Of a stretch of 64,000 bases of DNA, positions 1 to 64,000 are shown in pieces; the stretch's first letter is position 1; every line of letters starts with the position of its first letter. Under the pieces are notes generated by a model. That model made no database searches, was not told the origin of the DNA, and saw only the letters and a program-made list of their open reading frames with translations. The DNA is taken from assembly GCF_000315365.1 (NCBI RefSeq), contig NZ_CAOS01000007.1:1-64000 (forward strand). The letters are read 5' to 3'. Source of the DNA: Desulforamulus hydrothermalis Lam5 = DSM 18033. GTDB lineage: Bacteria > Bacillota > Desulfotomaculia > Desulfotomaculales > Desulfotomaculaceae. The translations under genes were made by a program, and so were the position numbers.

Positions 1-202
1 ATTTGCATTTTTATATGCACCAGGTTTTGCTTAAACAAAATGCATTTGGAAGAATATCCGGGTTGAATGGCAGATTATCAGCTGCGGGTATTATTGCAAA
101 TGCATTTTGTTTTTTGTTTTTAGGCGGGGTTTGTTTCTTACCTACCTACCGTACAACCTAAATGCAAAGGTTTTTTTGTAAAATAAATGCCGGGTGGCAG
201 TA

Positions 203-230
203 ACAGACATTAGCCCGTATCCATATAATG
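203..230 (+). promoter_or_regulatory. Candidate sporulation-type promoter of the YjcZ-like gene
   Basis: An AC dinucleotide at 203-204 is followed 17 bases later by CATATAATG at 222-230. This resembles the mother-cell sigma-K pattern (AC, 16-17 bases, CATA box) and also the sigma-E -10 box. It lies about 50 bases upstream of a YjcZ-like peptide gene, a family tied to sporulation. The motif is short, so the assignment is tentative. Confidence 0.3.
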
Positions 231-277
231 CTACCAAAGGGTAAAGCCCTAAAAAACAGTAAAAAGGAGGCATGCAA

Positions 278-406
278 ATGGGCTACGGCTATGGTGGAGG
301 AACCGGCGGATGCGGCTACAACCCGTTTTTTCCGGCGTTCATTCTGTTCCTGGTTTTAATCCTGCTGTTTTTCGGTGACGGATTTTATGGTTGCGATGTA
401 AAATAA
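278..406 (+). CDS. YjcZ-like small sporulation protein, 42 aa
   Basis: This is a very small protein with a Gly/Tyr-rich start (MGYGYGGGTGGCGYNPFF) followed by one hydrophobic segment of about 15 residues (FILFLVLILLFF) and a short tail ending DVK. That layout matches the YjcZ/YjcM family of tiny membrane-associated sporulation proteins, whose exact role is unknown. An ATG at 272 is also in frame, but AAGGAGG at 264-270 ends one base before it and seven bases before the ATG at 278, so 278 is preferred. The gene stands alone, with a candidate sporulation promoter upstream and a strong terminator directly after. Confidence 0.75.
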   Translation: MGYGYGGGTGGCGYNPFFPAFILFLVLILLFFGDGFYGCDVK

Positions 407-407
407 C

Positions 408-457
408 AAAGGCCAGATAAATACCCGGCATGTAAGCCGGGTATTTATTTGGCCTTT
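408..457 (+). terminator. Intrinsic terminator of the YjcZ-like gene
   Basis: A 19-bp stem with a single G-U wobble (arms 411-429 and 436-454, loop of six bases) is followed by TTT. The arms extend to AAAGGCC/GGCCTTT. It starts two bases after the stop codon. Confidence 0.85.
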
Positions 458-460
458 CAA

Positions 461-560
461 ACTGTAGACAAAGGTTATAAACAAAGTGAGGCGGTTTTAT
501 GATCTCCTGTCGGCGACTTGTCGAAGCACCGGCAACAGCACTTGATGAGCGAACTTAACC
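461..560 (+). repeat. Structured intergenic element, copy A
   Basis: This stretch aligns with 8274-8369 (copy B) and more loosely with 3589-3680 (copy C). Shared blocks include ACTGTAGNCAAAGG at the start (A and B), ACAAAGT, CGG followed by TTTAT/TTATNATC, and CAGCACTTGAT near the end. The ends pair (GGTTA 473-477 with TAACC 556-560), and an internal stem pairs 508-513 with 529-534 around a CGAC-TT-GTCG hairpin. It lies between the YjcZ-like gene's terminator and the clpB promoter. I do not recognise it as a known riboswitch or leader family. Confidence 0.55.
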
Positions 561-664
561 GAAAAGAAACAGAGTTTTTTTACAAAAAAAGGAGATTATA
601 AAATATATGAAAAGTATTAACCTGAAAATTAACAGCAAACAATAATTTTGACCTTTACTGATCT

Positions 665-693
665 TTGAATAGGGCATGTGCGGTGTTTATAAT
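665..693 (+). promoter_or_regulatory. Sigma-A promoter of clpB
   Basis: TTGAAT at 665-670 and TATAAT at 688-693 are separated by exactly 17 bases. A CtsR-like operator starts three bases downstream. The leader to the clpB ATG would be about 135 bases. Confidence 0.8.
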
Positions 694-696
694 TAT

Positions 697-713
697 GGTC
701 AAGAAAGGTCAAA
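697..713 (+). promoter_or_regulatory. CtsR operator at the clpB promoter
   Basis: GGTCAAG, AAA, GGTCAAA is a tandem heptad matching the CtsR recognition pattern (direct repeats of A/GGTCAAA spaced by NAN). It covers the expected transcription start of the promoter at 665-693, so bound CtsR would block initiation. A weaker copy on the opposite strand (GGTCAAA heptad at 647-653 with a degenerate partner at 657-663) lies upstream. The repressor is encoded at 3720. Confidence 0.85.
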
Positions 714-837
714 TACAAAAGTCATTATTTATTTGCCATTTTATGAATACAACGAATAAAGGCGACATGCTTGATTAAATAATGTACACCTTGTTTGGGA
801 AGGGAGGTGCCGGCCCCGTTAAGTGCGGGGTAAGGGG

Positions 838-3435
838 ATGGATTTTAACCGCTATACGCAAAAGTCACGGGAGGCCGTAGCTGCTGCCCAAAGTTTAGCA
901 GCTCAGCGGCACCATCAAGAAATTACCGGCAAACACCTGTTATTGGCTTTACTAACCCAGGAAGGGGGTTTGGCGCCCCGTTTTTTGGAACATGCCGGCG
1001 TATCAACAACAATCCTGCAAGCCCAAACCGAAGGCTTGTTGAGGAAAATACCGGCTGTGCACGGTTATGAAGGCTCTCTGCGCTTGAGCAGTGGTTTGCT
1101 CAGGGTTTTTCCGAAGGCAGAACAAGAAGCACAAGAGATGAAAGATCGGTTTGTCAGCGTGGAACACCTGCTGCTGGCCCTGCTGGAGGAAGGAGAAACT
1201 GATGTGCAGGATGTTTTGCGGCGGTCAGGGGTGAGCCGGGAAAGACTGCTGGGATCGCTGCGGGCCATTCGGGGCAACCAGCAGGTCACCAGTGAGCATC
1301 CGGAAGAAACTTATGAGGCTCTGGAAAAATATGGTCGCGATTTAACCAAGCTGGCCCAGGAAGGGAAGCTGGATCCGGTAATTGGCAGGGATGATGAAAT
1401 TCGACGCACCATTGAAATTTTATCCCGCCGCACTAAAAATAATCCGGTGTTAATTGGTGAGCCCGGTGTCGGGAAAACAGCAGTTGTAGAAGGATTAGCC
1501 CGGCGCATGGTGGCCGGCGACGTGCCGGAAGGACTTAAAAACAAGAAAATTTTTGCCCTGGATATGGGATCGTTGATTGCCGGTGCAAAATACCGGGGTG
1601 AATTTGAAGAACGCCTCAAAGCGGTATTAAAAGAAGTGCAAAAATCAAACGGCCGGATTATTCTGTTTATCGATGAACTGCACACGGTGGTGGGAGCAGG
1701 CGCTGCCGAAGGGGCCATGGATGCCGGCAACTTGCTAAAACCTATGCTGGCCCGGGGAGAGCTCAGGGCGATTGGTGCTACCACCCTGGATGAATACCGC
1801 AAGCATGTAGAAAAGGACGCTGCCCTGGAAAGGCGTTTTCAACCGGTACTGGTAAACCCGCCGTCAGTGGAAGATACCGTTTCAATTTTGCGTGGTTTAA
1901 AAGAAAGATATGAGGTACATCACGGGGTACGTATAAAAGACAGTGCGCTGGTAGCCGCCGCTACCCTATCGGATCGATACATTTCCGACCGGTTTTTGCC
2001 GGATAAAGCCATTGATTTGATGGATGAGGCAGCTGCCAGGTTACGTACGGAAATAGACAGCATGCCTACCGCCCTTGACGACATCACCAGGCGCATCATG
2101 CGTCTGGAAATTGAGGAAGCCGCTTTAAAAAAAGAAAAGGATGCAATATCGCATGAGCGATTGCAAAAATTACAACAACAGCTGGCGGATTTAAAGGCGG
2201 AAGCGGCTGTTATGAATACCCAATGGCAGATGGAAAAGCAGGCCATTGCGCGGGTACGGCAGTTAAAAAAAGAAATCGAAGACACCAAATTAGCCATTGA
2301 AAGGGCGGAACGGGAATACGATTTAAACCGCATGGCAGAGCTGACATACGGTAAACTGCCGGATCTGGAGCGCCGGCTGAAAGCAGAGGAGGAAAAACTG
2401 GCCGGTCAGCAAAAAAGCAACATGTTGTTAAAGGAAGAGGTGGATGAAGAAGACATTGCCAGGGTGGTCAGCCGCTGGACCGGTATTCCCCTAAATAAAC
2501 TGTTGGAAGGCGAAAAAGAAAAACTTATTCACCTGGACAAAATTTTGCACCGTCGTGTTATCGGACAGGATCAAGCTGTACAGGCGGTGGCGGACGCCGT
2601 GCTGCGGGCCAGGGCCGGCATCAAAGACCCCAACCGTCCCATTGGCAGTTTTATCTTCCTGGGTCCCACCGGTGTGGGTAAAACCGAACTGGCCAGGGCG
2701 TTGGCCGAGGCGCTGTTTGATGATGAACGCAGCCTGATGCGGCTTGATATGTCCGAATACATGGAAAAGCACACAGTGGCTCGCTTAATCGGGGCCCCGC
2801 CGGGTTATGTAGGGTATGAAGAGGGGGGGCAGTTAACCGAAGCGGTACGCCGCAAACCCTATGCGGTAATTCTGTTTGACGAAATTGAAAAAGCCCACCA
2901 GGATGTCTTTAACCTCCTGCTGCAGATTCTGGATGACGGGCGGCTTACCGACGGCCAGGGACGTACGGTTAACTTTAAAAATACCGTTATCATCATGACT
3001 TCCAATATCGGCAGTCAGGAAATTCTTGCTTGCCGGAAACAGGGAAGCCCTGATTATGACGGCATGAAAGCCGCGGTAATGAGCTTACTGCAGCAACATT
3101 TTCGGCCTGAATTTCTCAATCGGGTGGATGAAACGGTGGTTTTTCATGGGCTGGAACTCAAACACATGCAGCAAATTACCGTTTTAATGCTGACCAGACT
3201 GGCTCAACGGTTGCAAGAAACCGCCCGGTTAAACTTGCTTTGGACGGATAAGGCTGTTACCTACCTGGCCCAAAAGGGTTATGAACCAAGCTACGGCGCC
3301 AGACCTTTAAAACGCTTAATCCAACAGCAGGTTGAAACGCCCCTGAGCCGCTTGATGGTAAAAGATGAGGTCAAGCCGGGCGATACCCTGCAGCTTGACG
3401 TGCAGCAAGGACGGCCGGTAATAAATACTGTTTAA
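838..3435 (+). CDS. clpB: ATP-dependent disaggregase ClpB
   Basis: Hsp100 chaperone that, with DnaK/DnaJ/GrpE, pulls polypeptides out of aggregates. An N-terminal Clp repeat domain (about residues 1-145) is followed by AAA module 1 (Walker A GEPGVGKT near residue 206), a long charged coiled coil (about 400-530) typical of the ClpB middle domain, and AAA module 2 (Walker A GPTGVGKT near 608). There is no VGF/IGF-type ClpP-docking loop, unlike the ClpC encoded downstream, so this is a chaperone rather than a protease partner. The length of 865 aa is normal. The conserved start MDFNRYTQ favours ATG 838 over the in-frame GTG at 823. The only good SD (GGGAGG 802-807) lies 30 bases upstream, with a hairpin between. 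Transcribed from its own CtsR-controlled promoter. Confidence 0.95.
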
Positions 3436-3525
3436 TTGCCGATTTTAAGCGCAACTAGAGATAGAAAAACCTACCAAATTTTATAATGCCCGGCCGGTTG
3501 CCGGTCGGTCTAACCAATCAACAGG

Positions 3526-3553
3526 TTTGATGTACTTATGATTTGTCTATAAT
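3526..3553 (+). promoter_or_regulatory. Promoter of the ctsR operon
   Basis: A perfect TATAAT lies at 3548-3553. The -35 region is weaker (TTTGAT 3526-3531, 16-base spacing). A CtsR-like heptad pair begins five bases after the -10 box, the same geometry as at clpB. Confidence 0.6.
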
Positions 3554-3558
3554 GTTAA

Positions 3559-3575
3559 GGTAAAGCAAAGTCAAG
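3559..3575 (+). promoter_or_regulatory. CtsR-like operator (autoregulation of ctsR)
   Basis: GGTAAAG, CAA, AGTCAAG keeps the 7-3-7 spacing of a CtsR operator, but the first heptad departs from the consensus at one core base. Its position at the start site implies that CtsR represses its own operon, as known in other Firmicutes. Confidence 0.6.
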
Positions 3576-3588
3576 CCGGCTGCCTGCC

Positions 3589-3680
3589 AAGTTGTAAAAA
3601 ACAAGGTTGAAGCGGATTATCATCCGCTTGCCGCAGGAAGACCGGAACTGACAAGAATTGTTGACGGTTTGGTTAAACTT
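3589..3680 (+). repeat. Structured intergenic element, copy C (ctsR leader)
   Basis: Diverged relative of the elements at 461-560 and 8274-8369. It shares TTGTAAAAAACAAGGT, a CGG...TTATCATC hairpin and a terminal GACA..TTG block. The first hairpin is perfect here (AAGCGGAT 3610-3617 with ATCCGCTT 3622-3629), and the ends pair as AAGTT 3589-3593 with AACTT 3676-3680. It would lie in the ctsR mRNA leader, downstream of the operator. Confidence 0.45.
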
Positions 3681-3719
3681 ATGCCGGTTTTAGATAATGG
3701 TTTTGGTGGAGGATGTTGT

Positions 3720-4184
3720 ATGGCTAACATATCTCAATTAATCGAACATTATATAAAAAAGCTGCTGCAGGACAGTCCCTACGGTTATGTAGAGCTGCAG
3801 CGCAATGAGTTGGCAGCTCGGTTCAGGTGTGTGCCATCACAAATCAATTATGTCCTGTCCACCAGATTTACTGCCGACAACGGTTATGTAGTGGAAAGCC
3901 GCCGCGGGGGTGGCGGGTATATTCGTATTGTAAAAATTCCTTTGGATCAACAGGGTGACCCTGCAGTACAAATTTATCGTTTGGTCGGAGAGGAAATTGA
4001 TCAGGCCCAGGCGGAAAAAATTATTAAACGGCTGGCCGAGGAAGAGTTTATAACAGCCAGGGAGGCCCGCATTTTCAAAGCCGTTATGGATCGTAACACT
4101 TTGCGGCTGGATTTGCCCTGGCGTGACAGATTGCGGGCCCAGCTTCTGAGGGCGATGTTGGGGGCTGTTTTGCGAGAAAAATAA
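3720..4184 (+). CDS. ctsR: Transcriptional repressor CtsR
   Basis: Class III heat-shock repressor of clp genes. The 154-aa protein has the family's winged helix-turn-helix N-terminus (MANISQLIEHYIKKLL, then the glycine-rich wing ESRRGGGGYIRI near residue 65) and a helical C-terminal dimerisation domain. In B. subtilis CtsR is inactivated by McsB with McsA and degraded by ClpCP; those three genes follow directly here. GGAGG at 3708-3712 is seven bases before ATG 3720; an earlier in-frame start at 3669 lacks an SD. CtsR-like operators occur upstream of this gene and of clpB. Confidence 0.95.
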   Translation: MANISQLIEHYIKKLLQDSPYGYVELQRNELAARFRCVPSQINYVLSTRFTADNGYVVESRRGGGGYIRIVKIPLDQQGDPAVQIYRLVGEEIDQAQAEKIIKRLAEEEFITAREARIFKAVMDRNTLRLDLPWRDRLRAQLLRAMLGAVLREK

Positions 4185-4201
4185 ACAAGGAGGTTTGCCG
4201 G

Positions 4202-4714
4202 ATGCTTTGTGATCGTTGCCAGAAAAGACCGGCCCAGGTTCATTTTACCCAGGTCATAAATAATACCAAAAAACAAATGAATTTGTGTGCCGTTTGCGCC
4301 GCCGAGATGCAGGCAGAGAGTTTTGGGTTTGTCCCTCAATTAAACTTGCACGACTTTTTAGCCGGCTTGATAAATCATCATTTTGCCGGCGCCAATCTTA
4401 CCGGCAATGCCATGACCAGAGTGCGGTGCGAAAGATGCGGCGCCACTGAAAGTCAGGTAGCTCAGAGCGGTTTATTTGGTTGCAGTGAATGTTACACCCA
4501 GTTTGGCGACCGGGTGCAACCTTTATTAAAAAGGATTCACGGCAGCATTACCCATACCGGCAAGGTACCACGGCGGACAGGCGGCAAGGCCCTGCTGATA
4601 AAAGAGATTCGCATGCTTAAAAGCCAGCTCCAGGATGCCGTTAAACAAGAAGAATTTGAAAAGGCAGCCAGACTGCGTGACCGTATTAAAGAGTTGGAAC
4701 AGCAAATGCAATAA
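4202..4714 (+). CDS. mcsA: McsA, zinc-finger activator of protein arginine kinase
   Basis: 170 aa with four CxxC pairs in the N-terminal two thirds (CDRC near residue 3, CAVC near 27, CERC and CSEC in the middle), expected to bind zinc, and a UVR motif at the C-terminus (about residues 133-168, a Glu/Lys-rich helical pair). McsA stimulates McsB kinase activity and delivers substrates to ClpC. AAGGAGG lies eight bases before the ATG. It sits 17 bases after ctsR and 14 before mcsB, in one operon. Confidence 0.93.
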   Translation: MLCDRCQKRPAQVHFTQVINNTKKQMNLCAVCAAEMQAESFGFVPQLNLHDFLAGLINHHFAGANLTGNAMTRVRCERCGATESQVAQSGLFGCSECYTQFGDRVQPLLKRIHGSITHTGKVPRRTGGKALLIKEIRMLKSQLQDAVKQEEFEKAARLRDRIKELEQQMQ

Positions 4715-4728
4715 GGGGGTGCTGAAAG

Positions 4729-5802
4729 ATGTCACTCAAAGAAACCGTCAATAACCCTTACAGCAAATGGCTGGATGCCTCCGGCCCGGAAAGCGATGTT
4801 GTTATCAGCAGCCGAGTGCGTCTGGCCAGAAACCTGGCAGGGTTTCCTTTTCCTCACCTGCTGGGCCACGAAAATGCCGATAAAGTACTGTATGCGGTGC
4901 AATCTGCCATCAACCGCCAGGAAGTAAAGGAAACCGTCGGCCAGTTGGAATTGTACCGGATGACTGAGTTATCGCCTACCGAAAGACAAATACTGGTGGA
5001 GAAGCATCTGATCAGCCCTGATCTGTTGGAGCAAGCAGAGAAGCGAGGGGTGGTCCTAAGGGCGGATGAAGTTATCAGTGTCATGGTCAATGAGGAAGAC
5101 CACCTGAGAATCCAGTGTTTATTACCGGGCTTGCAACTTAAAGAATGTTGGGACATGGCCAATACGGTGGATGACGCTTTGGAACAGACACTGGACTTTG
5201 CCTTTGCAGAAGAAACAGGTTATTTAACAGCCTGCCCCACCAATGTGGGTACCGGTTTGCGTGCTTCCGTAATGCTGCATCTGCCGGCGCTGGTGGTGAC
5301 CCAGCAAATAAATGCCGTACTGCACAGTCTTTCCAAACTGGGTTTGACTGTTCGGGGCTTGTACGGCGAAGGAACCCAGGCTACCGGCAATTTGTTTCAG
5401 GTATCTAACCAGGTCACCCTGGGACTAACCGAGGAAGAAATTATCGACAATCTGGTTATGGTGGCCAGGCAGCTGGCCAACCAGGAGCGGGCGGCCCGGC
5501 GGGCTTTATACCGGGAACAGCAGCACCAAATTGAAGACCGGGTTTGGCGTGCCTACGGCCTGCTGAAGTATGCCCGAACCATGACTTCCGGCGATGCCAT
5601 GACCCTGTTATCTGATTTAAGACTGGGCGTGGATATGGGCATCATACCAGGTATTCCGGCGGGTTTAATTATGGAGCTGATCGTAATGACCAGGCCGGCC
5701 TTCTTAAACAAATTAAAAGGAACCGAGTTAAACCCGTATCAAAGAGATCTTTGTCGAGCAACCTTAATCAGAGAACGGCTTAATACAATATCATCCGGAT
5801 AG
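4729..5802 (+). CDS. mcsB: Protein-arginine kinase McsB
   Basis: Phosphorylates arginine residues on proteins, including CtsR, marking them for ClpCP degradation. The 357-aa protein resembles phosphagen kinases: SSRVRLARN near residue 27, NEEDHLRI near 122 (substrate-side loop), and the ATP:guanido phosphotransferase signature [14 protein letters not shown] near 166. The length is typical. It has a GGGGGTG SD and precedes clpC by 11 bases. Confidence 0.95.
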
Positions 5803-5813
5803 GAGGGATATGC

Positions 5814-8258
5814 ATGTTTCAGAGGTTTACCGAAAGAGCACAAAAAGTATTGGTGTTAGCCCAGGAAGAGGCAAGACGCTTAAAGTATCCTTATATCGGC
5901 ACCGAACACATCCTGCTGGGATTGATTCGGGAAGGCGAAGGCATTGCTGCTAAGGTCCTGGCCCAGTTAAATATAAGTGCCGACAAAGTCAGAACGGCGG
6001 TTGAACAAATGGTGGAGACGGGCAATCAGACGGTACCGGCTGATATACCGCCGACGCCCCGGGCCAAACGTGTATTGGAGCTGGCGGTGGAGGAATCCCG
6101 ACGCCTGGGACATAATTATGTAGGCACGGAACACCTGCTGTTAGGTCTGCTGCGGGAAGGGGAAGGAGTGGCAGCCCAAGTCTTGACAGGTTTAGGGGCG
6201 GATTTAGAGCGAGTTCGCCAGCTGGTTACCAATATGCTGGGCGGTACACCGGGCGGCCATCAATCCGCCGGCGGTCACGGCCAAGGTTGCCCGGCCGGCG
6301 GTTGCAAAACAGTGAGCCTGGACCAGTTCAGCCGGGATTTAACCCGCCTGGCGGGCGAAGATAAATTAGACCCGGTGGTAGGCAGAAGCAAAGAAATTGA
6401 ACGGGTCATCCAGGTGCTTTCCCGCCGCACCAAGAATAACCCTGTTTTAATTGGCGAACCGGGCGTTGGCAAAACAGCCATTGCGGAGGGATTGGCCCAG
6501 CGGATAGTAAGCGGTAATGTGCCGGAAATTTTGTTAAACCGGCGGGTTGTTACCCTCGACCTGGCCGGCATGGTGGCCGGCACCAAGTACCGGGGCGAAT
6601 TTGAAGACCGTCTGAAAAAAATCATGGAGGAAATTAAACAAGCCGGCAATATTATTGTATTTATTGATGAGTTGCACACGTTGATCGGCGCCGGGGCTGC
6701 CGAGGGAGCCATCGATGCAGCCAACATTTTGAAGCCGGCCCTGGCCCGGGGGGAAATACAAACCATTGGCGCAACCACTCTGGATGAATACCGTAAATAT
6801 ATTGAAAAAGACCCCGCTTTGGAAAGACGGTTCCAGCCTATTCAGGTGGATGAGCCGACAGTGGAAGAAACCGTTGAAATACTTAAAGGCATTCGTGATA
6901 AATACGAAGCGCATCATAAAGTTCGTATCACTGACGAGGCGTTAACGGCGGCCGCCAAATTATCCGACCGTTACATTACTGACCGGTTTTTGCCCGATAA
7001 AGCCATTGACCTGATTGATGAAGCGGCTTCCCGGGTGCGCATCAAAGCCCTGACCATGCCGCCGGATTTAAAAGATAAAGAAAAGTTGCTGGAAGAAATA
7101 CGCAAAGAAAAAGAAGCAGCCATTAATAACCAGGAGTTTGAAAAGGCCGCTGAGTTAAGGGATCGTGAACATGCTATCCTGGCAGAGCTTAATCAAGCCA
7201 AGGAGAACTGGCATCAATCAAAAAGCGGCGATAATTTAGTGGTAAGCGAAGAAGATATTGCCCATATAGTCGCCAGCTGGACAGGGGTACCGGTGAAAAA
7301 GCTGGCCCAGGAAGAATCAGAACGGCTGTTAAACCTGGAGGAAGTGTTGCACCGGCGGGTTGTCGGGCAAAATGAAGCGGTTAAAGCGGTGGCCCGTGCG
7401 GTTCGACGGGCCAGGGCGGGTTTGAAAGACCCCAAACGGCCGGTAGGATCCTTTATTTTCCTTGGCCCCACCGGGGTAGGAAAAACGGAACTGGCCAGGG
7501 CGCTGGCCGAAGCGCTGTTTGGCGACGAAGAAGCCATGGTGAGAATTGACATGTCAGAGTATATGGAAAAACATGCGGTTTCCCGCCTGGTGGGAGCGCC
7601 TCCCGGTTATGTGGGCTATGATGAAGGGGGCCAGTTGACCGAAGCGGTCAGAAGAAAACCTTATTCAGTGGTATTGTTGGATGAAATAGAAAAAGCTCAC
7701 CCGGACGTGTTCAATATTTTGCTGCAGGTGCTGGAGGACGGGCGCCTGACAGATACCAGGGGCCGTCTGGTGGATTTTCGCAATGCCGTTATCATTATGA
7801 CTTCCAACGTTGGCGTATCCGGTTTGAAAACTGTGGGCAGAGTGGGCTTTGCCCCCAATACTGATGAAGCCAAAGCTGAATACGAAAAAATGAAAGAGCG
7901 TTCGGAGGAAGCGTTGAAACGCACCTTCCGGCCGGAATTTTTGAACCGGATTGACGAAATCATTGTCTTCCACTCCCTGACCCGAGAGCACATTAAGGAG
8001 ATTGTCAGCCTGATGCTGCAAGAAGTAGCGGAGCGTATGGCGGAACACGAAGTTTTCCTTACCTTTACTGAAGCGGCTAAGGATAAACTGGCAGCATTGG
8101 GTTACAGCGAAGAGTACGGTGCCCGACCGCTGCGCCGGGAAATCCAGCGCCGGGTAGAGGATCGTTTGTCCGAAGAGCTGATTAAGGGAACCTTTAACAA
8201 GGGTGACAAAGTGCTGGTAGATGTACAGAATGAAGAAATTACTGTACGAAAGGCCTAA
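5814..8258 (+). CDS. clpC: ClpC, Hsp100 ATPase of the ClpCP protease
   Basis: Unfoldase that feeds substrates, including arginine-phosphorylated ones, to ClpP. It has a double Clp N-repeat (residues 1-145), AAA module 1 (GEPGVGKT near 215), a short UVR-bearing middle domain (about 415-450, much shorter than ClpB's), and AAA module 2 (GPTGVGKT near 551). A VGF tripeptide in the loop after VSGLKTVGR (near residue 680) fits the ClpP-docking tripeptide and separates it from ClpB. 814 aa; SD AGGAGGG. Last gene of the ctsR operon, followed by element copy B and a strong terminator. Confidence 0.95.
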
Positions 8259-8273
8259 GCAAAACTTACACAT

Positions 8274-8369
8274 ACTGTAGGCAAAGGCTGTAAAACAAAG
8301 TCGGGACGGTTTATTATCCCTGCCGGCCACTTGGCGACCGCTGACAGCACTTGATAAGCGCAAACAACC
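8274..8369 (+). repeat. Structured intergenic element, copy B
   Basis: Closest relative of copy A at 461-560: nearly the whole 95 bases align, with a few single-base gaps. Its ends pair as GGCTGT 8286-8291 with ACAACC 8364-8369 (one mismatch). The first internal stem is GGGA 8303-8306 with TCCC 8317-8320, and a second small stem lies around CCACTTGG 8327-8334. It sits between the clpC stop codon and the operon terminator, so it would be in the 3' untranslated region. Confidence 0.55.
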
Positions 8370-8375
8370 ATTGGG

Positions 8376-8418
8376 GCCGGCGCCCGCCTGAGTGCGGGCG
8401 CCGGCGGATTATTTTCTT
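8376..8418 (+). terminator. Intrinsic terminator after clpC
   Basis: A perfect 12-bp GC-rich stem (8376-8387 with 8394-8405, six-base loop) is followed by GGATTATTTTCTT. It ends the ctsR-mcsA-mcsB-clpC transcript and separates it from radA. Confidence 0.85.
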
Positions 8419-8533
8419 AACAGGCAGGAATTTACATAAGGGGCAGCGAATGTCAAAGCGAATGTCAAATTGAAAAGAAACTGCAAAAGATTTGATAAAA
8501 AATTACGATAATACTGCTGTGGGGGTTCATCGG

Positions 8534-9886
8534 TTGCGCAATAAAACGACTTACGCTTGTCAGAGTTGCGGCCATCAAACTGCCAGGTGGCTGGGCCGCT
8601 GCCCCGGGTGCGGGGAGTGGAATTCCCTGGTGGAAGAAGCAGGCGTGGTGCCGCAAAAGACGGCCCGGGGTATTGCCGGCAGCGGTCCGGTGCCGGTTAC
8701 TGAGGTTGCGGCAGCCGAGGAGGAACGCTACTCTACCGGGCTGGGGGAATTAAACAGGGTGCTGGGAGGCGGCTTGGTTCCCGGCTCCCTTGTTTTGGTT
8801 GGCGGCGATCCGGGCATCGGCAAGTCTACTTTGCTGCTGCAGGCGGCATCTGCCATGGCCGGCAGTGCCGGCAGGGTTTTGTATGTGTCGGGGGAAGAAT
8901 CCGTGCGGCAAATTAAGATGAGGGCCCAGAGGATCGGTGCACTCTACCCCGACTTGCTGCTGATGGCAGAAACCAATATGGCCATGGTGGAAAAGGCCAT
9001 TGAGGAAGTGGCTCCCATGGCAGTTGTTTTAGATTCCATCCAGACTGTTTACCATCCGGATGTTGCATCAGCACCGGGCAGTGTTTCACAGGTGCGGGAA
9101 TGTACCGGCATACTGTTGAGAGTGGCAAAGAATAAAGGTTTGCCGGTGTTTGTGGTGGGGCATGTAACAAAAGAAGGAACCCTGGCGGGTCCCCGGGTGC
9201 TGGAACATATGGTGGATACCGTGCTGTATTTTGAAGGGGAGCGGCATCAGACCTACCGCATTTTGCGGACAGTCAAAAACCGTTTCGGTTCGACCAACGA
9301 GTTGGGAATTTTTGAAATGCGTGGGGCAGGGCTGGCAGAGGTCAGCAACCCTTCGGAGTTATTTTTAAACCAACGGGAACAGCCGGTGGCAGGTTCCGCT
9401 GTGGTACCCAGCCTGGAGGGCAGTCGCCCCCTGCTGGTGGAAATTCAGGCGCTGGTTTGCCCCAGCGGCTTTAGTGTTCCCAGGCGGATGACCTCAGGGG
9501 TAGATTATAACCGGGTGGCGCTCATCATGGCGGTTTTAGAACGCCGGGTGGGGCTGCGGCTGTCGGCCCATGAAGCCTATGTCAGTGCCGTGGGCGGCGT
9601 CAAGTTGGATGAACCGGCTGCCGATCTGGCCATTGCCTTGGCGGTGGCGTCCAGCTTTAAAGAGCAGCCGTTGCAGGAAAACCTGGTGGTGCTGGGCGAA
9701 GTGGGGCTCACCGGAGAAATCAGAAGCGTGGCGGGTATGGATAAGCGACTGCAAGAAGCGTGTAAACTAGGTTTTAAACGATGTCTGGGGCCGCCCCTGG
9801 ACAAGCAAACAGCCGCCCTGGGCATAATAGATTATATAGGTGTACAATCGCTTCAGGCAGCAGTGGAAACCGCCATTGGGCGGTAA
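8534..9886 (+). CDS. radA: DNA repair protein RadA/Sms
   Basis: RecA-like ATPase/helicase that processes recombination intermediates. The order is a zinc finger at the N-terminus (CQSC...CPGC), a RecA-type ATPase core (Walker A GGDPGIGKST), the RadA-specific KNRFGSTNE motif, and a C-terminal Lon-protease-like fold. The start is TTG 8534: a GGGGGT stretch lies seven bases upstream, and the zinc finger then begins about eight residues in, as in the family. An earlier in-frame TTG at 8492 has no SD. 450 aa. Followed by disA 11 bases downstream, as in B. subtilis. Confidence 0.93.
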   Translation: MRNKTTYACQSCGHQTARWLGRCPGCGEWNSLVEEAGVVPQKTARGIAGSGPVPVTEVAAAEEERYSTGLGELNRVLGGGLVPGSLVLVGGDPGIGKSTLLLQAASAMAGSAGRVLYVSGEESVRQIKMRAQRIGALYPDLLLMAETNMAMVEKAIEEVAPMAVVLDSIQTVYHPDVASAPGSVSQVRECTGILLRVAKNKGLPVFVVGHVTKEGTLAGPRVLEHMVDTVLYFEGERHQTYRILRTVKNRFGSTNELGIFEMRGAGLAEVSNPSELFLNQREQPVAGSAVVPSLEGSRPLLVEIQALVCPSGFSVPRRMTSGVDYNRVALIMAVLERRVGLRLSAHEAYVSAVGGVKLDEPAADLAIALAVASSFKEQPLQENLVVLGEVGLTGEIRSVAGMDKRLQEACKLGFKRCLGPPLDKQTAALGIIDYIGVQSLQAAVETAIGR

Positions 9887-9897
9887 GGGGTGTAAAA

Positions 9898-10986
9898 GTG
9901 GTAAAAGACGAGAAAATGGAGGACAAATTACTAAAGCTGTTACGGCTGGTGGCTCCCGGAACCCCTTTGCGGGAGGGGCTGGAAAATATTTTGCGGGCTA
10001 AAACCGGGGCATTAATTGTGGTGGGCGACAGCCCGGAAGTAATGGAGCTGGCGGAGGGTGGTTTTGCCATTAATGCCGAATTTACACCGGCGGGACTTTA
10101 TGAGCTGGCGAAAATGGATGGGGCCATTATCTTAAGCGAGGATGCCAAAAGAATTATTGCTGCCAATACACAGCTGATTCCCGATTTAATTATCCCATCC
10201 AGTGAAACCGGTATTCGACACCGTACCGCCGAGCGGGTGGCCAAACAGTGCGATGTGCCGGTGATCTCCATTTCCCAACGCCGGGGTGTTATCACTGTTT
10301 ATAAAGGTGCCATCAAATACTTTTTGCGTGACATTGGGGTTATATTGGCTAAAGCTAACCAGGCGGTGCAGACGTTGGAGAAATACCGCTCGGTGTCTGA
10401 TCGGGTGATTCACGAATTATCCATGATGGAACTGCAGGAAGTGGTCACCCTGTATGATGTAACCCGTGCTATTCAAAGAATTGAGATGGTTTTGCGGGTA
10501 AAAAAAGAGATTGAAAGGTATATCAGTGAGCTTGGTACGGAAGGTCGCCTGATCGCCATGCAAATGGAGGAGCTGGTGGCTAATGTAGAGGAAGAGGGTT
10601 TATTAATTATTCAGGATTATGCCGCCACGTTGGGGGAAAAAACACCGGAAAGCATTTTGCGGGTGATCGGCAGCTGGCCCGCCGAAGACCTGCTGGATCT
10701 GGTGCTGATTGCCAGGGCCCTGGGATATCCGGGAAGTGCCAGCATTCTGGATCAAAGTGTATCTCCCAGGGGCTTCCGGGTTCTGCGGAAAATTCCCAGA
10801 CTGCCTCTGCCGGTAATTGAAAACCTGGTGGATACCTTTAAATATTTACGAACCATTTTAAGTGCCTCTATTGAGGAGTTGGATGAGGTAGAAGGAATCG
10901 GCGAAGTACGGGCCAGATCCATCAAAGAAGGGCTTACCAGGTACGGCGAAATGCTGTTGCAGGATCGTTATAAAAACTATAAATAA
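9898..10986 (+). CDS. disA: Diadenylate cyclase DisA (DNA integrity scanning)
   Basis: Makes c-di-AMP from two ATP and pauses at branched DNA. The N-terminal DAC domain shows MDGAIILSED (DGA motif) and TGIRHRTAER (RHR motif), the catalytic signatures. A helical linker follows, then a C-terminal helix-hairpin-helix DNA-binding region (VEGIGEVRARSIKEG). GTG 9898 is preferred, with AAGGGG seven bases upstream; longer in-frame starts overlap radA. 362 aa. Likely co-transcribed with radA. Confidence 0.95.
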   Translation: MVKDEKMEDKLLKLLRLVAPGTPLREGLENILRAKTGALIVVGDSPEVMELAEGGFAINAEFTPAGLYELAKMDGAIILSEDAKRIIAANTQLIPDLIIPSSETGIRHRTAERVAKQCDVPVISISQRRGVITVYKGAIKYFLRDIGVILAKANQAVQTLEKYRSVSDRVIHELSMMELQEVVTLYDVTRAIQRIEMVLRVKKEIERYISELGTEGRLIAMQMEELVANVEEEGLLIIQDYAATLGEKTPESILRVIGSWPAEDLLDLVLIARALGYPGSASILDQSVSPRGFRVLRKIPRLPLPVIENLVDTFKYLRTILSASIEELDEVEGIGEVRARSIKEGLTRYGEMLLQDRYKNYK

Positions 10987-11013
10987 AGGCGTGGCAACTT
11001 AACAGCCACGCCT
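10987..11013 (+). terminator. Hairpin after disA, possibly bidirectional
   Basis: A 9-bp perfect stem AGGCGTGGC/GCCACGCCT (10987-10995, 11005-11013) directly after the disA stop and between two convergent genes. There is no clear T-tract downstream on the + strand, so efficient termination is uncertain. Confidence 0.5.
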
Positions 11014-11036
11014 CTGGGTGTTGGTAAATACATTAT

Positions 11037-11432
11037 TTAAACCATATTATATTCTCTTAAAATTTGCAACTGCTTATGTTCCTTAAGAAAAATATCGTAC
11101 AGATTCAAGTCAAGCAAATTGCATAACGCCGCCAGATAAAACAACGAGCGACCAATTTCGTTTTCGATAATGTCCCGACAGTCATCGCACAGGCTGCCGG
11201 AAAGATGGGAATCCAGGAGATTCTTGAGATCCACCAGGGTGGCGTTTTCCGGTAAAGGCCTTTTATCGGCCATAATTTTTTGGCAGCCGCAGGACGTTAC
11301 GGAATGGACAACCGAGCGCTGGACCCGGGCGCCGGATTCCTGCAATTTGGCCAGTATCTCTAAAATGCTTCTGTGACAAAGCAGCATTTCAGAAACCGTA
11401 TTTTGAAACTGATCGCAAAGCAAATCTTTCAT
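11037..11432 (-). CDS. Conserved-looking protein of unknown function with paired cysteines
   Basis: 131 aa on the minus strand, convergent with disA. I do not recognise the family with certainty. Visible features are a helical N-terminus, a CGC motif (TSCGCQKI, near residue 50), a CDDC motif (SLCDDCRDIIENEIGRS, near 88) and a hydrophobic helical C-terminus (LFYLAALCNLLDLNLYDIF). The cysteines could bind a metal, and the C-terminal helices vaguely recall MazG-like helical proteins, but that is only an impression. ATG 11432 is chosen because AAAGGAG lies 11 bases upstream; the upstream GTG overlaps this SD. Confidence 0.7.
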   Translation of the reverse strand: MKDLLCDQFQNTVSEMLLCHRSILEILAKLQESGARVQRSVVHSVTSCGCQKIMADKRPLPENATLVDLKNLLDSHLSGSLCDDCRDIIENEIGRSLFYLAALCNLLDLNLYDIFLKEHKQLQILREYNMV

Positions 11433-11524
11433 CTGCCGGACCACTCCTTTTAATCTCCGTTACAGCAATTATAGCCATCTCCAGGGGGCTTTGTCAAACG
11501 GACCATTATGTCACAAAATGGTTA

Positions 11525-11553
11525 TTGACACGTTAAGTGCCCTATGCTAAAAT
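11525..11553 (+). promoter_or_regulatory. Upstream sigma-A promoter (P1) of carD
   Basis: TTGACA at 11525-11530 and TAAAAT at 11548-11553 with 17-base spacing. It is the first of two tandem promoters before the CarD-family gene. Confidence 0.75.
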
Positions 11554-11562
11554 ATATGATTT

Positions 11563-11591
11563 TTGACAGTGGAGGATCTTTGTGCTATAAT
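11563..11591 (+). promoter_or_regulatory. Downstream sigma-A promoter (P2) of carD, perfect consensus
   Basis: TTGACA at 11563-11568, 17 bases, TATAAT at 11586-11591: a full consensus match. Transcription from here would leave a leader of only about 24 bases before the TTG start at 11622, just enough to hold the SD. Confidence 0.9.
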
Positions 11592-11621
11592 GCTTATAAC
11601 ATAACTTGGGAGGGATTGGCC

Positions 11622-12098
11622 TTGTTCAAGATTGGCGACAAAGTTGTTTACCCAATGCACGGTGCCGGTGTCATCGAGGCCATCGAAGAAAAAGAAGTTC
11701 TGGGCGAAAAGCGCCAGTACTATATTTTGCGACTTCCCATTGGTGACATGAAGGTGATGATTCCCATTCACAACAGCAATGAGATTGGCTTAAGAGGTAT
11801 TATTAACAGGGAAGAAGTTCCCACTGTAATGCGGGTGCTTAAAGGGAAAACCTCTGTTATGTCTGCCAACTGGAACCGGCGCTACCGTGCTAATATGGAA
11901 AAAATTAAAAGCGGCGACATTTATGAAGTGGCTGAAGTGGTTCGCAACTTGCTTACCAGGGACAAGGAAAAGGGCCTTTCCTCCGGAGAAAGAAAAATGC
12001 TGGAAAATGCCAGGCAAATTCTTATCAGCGAACTGGTTTTAGCGGCTGAACTGGAGGAGGACAAAGCCCGCTCTCTGATTGACGGCATGTTTGCCTGA
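11622..12098 (+). CDS. carD: CarD/CdnL-family RNA polymerase-binding regulator
   Basis: 158 aa. The N-terminal RNA polymerase-interacting domain (FKIGDKVVYPMHGAGVIEAI) is followed by a helical C-terminal domain (about residues 65-158). Relatives such as mycobacterial CarD and B. subtilis YdeB bind the RNA polymerase beta subunit and modulate open-complex stability at many promoters, rRNA promoters included. TTG 11622 is preferred, with GGGAGGG seven bases upstream; a longer frame back to 11544 would start inside the promoter. It is a monocistronic gene followed by a short terminator. Confidence 0.9.
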   Translation: MFKIGDKVVYPMHGAGVIEAIEEKEVLGEKRQYYILRLPIGDMKVMIPIHNSNEIGLRGIINREEVPTVMRVLKGKTSVMSANWNRRYRANMEKIKSGDIYEVAEVVRNLLTRDKEKGLSSGERKMLENARQILISELVLAAELEEDKARSLIDGMFA

Positions 12099-12140
12099 TT
12101 CAGGCTGTGCTCCGGTTAGTTTAATAAACGATATTTGTAC

Positions 12141-12166
12141 GGGTGCTGCAAAATTCGCCCTTTTTT
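12141..12166 (+). terminator. Terminator after carD
   Basis: A short stem GGGTG 12141-12145 with CGCCC 12156-12160 (one G-U) is followed by TTTTTT. The stem is short but the T-run is clear. Confidence 0.55.
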
Positions 12167-12247
12167 GTTATTGAACGAAAAAAATAGTTAACATATAATT
12201 ACAACAGGTAAAAAAACAATTTTTCCCAGCGGGAGGAGGTGACAACC

Positions 12248-13390
12248 ATGATTCGCAAGACGATTTATGGTCTTATAATTTTATTATTTGGCAGTATGGG
12301 ATTTTGGGCAGGTCTTTACCTGGTTTCTAATAAACTGGTCACCGTACCGGCAACGCTGCCTCAATTGGAACTGGGGGTAATTGCCCTGGGAGCGCTGTTG
12401 GGAGTGCTGGCAGGGTTGATTGGCGCGCCCTGGATTATTAGAGGCGGACTTTCCTTAACAGCGGTTGTTGATCAATACATGGCCAGGACACCTACCCAAG
12501 ATTTAATTATGGGTTCCCTCGGACTCATTATCGGTCTTATCATAGCCAATTTGCTGGGGTCGATATTATCTACCATGGGGCCTGTGGGAAAGGTCCTCTG
12601 GTTGGTCAGCACTTTTCTGCTGGGCTACCTTGGCCTGTCGGTGGCGGTTAAGAAAAGAGAAGAAATTATTTCCTTGTTTTCCAGCTTGCCTCGCTTTGGC
12701 AAAGAAAAAATTGCTAAGTCTGAAAGCAAAGGGAGTCAGATTAAACTTCTTGATACCAGTGTGATTATTGACGGGCGCATTGCAGAGCTTTGTCAGAGCG
12801 GCTTTATTGAAGGTGTTTTGCTGGTACCGGTTTTTGTGGTGGACGAGTTAAGGCATATAGCCGATTCGGCTGACCTGTTAAAAAGAAACAGGGGCCGCCG
12901 CGGTTTAGATATACTTAATGCCATGAAAAAATCCGCCGATATTAAAGTCCAGATCTATGAAAATACCAAAGGCTTGGACGATATACCGGAAGTGGATGCC
13001 AAACTGGTCAAACTGGGCCAAAAGCTGGGCGCCAAAATTATTACCAATGATTACAACTTAAATAAAGTTGCCGAGTTGCAGGGTGTAAAGGTGCTTAACA
13101 TTAATGAATTGGCCAATGCCATTAAACCGGTGGTGCTGCCCGGAGAAGAGATGACGGTTACAGTGGTGAAGGATGGTAAAGAGATGGGGCAGGGGGTTGC
13201 TTACCTGGATGACGGCACCATGATTGTGGTGGACGGTGGCAAGCGTTATATCGGCCAGACCATCAGCGTGCTGGTGACCAGTGTGCTGCAAACGGCTGCC
13301 GGCCGGATGATTTTTGCCAAACCGAAAAACCCCGATAAGCGACCGGAGGCGGCCGGCCATGTTGTAAGTGGAGTGAATGCAATTGGGTAA
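12248..13390 (+). CDS. yacL: PIN-TRAM domain membrane protein (YacL type)
   Basis: 380 aa. Four hydrophobic segments fill the first 130 residues and anchor it in the membrane. A PIN nuclease-like domain follows (LLDTSVIIDGRIAEL near 170, with further acidic residues VVDELRHIAD and ITNDYNL), then a C-terminal TRAM domain (about 300-360) expected to bind RNA. B. subtilis YacL has the same layout; its substrate is not established. ATG 12248 follows AGGAGGT by seven bases. Its end overlaps the next gene, ispD, by 14 bases. Confidence 0.9.
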   Translation: MIRKTIYGLIILLFGSMGFWAGLYLVSNKLVTVPATLPQLELGVIALGALLGVLAGLIGAPWIIRGGLSLTAVVDQYMARTPTQDLIMGSLGLIIGLIIANLLGSILSTMGPVGKVLWLVSTFLLGYLGLSVAVKKREEIISLFSSLPRFGKEKIAKSESKGSQIKLLDTSVIIDGRIAELCQSGFIEGVLLVPVFVVDELRHIADSADLLKRNRGRRGLDILNAMKKSADIKVQIYENTKGLDDIPEVDAKLVKLGQKLGAKIITNDYNLNKVAELQGVKVLNINELANAIKPVVLPGEEMTVTVVKDGKEMGQGVAYLDDGTMIVVDGGKRYIGQTISVLVTSVLQTAAGRMIFAKPKNPDKRPEAAGHVVSGVNAIG

Positions 13391-14072
13391 GGTTATGGCA
13401 GTGGTTCCCGCTGCCGGTGTCGGCAGCCGCATGGGAACTAACGTAAAAAAACAATATTTAAATTTAATTGATAAACCGGTGTTATTGCATACTCTGGAAG
13501 TTTTAGAAACCTGTCCTGATATATCGGGCATGGTCCTGGTGGTGGCGCCCGGTGAAGAGGCTTTGTGCCGGAGTATGGTGCAAGGACGTGGATTTACTAA
13601 AATTATGGCGGTGGTGCCCGGCGGCGACCACCGCCAAACTTCTGTTTATCACGGACTTATGGCATTGCCGGCCGATACGGCACTGGTAGTCATCCATGAC
13701 GGGGCCAGGCCGCTGGTGCGGGCAGCGGAAATCAGTCGGGCCGTTCAGGCGGCAGCGGAAAATGGCGCTGCCGCTTTGGCGGTACCAGTAAAAGATACGG
13801 TTAAGGTTGTTAATGAGCAGGGTTTGGTGGTGCACACACCTCCCCGCTCAACCCTCTGGGCAGTGCAAACACCTCAGGTTTTTCGTTATGAACTGATTAA
13901 CAAAGCTCACTTGGCCGCCAGGGAGGCAGGACAATTGGCTACAGACGATTGTGCCTTGGTGGAAGCCCTGGGCCACCCGGTCAAGCTGGTGCCCGGCAGC
14001 TATGAAAATATCAAGATTACCACGCCGGAGGACCTGGTATTGGCAGAAGCTTTTTTGCGAAGGAGGGAATAA
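13377..14072 (+). CDS. ispD: 2-C-methyl-D-erythritol 4-phosphate cytidylyltransferase
   Basis: Third step of the MEP isoprenoid pathway: joins MEP and CTP to give CDP-ME. Motifs are [11 protein letters not shown] at the N-terminus (nucleotide-binding loop), [10 protein letters not shown] in the middle and [13 protein letters not shown] at the end. 231 aa, a usual length. ATG 13377 overlaps yacL; GTGGAG lies only three bases before it, so TTG 13383 with better spacing is a possible alternative. ispF follows immediately. Confidence 0.93.
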
Positions 14073-14073
14073 G

Positions 14074-14553
14074 GTGCGAGTTGGCATAGGGTATGATGTA
14101 CACAAGCTGGTGCCTGAGCGGCCGTTAATTTTAGGAGGGGTCACGATTCCCTACGAACGGGGGCTGCTGGGGCACTCGGATGCGGACGTACTGGTTCATG
14201 CGATTATGGACGCTCTTTTGGGTGCTGCTGCCATGGGGGATATCGGGGTCCATTTTCCCGACAGTGATCCACGTTATAAAGGGATTGCCAGTCTGAAGCT
14301 GCTGGCGGAAGTCAAAGCTAAGCTGGCGGCAGCCAACTATGAGATTAACAACCTGGATGCTGTGGTGGTGGCCCAAGCGCCCAAGCTGGCCCCTCATATT
14401 CCAGCCATGCGGGAAAATATTGCCAGGGTTTTGGGGTTGCTGCCGGCAGCCGTTAATGTTAAAGCCACCACCACCGAACAGTTAGGCTTTGCGGGAAGAG
14501 GCGAAGGCATTGCGGCTTATGCGGTGTGTACTCTGCAAAGGGCAGCGGGTTAA
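14074..14553 (+). CDS. ispF: 2-C-methyl-D-erythritol 2,4-cyclodiphosphate synthase
   Basis: Fifth MEP-pathway enzyme, which cyclises CDP-ME 2-phosphate with release of CMP. The metal-binding signature GYDVHKL near the start, [20 protein letters not shown], and [11 protein letters not shown] are all present, as is the C-terminal [16 protein letters not shown]. 159 aa. Start GTG 14074 has AGGAGGG six bases upstream and lies one base after the ispD stop, so the two are translated together. Confidence 0.95.
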
Positions 14554-14567
14554 AAATTATATTAACA

Positions 14568-14598
14568 TTGCAAAAAGAAAGTGTTTTTTGCTTATAAT
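14568..14598 (+). promoter_or_regulatory. Possible promoter of glnS
   Basis: TATAAT at 14593-14598 is a perfect -10 box. The best -35 (TTGCAA 14568-14573) is 19 bases away, longer than ideal. There is no T-box signature (no TGGNACC) in the 130 bases before glnS. Confidence 0.4.
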
Positions 14599-14684
14599 TA
14601 AGAGGATTTCTGGACAATCTGTGGAAAAATAGACATTTTATGACGTGTTTTACAACTTCATAAAAATGTGAGGGAGTCATGCAG

Positions 14685-16361
14685 ATGAACACCAAGTTGA
14701 CCAGCTTTATTCATGATATAATTAACCAGGATTTAGAAGAAGGCAAAAACCAGGGTAAGGTACATACCAGGTTTCCGCCCGAACCTAACGGTTATTTGCA
14801 CATCGGACATGCCAAGTCCATCTGCTTAAACTTCGGTCTTGCCCAGGAATATGGCGGTTTGTGCAACCTGCGCTTTGATGATACCAACCCCAGTAAAGAA
14901 GACCTTGAATATGTGGAATCCATTCAGGAGGATGTTAAATGGCTTGGTTATGACTGGGATGACCGGCTGTTTTATGCTTCAGATTACTTTGACCGGTTAT
15001 ACGAATATGCCGTCCGGCTGATTAAAGACGGCAAAGCCTACGTAGATGATTTAAGTGCGGAGGAGATCAGGGCTTACCGGGGTACTTTAACCGAACCCGG
15101 CAAAGACAGTCCTTACCGTAACCGTTCGGTGGAAGAAAACCTGGATTTATTCCGACGCATGAAGGAAGGTGAATTTCCGGACGGTTCCCGGGTATTGCGG
15201 GCCAAAATTGATATGGCCTCCCCCAATTTAAACCTGCGGGATCCTGTTTTATACCGGATTCAAAAAACAACCCACCACCGCACCGGGGACAAGTGGTGTA
15301 TCTATCCCATGTATGACTATGCCCATCCCCTGTCGGATGCCATCGAAGGCATTACTCATTCTATCTGCACATGCGAATTTGAGGATCACCGCCCCCTGTA
15401 TGATTGGGTAATTGAAAACGTTAAAGGGAATTTTCCATCTCGCCCGCGGCAAATTGAGTTCGCCCGTCTTAACCTCAGTCACACAGTTATGAGCAAGCGG
15501 AAGCTGCGACAGCTGGTTGAAGAAGGCTATGTGCGGGGGTGGGACGACCCCAGGATGCCTACCATATCAGGTTTGCGCCGTCGCGGTTACACACCCGAGG
15601 CGATCAGGGATTTCTGTGAACGCATCGGGGTAGCTAAAGCCGTTAGCATGGTGGATATTGCTTTATTGGAACACTGCATCAGAGAAGATTTAAACTTCAA
15701 GGCGCCCCGGGTTATGGCGGTGCTGCGCCCCCTAAAAGTGGTGCTTGAAAACTATCCGGAGGGCCGGACCGAATGGCTGGATGCGCCTTACAACCAGGAA
15801 AATCCTGAACTGGGTGCCAGAAAAATTCCCTTTTCCCGGGTAATATATATCGAGCAGGAAGATTTTATGGAAGAACCGCCTAAAAAATTCTTCCGTTTAG
15901 CTCCCGGCCGGGAAGTAAGATTAAAACATGCTTATATCATAAAATGCGAACGGGTTATTAAGGACGAGCGAACGGGCGAAATTATCGAGCTTCGTTGCAC
16001 TTATGATCCGGCTACCAAGAGCGGTATGGCAACCGATACCCGTAAAGTAAAAGGAACCCTGCACTGGGTCAGTGCAGAACACGCCGTCAATGCGGAGGTG
16101 CGCCTGTACGACCATCTGTTTATCAAAGCTAACCCAGAGGAAGACAAAGATACCGATTTCAAACAAAATCTCAACCCGGATTCGCTGGTAGTTCTTTCTT
16201 CCCTGGTGGAGCCCAGCCTGGCCGGCGCAGCCCCGGGCAGCCGCTACCAATTTTTAAGACAGGGCTATTTCTGTGTAGACCCCGATACTACCGGCGGTTC
16301 CCTGGTCTTTAACCGTATTGTGTCACTGAAGGACTCCTGGGCCAAGGTCCAAAACAAATAA
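14685..16361 (+). CDS. glnS: Glutaminyl-tRNA synthetase
   Basis: Class I synthetase charging tRNA-Gln directly. It shows [12 protein letters not shown] (HIGH box) near residue 33, RFDDTNP, VMSKRKL (KMSKS-like loop) near 270, and a beta-barrel anticodon-binding C-terminus. 558 aa, typical of bacterial GlnRS. ATG 14685 is eight bases from AGGGAG (14671-14676); an ATG at 14679 is too close. Most Firmicutes lack GlnRS and make Gln-tRNA through GatCAB, so this gene is notable. It appears monocistronic, between its own -10 box and a terminator. Confidence 0.95.
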
Positions 16362-16418
16362 GACGGCGTCAAGAGGCGCTTTAAAAAGTTGCTGATGCAT
16401 AAGCCCCGAAGCACATAA

Positions 16419-16459
16419 AAAACATCCCGTTGCACAATAAAAATGGCACGGGATGTTTT
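16419..16459 (+). terminator. Bidirectional terminator after glnS
   Basis: A 12-bp perfect stem AAAACATCCCGT/ACGGGATGTTTT (16419-16430, 16448-16459). The A- and T-rich flanks let it serve glnS on the + strand and the convergent small gene ending at 16534 on the - strand. Confidence 0.8.
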
Positions 16460-16533
16460 GGCTTCATATTGCCATAGTGGGGTTGTAAAACAGGAAAATG
16501 ATTTTCGCACGGCCCCTTGCTTGCAGAAGGTGA

Positions 16534-16866
16534 TCATGCCAATTGACAACAATCCGGGTTGAAATCCCACCGGATTTCACAATAATCCGGTCCCCAGCTT
16601 AAGATTAACCCGTTGCCGGTGGGGGGATGAAAAGAGTTAAGGTCCAAACGGGATTGATATATTTGATTACCTATCTGGCGGGTGAAAACAATCTCAAAGT
16701 CTGCATTGCGTATCAGGGTAAAGCGTGATTTGCCAATCTTTTTATCGCAGAAAATCACCTGAGCCAAGTTTTTATCCAGCAATTGCTTATAGTCCGGCCG
16801 GAAACTGATAACTCCCTTTATTTCATTGTACTCATCGATTAAATCGGCCATTTTCAAGTTCGCCAT
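16534..16866 (-). CDS. Hypothetical protein, 110 aa
   Basis: A minus-strand gene convergent with glnS. I do not recognise a family. The protein has no membrane segment or signal peptide. It is mixed alpha/beta in character, rich in aromatic residues in its second half (LILSWGPDYCEIRWDF), and has two adjacent cysteines near the end (DCCQLA). GGAGG lies about ten bases before ATG 16866, supporting a real gene. Two direct 9-base repeats TTTCACAAC (16930-16938 and 17002-17010) lie in its upstream region. Confidence 0.6.
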   Translation of the reverse strand: MANLKMADLIDEYNEIKGVISFRPDYKQLLDKNLAQVIFCDKKIGKSRFTLIRNADFEIVFTRQIGNQIYQSRLDLNSFHPPTGNGLILSWGPDYCEIRWDFNPDCCQLA

Positions 16867-17084
16867 TGGCCATGTCCCTCCTAAAGAAAACAGAAATAGC
16901 CAGGATGCTGTTCAGCCGCAACTAAGATGTTTCACAACAGCCTGAATAATATAAACAAATTCTCTGCAGCCGGTCTTTTTCCCTGCAAGTATTGAGAGAA
17001 ATTTCACAACCATATTTTATTAAAGACAAACCACGACAGTTTAATAGCATGCCAAAAGACAAAATGTCCTAAGGACGCAAAAAG

Positions 17085-17114
17085 TTGTGTGTCTTTAGAC
17101 AAAAATGGTATAAT
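17085..17114 (+). promoter_or_regulatory. Promoter of gltX
   Basis: A perfect TATAAT at 17109-17114 preceded by TGG, giving an extended -10 (TGNTATAAT). The -35 is weak (TTGTGT 17085-17090, 18-base spacing). The rest of the 295-base gap 16867-17161 shows only short inverted repeats and no T-box. Confidence 0.65.
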
Positions 17115-17161
17115 ATCCATCTGAGAGGTTTAACAAAATTCTATATGGAGGAGGAAATTTT

Positions 17162-18634
17162 TTGTCAGTCAGGGTTCGTTTTGCCCCCAGTCCTACGGGG
17201 CCTTTACATATCGGGGGAGCCAGATCGGCGTTGTTTAACTGGCTGTTTGCCCGTCATCACGGCGGACGGTTTATTGTCCGTATAGAAGATACCGATTTGG
17301 AAAGATCCTCCAGAGAATCAGAAGAGAACATCTTAAATGCGCTGCACTGGTTAGGGATTGATTGGGACGAAGGTATTCAGACAGGAGGACCTAATGGCCC
17401 GTACCGCCAAACCGAACGTTTATCCGTTTACCGGCAACTGGCGGCGCAGCTCTTAGCTAAGGGTCAGGCCTACTATTGTTACTGTACCGAAGAAGAATTA
17501 GCCGCTGAGCGGGAGGAACTGCTGGCCCGGGGCGAGTTGCCCCGTTATTTGGGACGTTGCCGGCATCTCAGTGAGGAAGCAAAAGCCAAGCTGGCAGCGG
17601 AGGGAAGAAAGCCGGTACTGCGTTTCAGGGTTCCCGAGAACCGTATTATTATCATTCAAGACCGTGTGCGGGGGCAGGTTGAGTTTGAAAGCAACGGCAT
17701 TGGTGATTTCATTATCATGAAATCAGACAATATTCCCACCTATAACTTTGCTGTGGTAGTTGACGACCATGATATGAACATCACCCATGTAATCCGGGCG
17801 GAGGAACATCTTTCCAACACCCCCAGACAAATTTTATTATATGAGGCCCTTGGCTGGCCCCAGCCGGAGTTTGCCCATATTTCTTTAATTCTTGGCAAAG
17901 ATCGTGCTAAAATGAGCAAACGCCATGGAGCTACCGCCATTGAACAATACCAGAAGTTAGGCTATTTGCCGGAAGCGCTGGTGAACTTTTTGGCGTTGCT
18001 GGGCTGGTCACCGGGCGGCGAACAGGAAATTCTCAGCCTGCCTGAAATTGTTGAGCAATTTTCTTTGGACCGGGTAGCCAAAAATCCGGCGGTCTTCGAT
18101 ATAGACAAACTAAACTGGCTTAACGGCCATTATATTCGCCAGAGTCCCTTGGACAGGCTTACCCGGCTGGCTGTTCCTTACCTGATGGAAGCAGGTTACC
18201 TGGACGAAGCGCCGGACGCTGAAAAATTAGCCTGGTTGGAACAAGTGGTAGCCATAGCCAGGAACTATATTTCATACATGCAGGAAATCACCCAACATGT
18301 GGATATTTTCTTCCGGGATGAGGTAATTGTAAGCGAGGCGGAGGCTCGGGATGTTTTAACCTGGGAACAAATGCCGGCGGTGATGGAGGCTGCCTGTCGG
18401 TTGTTTGCGGATGCCCCTGAGTTAACCGAAGAATCTGTAAAGGGCATTATTAAAGCCATTGGCAAGCAAACCGGCTTGAAAGGCAAATTTATTTTCCAAC
18501 CCCTGCGGGTGGCCATTACCGGCAGGACCCATGGACCCGAGCTACACCAGATTATTCCGGTCATTGGCAAAGAACGAACCGTTGCCAGGTTGCGGGCGGT
18601 TCTGCGGCAATCAAGCCCGCCGGCCGGGCAGTAA
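17162..18634 (+). CDS. gltX: Glutamyl-tRNA synthetase
   Basis: Class I synthetase charging tRNA-Glu. [15 protein letters not shown] carries the HIGH box near residue 9 and [11 protein letters not shown] the KMSKR loop near 245; a helical anticodon-binding domain fills the C-terminus. 490 aa. TTG 17162 is the start, with GGAGGAGG ending eight bases earlier. As glnS is also present, this enzyme need not misacylate tRNA-Gln, but the sequence alone does not settle that. First gene of a likely gltX-cysE-cysS-mrnC operon. Confidence 0.95.
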
Positions 18635-18694
18635 ATTAAAAACTTATGGCTGCCGGCAAGCGAAACCAGGCAGCGGATAAAGGGGGTGCGGCCC

Positions 18695-19384
18695 GTGTTA
18701 AGCAGGATCAGAAAAGAAATCAATGCCGTTTTTGAACGGGACCCGGCGGCAAAAAGTACCCTGGAGGTATTACTGTGTTACCCTGGGCTGCATGCCATCC
18801 TGTTTCACCGGCTGGCCCACGCATTATATAAGAAAAAATTCTATGTAACCGCCCGGTTTATTTCACAAGTTTCCAGGTTTCTGACCGGCATTGAGATTCA
18901 CCCGGGAGCCAAAATCGGGGAAGGTCTTTTTATCGACCACGGAGCAGGCGTGGTAATCGGGGAAACCGCCGAGATCGGCAACAACGTAACTATTTACCAG
19001 GGGGTCACCCTGGGGGGCACCGGGAAAGAAAAAGGCAAGCGGCACCCCACCATTGGCAATAACGTGGTAATTAGTTCGGGCGCAAAAGTGCTTGGTTCTT
19101 TTACCGTTGGTGACAACGTGAAGATCGGCGCCGGTTCGGTGGTTTTAAAAGAAGTGCCGCCTAACTGCACTGTGGTGGGTGTACCGGGGCGCATTGTAAT
19201 TCGGGATGGCCAAAAAGTAGGTTCTGCCTATGTGCCGGATTTGCGCCACGACCAGTTACCTGACCCGGTAGCGGATATGCTGGGCCAGATGCAATCAGCC
19301 ATTGACCGGCTGGAGCAAAAAGTTAAAACATTGGAACAGGAATGCAGCAGGTTAAGAGATCAAGCGGAGGGGGCTAACCGGTAA
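18695..19384 (+). CDS. cysE: Serine O-acetyltransferase
   Basis: Makes O-acetylserine from serine and acetyl-CoA, the first step of cysteine synthesis. The left-handed beta-helix hexapeptide region begins near residue 68 ([19 protein letters not shown]), and the acetyl-CoA loop [18 protein letters not shown] follows. The short N-terminus, without E. coli's long helical domain, is usual in Firmicutes. GTG 18695 sits seven bases after AAAGGGGGT; GTG 18686 overlaps that SD. 229 aa with a coiled-coil C-terminal tail (about 195-225). Overlaps cysS by one base (TAATG). Confidence 0.94.
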
Positions 19385-20844
19385 TGCAAATTTATAATAC
19401 CCTGACGAAAACCAAACAAGAGTTTATTCCCAGAGAAAAAGGGAAAGTCAGCATGTATGTTTGCGGGCCCACTACATACAACTTTATTCACCTTGGCAAT
19501 GCCCGGCCGCTGGTGTTTTTTGACACAGTTAGGAGATACTTTATTTATAAAGGTTATCAAGTGAACTATGTACAAAACTTTACCGACGTGGATGATAAGA
19601 TTATTAAGCGAGCCTGGGAAGAACAGACCGACCCGCTGGAATTGGCCCAAAGATATATCAGGGAATTTTTTAAGGATGCCGATGCACTGAATGTTATGCG
19701 GGCGGACAAACATCCCAAAGTATCTGAACACATTGCGGAAATCATTGACCTGATCAAACAACTGGAACAGCAGGGGCATGCCTATGTGGCAGACGGGGAT
19801 GTTTACTTTGCGGTGCGGAGTTTTCCCGGCTACGGGAAACTATCGGGCCGCAGCCTGGAGGATATGCAGGCAGGAGCCAGGGTGGAAATTGATCCCAGAA
19901 AGAAAGACCCCATGGACTTTGCGCTCTGGAAAGCGGCCAAACCCGGGGAACCCAGTTGGCCAAGCCCTTGGGGAGCCGGCCGCCCGGGGTGGCATATTGA
20001 GTGCTCGGCTATGGCGGCCAAATATTTAGGCAACGGTTTTGATATTCACGGCGGTGGGTTTGATTTGATTTTTCCTCACCACGAAAATGAAATTGCTCAA
20101 TCTGAAGCGGCTTGCGGCCAACCTTTTGCCCGTTACTGGATGCATAACGGTTTTATTACAGTCAATCAAGAAAAAATGTCCAAATCTCTGGGGAACTTCT
20201 TTTTAGTCAGGGAAATTTTGGCCAAGTTTCCACCCGAAGTGGTGCGCTGGTATTTGCTTTCCACCCATTATCGCAGCCCCCTGGACTTTGATGATGAAAA
20301 GCTGGCCATGGCGGGAAAAGGTCTGGAACGCCTAAAAACTGCCCTGCGCTTGCTTTATGAGGCTCTGGAGCTGCCGCAGCAGCAGGCCGCCATGGCCGAT
20401 GAAGGCGGAGACCTGGCAGACAAACTGGCAACCCTCCGGTTGGATTTTGAAAAAGCCATGGATGACGATTTTAACACTGCCCTGGCTATTTCCGTATTTT
20501 TTGAGCTGGCCAAAGAAATTAATATTTTTGTGGGCCGGCTGGACGGCAAGCTGACTGACCGGCAGAAAGATTTGCTGGTAAAAGCACACGATTTATTTAA
20601 AGATTTTAACGGTGTATTGGGTGTCTTTAAGGAAGATCAGCAGAGCGGCAGGTTATTGATTGACGCTGTTAATACTGACAACAAATTGGTGGACGGTCTG
20701 ATCAATCTGATTGTTAAAGTTCGCCAGGCGGCCCGCAGCCAAAAAGATTGGGCCACTGCGGATACCATACGGGACGGTTTGAAGGAACTGGGGGTAATTC
20801 TGGAAGACACCCCCCAAGGTGTACGATGGAAGATACAAGGATGA
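19384..20844 (+). CDS. cysS: Cysteinyl-tRNA synthetase
   Basis: Class I synthetase, 486 aa. [17 protein letters not shown] supplies the first zinc-ligand cysteine and the HIGH-type box near residue 28; WHIECSAM and the [14 protein letters not shown] region give the remaining zinc-site residues; [10 protein letters not shown] is the KMSKS loop near 265. Its translational overlap with cysE, which makes the cysteine precursor, is the classic Firmicutes arrangement. Confidence 0.96.
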
Positions 20845-20870
20845 CCTTGACACAAAGGGATACTTATATC

Positions 20871-21272
20871 ATGGATCAATCAGCCTCAAAACAAAATCCT
20901 GAACAACTGCCCAGCCTGGTACTGGCATATCTGGGGGATGCCGTTTATGAATTGGCAGTCCGCCGGTTTCTCATAGCTCAAGGTGCTACCAAAGTGAACC
21001 GGCTGCACCGGGAAGCCGTTAAGTATGTGCGGGCCGGTGCCCAGGCGAGAGCGTTGTTTGCCCTGGAAGATAAACTTTCCGAACAAGAACTGGCGGTTGT
21101 CCGTCGGGGACGCAACGCCAAGTCAGGTCTGCCGCCTAAGGGAGCTGATGTGGCGGAGTACCGCCATGCCACCGCTCTGGAAGCGCTGATAGGTTATCTG
21201 TATTTACAGGGCAATGAGGGCAGGATTGACGAAATTATCGGCTTGGCCATAGATGCCCTCAAGCGTGGCTGA
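20871..21272 (+). CDS. mrnC: Mini-ribonuclease III (23S rRNA maturation)
   Basis: An RNase III catalytic domain without the double-stranded RNA-binding domain; it trims 23S rRNA precursor ends. LAYLGDAVYELAVR near residue 20 and RHATALEALIGYLYL near 102 carry the conserved acidic residues, and RRGRNAKSGLPPKGA the basic loop. ATG 20871 is ten bases after AAAGGGA (133 aa). An alternative ATG at 20841 overlaps the cysS stop (ATGA) but has no usable SD spacing. Last gene of the gltX group. Confidence 0.9.
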   Translation: MDQSASKQNPEQLPSLVLAYLGDAVYELAVRRFLIAQGATKVNRLHREAVKYVRAGAQARALFALEDKLSEQELAVVRRGRNAKSGLPPKGADVAEYRHATALEALIGYLYLQGNEGRIDEIIGLAIDALKRG

Positions 21273-21391
21273 ACCCGGCCGGGAGGGCCTGTTTGAGCGG
21301 CGCCAACGGCTACCGCAGCTAAAGGGGAACATAAACCACCGGTAAGGGGTGTCGCCCCTCTGATAAAATTTATTTTTAGGAGTTACGTAAA

Positions 21392-22129
21392 GTGGGGAAA
21401 GCTAATTTAAAGGTCCGCCTGCTGGAACACACGCCAAACCCGGAAAAGCTGGTGGCCATGGCGGCCAGGTTGTGCTACTCGCCGGCACAAATAGATGACC
21501 TGGCGGCCAATGTGGCCCAATCTGACCAGCAGGCTTTTGTAAAAAAATTACTGGACATGGGACACTACAGCGCTATTGAACATGTTTCTTTTACATTTGG
21601 CATCGAAGGGGTTTCCCGGAGCCTGCTGGCCCAGTTAACCAGACACCGCATTGCCAGTTTCAGTGTACAGTCCCAGCGGTATGTAGGGGAAACCCGGGAG
21701 CATAATGCCCGGGGCACCTTTGAATACATCATCCCCGAGACCATTGAAAAGCTTGGGCCGCAGGCGGTGGCAGAATTTGCGGCACAGATGGCGCAAATTC
21801 AAACCTGGTATGACGGGTGGGTAGCTAAATTGGGAGGCGGCAGATCGGCTTATGAAGATGCCCGGTTTGTGCTGCCCAACGCAGCCGAAACGAAAATTGT
21901 GGTAACTATGAATGCCAGGGAATTAAGACACTTTTTTAACCTTCGCTGTTGCCGGCGGGCCCAATGGGAAATTCGCCGGCTGGCGGAACAAATGCTGCAC
22001 CTGGCCAAAGAAGTGGCACCCGTGCTTTTTGCCGATGCCGGGCCGCCTTGCCTGGCCGGCCCCTGTCCGGAAGGCCAACTGAGTTGCGGGCAGCGGGAAG
22101 CCGTGCGTCGCAGGTACGGGGTAACATAA
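21392..22129 (+). CDS. thyX: Flavin-dependent thymidylate synthase ThyX
   Basis: Methylates dUMP to dTMP using FAD and methylenetetrahydrofolate. The ThyX motif RHRIASFSVQSQRYV is intact near residue 86, preceded by GHYSAIEHVSFTF and followed by LRHFFNLRCCRRAQWEIR. 245 aa. GTG 21392 follows AGGAG by nine bases. The C-terminal 20 residues are cysteine-rich. The 119-base gap upstream holds a small AGGGG/CCCCT hairpin near 21345. Confidence 0.95.
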   Translation: MGKANLKVRLLEHTPNPEKLVAMAARLCYSPAQIDDLAANVAQSDQQAFVKKLLDMGHYSAIEHVSFTFGIEGVSRSLLAQLTRHRIASFSVQSQRYVGETREHNARGTFEYIIPETIEKLGPQAVAEFAAQMAQIQTWYDGWVAKLGGGRSAYEDARFVLPNAAETKIVVTMNARELRHFFNLRCCRRAQWEIRRLAEQMLHLAKEVAPVLFADAGPPCLAGPCPEGQLSCGQREAVRRRYGVT

Positions 22130-22147
22130 AAGCGGAGTGTGGATAAA

Positions 22148-22306
22148 ATGATAACTCCCGTAATTATTCTTGTGCTTTGGGGCATAGCCCTTTTGCTGGG
22201 CGTCCTTGGCGTGGTGACCCGGCGCAGAAATCTGCTGCTGGCCGGCATGGCGGCGGCTTTGGCCGGTTTGGGGCTGACCTTATGGCTGAAAAATACCTTG
22301 CAGTAA
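22148..22306 (+). CDS. Small membrane protein, 52 aa, unknown
   Basis: A short open frame between thyX and rlmB. It encodes two hydrophobic segments (ITPVIILVLWGIALLLGVLGVV and a second one near residues 28-45) separated by TRRRN, which suggests a two-pass hairpin membrane protein with a positively charged loop. GGAG lies about ten bases before the ATG. Codon use resembles its neighbours, and the spacing to the flanking genes leaves no other product. No family was recognised. Confidence 0.6.
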   Translation: MITPVIILVLWGIALLLGVLGVVTRRRNLLLAGMAAALAGLGLTLWLKNTLQ

Positions 22307-22346
22307 ACGCAGCTTAACCACCGAAAAGTATGGAGGTATGGTTGAC

Positions 22347-23084
22347 GTGAGTGAAATGATTGCCGGCAGAAATCCGGTCCGCGAAGCTCTCCGGGCGGGA
22401 CGTCCCATTAATAAGATACTGGCCGCCAGGGGAACGGCGGCAGGCCCGTTAGCCGAAATTCTGCACCTGGCCAGGGAGAAAAATATTCCGGTACAAATGG
22501 TTGAACGAGCCCACCTGGATAAACTTAACCAGGGCATGCCTCATCAGGGGGTTATTGCTTATGCTGCTGCCAGGGGCTATGTGGAAGTGGAAGATATACT
22601 GGCAGCGGCTCATGCCAGGGGGCAAGATCCGTTTATTGTGCTGCTGGATGAAATAAACGACCCCCATAACCTGGGGGCCATACTGCGTACGGTGGATGCA
22701 GCCGGCGCCCACGGGGTCATTATACCCCAACGAAGGTCGGTGGCCTTAACCTCAGCTGTGGCCAGGGCTTCGGCGGGGGCGGTGGAATATGTTCCGGTGG
22801 CCAGGGTTACCAACTTGGATCAAACTATTCGGCAGTTGAAAGAAAAAGGGCTTTGGGTAGTGGGGGCGGATATGGCGGGCCCTCGGGTATACTGGCAGGC
22901 CAAACTGACGGGGCCGCTGCTTTTGGTCATCGGCGGGGAAGGAAAGGGAATCGGCAGGCTGATTAAAGAGCGATGTGATATGCTGGTCCGGTTACCCATG
23001 GCGGGCCAGGTTGGATCACTCAACGCCTCGGTGGCAGCTGCGCTTTTGATTTATGAAGTGGTACGCCAGAGAGGGTTGGGCTAA
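22347..23084 (+). CDS. rlmB: 23S rRNA 2'-O-ribose methyltransferase, TrmH/RlmB family
   Basis: SPOUT-class enzyme that, by family, methylates G2251 of 23S rRNA with SAM. The N-terminal substrate-binding domain (IAGRNPVREAL start) is followed by a knotted catalytic domain with motif 1 DEINDPHNLGAILRT, motif 2 LVIGGEGKGIG and motif 3 MAGQVGSLNASVAAALL. GTG 22347 sits ten bases after TGGAGG; an ATG at 22338 is only one base from it. About 245 aa. The exact methylation site cannot be read from the sequence. Confidence 0.9.
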   Translation: MSEMIAGRNPVREALRAGRPINKILAARGTAAGPLAEILHLAREKNIPVQMVERAHLDKLNQGMPHQGVIAYAAARGYVEVEDILAAAHARGQDPFIVLLDEINDPHNLGAILRTVDAAGAHGVIIPQRRSVALTSAVARASAGAVEYVPVARVTNLDQTIRQLKEKGLWVVGADMAGPRVYWQAKLTGPLLLVIGGEGKGIGRLIKERCDMLVRLPMAGQVGSLNASVAAALLIYEVVRQRGLG

Positions 23085-23087
23085 TCA

Positions 23088-23600
23088 ATGCAGGAATTTT
23101 ATGTGGTGGACGGGTATAACATCATCCATGCCTGGCCGGAGTTTGCCGGCATGATTGACAGCGGGTTAGACCATTGCAGGGACAAGCTCGTTCATATACT
23201 GGCCAACTTTGCCGGTTTTGAGGGCAGCCGGGTTAAAGTGGTTTTTGATGCCCACCTCGTAAAAAGAGGCATTGAGCACCGGGAAACCGTGCACGGCATT
23301 GAGGTATACTATACCCAGGAGGGCGAAACTGCTGACTCGTTAATTGAAAAAATTGTCGGGGACCTGGGCAAACAGGGCACGGTTTATGTAGTAACTTCTG
23401 ATTGGGATGAACAAAAAATTATTTTTGGGCGGGGTGCTTACCGCTTGACACCCAAAGAATTCAGGGTTCAGGTTATAAAGGCTAACCGGCGAAGAGAGGA
23501 AGAGTTTAATCGGCCCAACCCCACCGAGGGCTATCTGGAGGACAAGCTGCCCGCGGAAATCAGGCAAGTATTAGAAAAATGGCGACGCAGCAAGAATTAA
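23088..23600 (+). CDS. rae1: Rae1-type NYN-domain ribosome-associated endonuclease (YacP)
   Basis: 170 aa with a PIN-like NYN fold: YVVDGYNIIHAWPE at the start, VVFDAH near residue 46, and VVTSDWDEQK near 104 supply the acidic residues. B. subtilis Rae1 cleaves mRNA in the ribosomal A site. It lies three bases after rlmB and before sigH, the same order as yacO-yacP-sigH in B. subtilis. Confidence 0.9.
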   Translation: MQEFYVVDGYNIIHAWPEFAGMIDSGLDHCRDKLVHILANFAGFEGSRVKVVFDAHLVKRGIEHRETVHGIEVYYTQEGETADSLIEKIVGDLGKQGTVYVVTSDWDEQKIIFGRGAYRLTPKEFRVQVIKANRRREEEFNRPNPTEGYLEDKLPAEIRQVLEKWRRSKN

Positions 23601-23627
23601 GTACACCTGGCCGGGGGCTATTTTGCC

Positions 23628-23657
23628 TTGACGAGCCTTTTTAACATAAGCTATAAT
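23628..23657 (+). promoter_or_regulatory. Promoter upstream of the sigH leader
   Basis: TTGACG 23628-23633 and TATAAT 23652-23657 with 18-base spacing. Transcription would start near 23664 and give a leader of about 240 bases before sigH. Confidence 0.7.
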
Positions 23658-23663
23658 TAGTCA

Positions 23664-23860
23664 TGTAACTTAACCAGTTAGCGCATGGGGCTGCATGTGC
23701 GGCTGGGTAGGCCAGACCCCGGGTTAGAATTACGGATGACAGGCGGCAAGGAAGCCTGGCCCTGCCGGGAATGCCGGTTACCAGGGTTCTTTTCAGACAT
23801 GAGGTGATATGTTCTGCAGCAGTTTTAGAGTGCCTGCCAATATAGTCATGCTTTTCTGAA
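23664..23860 (+). other. Long, apparently structured leader of sigH
   Basis: Several inverted repeats follow one another: GCGCATG with CATGTGC near 23682-23700, CTGG with CCAG near 23704-23716, CGGCA with TGCCG near 23743-23766, and CCGG with CCGG near 23765-23777. Together they suggest a folded RNA. A short open frame at 23809 lies in the same leader. I could not match it to a known riboswitch or protein-binding leader. Confidence 0.35.
23809..23859 (+). CDS. Possible 16-codon upstream ORF in the sigH leader
   Basis: ATG 23809 follows GAGGTGAT closely and opens a frame encoding MFCSSFRVPANIVMLF before TGA at 23857. Its stop is 44 bases before the TTG of sigH. It could be a leader peptide or a chance frame; only the good SD supports it. 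Confidence 0.3.
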   Translation: MFCSSFRVPANIVMLF

Positions 23861-23903
23861 CTGTTTGAAATTTCTTAGAGACAAGAAAGCGGGGGCGATA
23901 ATT

Positions 23904-24548
23904 TTGAATTCAAATGCACAAAGAGAAGTTTCCGGCGGATATCAAATTATGGTGGATGAGGATGTCGTTGAATTTGCGCGCGAGGGCGACGACGCAGCGC
24001 TGGAGTACTTGATTAATAAATATAAAAACTTTGTGCGTGCAAAAGCCCGCTCATATTTCCTGATTGGAGCCGACAGAGAAGATATTATTCAGGAGGGCAT
24101 GATTGGCCTTTATAAAGCCATTCGCGATTTTCGCATGGACAAGCTGTCTTCTTTTCGCGCCTTTGCCGAACTGTGCATTACCAGGCAGATTATCACTGCC
24201 ATTAAAACAGCAACCAGGCAAAAACACATCCCTCTTAATTCGTACGTTTCGTTAAATAAACCAATTTACGATGAGGATTCAGACCGCACCCTGTTAGATG
24301 TAATTTCCGGGTCAAAAATAACAGATCCGGAGGAACTCATTATCAGCCGCGAAGAGTTTGATGATATTGAGGAAAAGATGGGCGAAATCCTGAGTTCACT
24401 GGAATGGAAGGTGCTCATGTCTTACCTGGAAGGAAAGTCTTACCAGGAAATTGCAGAAGACCTTAACAGGCATGTTAAATCTATTGACAACGCCTTGCAG
24501 AGAGTAAAACGCAAACTGGAAAGATACCTGGAAAAGCGTGAAGCCTAG
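23904..24548 (+). CDS. sigH: RNA polymerase sigma-H factor
   Basis: Sigma-70 family factor for the transition to stationary phase and early sporulation. Region 2 (DREDIIQEGMIGLYKAIRDF), the SFRAFAELCITRQIITAI segment and region 4 (LEGKSYQEIAEDLNRHVKSIDNALQRVKRKL, given here in part) are clear. TTG 23904 lies eight bases after GGGGG and gives 214 aa, matching the family; a TTG at 23865 has no SD. Presence of SigH fits a spore-former. Confidence 0.93.
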   Translation: MNSNAQREVSGGYQIMVDEDVVEFAREGDDAALEYLINKYKNFVRAKARSYFLIGADREDIIQEGMIGLYKAIRDFRMDKLSSFRAFAELCITRQIITAIKTATRQKHIPLNSYVSLNKPIYDEDSDRTLLDVISGSKITDPEELIISREEFDDIEEKMGEILSSLEWKVLMSYLEGKSYQEIAEDLNRHVKSIDNALQRVKRKLERYLEKREA

Positions 24549-24598
24549 TCAACCGGTTAACTGATGTTCTATAAGAAATAAATACTACACGATGATGC

Positions 24599-24635
24599 TT
24601 TTTACCTTTATTTAAGGTTAAAAAATTTTTTCGTT
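24599..24635 (+). terminator. Terminator after sigH
   Basis: TTTTTACCTT 24599-24608 pairs with AAGGTTAAAAA 24614-24624 (one bulge), followed by a run of T. It is an AT-rich but well-formed stem 50 bases after the sigH stop. Confidence 0.55.
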
Positions 24636-24676
24636 AAAAACAGTTAATCTTGCCAAACAATACATGACAGCAGGTG

Positions 24677-24705
24677 TTGACACCGAGTGCTTCATCTGCT
24701 ATTAT
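24677..24705 (+). promoter_or_regulatory. Promoter of the tRNA cluster
   Basis: TTGACA 24677-24682, 17 bases, TATTAT 24700-24705, just upstream of the first tRNA. A TATAAT overlaps it at 24703-24708 but with 20-base spacing. Confidence 0.7.
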
Positions 24706-24719
24706 AATCAATGTTCGGT

Positions 24720-24795
24720 GCCGGCGTAGCTCAATTGGCAGAGCAGCTGACTTGTAATCAGCAGGTTGCGGGTTCGAGTCCCATCGCCGGCTCCA
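24720..24795 (+). tRNA. tRNA-Thr (anticodon UGU)
   Basis: Acceptor stem GCCGGCG 24720-24726 pairs with CGCCGGC 24785-24791. The anticodon loop CTTGTAA gives UGU. TTCGAGTC forms the T arm, and CCA is encoded (24793-24795). First of five tRNA genes. Confidence 0.95.
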
Positions 24796-24800
24796 CCCAC

Positions 24801-24886
<86 letters not shown>

Positions 24887-24911
24887 GATTTGTTACACAG
24901 GCAAAAAACTC

Positions 24912-24941
24912 TTGATTTATGGCGAGTGCCTGTGTTATAAT
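24912..24941 (+). promoter_or_regulatory. Internal promoter before the initiator tRNA
   Basis: TTGATT 24912-24917, 18 bases, TATAAT 24936-24941, starting 12 bases before tRNA-fMet. It would allow separate expression of the last three tRNAs. Confidence 0.65.
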
Positions 24942-24953
24942 AAACATTGCTGA

Positions 24954-25029
<76 letters not shown>

Positions 25030-25032
25030 AAT

Positions 25033-25108
25033 GCTGCTATAGCTCAGTAGGTAGAGCGTATCCTTGGTAAGGATAAGGTCACCGGTTCAATCCCGGTTAG
25101 CAGCTCCA
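25033..25108 (+). tRNA. tRNA-Thr (anticodon GGU)
   Basis: GCTGCTA 25033-25039 pairs with TAGCAGC 25098-25104. The loop TTGGTAA gives GGU. CCA is encoded. It complements the UGU isoacceptor at 24720. Confidence 0.95.
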
Positions 25109-25116
25109 GTACTTAC

Positions 25117-25193
25117 GGCGGTGTAGCTCAGTTGGTCAGAGCACACGGTTCATACCCGTGGTGTCACTGGTTCGAATCCAGTCACCGCTACCA
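25117..25193 (+). tRNA. Elongator tRNA-Met (anticodon CAU)
   Basis: GGCGGTG pairs with CACCGCT (the outermost pair is G-U). The loop TTCATAC gives CAU. The body resembles B. subtilis elongator tRNA-Met. A tRNA-Ile with a modified CAU anticodon is the alternative but fits less well. CCA is encoded. Confidence 0.9.
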
Positions 25194-25198
25194 GTCCG

Positions 25199-25237
25199 AA
25201 AGAACCTGCCCGGTTGGAGCAGGTTCTTTTGCGTTTT
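25199..25237 (+). terminator. Terminator of the tRNA cluster
   Basis: An 11-bp stem AAAGAACCTGC/GCAGGTTCTTT (25199-25209, 25219-25229) followed by TGCGTTTTG. It begins six bases after the last tRNA. The next 170 bases, before tuf, are AT-rich and show no convincing promoter. Confidence 0.85.
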
Positions 25238-25407
25238 GTTGATATAGAAAAGAAGTGTCAGAAAAAAGAAGGATTTTTGTCTTTCTTATCGAATCTAGCT
25301 ATGGATTTTCAGTTAATAGGTATAAACCATGCTTAAATCTGGAAATAACTTTAGAGATGAAAAATCTCTGGCTAAATTCCGAAAAACGGAGGAGGAGAAG
25401 TTAACCC

Positions 25408-26610
25408 ATGGCTAAGGCTAAATTTGAACGTACCAAACCCCACGTAAACATTGGTACCATCGGTCACGTTGACCACGGCAAAACTACCCTTACCGCTGCC
25501 ATTACCGTAGTTCTGTCTACCACCGGCGGCGCCCAAGTTAAGCGTTACGACGAAATTGACAACGCTCCCGAAGAGCGTGAACGCGGTATTACCATTAACA
25601 CCGCCCACGTAGAATACGAAACCGCTAACCGTCACTATGCTCACGTTGACTGCCCGGGTCACGCTGACTATGTTAAAAACATGATTACCGGTGCGGCCCA
25701 GATGGACGGCGCCATCCTGGTTGTATCCGCCGCTGACGGTCCGATGCCGCAAACCCGTGAGCACATCCTGCTGTCCCGTCAGGTAGGCGTACCCTACATT
25801 GTGGTATTCCTGAACAAAGCTGACATGGTAGACGATCCCGAACTGCTTGAGCTGGTGGACATGGAAGTGCGCGAACTGCTGAACTCCTATGAATTCCCCG
25901 GCGACGACACTCCCATTATTGCCGGTTCCGGCCTGAAAGCCCTGGAGTGCGGCTGCGGCAAGCGTGAGTGCGAATGGTGCGGCAAGATCTGGGAGCTGAT
26001 GGATGCAGTAGACTCCTACATTCCCACCCCTGAGCGGGATGTTGATAAGCCCTTCCTGATGCCGGTAGAAGACGTGTTCTCCATTACCGGCCGTGGTACT
26101 GTGGCTACCGGTCGTGTTGAGCGCGGCCAAGTAAAAGTACAGGATGAAGTGGAAATCGTCGGTCTTAACGACAAGCCCCGCAAGACCGTAGTAACCGGCG
26201 TAGAAATGTTCCGCAAGCTGTTAGACTTTGCGCAAGCCGGTGACAACATCGGTTGCCTGCTGCGCGGTGTTGACCGTAAAGAAATCGAGCGTGGCCAAGT
26301 GCTGGCAAAACCCGGCAGCATTAAGCCCCACACCAAGTACGAAGCAGAGGTATACGTCCTGACCAAAGAAGAGGGCGGCCGTCACACCCCCTTCTTTAAC
26401 GGCTACCGTCCTCAGTTCTACTTCCGTACCACCGACGTAACCGGTGTGGTACAACTGCCGGAAGGCGTAGAAATGGTCATGCCCGGCGACAACATCAAGA
26501 TGAAGGTGGACCTGATCACCCCCATCGCTATTGAGGAAGGCCTGCGCTTTGCTATCCGTGAAGGCGGCCGTACTGTAGGCGCCGGCGTAGTAACCGCCAT
26601 CCGCGAGTAA
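25408..26610 (+). CDS. tuf: Elongation factor Tu (copy 1)
   Basis: GTPase that delivers aminoacyl-tRNA to the ribosome. [10 protein letters not shown] is G1, [12 protein letters not shown] carries G3, and NKADM G4; domains 2 and 3 follow. 400 aa, a few residues longer than usual because of a cysteine-rich insertion after ALE (Cys181, 183, 188 and 191: [11 protein letters not shown]). The second copy at 43559 differs at about six bases by eye and at one residue (Ala72 here, Gly there). SD GGAGGAGG. Followed by its own terminator. Confidence 0.97.
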
Positions 26611-26628
26611 CTGATTAACAATTTTCCT

Positions 26629-26657
26629 AAAAGGAGTGACCCCGGTCACTCCTTTTT
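26629..26657 (+). terminator. Terminator after tuf copy 1
   Basis: A perfect 13-bp inverted repeat AAAAGGAGTGACC/GGTCACTCCTTTT (26629-26641, 26644-26656) ends in a T-run. It isolates tuf copy 1 from the rpmG-secE-nusG group. Confidence 0.9.
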
Positions 26658-26735
26658 TGCATAAACCGCAAACTGGTATATAAAACCAATTAAAGAGACA
26701 TAATACCAATATGGTACGTTGCCACAGGATAAGTA

Positions 26736-26764
26736 TTGACATCCAACAATACATATGATAAATT
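26736..26764 (+). promoter_or_regulatory. Promoter of the rpmG-secE-nusG group
   Basis: TTGACA 26736-26741 with a 17-base spacer to TAAATT 26759-26764. The -35 is perfect; the -10 matches four of six positions. Confidence 0.6.
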
Positions 26765-26827
26765 TGTTAAGGTATATTACTAGACATCTCTGCCCAAGTC
26801 TTTTTTCGTTTTAGGGAGGTGGCAACA

Positions 26828-26977
26828 GTGCGAGTAGGCGTAACTCTGGCTTGCACCGAATGCAAACGGCGCAACTACACCACTACTAAAAATAAAAAGA
26901 ACGATCCCAACCGGATCGAACTGAAAAAATATTGCAAGTGGTGTCATACCCACACAGTTCACAAAGAAACCAGATAG
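26828..26977 (+). CDS. rpmG: 50S ribosomal protein L33 (zinc type)
   Basis: 49 aa. Two CxxC pairs (Cys9/Cys12 and Cys36/Cys39) mark the zinc-binding form. [18 protein letters not shown] is the family signature. GTG 26828 follows AGGGAGG by about eight bases. Upstream of secE-nusG, the usual Firmicutes location. Confidence 0.95.
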
Positions 26978-26987
26978 TTAAGCCGCC

Positions 26988-27035
26988 AACCCCAAGCGTT
27001 ACCATAATCGGCCGCATTCCGTAAGGGGTTTTATT
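26988..27035 (+). promoter_or_regulatory. Hairpin with T-tract between rpmG and secE
   Basis: AACCCC 26989-26994 and TTAC 26999-27002 pair with GTAA 27021-27024 and GGGGTT 27025-27030 around a five-base bulge, followed by TTATT. It could be a partial terminator that sets the L33:SecE ratio. Confidence 0.4.
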
Positions 27036-27084
27036 CGAGGCACTACTGGTGTAAACAAAAAAGTTAAGGATGTGGCGTTTTTCA

Positions 27085-27438
27085 ATGGCTGTGCAAAAAA
27101 AGACACTCAAAAAGGCAAGCGCTGCCAAGGAAACAGCGGCAACCAATGAAACCGGTGGGGCCGAGAATAAAAAGGATGCGGCCCCTAAGGATGCTGCTAA
27201 GGCTGCAGCTAAAAAAGAACCCGCCAAGGCGCCCAAAGCGTCTTTTAGTGAGCGTATCGGCAGCGTAAGCAAGTACCTGCGTGGCGTTCAGAACGAGCTG
27301 AAAAAAGTTCACTGGCCCAGCCGCAAAGAGCTGGTTACTTACACTGCGGTGGTGCTGACTTCGGTTGCCGTGCTGGCTGTTGTCATCTGGGTGGTAGATT
27401 CGCTTCTCAGCTTGGGCGTAAAAGGCATCATTTCCTAA
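27085..27438 (+). CDS. secE: Preprotein translocase subunit SecE
   Basis: Essential clamp subunit of SecYEG. The conserved core GVQNELKKVHWPSRKELVTYT is followed by a single membrane helix (about residues 92-112). The first 60 residues are an Ala/Lys-rich, probably disordered extension, so at 117 aa it is longer than the ~60-aa SecE of Bacillus. ATG 27085 gives MAVQKK; an ATG at 27070 is possible but has no spaced SD. Confidence 0.92.
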   Translation: MAVQKKTLKKASAAKETAATNETGGAENKKDAAPKDAAKAAAKKEPAKAPKASFSERIGSVSKYLRGVQNELKKVHWPSRKELVTYTAVVLTSVAVLAVVIWVVDSLLSLGVKGIIS

Positions 27439-27456
27439 TTGTAAACAAGGGGGTGG

Positions 27457-27483
27457 GGAACCCGTCTGGCAGGGTTCCTTTTG
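27457..27483 (+). promoter_or_regulatory. Hairpin between the SD and the nusG start
   Basis: GGAACCC 27457-27463 pairs with GGGTTCC 27472-27478 and is followed by TTTTG. The SD-like AAGGGGGTGGGG (27447-27458) lies on its 5' side and the nusG ATG (27487) on its 3' side. It could be a weak terminator or a structure that brings SD and start codon together. Confidence 0.5.
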
Positions 27484-27486
27484 CTG

Positions 27487-28014
27487 ATGAGTACACAATG
27501 GTATGTTGTGCACACTTATTCCGGTTATGAGAATAAGGTCAAAGCCAACCTGGAGAAGCGAATTGAATCCATGAATATGGAAGATAAAATCTTTCGTATT
27601 CTGGTGCCCATGGAAGATGAAGTGGAAATTAAAAACGGCAAGAAAAAGGTTTCAAAGAAAAAAGTATTTCCCGGATACGTTCTGGTAGAAATGATTATGA
27701 CTGATGATTCCTGGTACGTGGTGCGCAATACGCCGGGAGTAACCGGTTTTGTCGGCACAGGTTCTAAGCCTATCCCGTTAAGCCAGGAAGAAGCCAAGGC
27801 CATTATTAAGCAGATGGGCTTGGAAGAACCGAAAACCAGGATTGACGTCAGTGTTGGCGAAAATGTCAAGGTAATTGACGGGCCCTTTGAAAACTTTGCA
27901 GGTGTGATTGAAGAAATTTACCCTGAAAAGGGTAAAGTTAAAGTTATGGTATCAATGTTTGGACGTGAAACTCCCATCGAGCTTGATTTTTCTCAAATTG
28001 AAAAAATGCTTTAA
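27487..28014 (+). CDS. nusG: Transcription termination/antitermination factor NusG
   Basis: 175 aa. The NGN domain (STQWYVVHTYSGYENKVKANL onward, binding RNA polymerase) is followed by a KOW domain (VGENVKVIDGPFENFAGVI near 125) that contacts S10 or Rho. ATG 27487 is chosen; an in-frame TTG at 27481 is possible. There is no SD within 15 bases of the ATG. It precedes rplK by 30 bases. Confidence 0.96.
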   Translation: MSTQWYVVHTYSGYENKVKANLEKRIESMNMEDKIFRILVPMEDEVEIKNGKKKVSKKKVFPGYVLVEMIMTDDSWYVVRNTPGVTGFVGTGSKPIPLSQEEAKAIIKQMGLEEPKTRIDVSVGENVKVIDGPFENFAGVIEEIYPEKGKVKVMVSMFGRETPIELDFSQIEKML

Positions 28015-28044
28015 GCTTGTAGGTTGTAAGGAGGTGGACTGGAT

Positions 28045-28473
28045 ATGGCCAAAAAGGTAGCTGCCATAATCAAACTGCAAATTCCGGCCGGTAAAGCCAC
28101 CCCGGCGCCCCCGGTAGGTCCTGCCCTGGGTCAACACGGGGTAAACATTATGGCTTTTGTCAAACAATATAATGAAGTTACTGCAGCGCAAGCCGGCTTG
28201 ATTATTCCGGTTGAAATTACAGTATATGAAGACCGGTCCTTTACCTTTGTTACTAAAACGCCTCCTGCAGCAGTACTGCTGAAGAAGGCTTTAGGTATAG
28301 AGACCGCTTCCGGCGAGCCTAACAAGAAGAAAGTGGGTAAACTGCCCCGCTCTAAAGTTAAAGAAATCGCCGAATTAAAAATGCCTGATCTCAACGCTGC
28401 CAGCCTGGAGGCTGCCATGCGCATGATTGAAGGCACCGCCCGCAGCATGGGCGTAGAAATTGTAGAAGGATAG
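28045..28473 (+). CDS. rplK: 50S ribosomal protein L11
   Basis: 142 aa, the usual length. [20 protein letters not shown] near residue 8 is the invariant proline-rich N-terminal signature; the C-terminal domain binds 23S rRNA of the GTPase centre. SD AAGGAGG. The order nusG-rplK-rplA is standard. Confidence 0.97.
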
Positions 28474-28480
28474 CTTCATC

Positions 28481-28510
28481 CGGTGGGAGGATGTAGTCCG
28501 CTAGTACCAC
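28481..28510 (+). promoter_or_regulatory. Possible L1-binding site between rplK and rplA
   Basis: GGTGGGAGGATGTAG followed by a TAGTACCAC arm can fold into a GTGG/CCAC stem with an asymmetric purine-rich loop, resembling the L1 binding sites in 23S rRNA and in L1-operon mRNAs. It ends a few bases before the rplA SD, where bound L1 could block translation. Recognised by eye only. Confidence 0.35.
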
Positions 28511-28525
28511 AAAGGAGGGAAATAC

Positions 28526-29215
28526 ATGCCCAAAGAAGGGAAAAAGCTTCAGGAAGCCCGGAAGCAGTATGATAAAAACACTCTTTACGAGCCCCTGGAA
28601 GCTATGGAGCTGGTTAAAAAGACCGCTCCCGCCAAATTTGATGAAACTGTTGAAGTGGCCTTCCGCTTGGGGGTTGACCCCCGGCACGCCGACCAGCAAC
28701 TGAGAGGTGCGGTTGTGCTGCCCCACGGAACCGGTAAAACCAAAACCGTACTGGTCTTTGCCAAAGGCGAAAAAGCCAAGGAAGCTGAAGCGGCCGGTGC
28801 AGATTTTGTCGGCGCCGAGGAGCTGGTAGAAAAGATTCAAGGCGGTTGGTTGGGATTTGATGTAGCCATTGCCACCCCGGATATGATGGGGATGGTTGGT
28901 AAACTGGGTCGTGTTCTGGGCCCCCGTGGTTTAATGCCCAACCCCAAAACAGGTACTGTAACCTTTGATGTAGGGCCTGCTGTAAAAGATGCCAAAGGCG
29001 GTAAGATTACTTACCGTACCGATAAAGTCGGTATTGTTCACGCACCCATTGGTAAGGTTTCTTTTGATGCCCAAAAGCTGGCTGAAAACTTTAAAACCCT
29101 GGCTGATACATTGCAGCGTGTTAAGCCTGCTTCCGCCAAGGGTCAGTACATGAAGAGCATCACCGTTTCCTCTACCATGGGCCCGGGGATTAAAATTAAC
29201 CCCAACAAGCTCTAG
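28526..29215 (+). CDS. rplA: 50S ribosomal protein L1
   Basis: 229 aa. The [22 protein letters not shown] region and the [20 protein letters not shown] motif near residue 127 identify L1, which forms the mobile stalk by the E site. AAAGGAGGG SD. Followed by the L10 leader. Confidence 0.97.
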
Positions 29216-29220
29216 GGACT

Positions 29221-29320
29221 TTGCCCGGTTGCGACAACTGAATAAGTCCAGTCGTAGACAGTTGGTGTCCTTGACTTAATGGCTTAAGCCGCCAGCCGAG
29301 ACCGGGTGAATTACTGCAAA
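29221..29320 (+). ncRNA. Ribosomal protein L10 leader (L10-L12 autoregulation)
   Basis: The region after rplA folds around CCGGTTG/CCGGG-type arms and carries AGTCGTAGACAGTTGGTGTCC and GGCTTAAGCCGCCAGCCGAG-like segments typical of the Firmicutes L10 leader, where L10-L12 binds a kink-turn. A terminator hairpin with a T-run follows before rplJ, so control by premature termination is likely. Confidence 0.8.
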
Positions 29321-29334
29321 AGTGTGAAGCATTG

Positions 29335-29376
29335 CGGGGAATTTTGCCTGTCTTGGCGAATTCCCCCTTTTGTTTT
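29335..29376 (+). terminator. Attenuator terminator of the L10 leader
   Basis: GGGGAATT 29336-29343 pairs with AATTCCCC 29359-29366, followed by CTTTTGTTTT. Downstream of the L10 leader and 25 bases before the rplJ start, it fits an attenuation switch. Confidence 0.75.
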
Positions 29377-29401
29377 ATTCCAGCGGAAGGAGGTGTAGCT
29401 C

Positions 29402-29938
29402 TTGCCGACCACAAAAGCTCAAAAAGCAGTTATGCTGGAAGAAATTAAAGAAAAAATGTCCCAATCCCAGGTTACCATTTTAGCTGATTTTCGCGGCATT
29501 TCAGTGGCTAAAATCACCGACCTGCGGGCTCGCCTGCGCAAAGCCGGCAGTGAAATGAAGGTGGCTAAGAACACCGTGGCCCGTATTGCCGCCCGGGAAA
29601 TCGGTGTTGAGGGATTAGATCCCTACCTGGAAGGGCCTACGGTATTTGCCTTTGGTATTGAAGACCCGGTGGCTCCTGCCAAAATCCTTTCGGATTTTGC
29701 TAAGGAAGTGAAACAAGGGGTTGACATCAAAGCCGGTATTTTAGAAGGCAAGGTGATTGATGCCAACGGCGTCAAAGCCCTGGCCGACCTGCCTTCCAGA
29801 GAAGTATTGCTGGCCAAAGTACTGGGTGGCATGCAGGCTCCCCTGTATGGCTTTGCCGGCGTACTGGCTGCCAACCTGCGCAATCTGGTTTATGTTCTGG
29901 ATCAGGTGCGTCAGCAAAAAGAGAGTCAAGCATCTTAG
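29402..29938 (+). CDS. rplJ: 50S ribosomal protein L10
   Basis: 178 aa; base of the L12 stalk. It shows ADFRGISVAKITDLRARLRKAG near residue 23 and AKNTVARIA; the C-terminal helix that binds L12 dimers follows. TTG 29402 is the start, with AAGGAGGTG upstream. Controlled by the leader at 29221-29376. Confidence 0.96.
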   Translation: MPTTKAQKAVMLEEIKEKMSQSQVTILADFRGISVAKITDLRARLRKAGSEMKVAKNTVARIAAREIGVEGLDPYLEGPTVFAFGIEDPVAPAKILSDFAKEVKQGVDIKAGILEGKVIDANGVKALADLPSREVLLAKVLGGMQAPLYGFAGVLAANLRNLVYVLDQVRQQKESQAS

Positions 29939-29990
29939 TTTGTTCCGTTGCTTAAATTATTTATAAATTTTGAGGAGGTACAAGATCAGT

Positions 29991-30368
29991 ATGTCTAAAG
30001 TAGCTGAAGTATTAGAAATTGTTAAAGGCCTTACCGTGCTGGAACTGGCCGAACTGGTAAAAGCTTTTGAAGAAGAATTTGGTGTATCTGCTGCTGCTCC
30101 GGTGGCCGTTGCCGCTGCACCTGTAGCCGGTGCTGCTGCTCCCGCTGAAGAAGAAAAAACCGAGTTTGATGTTATCCTGGCTAATGCCGGCGACAAGAAG
30201 ATCAACGTTATTAAAGTTGTGCGCGAAATCACCGGTCTGGGCCTGAAAGAAGCTAAAGACCTGGTTGACGGTGCTCCTAAGCCCATCAAAGAAAAAACCA
30301 CCAAGGAAGATGCTGAAGCTATCAAAGCTAAGCTCACCGAAGCCGGCGCTACTGTTGAAATTAAGTAA
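29991..30368 (+). CDS. rplL: 50S ribosomal protein L7/L12
   Basis: 125 aa. An N-terminal dimerisation helix, an Ala/Pro-rich hinge (about residues 36-55) and a C-terminal factor-binding domain ([27 protein letters not shown]) are all present. ATG 29991 follows GAGGAGGT by 11 bases. It is strongly terminated after the gene. Confidence 0.97.
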
Positions 30369-30400
30369 TAAGTTTATTGTGACCGGTTTATAAAGACAGG

Positions 30401-30445
30401 GAGGGTATGCCTAAAGCAGTACTATGGGCATACCCTCTTTGTTTG
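30401..30445 (+). terminator. Terminator after rplL
   Basis: An 11-bp stem GAGGGTATGCC/GGCATACCCTC (30401-30411, 30427-30437) followed by TTTGTTTG. It ends the rplJL transcript before the inserted transporter genes. Confidence 0.9.
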
Positions 30446-30485
30446 CAAACAAGCTGCCGGATTGATCAGATAAAAAACCGGCCTG

Positions 30486-30522
30486 TTCTGACAGTCCCGG
30501 AGGGCCGCCCGGGTTGTCAGAA
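30486..30522 (+). repeat. Inverted repeat between rplL and the tup operon
   Basis: TTCTGACA 30486-30493 pairs with TGTCAGAA 30515-30522, and the inner CCCGG/CCGGG segments add five pairs around a small internal loop. No T-tract follows. It lies just upstream of the transporter promoter, so it could be a protein-binding site or a remnant terminator. Confidence 0.45.
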
Positions 30523-30537
30523 AAGTCTGCCTAAATC

Positions 30538-30566
30538 TTGACGTATTTTTGCATGTACTGTAAAAT
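30538..30566 (+). promoter_or_regulatory. Promoter of the tungstate/molybdate transporter operon
   Basis: TTGACG 30538-30543, 17 bases, TAAAAT 30561-30566. Transcription would begin about 55 bases before the riboswitch-like element. Confidence 0.75.
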
Positions 30567-30628
30567 ATACCCTAATTGGCAAATAACGTTGGGGAACGTT
30601 GTTTGCCCTGAACAAAATTATCTTGTTT

Positions 30629-30719
30629 CTCCGAGCCGGTTGTCCTAAGGCTTTATGCGACGGATTGCCGGCCGCTAGGGTAAGCCGGGAAACCGGTTTG
30701 CCTCCCGTGTGGAAAGGAG
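30629..30719 (+). ncRNA. Moco/tungsten-cofactor (Moco RNA motif) riboswitch
   Basis: CTCC 30629-30632 pairs with GGAG 30716-30719 to close an element containing CCGAGCCGG, GGGAAACCGG and TTTGCCTCCCG, which match the conserved blocks of the Moco RNA motif as I remember it. A terminator hairpin follows at 30737-30774, and the controlled genes encode a tungstate/molybdate-type transporter, so context and sequence agree. Whether it senses molybdenum or tungsten cofactor cannot be told here. Confidence 0.75.
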
Positions 30720-30736
30720 AGTGATGAAGATGTTAC

Positions 30737-30774
30737 GGCCAGGTCATTGCTTTCCGCGACCTGGTTTTGTTGTT
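30737..30774 (+). terminator. Riboswitch expression-platform terminator
   Basis: CCAGGTC 30739-30745 pairs with GACCTGG 30758-30764, followed by TTTTGTTGTT. Its place 20 bases after the aptamer and before the first transporter gene implies control by premature termination. Confidence 0.75.
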
Positions 30775-30833
30775 ATTGCAGCGCTAATAAATCTATGCCG
30801 ATATGCAAATTAAATTTGGGAGTTGACCGCATT

Positions 30834-31592
30834 ATGGACCTTATTGTCAACGGCGTCAGGGAAGCGTTAATCAGCTTGTTCGGCGGGGACCCCGAAGTAT
30901 ATCAGGTTACTTTCTTAACATTAAAGATTTCCGGCCTTGCTACCCTGATAAGCCTTTTTCTGGGCATCCCGGCCGGCGTGTTTTTGGCTCTGCGAAATTT
31001 TCCCGGCCGCGGCTTTATAATCAGTCTGGTGAATACCGGTATGGGCCTGCCGCCGGTGGTGGTTGGATTATGGGTAAGCATATTGCTTTGGCGGTACGGC
31101 CCACTGGGATTTTTAGGGCTGATGTACACGCCTGCCGCTATGGTGATTGCCCAGGCGGTAATTGCTACCCCGATTGTTACGGGTTTTACCATTGCGGCAG
31201 TACAGCAGATAAAACCGCAGTTGCGCCTGCAGATACTGGCGCTGGGCGCTTCCCGGCGGCAATATATGTGGCTGTTAATGCGGGAGGCCAGGTTGCCGCT
31301 GCTGGCTGCCGTTATTGCCGGATTTGGCGGGGTAGTATCCGAAGTGGGAGCTTCCATGATGGTGGGAGGCAATGTCAAGGGGTACACGCGGGTATTGACA
31401 ACGGCCACGGTGATGGAGGTTTCCAAAGGAAATTTTGCGGCAGCTATTGCCTTAAGTGTTATATTGTTATTATTGGCTTACGGTGTTACGTTATTACTGA
31501 CCCTGCTGCAGCAGCAGGGCGAAACAACCGCTTCCGGCCACCGGGGAAACCGGTTGTTAAATTTCATGGGTAAACGGCAGAAAAGCAGGTGA
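30834..31592 (+). CDS. tupB: Tungstate/molybdate-type ABC transporter permease (TupB-like)
   Basis: 252-aa membrane protein with about five or six hydrophobic helices. The cytoplasmic loop EAxxxG is represented by REARLPLLAAVIAGFGGVVSEVGAS near residues 145-170, the contact with the ATPase. The start GGDPEVYQVTFLTLKISGLATL resembles TupB permeases. ATG 30834 follows GGGAG by about 11 bases; the frame is open further upstream but overlaps the terminator. Tungstate versus molybdate specificity is inferred from similarity and the riboswitch. Confidence 0.8.
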   Translation: MDLIVNGVREALISLFGGDPEVYQVTFLTLKISGLATLISLFLGIPAGVFLALRNFPGRGFIISLVNTGMGLPPVVVGLWVSILLWRYGPLGFLGLMYTPAAMVIAQAVIATPIVTGFTIAAVQQIKPQLRLQILALGASRRQYMWLLMREARLPLLAAVIAGFGGVVSEVGASMMVGGNVKGYTRVLTTATVMEVSKGNFAAAIALSVILLLLAYGVTLLLTLLQQQGETTASGHRGNRLLNFMGKRQKSR

Positions 31593-31596
31593 AAAA

Positions 31597-32688
31597 ATGC
31601 AGGGGCAGCAGGTAATTTTGCAGGTCAAAAACCTTTGTTGGGGAGTGGCAGGAAGGACTCTGATCGACATTGACAATTTTGTTTTGCATAAGGGTGAAAC
31701 AATTGCCCTGATCGGCCCCAACGGCGCCGGCAAAAGCAGCCTGGTAAAATTGTTAGCCTTGCTGGAAAAACCCTGGCAGGGGGAGATTATTTTTGACGGC
31801 CGGCAGGTGACGGGCAGCCCCTTACAGGTAAGGCGTCAAATGGCCATGGTCTTTCAGGAAGCCCTGTTGCTCAGCGGTTCGGTGTTTGGCAATGTGGCAC
31901 AAGGGCTGCGCTTCCGGGGACTGCCGCGAGATCAAATAGCCCGCCGGGTAAATTACTGGCTTAAAAAATTGCAAATTGCACATTTGGCAGATCGGCATAT
32001 CCGTTATCTTTCGGGAGGTGAAGCACAAAGGGTAAGCATTGCCAGGGCTCTGGCGCTGGAACCGCAGGTGCTGTTTTTGGATGAACCCTTTGCCGCACTG
32101 GATTTACCTACCCGGATAACGCTTATTGAAGAAATCGGTGAAATTATTAAAGCTACCGCCACAGCCACCGTTTTTATTACCCATAACGTGGAAGAAATTC
32201 CTTTGCTGGCCGGGCGGGTGTGCGCTATGTCAGCGGGCAAAATAGTGCAGGATTGTTCCACCGAGGACATCTTCCGCTATCCTGTCAATGAGGAGGTGGC
32301 CAGGCTGGTGGGCATTGAAAATGTTTTGCAGGGGGTTGTTCTGCCGGGCGGCAGGACAGCACAGGTGGGCGAGACGGTGATAAGTTTTGTTGCCCGGCAG
32401 GATTACCGGCCCGGTACCAATATTAACCTGTGCATCCGGCCGGAAGACGTAATTTTAATTGAAGACCGCAAACCGGACGGCGGTCCTAACCTATGCCGGG
32501 GCCGGGTAACCAAGATTTATCCGTTAAGCAGCCAGCTGAAGCTTACAGTGGACTGCGGGTTTTCCATAACCTTGCAGGTTAACAAAGAACTTTTCTTTGC
32601 CGGCAGGGTGCGGTCGGGCAGTCTGGTTAACATCATGCTGCCGCCTGAAAAAATATATGGCTTGCCATTGACAGACAGAGGCATTTAA
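31597..32688 (+). CDS. tupC: Tungstate/molybdate-type ABC transporter ATPase (TupC-like)
   Basis: 363 aa. Walker A GPNGAGKSS near residue 40, signature LSGGEAQRVS near 135, Walker B VLFLDEP near 157, and the H-loop THNVEE near 191. The C-terminal part (about 235-360) carries a TOBE-like, anion-sensing domain (NLCIRPEDVILIE). Four bases after the permease gene. No substrate-binding protein (tupA) is encoded here, so it must be elsewhere or use another system's. Confidence 0.8.
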   Translation: MQGQQVILQVKNLCWGVAGRTLIDIDNFVLHKGETIALIGPNGAGKSSLVKLLALLEKPWQGEIIFDGRQVTGSPLQVRRQMAMVFQEALLLSGSVFGNVAQGLRFRGLPRDQIARRVNYWLKKLQIAHLADRHIRYLSGGEAQRVSIARALALEPQVLFLDEPFAALDLPTRITLIEEIGEIIKATATATVFITHNVEEIPLLAGRVCAMSAGKIVQDCSTEDIFRYPVNEEVARLVGIENVLQGVVLPGGRTAQVGETVISFVARQDYRPGTNINLCIRPEDVILIEDRKPDGGPNLCRGRVTKIYPLSSQLKLTVDCGFSITLQVNKELFFAGRVRSGSLVNIMLPPEKIYGLPLTDRGI

Positions 32689-32744
32689 ACTTTAATGCCA
32701 AAATAAAAATCCCAATTTTTTTCGTCAACAGACAAAAAACCACC

Positions 32745-32773
32745 TTGACAAATACTGCCACTTGTGCTAACAT
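32745..32773 (+). promoter_or_regulatory. Promoter of rpoB-rpoC
   Basis: TTGACA 32745-32750, 17 bases, TAACAT 32768-32773, preceded by TGC (extended -10). It gives rpoBC its own promoter now that the transporter operon separates it from rplJL. The leader to the rpoB start is about 205 bases. Confidence 0.75.
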
Positions 32774-32908
32774 TACAAAATGTCATTCTGTGGATAACCT
32801 AAAATAAACTTGGTTAGGTGGCAAAAATTGTGCATAATTTTCTGCATAAATGGCCAAAATAAAGTAGATAAGGCGTTATAGTGTTTAAAAGCGAGGGATT
32901 GTTGATAA

Positions 32909-32928
32909 AAAAGCAAGACCTTGCTTTT
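32909..32928 (+). other. Perfect inverted repeat in the rpoB leader
   Basis: AAAAGCAAG 32909-32917 and CTTGCTTTT 32920-32928 form a tight hairpin 57 bases before the rpoB start. It may be a weak attenuator; beyond it and the promoter, the 32689-32984 gap shows nothing else definite. Confidence 0.4.
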
Positions 32929-32984
32929 CGTTGTCTGTAATTTTAGCACAAGACCGTCATTTATGTAATTATTTAAGGGGTGTG

Positions 32985-35900
32985 ATGCGTTCGATGGCTT
33001 ACCCGGAACAAGTAGGAAACAGGGTGAGGTGGAACTACGGCAAACTTCGTGAAGTGCTGGATTTGCCCAACCTGATTGAAGTTCAGCGAAATTCTTACGA
33101 ATGGTTCCTGCAGGAGGGCCTGCGGGAAGTGTTTCACGACATCTCTCCCATTCAGGATTTTACAGGCAATCTGGTGCTTGAATTCCTGGACTACACTCTG
33201 GGAGAACCCAAGTACTCCGTGGAAGAGTGCAAGGAACGCGATGTAACATATGCCGCTCCCTTGCGAGTGAAAGTCCGCCTGATAAACAAAGAGACCGGGG
33301 AGGTCAAGGAACAGGAAGTCTTTATGGGGGACTTCCCGCTGATGACCAACAAAGGTACTTTTATTATCAACGGGGCTGAGCGTGTAATTGTCAGCCAATT
33401 GGTCCGTTCCCCCGGCGTTTACTTTGCTGACCATATCGATTCCAGCGGCAAAAGGTTGTTCACATCCACCGTGATTCCTAACCGTGGAGCCTGGTTGGAG
33501 TTTGAAACCGATGTCAATGATCACATATTCGTTCGCATTGACCGCACCCGTAAAATCCCGGCCACAGTATTAATCCGGGCCCTTGGTTACAGTTCGAATG
33601 CTATGATTCTCGAACTGTTTGAGAATGACAAATTTGTTCAAGAAACCTTAACCAGGGACAACACAGATTCAGAAGAAGAAGCATTGGTAGAAATCTACAA
33701 GCGGCTGCGGCCGGGTGAACCGCCAACGGTGGAAAGCGCCCGCTCTTTATTATATACTTTATTCTTTGACCCCAAGCGATATGATCTGGCTCATGTGGGA
33801 CGTTACAAGCTGCAGAAGAAATTAAAGCACGGCGTGCTTTACCGTTATCCTAAAGGCGAAGACGGGCCCAAAGAATGGGATCGCTATTTAAACAAAGAAG
33901 TTCCGGTGGAACGTGAGTTTATCCGGGAGTTAACCAAAGAGGATATTGTAGCTACCTTCCGCTACCTGCTTGGCCTGATGAAAGGCGAAGGCAGCGTTGA
34001 CGATATTGACCACCTGGGCAACCGAAGACTGCGCTCGGTGGGCGAGCTGCTGCAGAACCAGTTCCGCATCGGTTTATCCAGGATGGAACGGGTGGTCCGG
34101 GAAAGAATGACCATCCAGGATGTTGACGTTATCACACCCCAGGTGTTGATTAATATCCGGCCGGTAGTGGCGGCCATTAAAGAGTTTTTTGGTTCCAGCC
34201 AGCTGTCCCAGTTTATGGATCAAACCAACCCGCTGGCGGAATTAACTCATAAAAGGCGTCTGTCAGCCCTGGGGCCCGGCGGTCTTTCCAGGGAACGGGC
34301 GGGCTTTGAAGTGCGTGACGTACACCACTCCCACTACGGCCGCATGTGCCCCATTGAAACGCCGGAAGGTCCCAACATCGGCTTAATTGGCTCATTGTCC
34401 ACCTATGCACGCATTAACAGCTTTGGCTTTATTGAAACGCCTTATCGTAAGGTTGACAAAGCCAACAAGCGGGTTACCGATGAGATTGTTTACCTTACGG
34501 CCGACGAAGAAGAAGGCCATATTATTGCTCAGGCCAACGCGCCACTGGATGAAAACGGCTATTTTGTGGAAGAACGGGTTAACGCACGCCGGGGCCATGA
34601 TACACTGCTGGTGCCCACCGACCGGGTTGATTACATGGACGTATCGCCTAAGCAGGTGTTCTCGGTGGCCACCTCCTTAATTCCCTTCCTGGAGCATGAC
34701 GACGCTAACCGGGCCCTGATGGGTGCCAACATGCAGCGCCAGGCAGTTCCTTTGTTGAAATGCCAGGCGCCGGTGGTAGGTACCGGTATCGAGCACCGGG
34801 CGGCAAAAGACTCCGGCGTTGTGGTGGTAGCCCAAAACAGCGGCGAAGTGGTCAGGGTAACCGCCAATGAAATTGTTATTCGTACCGATGAGGGCAAAAC
34901 CGATAAATATAAATTATTGAAATTTACCCGTTCCAACCAGGGTACTTGTATTAACCAGAAACCCATTGTGGCAAAAGGCGACCGGGTGGAGGCGGGCCAA
35001 ATTATTGCTGACGGACCGGCCACCGACAAAGGTGAACTGGCTCTGGGGCGCAACGTCCTGGTGGCCTTTATGACCTGGGAGGGCAACAACTACGAGGATG
35101 CCATTCTGATCAGCGAAAAAGCTGTTAAAGAAGATTTCTTCACCTCCATACACATTGAAGAATACGAATGCGATGCCCGTGACACCAAACTGGGTCCGGA
35201 AGAAATCACCAGAGATATTCCCAACGTGGGCGAAGATATTTTAAAAGACCTGGATGAAAGAGGGATTATCCGGGTAGGCGCTGAGGTCAGGCCGGGCGAT
35301 ATCCTGGTCGGCAAAGTCACTCCCAAGGGGGAAACCGAGCTGACAGCGGAAGAACGCTTGCTGCGGGCGATCTTTGGCGAGAAAGCCAGGGAGGTAAGAG
35401 ATACCTCCCTGCGGGTACCCCACGGGGAGGCCGGCAAAATCGTGGATGTCAAGGTATTTACCCGGGAAAACGGGGACGAGTTGCCGCCGGGAGTCAACCA
35501 GCTGGTTCGCGTTTACATTGCCCAAAAGAGAAAAATCTCCGAGGGTGATAAAATGGCCGGCCGTCACGGTAACAAAGGGGTTGTGGCACGAATCCTGCCG
35601 GAAGAAGACATGCCCTTTATGGCCGACGGTACCCCGGTGGAAATTGTACTGAACCCGCTGGGTGTGCCTTCCCGTATGAACATCGGGCAGGTGCTGGAGA
35701 CTCACCTGGGCTGGGCAGCCAAGACCCTGGGCTTCCATGTGGCCACCCCGGTCTTTAACGGTGCTTCAGAAGACGACATCTGGGGCTCCCTGAAACGGGC
35801 AGGGTTGCCGGAAGACGGCAAAACCGTGCTGTATGACGGACGAACCGGCGAGCCCTTCGATAACCGGGTTACTGTTGGTTATATTTATATGATTAAACTG

Positions 35901-36431
35901 CACCACCTGGTAGACGATAAAATTCACGCCCGCTCCACCGGCCCCTACTCCCTGGTTACCCAGCAGCCTCTGGGCGGTAAAGCCCAGTTCGGCGGCCAGC
36001 GGTTTGGTGAAATGGAGGTATGGGCCCTGGAAGCCTACGGAGCGGCTTATACCCTGCAGGAAATCCTCACCGTCAAGTCAGACGATGTGGTGGGACGGGT
36101 TAAAACCTATGAAGCCATTGTCAAAGGCGAAAATGTGCCTGAGCCGGGTGTGCCGGAGTCTTTCAAAGTGCTGATCAAGGAGCTGCAGTCGCTGGGGCTG
36201 GATGTAAAAGTGCTGTCAGAAAACGATGAGGAAATAGAAATTAAAGAAATTGAAGAAGACGTCACCGAAACAGCTAAGGAACTGGGCATTGACCTGCCGG
36301 AAGAAAGACGACTGGGTGATGTTAAACAGGAACACGACGAGGAAGACGAATACGAAGAAGAAAATGAGGAATTTGACGAAACCTTCCTCGAAGAAGCCGA
36401 AGAAGAATTCAGTTTGGATGACGAGGACTAA
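32985..36431 (+). CDS. rpoB: RNA polymerase beta subunit
   Basis: 1148 aa. [27 protein letters not shown] is the family start (given in part). The fork and rifampicin region shows [20 protein letters not shown] near residue 410, and [15 protein letters not shown] near 850 is in the catalytic half. The acidic C-terminal tail (about 1115-1148) is rich in Glu/Asp. ATG 32985 lies four bases after AAGGGG; ATG 32994 is the other possible start. rpoC follows 55 bases later. Confidence 0.97.
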
Positions 36432-36486
36432 AACAAGCGGTATTGAAACCATCTAGCGAAATCCGCTATAAGGGGGAGTAGGTCCT

Positions 36487-39400
36487 TTGTTAGAATTAAA
36501 TAATTTTGATAGCATTCGCATCGGGTTGGCTTCACCGGACAAGATCCGTCAGTGGTCCAGCGGCGAAGTGAAAAAACCGGAAACCATTAACTATCGCACC
36601 CTAAAGCCGGAACGGGACGGGTTGTTCTGCGAGAGAATTTTTGGCCCTACCCGGGATTGGGAGTGCCACTGCGGCAAATACAAGCGTCTCCGTTACAAAG
36701 GGGTAGTTTGCGATCGCTGCGGCGTCGAGGTTACCCGCTCCAAGGTGCGCCGCGAGCGGTTGGGCCATATAGAGCTGGCAGCCCCGGTATCCCATATCTG
36801 GTATTTCAAGGGCATTCCCAGCCGTATGGGGCTGCTGCTGGATATGTCCCCCCGGGCACTGGAGAAAGTTTTATATTTTGTGTCTTATATTGTGATTGAA
36901 CCGGGCGATACCCCCCTCCTGAAGAAACAGCTGCTGACCGAAACCGAATACAGGGAATACAAAGAGAAGTTCGGCAACAACTTTAAAGCAGGCATGGGCG
37001 CCGAGGCCATCAAGACACTGCTGCAGGAAATTGACCTTGAGGAACTGGCCCGTGAACTGCGTCAGGAACTGAAAGAAGTTTCCGGTCAGCGCAAGATCCG
37101 TGCCATTCGCCGTTTGGAAGTGGTGGAAGCCTTCAGAAAGTCCGGTAACCGCCCGGAATGGATGATTTTGGATGTGGTTCCCGTCATTCCCCCGGAGCTG
37201 CGTCCTATGGTGCAGTTGGACGGTGGGCGTTTTGCCACCTCCGATCTGAACGACCTGTACCGCCGGGTGATTAACCGTAACAACCGCTTAAAACGCTTAT
37301 TGGATTTGGGTGCCCCGGATATTATCGTGCGCAACGAAAAACGCATGCTGCAGGAAGCGGTGGATGCCCTGATTGATAACGGCCGCCGCGGCCGGCCGGT
37401 GACCGGTCCCGGCAACCGGCCGCTCAAGTCGCTGTCTGACATGCTGAAGGGCAAACAGGGTCGCTTCCGGCAAAACCTGCTGGGCAAAAGGGTTGACTAT
37501 TCCGGCCGTTCGGTAATTGTAGTGGGGCCCCATTTAAAAATGCACCAGTGCGGGCTGCCTAAAGAAATGGCCCTCGAGTTGTTCAAGCCCTTTGTCATGA
37601 AAAAACTGGTCAACGACGGCTACGCTCATAATATCAAAAGTGCCAAACGCATGGTGGAAAGGGTGCGGCCGGAAGTATGGGATGTCCTGGAAGAGGTTAT
37701 TAAGGAACACCCCGTCCTGTTAAACCGCGCACCAACCCTGCACCGTCTGGGCATCCAGGCCTTTGAGCCGGTGCTGGTGGAAGGCCGGGCCATTAAAATT
37801 CACCCGATGGTTTGCACCGCATACAACGCTGACTTTGACGGCGACCAGATGGCTGTACACGTTCCTTTGTCTGCTGAAGCCCAGGCGGAAGCAAGGCTAT
37901 TAATGCTGGCTGCCAACAATATTCTGAACCCCAAGGACGGTAAGCCGGTAGCCAGTCCCACCCAGGATATGGTCTTGGGCTGCTACTACCTCACCATGGA
38001 AAAAGACGGCGCCAAGGGCGAGGGCATGATATTTAAGGACGAAAACGAGGCCATTCTGGCCTACGACAACCATGTGGTTTCGCTGCACGCCAAAGTGACG
38101 GTGCGCCGGAAGAACGGCGAAAAGCTGCAAACCACGGTGGGACGTATTATTTTCAACGAGATTATTCCGGAAGAGTTGGGCTTTATCAACAAAGTTTGCG
38201 ATAAAAAGACTTTAAGTAAAATTGTCGCAGACTGTTACCGCAAACTGGGCAACGCTCATACGGCGGAGCTGCTGGACGGCATTAAGGAGCTTGGTTACAA
38301 ATTCTCCACCCGGGCCGGCATTACCATCGGGGTGGCTGATATTACAATTCCTGCGGCTAAGAAAGAAATTCTGGCTAACGCCGAAGAACAGGTTAACAAA
38401 ATTGAAAACCAGTTCCGCCGCGGTTTAATTACCGAAGACGAGCGATACCGGAAAGTTATCGGCGTCTGGAACGATGCCACCGATAAAGTTACCAAAGCTT
38501 TGATGGATACGCTGGACAGATTTAACAACGTTTACATGATGGCCACCTCGGGGGCCCGCGGTAACATTCAGCAAATCCGGCAGCTGGCCGGCATGCGGGG
38601 TCTGATGGCGGATCCTTCCGGGCGCATCATTGACCTGCCCATTAAAGCCAACTTCCGGGAAGGCCTGACAGTTTTGGAATACTTTATTTCTACCCACGGC
38701 GCCCGCAAAGGTTTGGCCGACACCGCCCTGCGCACCGCCGACTCAGGTTACTTAACCAGACGTCTGGTAGACGTGGCGCAGGATGTCATAGTCCGCGAAG
38801 AAGATTGCGGCACCGCCGAGGGCATTGAAGTCAGCGAAATCAGAGACGGCACTGAGGTTATTGAAAGACTGGCTGAACGCCTGGAGGGCAGGGTGCCCAT
38901 GGAACCGGTGGTTCATCCGGCAACCGGAGAAGTCATTATCTCCCGGGAGAAAGTGGAGCAGCACGGCCTCATTACAGCCGACGAAGCCCAAAAAATTGAA
39001 GAAGCAGGCATTAAAAAGGTTAAGATAAGGTCGGTCATTACCTGCAAAACCCGCTACGGCGTGTGCAAGCACTGTTACGGCAAGAACCTGGCCACCGGCG
39101 GCACCATTGATATCGGCGAAGCGGTAGGCATTATTGCCGCCCAGTCCATCGGCGAGCCGGGTACCCAGTTAACCATGCGAACCTTCCACACCGGCGGCGT
39201 GGCCGGCGATGACATTACCCAGGGTCTCCCCCGGGTAGAAGAGCTGTTTGAAGCCCGCCGGCCCAAGGGTCAGGCTATTGTGGCGGAAGAAGACGGTGTC
39301 ATCGCCGTCCGGGAGGTTAAAGGGCGTCGGGAAATCGAAATCACCAAGGATAACGGTGAAAAGAATGTCTACGCCGTACCCTACGGGGCCAGGTTGAAAG

Positions 39401-40050
39401 TGAAAGACGGCCAGCGGGTAGAGGCCGGGGATGAGCTTACCGAAGGGTCTGTCAATCCGCACGACCTGCTTAAAATTAAAGGCCCTGCCGGCGTGCAGAT
39501 TTATCTGCTGCAGGAAGTGCAGCGGGTCTACCGGCTGCAAGGGGTAGAAATTAACGATAAACATATTGAAGTAATGATTCGGCAGATGCTGCGGAAAGTG
39601 AAGGTAGAAGAGGCCGGCGACACCGATCTGCTGCCGGGCGGCCTGATTGATGTCTTTGAGTTTGAGGAGGAGAACCGCAAGGCCATCGAGGCCGGCAAAG
39701 AACCGGCAGTGGCCAAGCCGGTGCTGCTGGGTATTACCAAAGCATCCCTGGCCACCGACTCCTTCCTCTCGGCAGCCTCCTTCCAGGAAACCACCCGGGT
39801 GCTGACCGAAGCGGCCATTAAAGGCAAGACAGACCCGCTGTTGGGCCTGAAGGAGAACGTTATTATCGGCAAACTGGTACCTGCCGGCACAGGCATGTCG
39901 CGCTACCGCAACATAGAAGTGACCACCGGACAGCAGCAGGAACAGGAAGAAGATTTTGATCTGCTGCTGGCAGCCGGAGAACGCAACCGGGACTACCGGG
40001 TGCTGCCGGACGAAAAACTGGATGATTTCGACCTGTCTTTAGAAAAATAA
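36487..40050 (+). CDS. rpoC: RNA polymerase beta' subunit
   Basis: 1187 aa. The N-terminal zinc ribbon ([20 protein letters not shown] near 60-78), the catalytic [14 protein letters not shown] with its three Mg-binding aspartates near residue 448, and the second zinc site ([13 protein letters not shown] near 855) are intact. TTG 36487 is eight bases after AGGGGGAG. The extension after about residue 1150 is acidic. Confidence 0.97.
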
Positions 40051-40077
40051 CCCTGCCGGAACTAAAAATACAAATTA

Positions 40078-40106
40078 TTGACACGCGTTATAGTAAATGA
40101 TATTAT
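40078..40106 (+). promoter_or_regulatory. Promoter before ybxF-rpsL
   Basis: TTGACA 40078-40083, 17 bases, TATTAT 40101-40106. It drives the L7Ae-like gene and probably the str operon. Confidence 0.85.
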
Positions 40107-40140
40107 ATGTAAGTGTTTGATTGCAGGAGGGTGGATCACC

Positions 40141-40392
40141 ATGTCTTTGGAGCCTTTAAAGTCAGCACGCAAGAAAACTGTGGGGGCAAAACAGACATTA
40201 AAGGCTGTGGAAAAACTTCAAGCCAAGCAGGTGTACTGGGCGGCCGATGCCGAAGCCAGGGTGGTGGATCCTATCCTGCGGATTTGTTCCACAAAAAACA
40301 TACCCACTGTTAAAGTGGACAGCATGAAAGATTTGGGCAGAGCCTGCGGCATTGACGTAGGCTGTGCCATTGCCTCTATTACTGAGTTTTAA
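40141..40392 (+). CDS. ybxF: L7Ae/YbxF-family kink-turn RNA-binding protein
   Basis: 83 aa. GAKQTLKAVEKLQAKQVYWAAD near residue 14 and CSTKNIPTVKV fit the L7Ae/L30e/Gadd45 fold that recognises kink-turn RNA. B. subtilis YbxF occupies the same place between rpoC and rpsL. AGGAGGG SD before ATG 40141. A heptamer-repeat hairpin directly follows its stop codon. Confidence 0.92.
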   Translation: MSLEPLKSARKKTVGAKQTLKAVEKLQAKQVYWAADAEARVVDPILRICSTKNIPTVKVDSMKDLGRACGIDVGCAIASITEF

Positions 40393-40482
40393 CTCGAAGT
40401 TCGAGGTTCGAAGTTCGAAGTTCGGTCTAAAGAACCATTCGTTAGCATCGAACCTCGAACCTCGAGTCTCGAACCTCGACCA
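40393..40482 (+). repeat. Inverted arrays of heptamer repeats
   Basis: Left array 40393-40424 consists of heptamers of the form TTCGAAG/TTCGAGG; right array 40449-40479 of CGAACCT/CGAGTCT type. The right array is the reverse complement of the left with about five differences in 31 positions, so the transcript can fold into a ~31-bp imperfect hairpin with a 24-base loop. It fills the gap between ybxF and rpsL and ends 30 bases before the rpsL start. Confidence 0.85.
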
Positions 40483-40513
40483 AGCAGAACTTCGAGAGGA
40501 GGTGTAGAGAGAG

Positions 40514-40888
40514 ATGCCTACCATTAACCAGCTGATTCGCAAGGGCCGTGAGGAGGTTGTGTACAAATCCACAGCCCCTGCGCTGAAGGAATGCCCCCAA
40601 AAGCGCGGCGTTTGCACCAGGGTTTACACCACAACCCCGAAAAAGCCCAACTCTGCCCTGCGCAAGGTGGCCCGTGTTCGTTTAACCAACGGCATTGAGG
40701 TTACAGCATACATTCCGGGCATTGGCCACAACCTCCAAGAACACTCGGTAGTGCTTGTGCGTGGCGGTCGTGTTAAGGACCTGCCTGGCGTGCGTTATCA
40801 CATCGTACGCGGTGCGCTGGATTCCGCCGGTGTGCAAAACCGCAACCGCGGCCGTTCCAAGTATGGGGCCAAGCGTCCGAAAAAATAA
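40514..40888 (+). CDS. rpsL: 30S ribosomal protein S12
   Basis: 124 aa. [17 protein letters not shown] near residue 40 holds the lysines where streptomycin resistance arises (Lys-Pro-Asn-Ser loop), and [19 protein letters not shown] ends the protein. GAGGAGGTG SD. First gene of the str operon proper. Confidence 0.97.
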
Positions 40889-40894
40889 AGTTAA

Positions 40895-41422
<528 letters not shown>

Positions 41423-41434
41423 GGGAGGATCATT

Positions 41435-43513
41435 ATGGCCCGACAGTTTCCTTTGGAAAGAACCCGCAACATTGGTATAATGGCCCATATTGATGCCGGA
41501 AAAACCACTACCACAGAGCGTATTTTGTTCTACACCGGGAAAGTTCATAAGATTGGTGAAGTACACGATGGCGCAGCCACCATGGACTGGATGGTACAGG
41601 AGCAGGAGAGGGGCATTACCATTACATCTGCTGCTACCACTGCCCAGTGGAAAAATCACCGTATCAACATTATAGACACACCCGGGCACGTGGATTTTAC
41701 AGTTGAGGTAGAACGTTCGCTACGGGTGTTAGATGGTGCGGTGGCTGTGTTTTGTTCGGTCGGGGGGGTAGAACCCCAATCTGAAACTGTTTGGCGGCAG
41801 GCCGATAAATATGGCGTGCCCAGAATTGCTTACATCAACAAAATGGACCGCGTGGGCGCTGATTTCTTTAACGGCGTAAACATGATTAAAGACCGACTGG
41901 GTGCCAATCCGGTACCGATTCAATTGCCCATTGGCAGCGAAGATCAGTTCCGCGGCATTGTGGATTTGGTAACCAACAAAGCAATTATTTATGTCGATGA
42001 TCTCGGCACCAAGAGCGAAGAAACCGAAATCCCGGCCGATATGGCGGAGCTGGTGGCTGAATACCGGGAAAAGCTGCTGGAAGCGGTGGCGGAGTTTGAC
42101 GAAGAACTGATGGTGAAGTACCTGGAAGGCGAAGAGTTAAGTGAAGAAGAAATTAAACTGGCAATTCGCAAAGCCACCCTGGCGGTTAAAATTACCCCGG
42201 TACTGTGCGGTTCTTCGTTCAAAAACAAAGGTGTGCAGCCCTTATTGGACGCCATTGTGGATTACCTGCCGGCCCCCACTGATGTGCCGGCCATTCAAGG
42301 CATTAATCCCGATACCGGCGCTGCCGATCAACGGATTTCCAGCGACAGCGAGCCCTTTGCTGCGTTGGCCTTTAAGATCATGTCAGACCCCTATGTAGGC
42401 AAGTTGACCTACTTCCGGGTGTACTCAGGCGTATTAAACGCCGGGTCCTATGTGTACAACACCACAAAGGGTAAGAAAGAACGAATCGGCCGTATTCTCC
42501 AAATGCATGCCAACCACCGGGAAGAAATTCCTCAGGTGTTTGCCGGAGATATTGCCGCTGCTGTAGGACTGAAGGACACCACCACCGGTGACACACTCTG
42601 TGACGAAAAGCATCCCATTATTCTTGAATCCATGGAATTCCCTGATCCGGTTATTTCCGTGGCCATTGAACCAAAAACCAAAGCTGACCAGGACAAAATG
42701 GGTGTTGCCTTAACCAAACTGTCCGAAGAGGATCCTACCTTCAGGGTAAGCACCAATGAAGAAACCGGTCAGACAATCATCTCCGGCATGGGCGAGTTGC
42801 ACCTGGAAATTATCGTGGATCGACTGATGCGCGAATTTAAGGTGCAGGCCAATGTGGGAAGGCCCCAAGTGGCTTATAAAGAAACCATTCGTAAAGCCGT
42901 TAAGGCAGAAGGTAAGTTTGTGCGTCAGTCCGGCGGTAAAGGCCAGTACGGTCATGTGTGGATCGAACTGGAGCCGATGGAGCCGGGTGGCCCGGGCTAC
43001 GAGTTTGTTAATAAAATTGTCGGCGGCGTAGTACCCAAAGAGTACATTCCTGCCGTAGATGCCGGTATCAAAGAAGCTATGGAAAACGGTATTTTGGCCG
43101 GCTACCCCATGGTTGATATCCGGGCTACCATCTATGACGGGTCTTACCACGAGGTGGACTCCTCGGAAATGGCCTTTAAGATTGCCGGCTCGATGGCCTT
43201 TAAAAACGGAGCCGAAAAAGCTAACCCGGTATTGCTGGAACCCATCTTTAAAGTTGAAGTGGTGGTTCCGGAAGAGTACATGGGAGATGTTATCGGCGAT
43301 TTGAACAGCCGCCGCGGCCGTATTGAAGAAATGGGTCAGCGGGGTAACGCACGGGTTGTCACCGCTTACGTCCCCCTGGCAGAAATGTTTGGCTATGCCA
43401 CGGACCTGCGCTCCAAAACCCAGGGTCGTGGCACCTACACCATGCAGCACGACCACTATGAAGAAGTTCCCAAAAATATTGCCGAAGGCATTATCGCTAA
43501 GCGAAAAGGATAA
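41435..43513 (+). CDS. fusA: Elongation factor G
   Basis: Translocation GTPase, 692 aa. [15 protein letters not shown] is G1, [11 protein letters not shown]3, and NKMDR G4; domains III-V follow ([14 protein letters not shown] near 455). AGGGAGG SD. Standard position between rpsG and tuf. Confidence 0.97.
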
Positions 43514-43558
43514 GCAGAAAGATTCTTTCGCGTGTGAGCAAGGAGGAAAGTAATAACC

Positions 43559-44761
43559 ATGGCTAAGGCTAAATTTGAACGTACCAAACCCCACGTAAAC
43601 ATTGGTACCATCGGTCACGTTGACCACGGCAAAACCACCCTTACCGCCGCCATTACCGTAGTTCTGTCTACCACCGGCGGCGCCCAAGTTAAGCGTTACG
43701 ACGAAATTGACAACGCTCCCGAAGAGCGTGAACGCGGTATTACCATTAACACCGCCCACGTAGAATACGAAACCGGCAATCGTCACTATGCTCACGTTGA
43801 CTGCCCGGGTCACGCTGACTATGTTAAAAACATGATTACCGGTGCGGCCCAGATGGACGGCGCCATCCTGGTTGTATCCGCCGCTGACGGTCCGATGCCG
43901 CAAACCCGTGAGCACATCCTGCTGTCCCGTCAGGTAGGCGTACCCTACATTGTGGTATTCCTGAACAAAGCTGACATGGTAGACGATCCCGAACTGCTTG
44001 AGCTGGTGGACATGGAAGTGCGCGAACTGCTGAACTCCTATGAATTCCCCGGCGACGACACTCCCATTATTGCCGGTTCCGGCCTGAAAGCCCTGGAGTG
44101 CGGCTGCGGCAAGCGTGAGTGCGAATGGTGCGGCAAGATCTGGGAGCTGATGGATGCAGTAGACTCCTACATTCCCACCCCTGAGCGGGATGTTGATAAG
44201 CCCTTCCTGATGCCGGTAGAAGACGTGTTCTCCATTACCGGCCGTGGTACTGTGGCTACCGGTCGTGTTGAGCGCGGCCAAGTAAAAGTACAGGATGAAG
44301 TGGAAATCGTCGGTCTTAACGACAAGCCCCGCAAGACCGTAGTAACCGGCGTAGAAATGTTCCGCAAGCTGTTAGACTTTGCGCAAGCCGGTGACAACAT
44401 CGGTTGCCTGCTGCGCGGTGTTGACCGTAAAGAAATCGAGCGTGGCCAAGTGCTGGCAAAACCCGGCAGCATTAAGCCCCACACCAAGTACGAAGCAGAG
44501 GTATACGTCCTGACCAAAGAAGAGGGCGGCCGTCACACCCCCTTCTTTAACGGCTACCGTCCTCAGTTCTACTTCCGTACCACCGACGTAACCGGTGTGG
44601 TACAACTGCCGGAAGGCGTAGAAATGGTCATGCCCGGGGACAACATCAAGATGAAGGTGGACCTGATCACCCCCATCGCTATTGAGGAAGGCCTGCGCTT
44701 TGCTATCCGTGAAGGCGGCCGTACTGTAGGCGCCGGCGTAGTAACCGCCATCCGCGAGTAA
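43559..44761 (+). CDS. tuf: Elongation factor Tu (copy 2)
   Basis: Nearly identical to the copy at 25408: by eye six base differences over 1203, one of which changes residue 72 (Gly here). It carries the same four-cysteine insertion at Cys181-Cys191. This is the copy in the canonical str operon position. AGGAGG SD. The near-identity implies recent gene conversion between copies. Confidence 0.97.
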
Positions 44762-44764
44762 TTT

Positions 44765-44903
44765 TAGCCGGTCGTGGAACCGGCCCGGCGGGCGGCCAGT
44801 CCGCAGGAAACGCCGGGCTTCCGGTCGACTAGCGATGAAGTGGAAGGTTGCTCGCCTTGTGAGGTAATTTTCACGGAGCAGTCCGCAAATCGGACGAAGG
44901 GAG
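44765..44903 (+). ncRNA. S10-operon leader (L4-type leader)
   Basis: The 151-base gap before rpsJ is densely structured: GCCGGT/ACCGGC 44766-44783, CCCGGCG/CGCCGGG around 44784-44818, and GTCCG/CGGAC 44881-44895 overlapping the SD region. The block GTCGACTAGCGATGAAGTGG and then AAGGTTGCTCG resembles, as I recall, the conserved segment of Firmicutes S10 leaders that L4 recognises. Assignment by eye. Confidence 0.55.
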
Positions 44904-44912
44904 AAAGAAAGT

Positions 44913-45221
44913 ATGAAAAGCCAAAAAATAAGAATCAGGCTGAAAGCCTTTGATCATCAAATGCTTGACCAGTCCGCCGGCAAAATTGTTGAAACGGCCA
45001 AGCGGACCGGTGCTCAGGTGGCAGGTCCGGTACCTCTGCCCACCGAAAGAAGTGTTTACACCATTTTGCGTTCCCCCCACGTAAATAAAGACTCCCGGGA
45101 ACAGTTTGAAATGCGTGTGCACAAACGCTTAATCGATATCCTGGAGCCCACTCCCAAGACGGTTGACGCTCTGATGCGCCTGGATCTGCCTGCTGGCGTG
45201 GATATTGAAATAAAGCTGTAA
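44913..45221 (+). CDS. rpsJ: 30S ribosomal protein S10
   Basis: 102 aa. [20 protein letters not shown] near the start and [21 protein letters not shown] mark S10 (NusE). It opens the S10 operon after a structured leader. GAAGGGAG SD. Confidence 0.97.
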
Positions 45222-45240
45222 TCTGACCCCGAGAGTGTAT

Positions 45241-45275
45241 GTTAGAAGCCCTGGGGGGACCCACGGGCTTCTAAC
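45241..45275 (+). other. Strong hairpin between rpsJ and rplC
   Basis: GTTAGAAGCCC 45241-45251 pairs with GGGCTTCTAAC 45265-45275. The loop itself contains TGGG/CCCA, so the stem extends to about 15 bp with one bulged C. There is no T-tract, so a terminator is unlikely; it may be an mRNA processing or stabilising structure. Confidence 0.7.
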
Positions 45276-45303
45276 CTCTGACTATAACAGGAGGTGTTTT
45301 GTC

Positions 45304-45933
45304 ATGCCAAAAGGTATTCTTGGCAAAAAAGTGGGCATGACCCAAATTTTTAACGAAGCAGGTGTGGCCATCCCGGTAACTGTTGTAGAAGCCGGCCCCT
45401 GCCTGGTGGTACAGAAAAAAACTCCCGAGAATGACGGATATGCAGCCGTTCAGTTGGGCTTTGGCGAAAAACGCGAAAACCTGATCAACAAACCCATCAA
45501 GGGCCATCTGGCCAAGGCCGGCGTGCGTCCGGTGCGTTTTCTGCGGGAAATCAAGGTAGAAAACCTTGAAGAATATCAAGTAGGTCAAGAAATCAAAGCG
45601 GACATCTTTGCCGCCGGGGAAAAGGTGGACGTTGTAGGAACTTCCAAAGGACGCGGTTTTGCCGGCGGCATTAAACGCCATAACTTCCACCGCGGACCAA
45701 TGGCCCATGGTTCAAAATATCACCGTCGGCCCGGTTCCTCCGCAGCCAAAGGCCCTGCCCGAACCTTTAAAGGCAGAAAGCTGCCCGGCCACTATGGTGT
45801 TGAACGGGTAACCGTACAAAACCTGGAAGTTGTTAAGGTGGATGCCGAACGCAACTTGCTGGCCATTAAAGGTGCAGTACCCGGCCCAAGGGGCGGCCTG
45901 TTACTGATTAAAAACAGCGTCAAGGCCAAGTAG
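45304..45933 (+). CDS. rplC: 50S ribosomal protein L3
   Basis: 209 aa. [17 protein letters not shown] start, [23 protein letters not shown] near residue 115-140 (the loop reaching the peptidyl transferase centre, quoted in part). ATG 45304 follows AGGAGGTG. S10 operon order S10-L3-L4-L23. Confidence 0.97.
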
Positions 45934-45966
45934 CGGTGGCGCAGCGAAAGGAGGACTGTGAATCCA

Positions 45967-46587
45967 ATGCCTAAAGTAGCTTTATATAACGTCAACGGCG
46001 AACAGGTGGGCGAAGTGGAGCTGAAGGACGAAGTGTTCGGCATCGAGCCCCACGAATCCGTCCTGCATGATGCCGTAACCATGCAGCTTGCCAACCAGCG
46101 TCAAGGTACCCATGATACCAAAACCAGAGCAGAGGTCAGCGGCGGCGGACGCAAGCCTTGGCGCCAAAAGGGCACCGGCCGTGCCAGAGTAGGTTCCATC
46201 AGATCTCCTCTTTGGCGTAAAGGCGGCACCATTTTCGGACCCCATCCGCGTGATTACTCTTTCTCCTTGCCCAAGAAAGTACGCCGGCTGGCTCTGAAAT
46301 CCGCGCTTTCCAGCAAAGTTAAAAGCAATAACATTATTGTATTGGATGCCCTTACCATAGATGCTCCCAAAACCAAAGAAATGGTGCGCATCCTGAACAA
46401 CCTGAACGCTAACAAGGCGCTGGTTGTAACAGCCGAGCGGGATGTTAATGTGGAAAAATCCGCTCGCAACATTGCCGGGGTAAAACCCTTAAAAGCTGAA
46501 GGCGTTAATGTTTATGACCTGTTAAAGTACACCAAACTGGTTATTACCAAGGACGCCGTGGCTAAGATCGAGGAGGTGCTGGCGTAA
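45967..46587 (+). CDS. rplD: 50S ribosomal protein L4
   Basis: 206 aa. [19 protein letters not shown] near residue 60 is the extended loop lining the exit tunnel. Likely autoregulator of the S10 operon through the leader at 44765. ATG 45967 gives [11 protein letters not shown] 45958, nearer the SD, is the alternative. Overlaps rplW by one base (TAATG). Confidence 0.96.
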
Positions 46588-46874
46588 TGAAAAATCCGCG
46601 CGACATCCTCATCAAGCCGGTGGTTACCGAAAAAAGTACCCGTTTATTAGCCGATAACAAATACACCTTTATTGTTGATTTGAAAGCTAATAAGACCGAA
46701 ATTAAACAGGCTGTTGAGGATATCTTCAAGGTCAAGGTGGAAAAGGTTAACACCATGCGGGTGAAGGGCAAACTTAAGCGTGTGCGCCAATTCATCGGCA
46801 GAACACCTGAACGCAAAAAAGCCATTGTTACCTTGCGAGAAGGCGACAAGATCGAGATCTTTGAAGGACTGTAA
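46587..46874 (+). CDS. rplW: 50S ribosomal protein L23
   Basis: 95 aa. [16 protein letters not shown] and [19 protein letters not shown] are family signatures. It forms the docking site for trigger factor and SRP at the tunnel exit. Translationally coupled to rplD. Confidence 0.97.
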
Positions 46875-46888
46875 GGAGGGAAGCCCAG

Positions 46889-47713
46889 GTGGCAGTAAAA
46901 TCTTATAAACCTACCTCACCTGGCCGCCGGTTTGTTACCGTCCCCGACTTTAGCGAGATCACCAAGACCAAACCTGAAAAATCTCTGCTGGAGCCTCTTA
47001 AAAAGAACGGAGGACGCAACGCCCAGGGCCGCATTACCGTACGGCACCAGGGTGGTGGCCACAAGCGGATGTACCGCATTATTGATTTTAAGCGCAACAA
47101 AGACGGTATTCCGGCTAAAGTTGCAGCTATTGAATACGATCCTAACCGTTCCGCCCGCATTGCCCTGCTGCACTATGTGGACGGTGAAAAGCGCTATATT
47201 ATTGCTCCCGTAGGCCTGGAAGTTGGCATGACCGTTGAATCGGGCCCCAATGCAGACATTAAAGTGGGTAACTGCCTGCCCCTGCGCAACATTCCGGTGG
47301 GCACCATGGTACACAACGTTGAACTGTACCCGGGGGCCGGCGGCCAACTGGTTCGCTCTGCCGGTGCTGCTGCCCAGTTAATGGCGAAAGAAGGCAAGTA
47401 TGCTAACCTGCGCCTGCCTTCCGGCGAAATGCGGCTGGTGCTGCAGGAGTGCCGCGCCACTGTCGGCCAGGTTGGCAACCTGGAACACGAAAACATTACC
47501 ATTGGTAAAGCCGGTCGGGCCCGTCACCTGGGTATCAGACCCACAGTACGCGGTAAAGTTATGAACCCGGTTGATCACCCCCACGGCGGTGGTGAAGGAC
47601 GTAACCCCATCGGCCGTCAACCCTCTACTCCTTGGGGTAAACTGGCAATGGGCGTTAAGACCCGCGGTAAGAAAAAGAGCGATCGCCTGATAGTTAAACG
47701 CCGCAGTAAATAA
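46889..47713 (+). CDS. rplB: 50S ribosomal protein L2
   Basis: 274 aa. [19 protein letters not shown] start; [15 protein letters not shown] near residue 222 carries the conserved histidine near the peptidyl transferase centre. GTG start at 46889; AAGGAGGG SD. Confidence 0.97.
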
Positions 47714-47783
47714 AGGCATGGGGTCGTTGTACGCCCGGCCCCGTGAATTTGGAACATGAGCATGATCCGGAAGGAGGTTCATA

Positions 47784-48062
47784 ATGGCTCGTTCTCTTAA
47801 AAAAGGACCGTTTATTGACGATCACCTGTTAAAAAAAATTGAGCAGATGAATGAGAAGGGTGAAAAAAAGGTTATCAAAACCTGGTCCCGCCGTTCCACC
47901 ATCTTCCCGCAGATGATTGGCCATACCATTGCAGTATATGACGGCCGTAAGCATATTCCGGTATATATTACAGAAGATATGGTTGGACACAAACTGGGTG
48001 AATTTGCACCTACCCGTACCTACAGAGGACACGCCGGCGAGCGTTCCACTGGTGTTAAGTAA
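47784..48062 (+). CDS. rpsS: 30S ribosomal protein S19
   Basis: 92 aa. [17 protein letters not shown] start and [22 protein letters not shown] are diagnostic. GGAAGGAGG SD. Normal place between L2 and L22. Confidence 0.97.
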
Positions 48063-48082
48063 CCATAAGAGGGGGCTAAACG

Positions 48083-48424
48083 ATGGAAGCGAGAGCAGTC
48101 GCCAAATTTATCCGCGTATCCCCGCGTAAGGCCCGCATGGTAGTAGATTTGATTCGGGGCAAAAAGTTAAACGAGGCCTTGGCCATCCTGCGCTACACCC
48201 CGAACAAAGCTGCCGCTGCCGTTACCAAGGTAGTCAAGTCTGCTGCTGCTAACGCGGAACATAACTATGACATGGATAAAGATGAATTGGTCATTACCAA
48301 AATTTATGTAGACCAGGGTCCCAGCCTGAAGCGTATGATGCCCAGAGCCATGGGCCGTGCGGATATTATTAAAAGAAGAACCAGCCACATTACAGTTGTG
48401 GTTTCGGACAAAAAGGAGGGATAA
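48083..48424 (+). CDS. rplV: 50S ribosomal protein L22
   Basis: 113 aa. [21 protein letters not shown] near residue 11 and [21 protein letters not shown] (the tunnel-lining hairpin, macrolide-linked) near the end. Confidence 0.97.
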
Positions 48425-48428
48425 TTGC

Positions 48429-49094
48429 GTGGGTCAGAAGGTTAACCCAAAGGGTTTGCGGATTGGCATAATCAAAGACTGGGAAGGTAAATGGTTTGCT
48501 GATAAGCGCAATTACTCCAATTTGCTGATTGAAGACGTTAAGATTCGTCAGTTTATCAAAGGCAAGCTTTACCAGGCCGGTATTTCTAAAACACAAATTG
48601 AGCGGGCGGCTAACCGGGTTAAGATTTCTATTCATACCGCTAAACCGGGCATTGTAATTGGTCGTGGCGGTGCTGAAGTGGAAGCTCTTAGAAAAGAGCT
48701 GGAAAAAATGACCGGCAAGCAAGTTCATGTTAACATTGTAGAAATTAAAAATCCGGAAGTTGATGCCCAACTGGTGGCTGAAAACATTGCTGCACAACTG
48801 GAGAAACGGGTGGCATTCCGCCGGGCCATGAAGCAAACCGTTCAAAGATCCCTCAGAATGGGCGCCAAGGGCATTAAAATTGCCTGCAGCGGTCGCTTGG
48901 CCGGCGCCGAAATTGCGCGTACCGAATGGTACAGCGAGGGAAAAGTACCCCTGCATACCCTGCGTGCAGATATAGACTATGGGTTTGCCGAAGCCAATAC
49001 AACCTACGGTAAAATTGGCGTTAAAGTATGGATTTACAAAGGAGAAGTTTTACCGGAAGCGAAGAAAACCGCAGCCGGTCAAGGAGGCGAGTAA
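48429..49094 (+). CDS. rpsC: 30S ribosomal protein S3
   Basis: 221 aa. [13 protein letters not shown] start, a KH domain with the loop [13 protein letters not shown] near residue 75, and the S3 C-terminal domain. GTG 48429 is eight bases after AAAGGAGGG; the upstream frame overlaps rplV and is not used. Confidence 0.96.
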
Positions 49095-49097
49095 CCG

Positions 49098-49532
49098 ATG
49101 CTTATTCCGAAAAGGGTTAAGTACCGCAAGCAGCACCGTCCCCGTGGCAACGGCGGTGTTACTAAAGGCGGTAGAGAAGTAAGCTTCGGCGAATACGGGA
49201 TCCAGGCCCTGGAAGCAGGTTGGATTACTAACCGTCAAATCGAAGCTGCTCGTATTGCCATGACCCGTTATATCAAACGTGGTGGTAAAGTATGGATTCG
49301 CATTTTCCCGGATAAGCCCATCACCCAAAAACCGGCTGAAACCCGCATGGGTTCCGGTAAGGGTGCTCCGGAGCACTGGGTGGCTATAGTTAAGCCGGGC
49401 CGGATTATGTTTGAGGTTGCCGGGGTTCCCGAAGCAACTGCCCGTGAAGCCATGCGCTTGGCTATGCACAAGCTGCCTGTTAAATGCAAGTTCGTAAAAC
49501 GTGGGGAAGTAGGTGAAGCCAATGAAAGCTAA
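49098..49532 (+). CDS. rplP: 50S ribosomal protein L16
   Basis: 144 aa. [16 protein letters not shown] start and [20 protein letters not shown] near residue 72, the loop close to the peptidyl transferase centre. It overlaps rpmC by 11 bases. Confidence 0.97.
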
Positions 49533-49719
49533 GGAAATCAGAGATCTTACTGATGCCGAATTGGCTAAGAAGATAGATGACTCCAAAGACGAGCTCTTCA
49601 AGTTAAGATTTCAATTGGCAACCGGACAATTGGATAACCCCATGAAGATTAAAGAATGCAAGCGGAAAATTGCTCGTTTAAAAACTGTACAAACCGAGAG
49701 AAAACTTGGCATTCGCTAA
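49522..49719 (+). CDS. rpmC: 50S ribosomal protein L29
   Basis: 65 aa, a two-helix protein: [18 protein letters not shown] start and [19 protein letters not shown] 49522 lies inside the end of rplP, so translation is coupled. Confidence 0.96.
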
Positions 49720-49760
49720 GCCGGTAACCGGTAATTGTCATCGACCAGGAAGGAGGTACG

Positions 49761-50030
49761 ATGGTGGAGCAAGGGCGTAATATGCGTAAGGTTCGCCAGG
49801 GCAGAGTGGTAAGCGATAAAATGGAAAAAACTGTTGTGGTAGCAGTTGAGGATCGTGTGCGCCACCCGCTGTACAACCGCACCATTCGTAAAACAAAGAA
49901 ATTTAAAGCCCATGATGAAGAAAACAGCTGCCGCATTGGCGATATTGTTCGTATCATGGAAACCCGCCCGCTGTCCAAGGATAAGCGCTGGCGTGTTGTT
50001 GAAATCCTGGAACGGGCAGAACAACTGTAA
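49761..50030 (+). CDS. rpsQ: 30S ribosomal protein S17
   Basis: 89 aa. [22 protein letters not shown] and [19 protein letters not shown] are the family motifs. AAGGAGG SD before ATG 49761. Confidence 0.97.
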
Positions 50031-50069
50031 GGTTTTGGCCGATACCGGGTACGAAGGGAGGTTTATGCC

Positions 50070-50438
50070 GTGATTCAAGTGCAAACCATTTTAAAAGCTG
50101 CAGATAACACCGGGGCTCGCAAGTTAATGTGCATCCGTGTGCTGGGCGGATCCCTGCGTCGTTATGCCAGCGTTGGCGATATTATCATAGCTTCCGTTAA
50201 AGAAGCTACACCCGGCGGCGTTGTTAAAAAAGGTGATGTGGTTAAGTGCGTAGTTGTCCGCACCAACAAAGAAGTACGCCGGCCGGACGGCTCATACATC
50301 AAGTTTGATGAAAACGCAGCCGTTATTATTAAAGACGATAAAACCCCCAGGGGTACACGTATTTTTGGACCTGTGGCCCGGGAACTGCGTGAAAAAGACT
50401 TTATGAAAATCGTTTCCCTGGCACCTGAAGTTATCTAG
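50070..50438 (+). CDS. rplN: 50S ribosomal protein L14
   Basis: 122 aa. [19 protein letters not shown] start (GTG 50070) and [21 protein letters not shown] near the end. GAAGGGAGG SD. Confidence 0.97.
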
Positions 50439-50450
50439 TGGCTTAAAGCA

Positions 50451-50509
50451 AGAGGTAAGAGTGGTAGGAGAGAAAATCGATCCAACCTCTGTCTTCCACC
50501 TCTCACCTC
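50451..50509 (+). other. Imperfect hairpin between rplN and rplX
   Basis: GAGGTAAGAGTGG 50452-50464 pairs with CCACCTCTCACCTC 50496-50509 (one mismatch, one bulge). It fills the gap just before the AGGAGGTG SD of rplX, with no T-tract. Purine-rich and pyrimidine-rich arms repeat GAG/CTC units, recalling the heptamer hairpin at 40393. Confidence 0.6.
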
Positions 50510-50531
50510 AAACAGGAGGTGTATGAACGAC

Positions 50532-50852
50532 ATGCCGAAAGTTCACGTTCGCAAGGGCGATACTGTACTTGTCATCACCGGTAAAGATGCCGGCAAGAAG
50601 GGTAAAGTAGTATCCGTTGAACCGGCTAAAAGCCGCGTGATTGTCGAAGGCATTAACATTGTCAAGCGTCACATGAAGGCCACTCCCCAGATGCCCCAGG
50701 GCGGCATTGTGGAAAAAGAGGCCCCCATCCATAGCTCCAACGTTATGCTGTATTGCTCTAAATGCAACAAACCCACCAGAATTAAGAAAAAGATTCTGGA
50801 TAACGGCAACAAAGAGCGGGTTTGCAAGCATTGCGGGGAAAGTCTCAGCTAA
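50532..50852 (+). CDS. rplX: 50S ribosomal protein L24 with C-terminal zinc-ribbon cysteines
   Basis: 106 aa. [24 protein letters not shown] is the KOW-containing start (quoted in part). The C-terminus carries CSKC and CKHC pairs separated by about 18 residues, a probable zinc site absent from B. subtilis L24. ATG 50532 is preferred; ATG 50523 is only two bases from the SD. Confidence 0.95.
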
Positions 50853-50879
50853 CAAGGGCGCCGGAAAGGAGGAGAACAC

Positions 50880-51425
50880 GTGGCAAGGCTGAAGGAAAAA
50901 TATCAAAAGGAAGTTGTACCTGCTTTAATGCAGAAATTTGGCTACAAGAATATTATGCAGGTACCTAAAATAGAAAAAGTTGTTGTTAACATTGGTCTGG
51001 GTGAAGCTATTCAAAACAGCAAAGCCGTTGACGCAGCCGTCGGCGACTTGATGGCTATTACCGGCCAGCGCCCCATCACCACCAAAGCCAAAAAGTCCAT
51101 CGCTGCCTTTAAACTCCGTGCAGGCATGACCATTGGCGCTAAAGTTACCCTGCGTGGTGAACGGATGTATGAATTTGTTGATAAGCTGTTCAACATTGCC
51201 TTACCCCGGGTAAGAGATTTCCGCGGCGTTACCGACAAATCTTTTGACGGTCGCGGCAACTACACCCTGGGCCTTAAGGAACAGCTTATTTTCCCGGAAA
51301 TTGAATATGATAAAATTGACAAAGTGCGTGGTATGGATATTACATTCGTAACCACTGCCAAAACCGACGAAGAAGCCAGAGAGCTGCTGAGACTGATGGG
51401 CATGCCCTTTGTTAAAGCTAGCTAA
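50880..51425 (+). CDS. rplE: 50S ribosomal protein L5
   Basis: 181 aa. Binds 5S rRNA. The [18 protein letters not shown] and [19 protein letters not shown] segments are conserved, and [18 protein letters not shown] lies near residue 117. GTG 50880; AAAGGAGGAG SD. Confidence 0.97.
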
Positions 51426-51448
51426 CTTCCGGTAAAGGAGGGTGTTCG

Positions 51449-51634
51449 ATGGCCAAAAAATCCATGATCGAAAAATCAAAAAGACCACCGAAATTCGCAG
51501 TGCGTGCCCATAATCGTTGCAAACTGTGTGGTCGCCCCCATGCCTATATGAGAAAATTTGGCATTTGCCGTATTTGCTTCCGTGAACTTTCCTACCGTGG
51601 AGAGATTCCTGGAGTTAAGAAAGCCAGCTGGTAA
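51449..51634 (+). CDS. rpsN: 30S ribosomal protein S14, zinc-binding type Z
   Basis: 61 aa, the short form. CKLC and CRIC pairs near residues 24-43 bind zinc. AAAGGAGGG SD. Located between L5 and S8 as usual. Confidence 0.97.
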
Positions 51635-51655
51635 TCAGGAAGGAGGTTGCATCAC

Positions 51656-52054
51656 ATGGTCATGACTGATCCCATTGCGGATTTCCTCACCAGAATTCGC
51701 AATGCTAATACTGTTTACCATGATAAAGTAGAAGCCCCGGCCTCCAACGTTAAAAAGGCTATTGCGGAAATTTTAAAGCAAGAGGGCTATATTAAAGACT
51801 ACGAAACTATTGATGATGGTAAACAAGGTGTCATCAGAATTTATCTGAAATATGGCAGCAACAAGCAGCGCGTCATCAGCGGCTTGAAAAGAATTTCCAA
51901 GCCCGGTCTGCGGGTATATGCGAAAAAAGATCAAATTCCCAAAGTATTGGGCGGCCTGGGTATTGCAATTGTTTCTACATCAAAAGGAATCATGACCGAC
52001 AAACAAGCGCGTCAAGCCGGTCTGGGCGGCGAGGTTGTTTGCTACGTCTGGTAG
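51656..52054 (+). CDS. rpsH: 30S ribosomal protein S8
   Basis: 132 aa. [20 protein letters not shown] near the start and [19 protein letters not shown] near the end. ATG 51656 lies nine bases after AGGAGG; ATG 51662 is the alternative. In E. coli S8 regulates the spc operon; no such site was recognised here. Confidence 0.96.
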
Positions 52055-52078
52055 CGTTCGTAACAGGAGGTGTGATTG

Positions 52079-52627
52079 ATGTCCAGGATTGGTAAAAAAC
52101 CCATTCCGGTGCCCCAGGGTGTAGACGTTCAGATTGACGGCAATGTAGTCAGAGTTAAAGGCCCCATAGGTCAACTGGAGCGGGAATTCCACCGGGATAT
52201 GATTATTAAGCTGGAAGAAGGCAACCTGGTGGTAGAACGCCCCAGTGATGCGAAGAATCACCGGTCTCTGCATGGTTTAACCCGCACCCTGTTAAGCAAT
52301 ATGGTAGAAGGCGTAACCAAAGGTTTTCAGCGCAATCTGGAACTGGTTGGTGTCGGCTACCGTGCTGCCAAGCAAGGGAATAAGCTGGTGTTAACCATTG
52401 GTTATTCTCACCCGGTGGAAATTGAACCCCCGGCAGGAATTGAAATTGAAGTTCCGGCTCCTACCAAGATTTCTGTTAAAGGGGCCGATAAACAAGCAGT
52501 GGGCCAACTGGCAGCCAATATTCGTGCTGTGCGTGAGCCCGAACCTTATAAAGGCAAGGGGATTAAATACGAAGGCGAAGTTATCCGCCGTAAGGCAGGT
52601 AAAGCCGGCGGTAAAGGTAAGAAATAG
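52079..52627 (+). CDS. rplF: 50S ribosomal protein L6
   Basis: 182 aa. [15 protein letters not shown] start and [22 protein letters not shown] near the end. ATG 52079; CAGGAGGTG SD. Confidence 0.97.
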
Positions 52628-52645
52628 GGAAGGAGTTGAACTCGG

Positions 52646-53014
52646 TTGCTTACCAAAATTGACCGTAAAGCGATACGTGCAAAACGTCGTCGCAGAGTAC
52701 GGAATAAAATTGTGGGCACAGCGGCAAGACCTCGTCTTAATGTGTTCCGCAGCTTGAACAATATTTATGCCCAACTCATCAATGATGAAACTGGCGTGAC
52801 AGTGATTGCTGCTTCAACCCTATCGCCGGAATTAAAAGGTCAGCTGAAAAGCGGCGGCAATATTGAGGCTGCCAAAGCTGTCGGAAACTTAATCGGTAAA
52901 AAGGCCCTGGAGAAAGGCATTAAGCAGGTTGTATTTGACCGGGCCGGCTATATTTATCACGGCCGGGTCAAAGCTCTGGCAGAAGGTGCCAGAGAAGCAG
53001 GGCTGGACTTCTAG
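52646..53014 (+). CDS. rplR: 50S ribosomal protein L18
   Basis: 122 aa. [20 protein letters not shown]-like core and the conserved C-terminus [19 protein letters not shown]. Binds 5S rRNA. Start TTG 52646, AAGGAG ten bases upstream. Confidence 0.96.
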
Positions 53015-53044
53015 TCTTAAGACAAAGGAGGGAAGCAACGACTC

Positions 53045-53545
53045 ATGGCAAGAATTGACGCCAGCAAGTTGGAACTAACCGAGAAGGTTGTGTATATAAA
53101 CCGTGTAGCCAAAGTTGTAAAGGGCGGCCGGCGCTTTAGCTTTTCCGCCCTGGTAGTGGTCGGCGACGGCAACGGCCATGTGGGAGCCGGCTTAGGGAAG
53201 GCGGCAGAAGTTCCCGAAGCCATCCGCAAGGGTGTTGAAGATGCCAAGAAAAATCTGATTAAAGTGCCCTTACATGGCACAACCATTACGCACGAAGTAG
53301 TGGGCCATTTTGGCGCCGGCAAAGTTTTAATGAAGCCTGCCGCCAAAGGTACCGGAGTTATTGCCGGCGGCCCTGTGCGGGCAATTTTGGAACTGGCCGG
53401 GATTCGGGATATTTTAACCAAATCCCTGGGCTCCAACAATGCCAACAACATGGTTAACGCTACTATGGACGGTCTTAAAAAACTTAAGACCCCTGAAGAA
53501 GTAGCCCGCTTACGTGGCAAAACAGTGGAAGAATTGTTAGGTTAG
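53045..53545 (+). CDS. rpsE: 30S ribosomal protein S5
   Basis: 166 aa. [20 protein letters not shown] and [20 protein letters not shown] are diagnostic. AAAGGAGGG SD, ATG 53045. Confidence 0.97.
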
Positions 53546-53556
53546 GGGGACGGACA

Positions 53557-53736
53557 ATGGCCAAGCTGAAAATCACACTGGTACGCAGTCTTATCGGCAG
53601 GCCGGAGGCACAGCGGAAAATTGTCCGCGCCCTTGGCTTGGGTAAGACCAATAGTGTAGTGGAAAAAAGTGATTCTCCCGCCATCAGGGGAATGATCAAT
53701 AAAGTTGCTCACCTGGTTAAGGTTGAGGAAGCCTAA
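53557..53736 (+). CDS. rpmD: 50S ribosomal protein L30
   Basis: 59 aa. It begins [17 protein letters not shown] and contains [14 protein letters not shown], the L30 signature, ending HLVKVEEA. It lies 11 bases after rpsE with GGGGGACGG as SD and is followed immediately by rplO, as in other spc operons. Confidence 0.95.
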
Positions 53737-53750
53737 AGGAGGTGTACCGG

Positions 53751-54191
53751 TTGAATCTCCACGAATTAAGACCAGCCCCCGGAGCGAGAAGAAAAGCAAC
53801 CCGCAAGGGCCAGGGTATCGGTTCCGGTTTAGGTAAAACCGCCGGCAGAGGACATAAAGGTCAAAAGGCAAGATCCGGCGGCGGTGTACGCCCTGGTTTT
53901 GAAGGCGGTCAAATGCCTTTGCAGCGCCGGTTCCCTAAACGGGGCTTCACCAATATCTTTAAAAAGAAAATCACTGCCATTAATGTGGATGCCCTCAATG
54001 TGTTTGAATCCGGCACAGAGGTAACCCCTGAGAAATTACTGGAAGCAGGTGTGATCAAGAAAATCGGCGACGGTGTAAAAATTCTGGGTGACGGCAACCT
54101 GGAAAAAGCTTTAACCGTGAAGGTGCACGCCTTTAGCCAAACGGCTGCTGAAAAGATAGCAGCTGCCGGCGGAAAAGCCGAGGTGATCTAA
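53751..54191 (+). CDS. rplO: 50S ribosomal protein L15
   Basis: 146 aa. [21 protein letters not shown] start with the Gly/Arg/Lys-rich extension, and [21 protein letters not shown] 53751 is seven bases after AAAGGAGGTG. secY begins two bases after its stop. Confidence 0.96.
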
Positions 54192-54193
54192 GG

Positions 54194-55453
54194 TTGTTAG
54201 ATAACCTGAAAACCGCTTTTAAACTGGACGAACTGCGCAGCAAGCTGCTGTTTACCTTAGCCATGCTGTTCTTGTTCCGGGTGGGCGCCCACATCCCGGT
54301 GCCCGGCATTAACCCGGCTGCTTTTGCAGATCTGCTGACCAAGGGACAATTGCTGGGTTTCTTTGATGTCATTTCCGGGGGTGCCTTTAAAAATGCCAGT
54401 ATTTTTGCCATGAGCATTACCCCCTACATTAACGCCTCTATTATTATGCAGCTGTTAACGGTGGTAATACCGCACCTGGAAAGGTTGGCCAAGGAAGGCG
54501 AGGAAGGACGCAAGAAAATCACCCAGTACACCCGCTATTTTACGGCCGTACTGGCCTTTATCCAGGCCATCGGTATGTCGGTGGCGCTTAAAGGGGCACT
54601 GGTTAATCCCACCGTATTAAACTACCTGCTGGTGGCTATCACATTTACAGCAGGGACGGTATTACTGATGTGGATTGGCGAGCAGATTACCGAAAAAGGC
54701 ATTGGCAACGGTATTTCCCTGTTGATTTTTGCAGGTATTGTATCCCGTATTCCGGCAGCCCTTGTGAGCATCGGCCAGTATCTGCAGGCCGGCACAATTA
54801 ACATCCTGAGCGTTCTGGTTCTGGTTGTTATCGGCGCCCTGGTGATTGCTGCGGTTGTGGCTGTGCAGGAAGGCCAGCGCCGTATCCCTGTACAATACGC
54901 CAAGCGTGTTGTGGGGCGTCGGGTTTACGGCGGTCAAACTTCTCACCTGCCCTTAAAAGTGAACCAGGCCGGCGTGATCCCCATCATCTTTGCCTCGTCA
55001 CTTTTAATGTTCCCGGGTCAGATTGCTTCCTGGTTTGCCGGCAATGCCGTAGCAGACTGGTACCTCAAGTGGTTTGCCTGGGGGGGCGTACTGAACAGCA
55101 TTCTTTATGCCATGCTGATCATTGGCTTCACATATTTCTACACAGCGGTGATTATGAACCCGCTGGATATGGCGGAAAACATTAAAAAGTATGGTGGCTT
55201 TATTCCCGGTCTGCGTCCGGGCCGTTCTACCGCCGAATATATCAGTAAAATCATGAGCAGGATTACACTGGCGGGCGCTGTTTTCCTGGCTGTTATCGCC
55301 ATCCTGCCCAACATCATACTTACCTTAACCCGGATTCCCAACGTATACTTTGGCGGCACCGCTCTCTTAATCGTGGTGGGTGTTGCTTTAGATACGATGA
55401 AGCAGATTGAGTCGCACCTGCTGATGCGGAGTTACCAGGGATTCCTGAAGTAG
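54194..55453 (+). CDS. secY: Preprotein translocase subunit SecY
   Basis: 419-aa channel subunit with about ten membrane helices. It shows [17 protein letters not shown] (plug/TM region 1), [16 protein letters not shown], and the cytosolic loops [19 protein letters not shown] (near 225) that contact the ribosome and SecA. TTG 54194. Normally adk follows secY, but here map follows directly. Confidence 0.96.
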
Positions 55454-55466
55454 CAGGTGGGATTCT

Positions 55467-56213
55467 ATGATTACCATTAAGAATGAGCGAGAGTTAAACT
55501 ACATGCGGGATGCAGGGCGGGTGGTGGCGCAAACCTTTGTCGAAATTAAGGACATGGTAAAGCCCGGCGTTACCACCAAAGAACTTGATTTAAAGGCTGA
55601 AGATTTTATTATCAGCAAGGGTGCTAAACCGGCTTTTAAAGGGTACGGCGGTTTCCCGGCAACCTTGTGCACCTCGGTTAATGAACAGGTGGTGCACGGC
55701 ATCCCCGGTTTAAGAAAACTGGAAAATGGGGATATTATTAGCATTGACTGTGGTGCGGTAATTAACGGTTTTGTCGGCGACAGCGCCATTACCCTCCCGG
55801 TTGGCGAAATCAGCCAGCAAGCCTGGGATTTATTAAAAGTCACCGAGCAATCCCTGTATGCCGGCATTGCTCAAGCAGTGGAGGGGAACCGCCTGACAGA
55901 TGTATCCCATGCCATCCAGCAATGGGTGGAAAAGCATAATATGTCAGTTGTTCGGGATTATGTAGGGCACGGTATCGGATCTAAAATACATGAAGACCCT
56001 CAGATACCCAATTTTGGACCTCCCGGCCGGGGCCCCCGGCTGAAAAAAGGCATGACGTTAGCCATTGAGCCAATGGTTAACCTGGGCACCTTTGAGGTGC
56101 GCACGCTGCCGGACAACTGGACGGTTGTGACACTGGACGGTAAGTTGTCGGCCCACTTTGAACACACAATAGCCATAACCGATGATACACCAGAAATTCT
56201 TACAAAGATTTAA
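55467..56213 (+). CDS. map: Methionine aminopeptidase, type I
   Basis: 248 aa. Removes N-terminal methionine. Metal ligands are visible: [16 protein letters not shown] (two aspartates), [14 protein letters not shown] (histidine) and AIEPMV plus FEHTIAI (glutamates). No SxxC zinc finger extension. 13 bases after secY, with GCAGGTGGG as SD. Confidence 0.96.
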
Positions 56214-56242
56214 GTGGCCAGGAACACAGAGAGGTGTTGAAA

Positions 56243-56551
56243 GTGCAAGGTTTGGTTGGTGAAGTGAGGCCCGGGCAGCTGGTAAGTTCGACCCAGGGGC
56301 GTGACGCAGGAAGGTACTACCTGGTTGTGCATCAGTCTGAGGATGGTTTTGTATTGGTTACTGACGGTGAATATAAAGGGATTGAAAAACCCAAGAAAAA
56401 AAACCCCAAGCATCTTAAAATCTGGCCGCTGGTTTCCCGGTCCGTCGGGGCGAAGCTGGTGTCCCGGAGCAAAGTAACAAATGCAGAAATAATGTCTGAA
56501 CTGGCTGAGCTGTTGAAGCAACTCCAGGAAGAACCTTTACTCAAAGGGTAA
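56243..56551 (+). CDS. KOW-domain RNA-binding protein (L14e-like)
   Basis: 102 aa. GEVRPGQLVSSTQGRDAGRYYLVV is a KOW/L14e-like beta-barrel start. The central Lys-rich stretch (KPKKKNPKHLKIWPL) should bind RNA, and a short helical C-terminus follows. Genes like this sit between map and infA in many clostridia; the function is not established. GTG 56243 has GAGAGG eight bases upstream; TTG 56237 and GTG 56234 are possible. Confidence 0.85.
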   Translation: MQGLVGEVRPGQLVSSTQGRDAGRYYLVVHQSEDGFVLVTDGEYKGIEKPKKKNPKHLKIWPLVSRSVGAKLVSRSKVTNAEIMSELAELLKQLQEEPLLKG

Positions 56552-56570
56552 GGAGGTTGGGTAAAGAGCA

Positions 56571-56789
56571 ATGTCTAAAAATGATGTTATAGAAGTAGAA
56601 GGTAAAGTATTGGAGCCACTGCCGAACGCCATGTTTCGGGTGGAATTGCAGAACGGGCACAAAGTCCTGGCCCATGTATCCGGTAAAATTCGCATGAATT
56701 TCATCCGCATACTGCCTGGCGACAGGGTTACGGTGGAACTGTCTCCCTATGACTTAACCCGGGGTCGCATCGTTTACCGCTTCAAGTAA
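56571..56789 (+). CDS. infA: Translation initiation factor IF-1
   Basis: 72 aa, a single S1/OB domain: [20 protein letters not shown] start and [21 protein letters not shown] end. AAGGAGG SD. Precedes rpmJ. Confidence 0.97.
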
Positions 56790-56930
<141 letters not shown>

Positions 56931-56951
56931 CACGGGAGGTGTATTTGTAAT

Positions 56952-57323
56952 ATGGCACGTATTGCCGGGGTGGACCTGCCGAAAGATAAACGGGCAGTAA
57001 TCGGACTTACCTATATTTACGGTATCGGTAAGCCCACCGCTGAAAAAATTCTGGCCCAAACCGGTGTGAACCCGGACACCAGAATTAAGGATTTGACTGA
57101 AGAAGAAGTTAACAAACTGCGTGATTACATTGATAAAAACATTAAGGTTGAAGGTGACCTGCGTCGGGAAGTCGCTCTCAACATTAAGCGCCTCATTGAG
57201 ATTGGCTGCTATCGTGGTGTCAGACACCGTCGTGGCTTGCCTGTACGCGGCCAGCGCACCAAAACCAATGCTCGTACCCGCAAGGGTCCCAAGAAAACCG
57301 TTGGCGCACGCAAGAAAAAGTAA
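56952..57323 (+). CDS. rpsM: 30S ribosomal protein S13
   Basis: 123 aa. [20 protein letters not shown] start; [21 protein letters not shown] near residue 93. GGGAGGTG SD. Confidence 0.97.
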
Positions 57324-57347
57324 CGGGAGAGGGGGTAAAGAACTGAC

Positions 57348-57737
57348 ATGGCTCGTCGCCAAGTAAGAACGAAGCGTAAAGAAAGAAAAAACATTGAGCA
57401 GGGTGTGGCTCATATCAAGTCCACCTTTAACAATACCATCGTTACCATCACTGACATGAAAGGCAATACCCTGGGCTGGTCCAGCGCCGGTCAGGTTGGT
57501 TTCAAGGGTTCTCGTAAAAGCACTCCCTTTGCCGCCCAAATGGCTGCCGAAGCTGCTGCCAAAGATGCCATGGAGCACGGCTTGAAAGAAGTGGAAGTCA
57601 ACGTAAAAGGGCCGGGTTCCGGACGCGAGGCTGCCATTCGTTCGCTGCAGGCCGCAGGCTTAGAAGTAAGCGTTATCAAAGATGTAACACCCATTCCGCA
57701 TAATGGTTGCCGGCCGCCGAAGCGCCGGAGAGTGTAA
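57348..57737 (+). CDS. rpsK: 30S ribosomal protein S11
   Basis: 129 aa. [19 protein letters not shown] near residue 22 and [13 protein letters not shown] at the C-terminus. Alpha operon order S13-S11-S4-rpoA-L17. Confidence 0.97.
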
Positions 57738-57757
57738 AGGGAGGTGCGTGAGTTTCC

Positions 57758-58384
57758 ATGGCAAGATACACTGGTCCACAATGCCGCTTATGCCGGCGTG
57801 AAGGCCTGAAACTGTACTTAAAAGGAGACCGCTGCTACACCGGCAAATGCGCCGTCGATCGTCGCAGTTATGCTCCTGGACAGCATGGTCAAAGCCGTAA
57901 AAAGATTTCCGAATATGGCATTCAGCTGCGTGCTAAACAAAAGGCCCGCCGTATTTACGGTGTACTGGAAAAACCTTTCCGCAACTATTTTGCAAAGGCA
58001 GAGCGCCAGGCCGGCGTTACAGGCGAAAACTTACTGCGCCTGCTGGAGCGCCGCTTGGATAACGTAGTTTACCGTCTGGGTCTGGCCAGCTCCCGGGTGG
58101 AAGCACGCCAGCTGGTACGTCACGGGCATTTTACCGTCAACGGTAAAAAAGTAAATATTCCTTCTTTCCAAGTACGGGTAGGAGATGAAATTGCCGTTCG
58201 CGACAAGAGCAAAGATTCTCCCCGTATCAAGGAGTTAATGGAAAGGGCTGCTGACCGTACGCCGCCGGCCTGGTTGGAATATGACGGTCAGGAAGCCAAG
58301 GGCAGAGTCGTCGCATTACCAAGCCGGGATCAAATCGACGTGCCGGTTGAAGAACATCTGATCGTCGAATTGTATTCCAGGTAA
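57758..58384 (+). CDS. rpsD: 30S ribosomal protein S4
   Basis: 208 aa. [21 protein letters not shown] four-cysteine N-terminal zinc site, then an S4 RNA-binding domain ([20 protein letters not shown] near 95, [15 protein letters not shown]). AAAGGGAGGTG SD. Confidence 0.97.
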
Positions 58385-58433
58385 TTGGTCGGGTATATGT
58401 TAGTTCCGGTCCGGCCAAAGGAGGGTTACCGAA

Positions 58434-59384
58434 TTGTTGGAAATTGAAAAGCCAAAGATTGAGATTGTGGAACAGAGTGAGGATAATACTTACGGTAAAT
58501 TTGTAGTAGAACCGCTGGAGCGTGGCTACGGGATTACCCTGGGCAACTCACTCCGCCGGATTCTACTTTCCTCCTTGCCTGGAGCTGCTGTGACATCTGT
58601 TAAAATTGAAGGTGTTCTGCATGAATTCAGCACAGTTCCGGGCGTTCGGGAAGACGTTACCGATATTATCCTGAATCTGAAAAATCTTTGCCTTAAGATT
58701 CACGGTTCCGACGAGGAGAAAGTTCTTCGGGTAGAAGCCCAAACCGAAGGTCCCGTCACTGCCGGCGATATTATTCATGATGCCGATGTGGAAATATTAA
58801 ACCCTGATTTGCATTTAGCTACCCTGGATGCGGGCGGTCGCCTGTTTATGGAAATAACCGCCAATAAGGGCCGGGGTTATGCCTCTGCCGAGAAAAACAA
58901 AAAGGGTGAGCATATTATCGGGGTTATTCCCGTCGACTCTATTTATACGCCGGTACGCAAGGTGAACTACACGGTGGAGAACACTCGTGTAGGCCAGATT
59001 ACTGACTACGACAAACTCACTCTTGAGGTCTGGACCAACGGCAGTATCCGACCGGACGAGGCTACCAGCCTTTCTGCCAAAATTTTAAGCGAGCATTTAC
59101 GGCTGTTTATTGGTTTAACAGAGACGGTCAACGACGTTGAAATTATGGTGGAAAAAGAAGAGGAGCAAAAAGACAAGATCATGGAAATGACCATAGAAGA
59201 ACTTGATCTGTCGGTGCGCTCCTATAACTGCCTGAAACGGGCTGGTATCAACACCGTCGAAGAACTGATCCAGCGCAATGAAGAAGATATGATGAAGGTG
59301 CGCAACCTTGGTAAAAAATCGCTGGAAGAAGTGGTTAATAAACTACGTGAATTAGGCCTGTCGTTAAGGCAAGACGACGAGTAA
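58434..59384 (+). CDS. rpoA: RNA polymerase alpha subunit
   Basis: 316 aa. The N-terminal dimerisation domain ([21 protein letters not shown] near 30) is joined by an acidic linker to the C-terminal domain ([22 protein letters not shown] near 255), which binds UP elements and activators. TTG 58434 follows AAAGGAGGG by about eight bases. Confidence 0.97.
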
Positions 59385-59398
59385 GGGAGGGACGACTT

Positions 59399-59737
59399 GT
59401 GGGCTATCGCAGATTTGGTTTAACCACCGGCCACCGCAAAGCAATGCTGAGAAACCTGGTAACTTCTTTATTCCGGGATGAGCGGATTCAAACCACCGAA
59501 CCCCGGGCGAAAGACGTCCGCAGCATTGCTGAGAAGCTGGTTACAGTTGCCAAAAGAGGCGACCTGGCTGCTCGCCGCCAGTGCTTGGAATATATCTATG
59601 AAGAAGATGTAGTAAGAAAGCTGTTTGATTCCATTGCCCCGAAATACGCTGACCGCCAGGGTGGCTATACCCGTATCGTAAAGGTAGGTTATCGCCGGGG
59701 TGACGCAGCAGAAATGGTGCTGCTGGAACTGGTATAA
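59399..59737 (+). CDS. rplQ: 50S ribosomal protein L17
   Basis: 112 aa. [22 protein letters not shown] start and [24 protein letters not shown] end. GTG 59399, AAGGGAGGG SD. Last ribosomal protein gene of the alpha operon. Confidence 0.97.
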
Positions 59738-59815
59738 TTATGATGGCGTAAGCATCGGCGGAAACCCCGGGTTGTGCGGTTTCCGTTTCGCCTTGCCTGA
59801 AGGAAAGAGAAACGG

Positions 59816-59850
59816 CCCCGGGGCTTGCAGATACAGCCCCGGGGTTTTTT
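59816..59850 (+). terminator. Terminator after rplQ
   Basis: A 10-bp stem CCCCGGGGCT/AGCCCCGGGG (59816-59825, 59835-59844) with TTTTTT directly after. A second 8-bp hairpin (CGGAAACC/GGTTTCCG, about 59759-59785) lies just upstream. This ends the long ribosomal transcript before the ECF transporter genes. Confidence 0.92.
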
Positions 59851-59912
59851 CTTAAAGGTGCCGCTGCCGCAACTTACGGCTGCCGGCAGAGCCGGCTCAG
59901 AAGGTGAAGCCA

Positions 59913-60758
59913 ATGTCAAACAAAGACAAAATTATTGAACTGCGAGGGGTAACCTTTGCTTACCCGGAAACCGACAACCGGCCTGTGTTGGATAACATCA
60001 GCCTGACGGTATACGCCGGGGAAATGCTGGCATTGCTGGGCCCCAACGGATCGGGCAAGTCGACCCTGGCCAGGCTGATGAACGGCCTGCTGCTGCCCAC
60101 CGGCGGCTGCGTGCTGATCAACGGCATAGATACCGCCCGGGAAGATGCGCGTTGGGAGATTAAAAAACAAGTGGGCATGGTGTTTCAAAACCCGGATAAC
60201 CAGCTGGTGGCCGCCACCGCGGAAGAAGAACTGGCCTTCGGCATGGAAAACCTGGGCCTGGCGCCGCAGGAGATGAGGCAGCGCATCCAGACCATCAGTG
60301 CCCGCCTGCAGTTGCAGCCGCTCTTGGCTATGCCGCCGCACCGCCTGTCGGGCGGCCAGAAACAGCGCCTGGCCGTTGCCTCTGTCTTAGTTTTGCAGCC
60401 GCAGGTACTGGTGCTTGACGAGCCAACCTCCATGCTTGATCCTGCCGGGCGGCAGGAAGTTTTGGCAGAGCTGCGCCGCATCAAGCAGGACGGCCAAACA
60501 GTAGTATTAGTAACCCATGATATGACCGAAGCCCTGGCAGCAGACCGGGTGGTTGTTTTAGAACAAGGCAAAATTGTGTTTGAGGGGACACCCCGGGCCT
60601 GTTTTTCGGATGCAGCCTGGCTGACGGACCAAGGGCTGGCGGTACCGCCGGCAGTGGAGTTAGCCCACAGAATCAGGCAGAAGGGGTTGGCGGTTCCTAA
60701 GGATTTATTTCAGGTGGCGGATTGGGTTGATTTTTTATGTCAGAAATCATCTCGTTGA
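59913..60758 (+). CDS. ecfA1: ECF transporter ATPase EcfA1
   Basis: 281 aa. Walker A GPNGSGKST near residue 44, Q-loop FQNPDNQLVAAT (the ECF-specific DNQ), signature LSGGQKQRLAVAS, Walker B VLVLDEPTSMLDP, and H-loop VTHDMTEAL. With EcfA2 and EcfT it forms the shared energising module for vitamin S-components. ATG 59913; a GTG at 59904 is the longer option. Overlaps ecfA2 by 22 bases. Confidence 0.95.
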   Translation: MSNKDKIIELRGVTFAYPETDNRPVLDNISLTVYAGEMLALLGPNGSGKSTLARLMNGLLLPTGGCVLINGIDTAREDARWEIKKQVGMVFQNPDNQLVAATAEEELAFGMENLGLAPQEMRQRIQTISARLQLQPLLAMPPHRLSGGQKQRLAVASVLVLQPQVLVLDEPTSMLDPAGRQEVLAELRRIKQDGQTVVLVTHDMTEALAADRVVVLEQGKIVFEGTPRACFSDAAWLTDQGLAVPPAVELAHRIRQKGLAVPKDLFQVADWVDFLCQKSSR

Positions 60759-61609
60759 AAAACTTTAGTTTAACCTATGCTCCCGGTACTGCCCTGCAGA
60801 GACTGGCGCTGCAGGACATTAACCTGTCAGTGGCGAAAGGCGAGTACCGGGCCCTGATCGGTCCCCAGGGTTCAGGCAAATCAACCCTGTTGCAGGTGAT
60901 GGCAGGGTTATTAACGGGCGAGGGACAGGTAACCGTTGCCGGTTTGGATTTGCGGCCGGCCAAAAACCGCGATCAACTCTGGCGGCAGGTGGGTCTTGTT
61001 TTTCAATATCCTGAGCGGCAACTGTTTGAAGATACTGTTTTTAACGACGTGGCCTACGGACCCAGGAACCTGGGCCTTAACGAAGCAGAAGTGCAGCGGC
61101 GGGTCAGAGCAGCCCTGGCAGCCGTTAATTTACCTCCGGAAACACACCGGCTGTCTCCTTTTAAACTGAGCGGCGGCCAGCAGCGCCGGGCCGCCATTGC
61201 CTGCGTGCTGGCCATGGAGCCGCGGCTGTTGCTGCTGGATGAGCCGACAGCCGGCCTGGACCCCCGGGCCAAGGGCCAACTGATGGATTTATTCAGCCGG
61301 CTTTGCCGTGAAAAACAAGTTACTGTGGTGCTGGTTACCCACGACATGGAGGAAGTGGCTCACCGGGCGGATAAAGTTACCGTTTTAAGCCAGGGCAGGG
61401 TTGTTCTGGAGGGCTGCCCCCGGCAAGTCTTTGCCTGCCGAAGCCGGCTGGCAGAGATAGGACTGGCACTGCCCTTTGCTGCCCAACTGGCCGGCGCCCT
61501 GCAGGAAAAGGGTTTGCCGGTGCGGCAGATGACAACCATGGCAGAAGCAGAGCGGCAAGTGGCCGAATTGTTGCATAGGTGTTCAAAAATCAAGCGGGCG
61601 GGTGGCTGA
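60737..61609 (+). CDS. ecfA2: ECF transporter ATPase EcfA2
   Basis: 290 aa. Walker A GPQGSGKST near residue 43, Q-loop FQYPERQLFEDTVFNDV (typical of EcfA2), LSGGQQRRAAIACVL, and LLLLDEPTAGLDP. Starts inside the end of ecfA1 and ends two bases before ecfT, so all three are coupled. Confidence 0.95.
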   Translation: MSEIISLKNFSLTYAPGTALQRLALQDINLSVAKGEYRALIGPQGSGKSTLLQVMAGLLTGEGQVTVAGLDLRPAKNRDQLWRQVGLVFQYPERQLFEDTVFNDVAYGPRNLGLNEAEVQRRVRAALAAVNLPPETHRLSPFKLSGGQQRRAAIACVLAMEPRLLLLDEPTAGLDPRAKGQLMDLFSRLCREKQVTVVLVTHDMEEVAHRADKVTVLSQGRVVLEGCPRQVFACRSRLAEIGLALPFAAQLAGALQEKGLPVRQMTTMAEAERQVAELLHRCSKIKRAGG

Positions 61610-61611
61610 CC

Positions 61612-62415
61612 ATGTCCCTTTTTTCCCATATTTCCATAGGTCAATATTATCCCGGCAGCTCATTCCTGCACCGGATGGATCCCAGGGCAAAAATCCTGGC
61701 CTTGCCGCTGCTGATAATTATGGGACTGCTGGCGGACGGCCCGGCCGGTTATATCATGGCCGGCGGGCCGGTAGTGCTGGCCCTGCTGGCGGCAGGAATA
61801 CCGCCCGGCCATTTCTGGCAGGGATTACGGCCCCTGTGGATCATTTTGCTAATCGGCCTGGTCATCCAGGGTTTGACGGTACCGGGCGCAAAACTGTGGC
61901 AGTGGGGTTTTATCAGCGTCAGCCGGGAGGGCCTTAGCCTGGGACTGCTGCTTTTTTACCGGCTGAGTTTGATTATTATCTCCACCATGTTATTAACCAT
62001 GACCACCACCCCGCTTAACCTGACAAGCGCCTTGGAAAAACTGTTGCAGCCCTTTAAAAAAGCCGGCGTGCCGGCTCACGAACTGGCCCTGATGATGACC
62101 ATTGCCCTGCGGTTTATCCCTACATTATTAGACGAGGCCACATTAATCTTGAAAGCCCAGCAGGCCCGCGGCGGTTCCCTGAAAAGAGGCAGCCTGACGC
62201 AGCGGCTGCAGGCCCTGGTGGCATTTTTAGTGCCCCTGCTGGCCGGTTCGCTGCGGCGGGCGGATGAGCTGGCCACCGCCATGGAGGCCAGGTGCTACCG
62301 AGGCGATATCCAACGCACAAGGCTAAAACAATTGCGATACCGGCCGGCAGATATTGCGGCACTGGCGGGTTTATTCGTGCTAACGGTTGCCGTAGCGGCA
62401 GCACGCTGGAAATAA
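61612..62415 (+). CDS. ecfT: ECF transporter transmembrane protein EcfT
   Basis: 267 aa with about five to six membrane helices. Two Arg-containing coupling motifs that contact the ATPases are visible: QQARGGSLKRG near residue 184 and MEARCYRGD near 226. ATG 61612 is chosen; a longer frame from 61579 would overlap ecfA2. No S-component gene is in the window, consistent with a shared (group II) module. Confidence 0.93.
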   Translation: MSLFSHISIGQYYPGSSFLHRMDPRAKILALPLLIIMGLLADGPAGYIMAGGPVVLALLAAGIPPGHFWQGLRPLWIILLIGLVIQGLTVPGAKLWQWGFISVSREGLSLGLLLFYRLSLIIISTMLLTMTTTPLNLTSALEKLLQPFKKAGVPAHELALMMTIALRFIPTLLDEATLILKAQQARGGSLKRGSLTQRLQALVAFLVPLLAGSLRRADELATAMEARCYRGDIQRTRLKQLRYRPADIAALAGLFVLTVAVAAARWK

Positions 62416-62436
62416 CAGGACAGGGTGATGTGCGGC

Positions 62437-63180
62437 ATGAAAAATATAAAATTAACTGTAGCCTACGACGGCACCAATTACCACGGTTTTCAGGAACAAC
62501 GGGGAACCGGGCTGGCCACCGTGCAAGAGGTACTGGAAAGCACCCTCAGCAAAATTGCCAAAGACACCATCCAGGTAATCGGGGCAGGACGTACGGATGC
62601 CGGCGTGCATGCCTGGGGCCAAGTGGTTAATTTTCGCAGCGGGCGCTGGCCGGTTCCCACCGAAAAAATTCACCTGGCCATGAACGCCCTGCTGCCGGAC
62701 GATATCAAAGTGCTGCAAGCCGAGGAAGTACCGCTGGATTTTCATGCCCGGTTTTCCGCTACGGCTAAAACTTACCGCTACTCTATTTATAATCACCGGG
62801 TTATGTCCCCCCTGCACCGGCTGTACTGCTACCACGAACCCAGGCTGTTGGACGTCAGGGCCATGCAGGAAGGGGCCGCCTACCTGGTGGGTAGCCATGA
62901 TTTCAAAAGTTTTCAGGCCCAGGGTACCCCGGTAAAAGACACGGTGAGAACCATTTACCGGGCAGAAATCCTCAGCGAGCCGCCGCTAATTCACCTTTAC
63001 CTGAGAGGAAACGGTTTTCTTTACAATATGGTACGCATCATTACCGGTACCCTGCTGGACATCGGCATGGGCAAAATACCGCCGTCGGCAATGGCCCAGA
63101 TCATAGCAGCCCGGGACCGCACCCTGGCCGGCACCACTGTTCCGCCCCAGGGCTTGTGCTTGATGGAAGTGGAATACTAA
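62437..63180 (+). CDS. truA: tRNA pseudouridine(38-40) synthase TruA
   Basis: 247 aa. Makes pseudouridine at positions 38-40 of tRNA anticodon arms. [18 protein letters not shown] near residue 50 contains the catalytic aspartate, and [16 protein letters not shown] near 190 is the second motif. ATG 62437 gives [22 protein letters not shown] 62428 and GTG 62425 are alternatives. ecfA1-ecfA2-ecfT-truA-rplM is the standard Firmicutes order. Confidence 0.95.
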
Positions 63181-63213
63181 GTGTTGTTTGTCACACAAGT
63201 CATGCCTCAATAC

Positions 63214-63242
63214 TTGACACTTCAAAGGCAATCTATTAAAAT
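63214..63242 (+). promoter_or_regulatory. Promoter of rplM-rpsI
   Basis: TTGACA 63214-63219, 17 bases, TAAAAT 63237-63242. It is followed by a structured leader. Confidence 0.85.
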
Positions 63243-63250
63243 ACTATTAT

Positions 63251-63305
63251 GTGCGGCTGGTTGCGATTCCCGCCCCGTTGTCGCAAAGCAGCCCAGTGCA
63301 GTAAG
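63251..63305 (+). ncRNA. L13-type ribosomal leader
   Basis: GGCTG and TTGCGA (63255-63266) pair with TCGCAA and CAGCC further on (63281-63294), forming a two-part stem with small internal loops directly before the rplM SD. Position and layout agree with the Firmicutes L13 leader, an autoregulatory element. Assignment by eye. Confidence 0.55.
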
Positions 63306-63320
63306 GAGGGTATACGGATA

Positions 63321-63752
63321 ATGAAGACAACATTCATGGCCAAGCCAGCTGAAATACAGCGCAAGTGGTATGTTATAGATGCTGAAGGAAAGGCCCTTGG
63401 TCGTGTGGCTGCAGAAGCTGCTCGTATCTTACGTGGTAAGCATACTCCCATGTACACCCCCCACGTAGATACCGGTGACCATGTAATTGTAATTAATGCT
63501 GATAAGGTAATCCTTACCGGTAAAAAGCTGGATCAAAAAATGTACACCCGGCACAGTGGGTATCCCGGCGGTTTAAAACAGTTCTCATACCGCATTATGC
63601 TGGATAAACGCCCTGAGCTGATGGTAGAAAAGGCCGTTAAAGGCATGCTGCCCCATAACCGTTTAGGCGCCCAGCAATTTAAAAAGCTGAAAGTCTACGC
63701 CGGCAGCGAACACCCCCATCAGGCTCAAAAGCCGGAAGTATGGAACTTTTAA
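63321..63752 (+). CDS. rplM: 50S ribosomal protein L13
   Basis: 143 aa. [20 protein letters not shown] near residue 15, [14 protein letters not shown] and [19 protein letters not shown] are the family motifs. ATG 63321; AAGGAGGG SD. Precedes rpsI. Confidence 0.97.
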
Positions 63753-63785
63753 TCATTAGAGTCTTTACCGGAAGGAGGAAATATT

Positions 63786-64000
63786 GTGGCTCAAGTACAA
63801 TTTTACGGAACCGGCCGTCGTAAAAACGCAGTGGCCAGAGTTTACCTGGTACCCGGCGAAGGCAAGGTTGTTGTAAATAACAAACAAGTATTAGAGTATT
63901 TTGGACGCAAAACCCTGGATATGGTTGTTCGCCAGCCCCTGGAGCTGACCAACACGACCGGTCGCTTTGACGTTATTGCCAAAGTGGTAGGCGGCGGTGT
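63786..64000 (+). CDS. rpsI: 30S ribosomal protein S9 (3' end beyond window)
   Basis: The first 71 codons are seen: [20 protein letters not shown], the S9 start. GTG 63786 has GGAAGGAGG upstream. The gene is cut only by the window edge; there is no sign of damage. Confidence 0.93.

Follow-up and report, generated by a model that had tools for sequence, protein, structure and literature searches.

The window analysed here, a stretch of 64,000 nucleotides from Desulforamulus hydrothermalis Lam5 = DSM 18033, carries an inverted array of heptamers between ybxF and rpsL, at the entrance to the str operon, and the question raised by this locus is what kind of sequence it is and how it came to stand between two genes of the translation apparatus. 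An earlier sequence-only reading had described a hairpin with an imperfect stem of about 31 bp, had considered an mRNA processing site, a polarity element or a self-spreading repeat, and had proposed a genome-wide search for tandem units. We have compared the locus with the rRNA genes of the same genome, with the corresponding junctions of the genus and with S23 genes of the order and the phylum.

The hairpin between ybxF and rpsL

Because the ybxF-rpsL spacer is 30 nt in three relatives, the bounds of the insert can be placed at about 40393-40483, which gives 91 nt starting on the base right after the TAA of ybxF. The order from 5' to 3' is the ybxF stop codon, a heptamer array, a 24-nt loop, the complementary array, the Shine-Dalgarno sequence and rpsL. 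The features of the region are as follows.

40078..40106, forward strand: promoter-like site TTGACA-17-TATTAT upstream of ybxF; weak (1 found, 0.9 expected in shuffles)
40141..40392, forward strand: ybxF gene (L7Ae family); the insert begins on the next base
40393..40483, forward strand: heptamer-repeat hairpin insert; spacer 121 nt here against 30 nt in three congeners, leader fold z -4.7
40394..40424, forward strand: left arm of TTCGARG units, from the arm search; 40393-40424 is identical in the congener G001
40425..40448, forward strand: loop, with no ORF for S23 (PF05635); 3 substitutions and 1 gap in comparison with G001
40449..40479, forward strand: right arm of complementary units, from the arm search
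40497..40504, forward strand: Shine-Dalgarno sequence AGGAGGTG of rpsL; TTCGAG just upstream is found also in the 30-nt spacers
40514..40888, forward strand: rpsL (ribosomal protein S12), from the gene call

The hairpin proved to be real. Its two arms, each 31 nt long and separated by a gap of 24 nt, have a complementarity of 84%, and in an alternative register 40392-40411 pairs with 40448-40467 at 95%. For the leader (40385-40520) the predicted folding energy is -52 kcal/mol; shuffled sequences average -36.0, none of 200 does equally well, and z is -4.70. All five matches to TTCGARGTTCGARG with at most one mismatch in the 64-kb window lie in the hairpin (0.05 expected). The unit is best written as TTCGANN, with positions 6 and 7 as the free letters; the earlier description, in which units differ at one position, is right in that mostly position 6 varies at this hairpin, but both positions vary. 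The five mismatches of the 31-bp register are three A.C and two of G.U type, so the arms differ by transitions with no co-variation, and the A.C mismatches between the arms speak against the idea that the units mutate or convert in concert.

Since the promoter-like site lies upstream of ybxF, transcription would run through the insert. The hairpin corresponds to no Rfam family; in 36000-50000 Rfam gives a single match with E of 0.5 or less, the S10-Clostridia leader (44827-44897) at the tuf-rpsJ junction, and none to rRNA. This leader is preceded by a GC-rich inverted repeat after tuf (both within 44740-44900), and the inverted repeats of relatives at that place differ in sequence. Masking of the Shine-Dalgarno sequence by the hairpin was considered and rejected, since that sequence is predicted to be poorly accessible whether or not the insert is there, with no change between the two cases.

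Inserts in rRNA genes and S23 genes with heptamer ends

In the genome of the strain, a draft of 16 contigs from which further copies may therefore be missing, three TTCGARG units with at most two mismatches gave 26 matches (reversed control 0). The 48 exact two-unit TTCGANN matches in the draft all belong to seven hairpins and lie only in rRNA inserts (44) and in the window hairpin (4). The rRNA hairpins, located by Rfam and alignment, comprise a 16S V1 insert on three contigs, a first 23S insert on two and a second 23S insert on one. In E. coli coordinates, by alignment, the 16S insert falls between 50 and 111, and the 23S inserts (rrlH) fall between 541 and 552 and between 1160 and 1185; in the usual numbering these sites are helix 6 of 16S and helices 25 and 45 of 23S. 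Helices 25 and 45 are named for the Salmonella intervening sequence (IVS) in PMC2672173.

The helix-45 insert of the strain holds the sole match to 23S_rRNA_IVP (S23, PF05635) in the draft genome (E 3.6e-32, with one in-frame TAA; S23 matches PDB 2gsc at E 3e-14), and with its S23 it is a classic rRNA IVS. The window copy has the complementary termini and the long stem of an IVS; it stands between ybxF and rpsL and not inside an rRNA gene, and it has neither an S23 ORF nor a remnant of one. Its loop also lacks AAGACCCC, a motif of the helix-25 insert of the same genome, and the argument for descent is therefore carried by the arms and the heptamer, both of which are short.

Another loop motif, AAGACCCCAAAGGAATGC, is present in the helix-25 insert of the strain and, with changes, in the helix-25 insert of G006 and in the 16S inserts of G006 and G008. 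It was tried as proof of kinship for the window loop and dropped, being a dispersed genus repeat: copies in either orientation, frequently in clusters, occur between genes of several Desulforamulus genomes (L236, L251, L237, L244 and others), as well as in rRNA inserts. In one 16S locus of the strain (L011, G000:C11:241175), the 5' end at about 1176-1208 has a run of C with a restriction-site-like string where 16S sequence is expected, and it looks like an adaptor or assembly artefact.

A series of insert lengths was observed in the congener G008, where six of the eight rRNA stretches could be measured between fixed helix-45 anchors and gave 483, 483, 172, 172, 117 and 106 nt, the two uncounted ones being a stretch that missed an anchor and a stretch without 23S. 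The 483-nt copies encode S23, and the short copies keep the arrays with the middle missing; the helix-45 inserts of this genome can be ordered by progressive deletion, with the S23-bearing form at one end and the bare hairpin at the other. Helices 25 and 45 are empty in the viewed copies of G003, G004 and G007, and helix 25 is empty in the measured copies of G008. The helix-45 tip of G003 reads AATTCGAAAGAATT. In G006, a rearranged rRNA fragment (L211, G006:C1:358000-362500) joins 16S and 23S pieces and retains the helix-25 insert.

Of 113 genomes in the order, 50 have a match to PF05635, as do 73 of 398 in the phylum. The flanks of S23 genes were scored by an inverted repeat (score at least 14) and by a self-match of the arm at period 7 (at least 0.5), using the best-scoring match per genome, which is not a random sample and leaves out most weaker matches and fragments; 5 of 29 order loci (shorter than 3200 bases) and 1 of 30 loci from the phylum beyond the order (short) were dropped before counting. 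Among these best-scoring loci, inverted heptamer arrays bound S23 at 42 of the 53 tested (L262-L290, L295-L324), 22 of 24 in the order and 20 of 29 in the phylum beyond it. For the 22 order loci with arms of at least 19 nt, the mean self-match reached 0.75 at period 7, whereas the remaining periods between 4 and 12 gave 0.16-0.26, and all 22 scored highest at period 7; beyond the order this held for 22 of the 25 loci whose arms are at least that long. Failing loci number 2 of 24 in the order and 9 of 29 beyond it, among them L322 with a period of 11 nt. The same test passed none of 25 ybxF flanks and none of 106 shifted places in the same S23 loci. The heptamer differs from element to element, while the two arms of one element match each other.

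With a blastn match to E. coli 23S no more than about 1.5 kb away as the criterion, 5 of the 24 and 2 of the 29 loci are in 23S rRNA, and the remaining 46 of 53 are outside; heptamer arrays were found at 35 of these 46 and at all seven inside. S23 with heptamer arms was detected also on plasmids, in 4 of the 10 records fetched out of 33 (Azospirillum, Geminocystis, Nostoc and Calothrix; right flank 200 nt for plasmid loci, 160 elsewhere), and of the other six, two have an inverted repeat scoring above 14 with a low period-7 match and four have neither. Plasmid S23 genes lie between cas6 and cas4 in Pseudanabaena galeata and between cas10 and a Cmr3-family gene in Picosynechococcus (L326, L331). 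In G003, whose S23 element has arms of TTCGCTN, tandem units of this heptamer occur also away from the gene (L236, L251), and none were found in the compared loci, not a random sample, of five other genus members. The genome G050 has twenty C-terminal S23 fragments of the same length and score, 11 of which start at base 2 of a contig, as if they were part of a repeat breaking the assembly.

Congeners and other explanations of the junction

The ybxF-rpsL spacers were compared in nine members of the genus Desulforamulus, from G000 (the strain itself) to G008. The hairpin insert is present in G000 and G001, and the spacer of Desulforamulus putei DSM 12395 (L132) is the same as that of G001. An insert-free spacer of 30 nt is found in G002, G005 and G008. 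The spacer of G003 has 121 nt with decayed heptamers and a strong fold (-56.5 kcal/mol, z -9.6), that of G004 has 83 nt and one lone CTCGAAG unit, perhaps a relic of an insert or an intermediate stage, and those of G006 and G007 have 52 and 49 nt. Filled and empty sites are thus present among close relatives, as for MITE or REP elements, and no target-site duplication is visible by eye in the compared spacers of the genus. Exact conservation in relatives had been named as a point against a repeat element; 84 of 92 aligned columns of the insert region do match G001, but the insert is absent in three congeners. The tree joins G000 and G001 firmly and does not resolve the fork with G006 and the G008 group, so that the distribution may reflect either a single early insertion followed by losses or two separate insertions.

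Arrays of the same unit occur at other junctions of the genus. G008 and G005, both among the congeners with a 30-nt ybxF-rpsL spacer, have TTCGANN arrays in inverted orientation in the spacer from tuf to rpsJ; those of G008 are weak as a hairpin (20 of 36 Watson-Crick). With gene names read from translations, single arrays were found in G001 at ecfT-truA, trxA-lgt and ATPase-dapF, and one in G003 between two transketolase genes. The place directly after the gene of the kink-turn-binding YbxF, to which the sequence-only reading had drawn attention, looks incidental, since arrays of this kind come after tuf in two congeners (G008 and G005). The proposal of a self-spreading repeat, made in the same reading, has gained support: rRNA genes and further operon junctions in the genus carry heptamer hairpins built from this unit, and sites are filled in some members and empty in others.

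The arrays might also have grown in place with no mobile element, an ancestral TTCGAG (or TTCGAA-like rRNA tips) being multiplied by slippage and inverted by template switching, and this we regard as improbable. Repeats could have started to grow locally from the TTCGAG that even the 30-nt spacers contain, but in comparison with these spacers both arms and the loop come together. The single unit in the 83-nt spacer of G004 and the helix-45 tip of G003 would suit such growth, yet no clear stepwise series is seen in the nine genus members, and S23 elements elsewhere show the same architecture with unrelated heptamers. Tandem TTCGANN arrays are found in many phyla (at least 120 stretches in a scan of named genomes), and among the matches listed S23 is present at 1 of 120 loci and an inverted partner within 450 nt at 21 of 120; this mostly S23-free occurrence agrees with growth in place, and the identity of the heptamer alone is therefore not diagnostic across phyla. 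In Desulfosporosinus sp. I2 (L108), several intergenic TTCGANN arrays are seen by eye around a similar loop, one of them just before a minD/ParA-like gene.

Still more doubtful is the view that the hairpin serves the str operon as a leader element in regulation or processing, with rapid turnover of its sequence but a hairpin retained at the spot. The strong fold of G003 despite its decayed heptamers is in keeping with this, as are the CCCTTAC-type hairpins at the same junction in other families (e.g., L023, L031, L033, L034, L037 and L038) and the inverted repeat seen by eye ahead of the S10-Clostridia leader position in each of six tuf-rpsJ spacers of the genus. However, three congeners have the 30-nt spacer only, z is above -2 in 15 of 22 folded ybxF-rpsL spacers, and no Rfam family is matched. 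Between G000 and G001, the insert has changed at 7 of 91 positions against 121 of 343 fourfold sites (p 3e-8), which would point to a maintained function, but its divergence equals that of two neighbouring spacers (12 of 143, p 1.0). The left arm has 0 changes in 32 positions, and the right arm with the edge has 4 in 35. Constraint is ambiguous, since the pattern fits a constraint common to str-operon spacers and does not single out the hairpin. Selection on the RNA strand would show in the ratio of G.U to A.C; with symmetric pairing this is 57:42 over 17 hairpin regions, in one of which (23S5S_G008d) the intended hairpin was not recovered, and per locus it is 4:4 in the window, 3:3 in G001, 7:0 in G003 and 0:5 in an ITS hairpin.

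An intrinsic terminator or attenuator is very improbable, since the stem is strong but is followed by no U tract and a pattern scan finds no terminator at the hairpin; this last result bears also on the polarity element suggested earlier.

A probable non-autonomous copy of an IVS-type element

We consider that the window hairpin is probably an S23-less, non-autonomous copy of the element known in rRNA genes as IVS; the heptamer unit, the arm architecture and the genome are common to it and the rRNA inserts of the strain. In the complete element, an S23 (PF05635) gene would be flanked on both sides by arrays, inverted to each other, of a heptamer particular to that element, and S23 is, by co-occurrence, a candidate for the mobilising partner protein. 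The insertion into the str operon would have occurred in an ancestor of the source species and Desulforamulus putei, and it may have been tolerated because the gap between stop codon and Shine-Dalgarno sequence, like the tip of an rRNA helix, can accept a self-folding RNA. An RNA stem of 20-31 bp would fold in the mRNA and be cut by RNase III as in rRNA IVS, and the cut would split ybxF from the rpsL-rpsG-fusA-tuf mRNA or trim the leader of that mRNA; a gene for RNase III is present in the genome, and by analogy with rRNA IVS such processing of the window hairpin, the mRNA processing site of the earlier reading, seems plausible.

A wider reading, which we put forward tentatively, is that these elements may form a widespread and undescribed class of small mobile elements for which rRNA IVS are only one habitat. 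Each element would be addressed by its own heptamer, and bare hairpins would be its non-autonomous derivatives, on their way into the mRNAs of ribosomal proteins. According to PMC10053308, Avd is essential to retrohoming of diversity-generating retroelements, and PF05635 is similar to it. This resemblance suggests that movement may go through RNA: RNase III would free the folded hairpin, and a reverse transcriptase would copy it back. With two RVT_1 matches in the genome, such a retro-mobile route appears possible.

Several known systems share parts of this architecture. Cyanobacterial STRR are tandem arrays of 7 nt, mainly direct repeats, and MITE and REP hairpins are short, dispersed and non-coding with inverted ends. 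The window hairpin differs from the latter in that its arms are tandem heptamers, no target duplication is seen and no transposase is known.

Close to the elements described here are rRNA IVS, known for more than 25 years (PMC4990558). The helix-45 IVS of Coxiella burnetii has an S23 ORF, GACAGAT heptamers and a 28-bp stem and is cleaved by RNase III in vitro (PMC4990558). It shares with the elements described here the long stem from complementary termini, the heptamer repeats and the optional S23 ORF, and its helix-45 site is that of the strain's own rRNA copy; the window copy is unlike it in lying in a protein-coding operon, without S23 and with a different heptamer. The Coxiella heptamers are described there upstream of one S23 ORF and not as inverted arrays of a general element (PMC4990558). 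The 5S, 16S and 23S expansion segments of the Desulfotomaculum group belong to the same bacterial group and are likewise self-pairing modules inserted in several rRNA genes, but the main text of their description has neither 'repeat' nor 'heptanucleotide' (PMC7812874). The TAACTGA repeats of Beggiatoaceae are tandem 7-nt arrays, some of them upstream of ribosomal-protein genes and fusA; they are mainly direct repeats of one fixed heptamer, and the main text has neither '23S' nor 'intervening sequence' (PMC4679880). The 23S inserts of Nostoc and Deinococcus have inverted ends and relatives elsewhere in the genome, but they encode a transposase, and the parts of the source at hand mention no heptamer arrays or S23; for the Photobacterium IVS the same source reports no copies beyond the 23S genes, and the Photorhabdus insert has no homologue there (PMC2672173). 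Within the open literature, in excerpts and with most subscription journals outside its scope, heptamers joined with an IVS were found for Coxiella only (PMC4990558), and no description was found of S23 genes bounded by heptamer arrays outside rRNA.

The wider architecture of S23 plus heptamers is more surprising than the window hairpin itself. If the complete element is S23 between heptamer arrays, mostly outside rRNA, the puzzle of the IVS becomes a testable question on a small mobile element, namely whether S23 binds the hairpin of its own heptamer and whether the hairpin moves. In the present case such a hairpin lies inside an essential ribosomal-protein mRNA, the expression of which it could affect.
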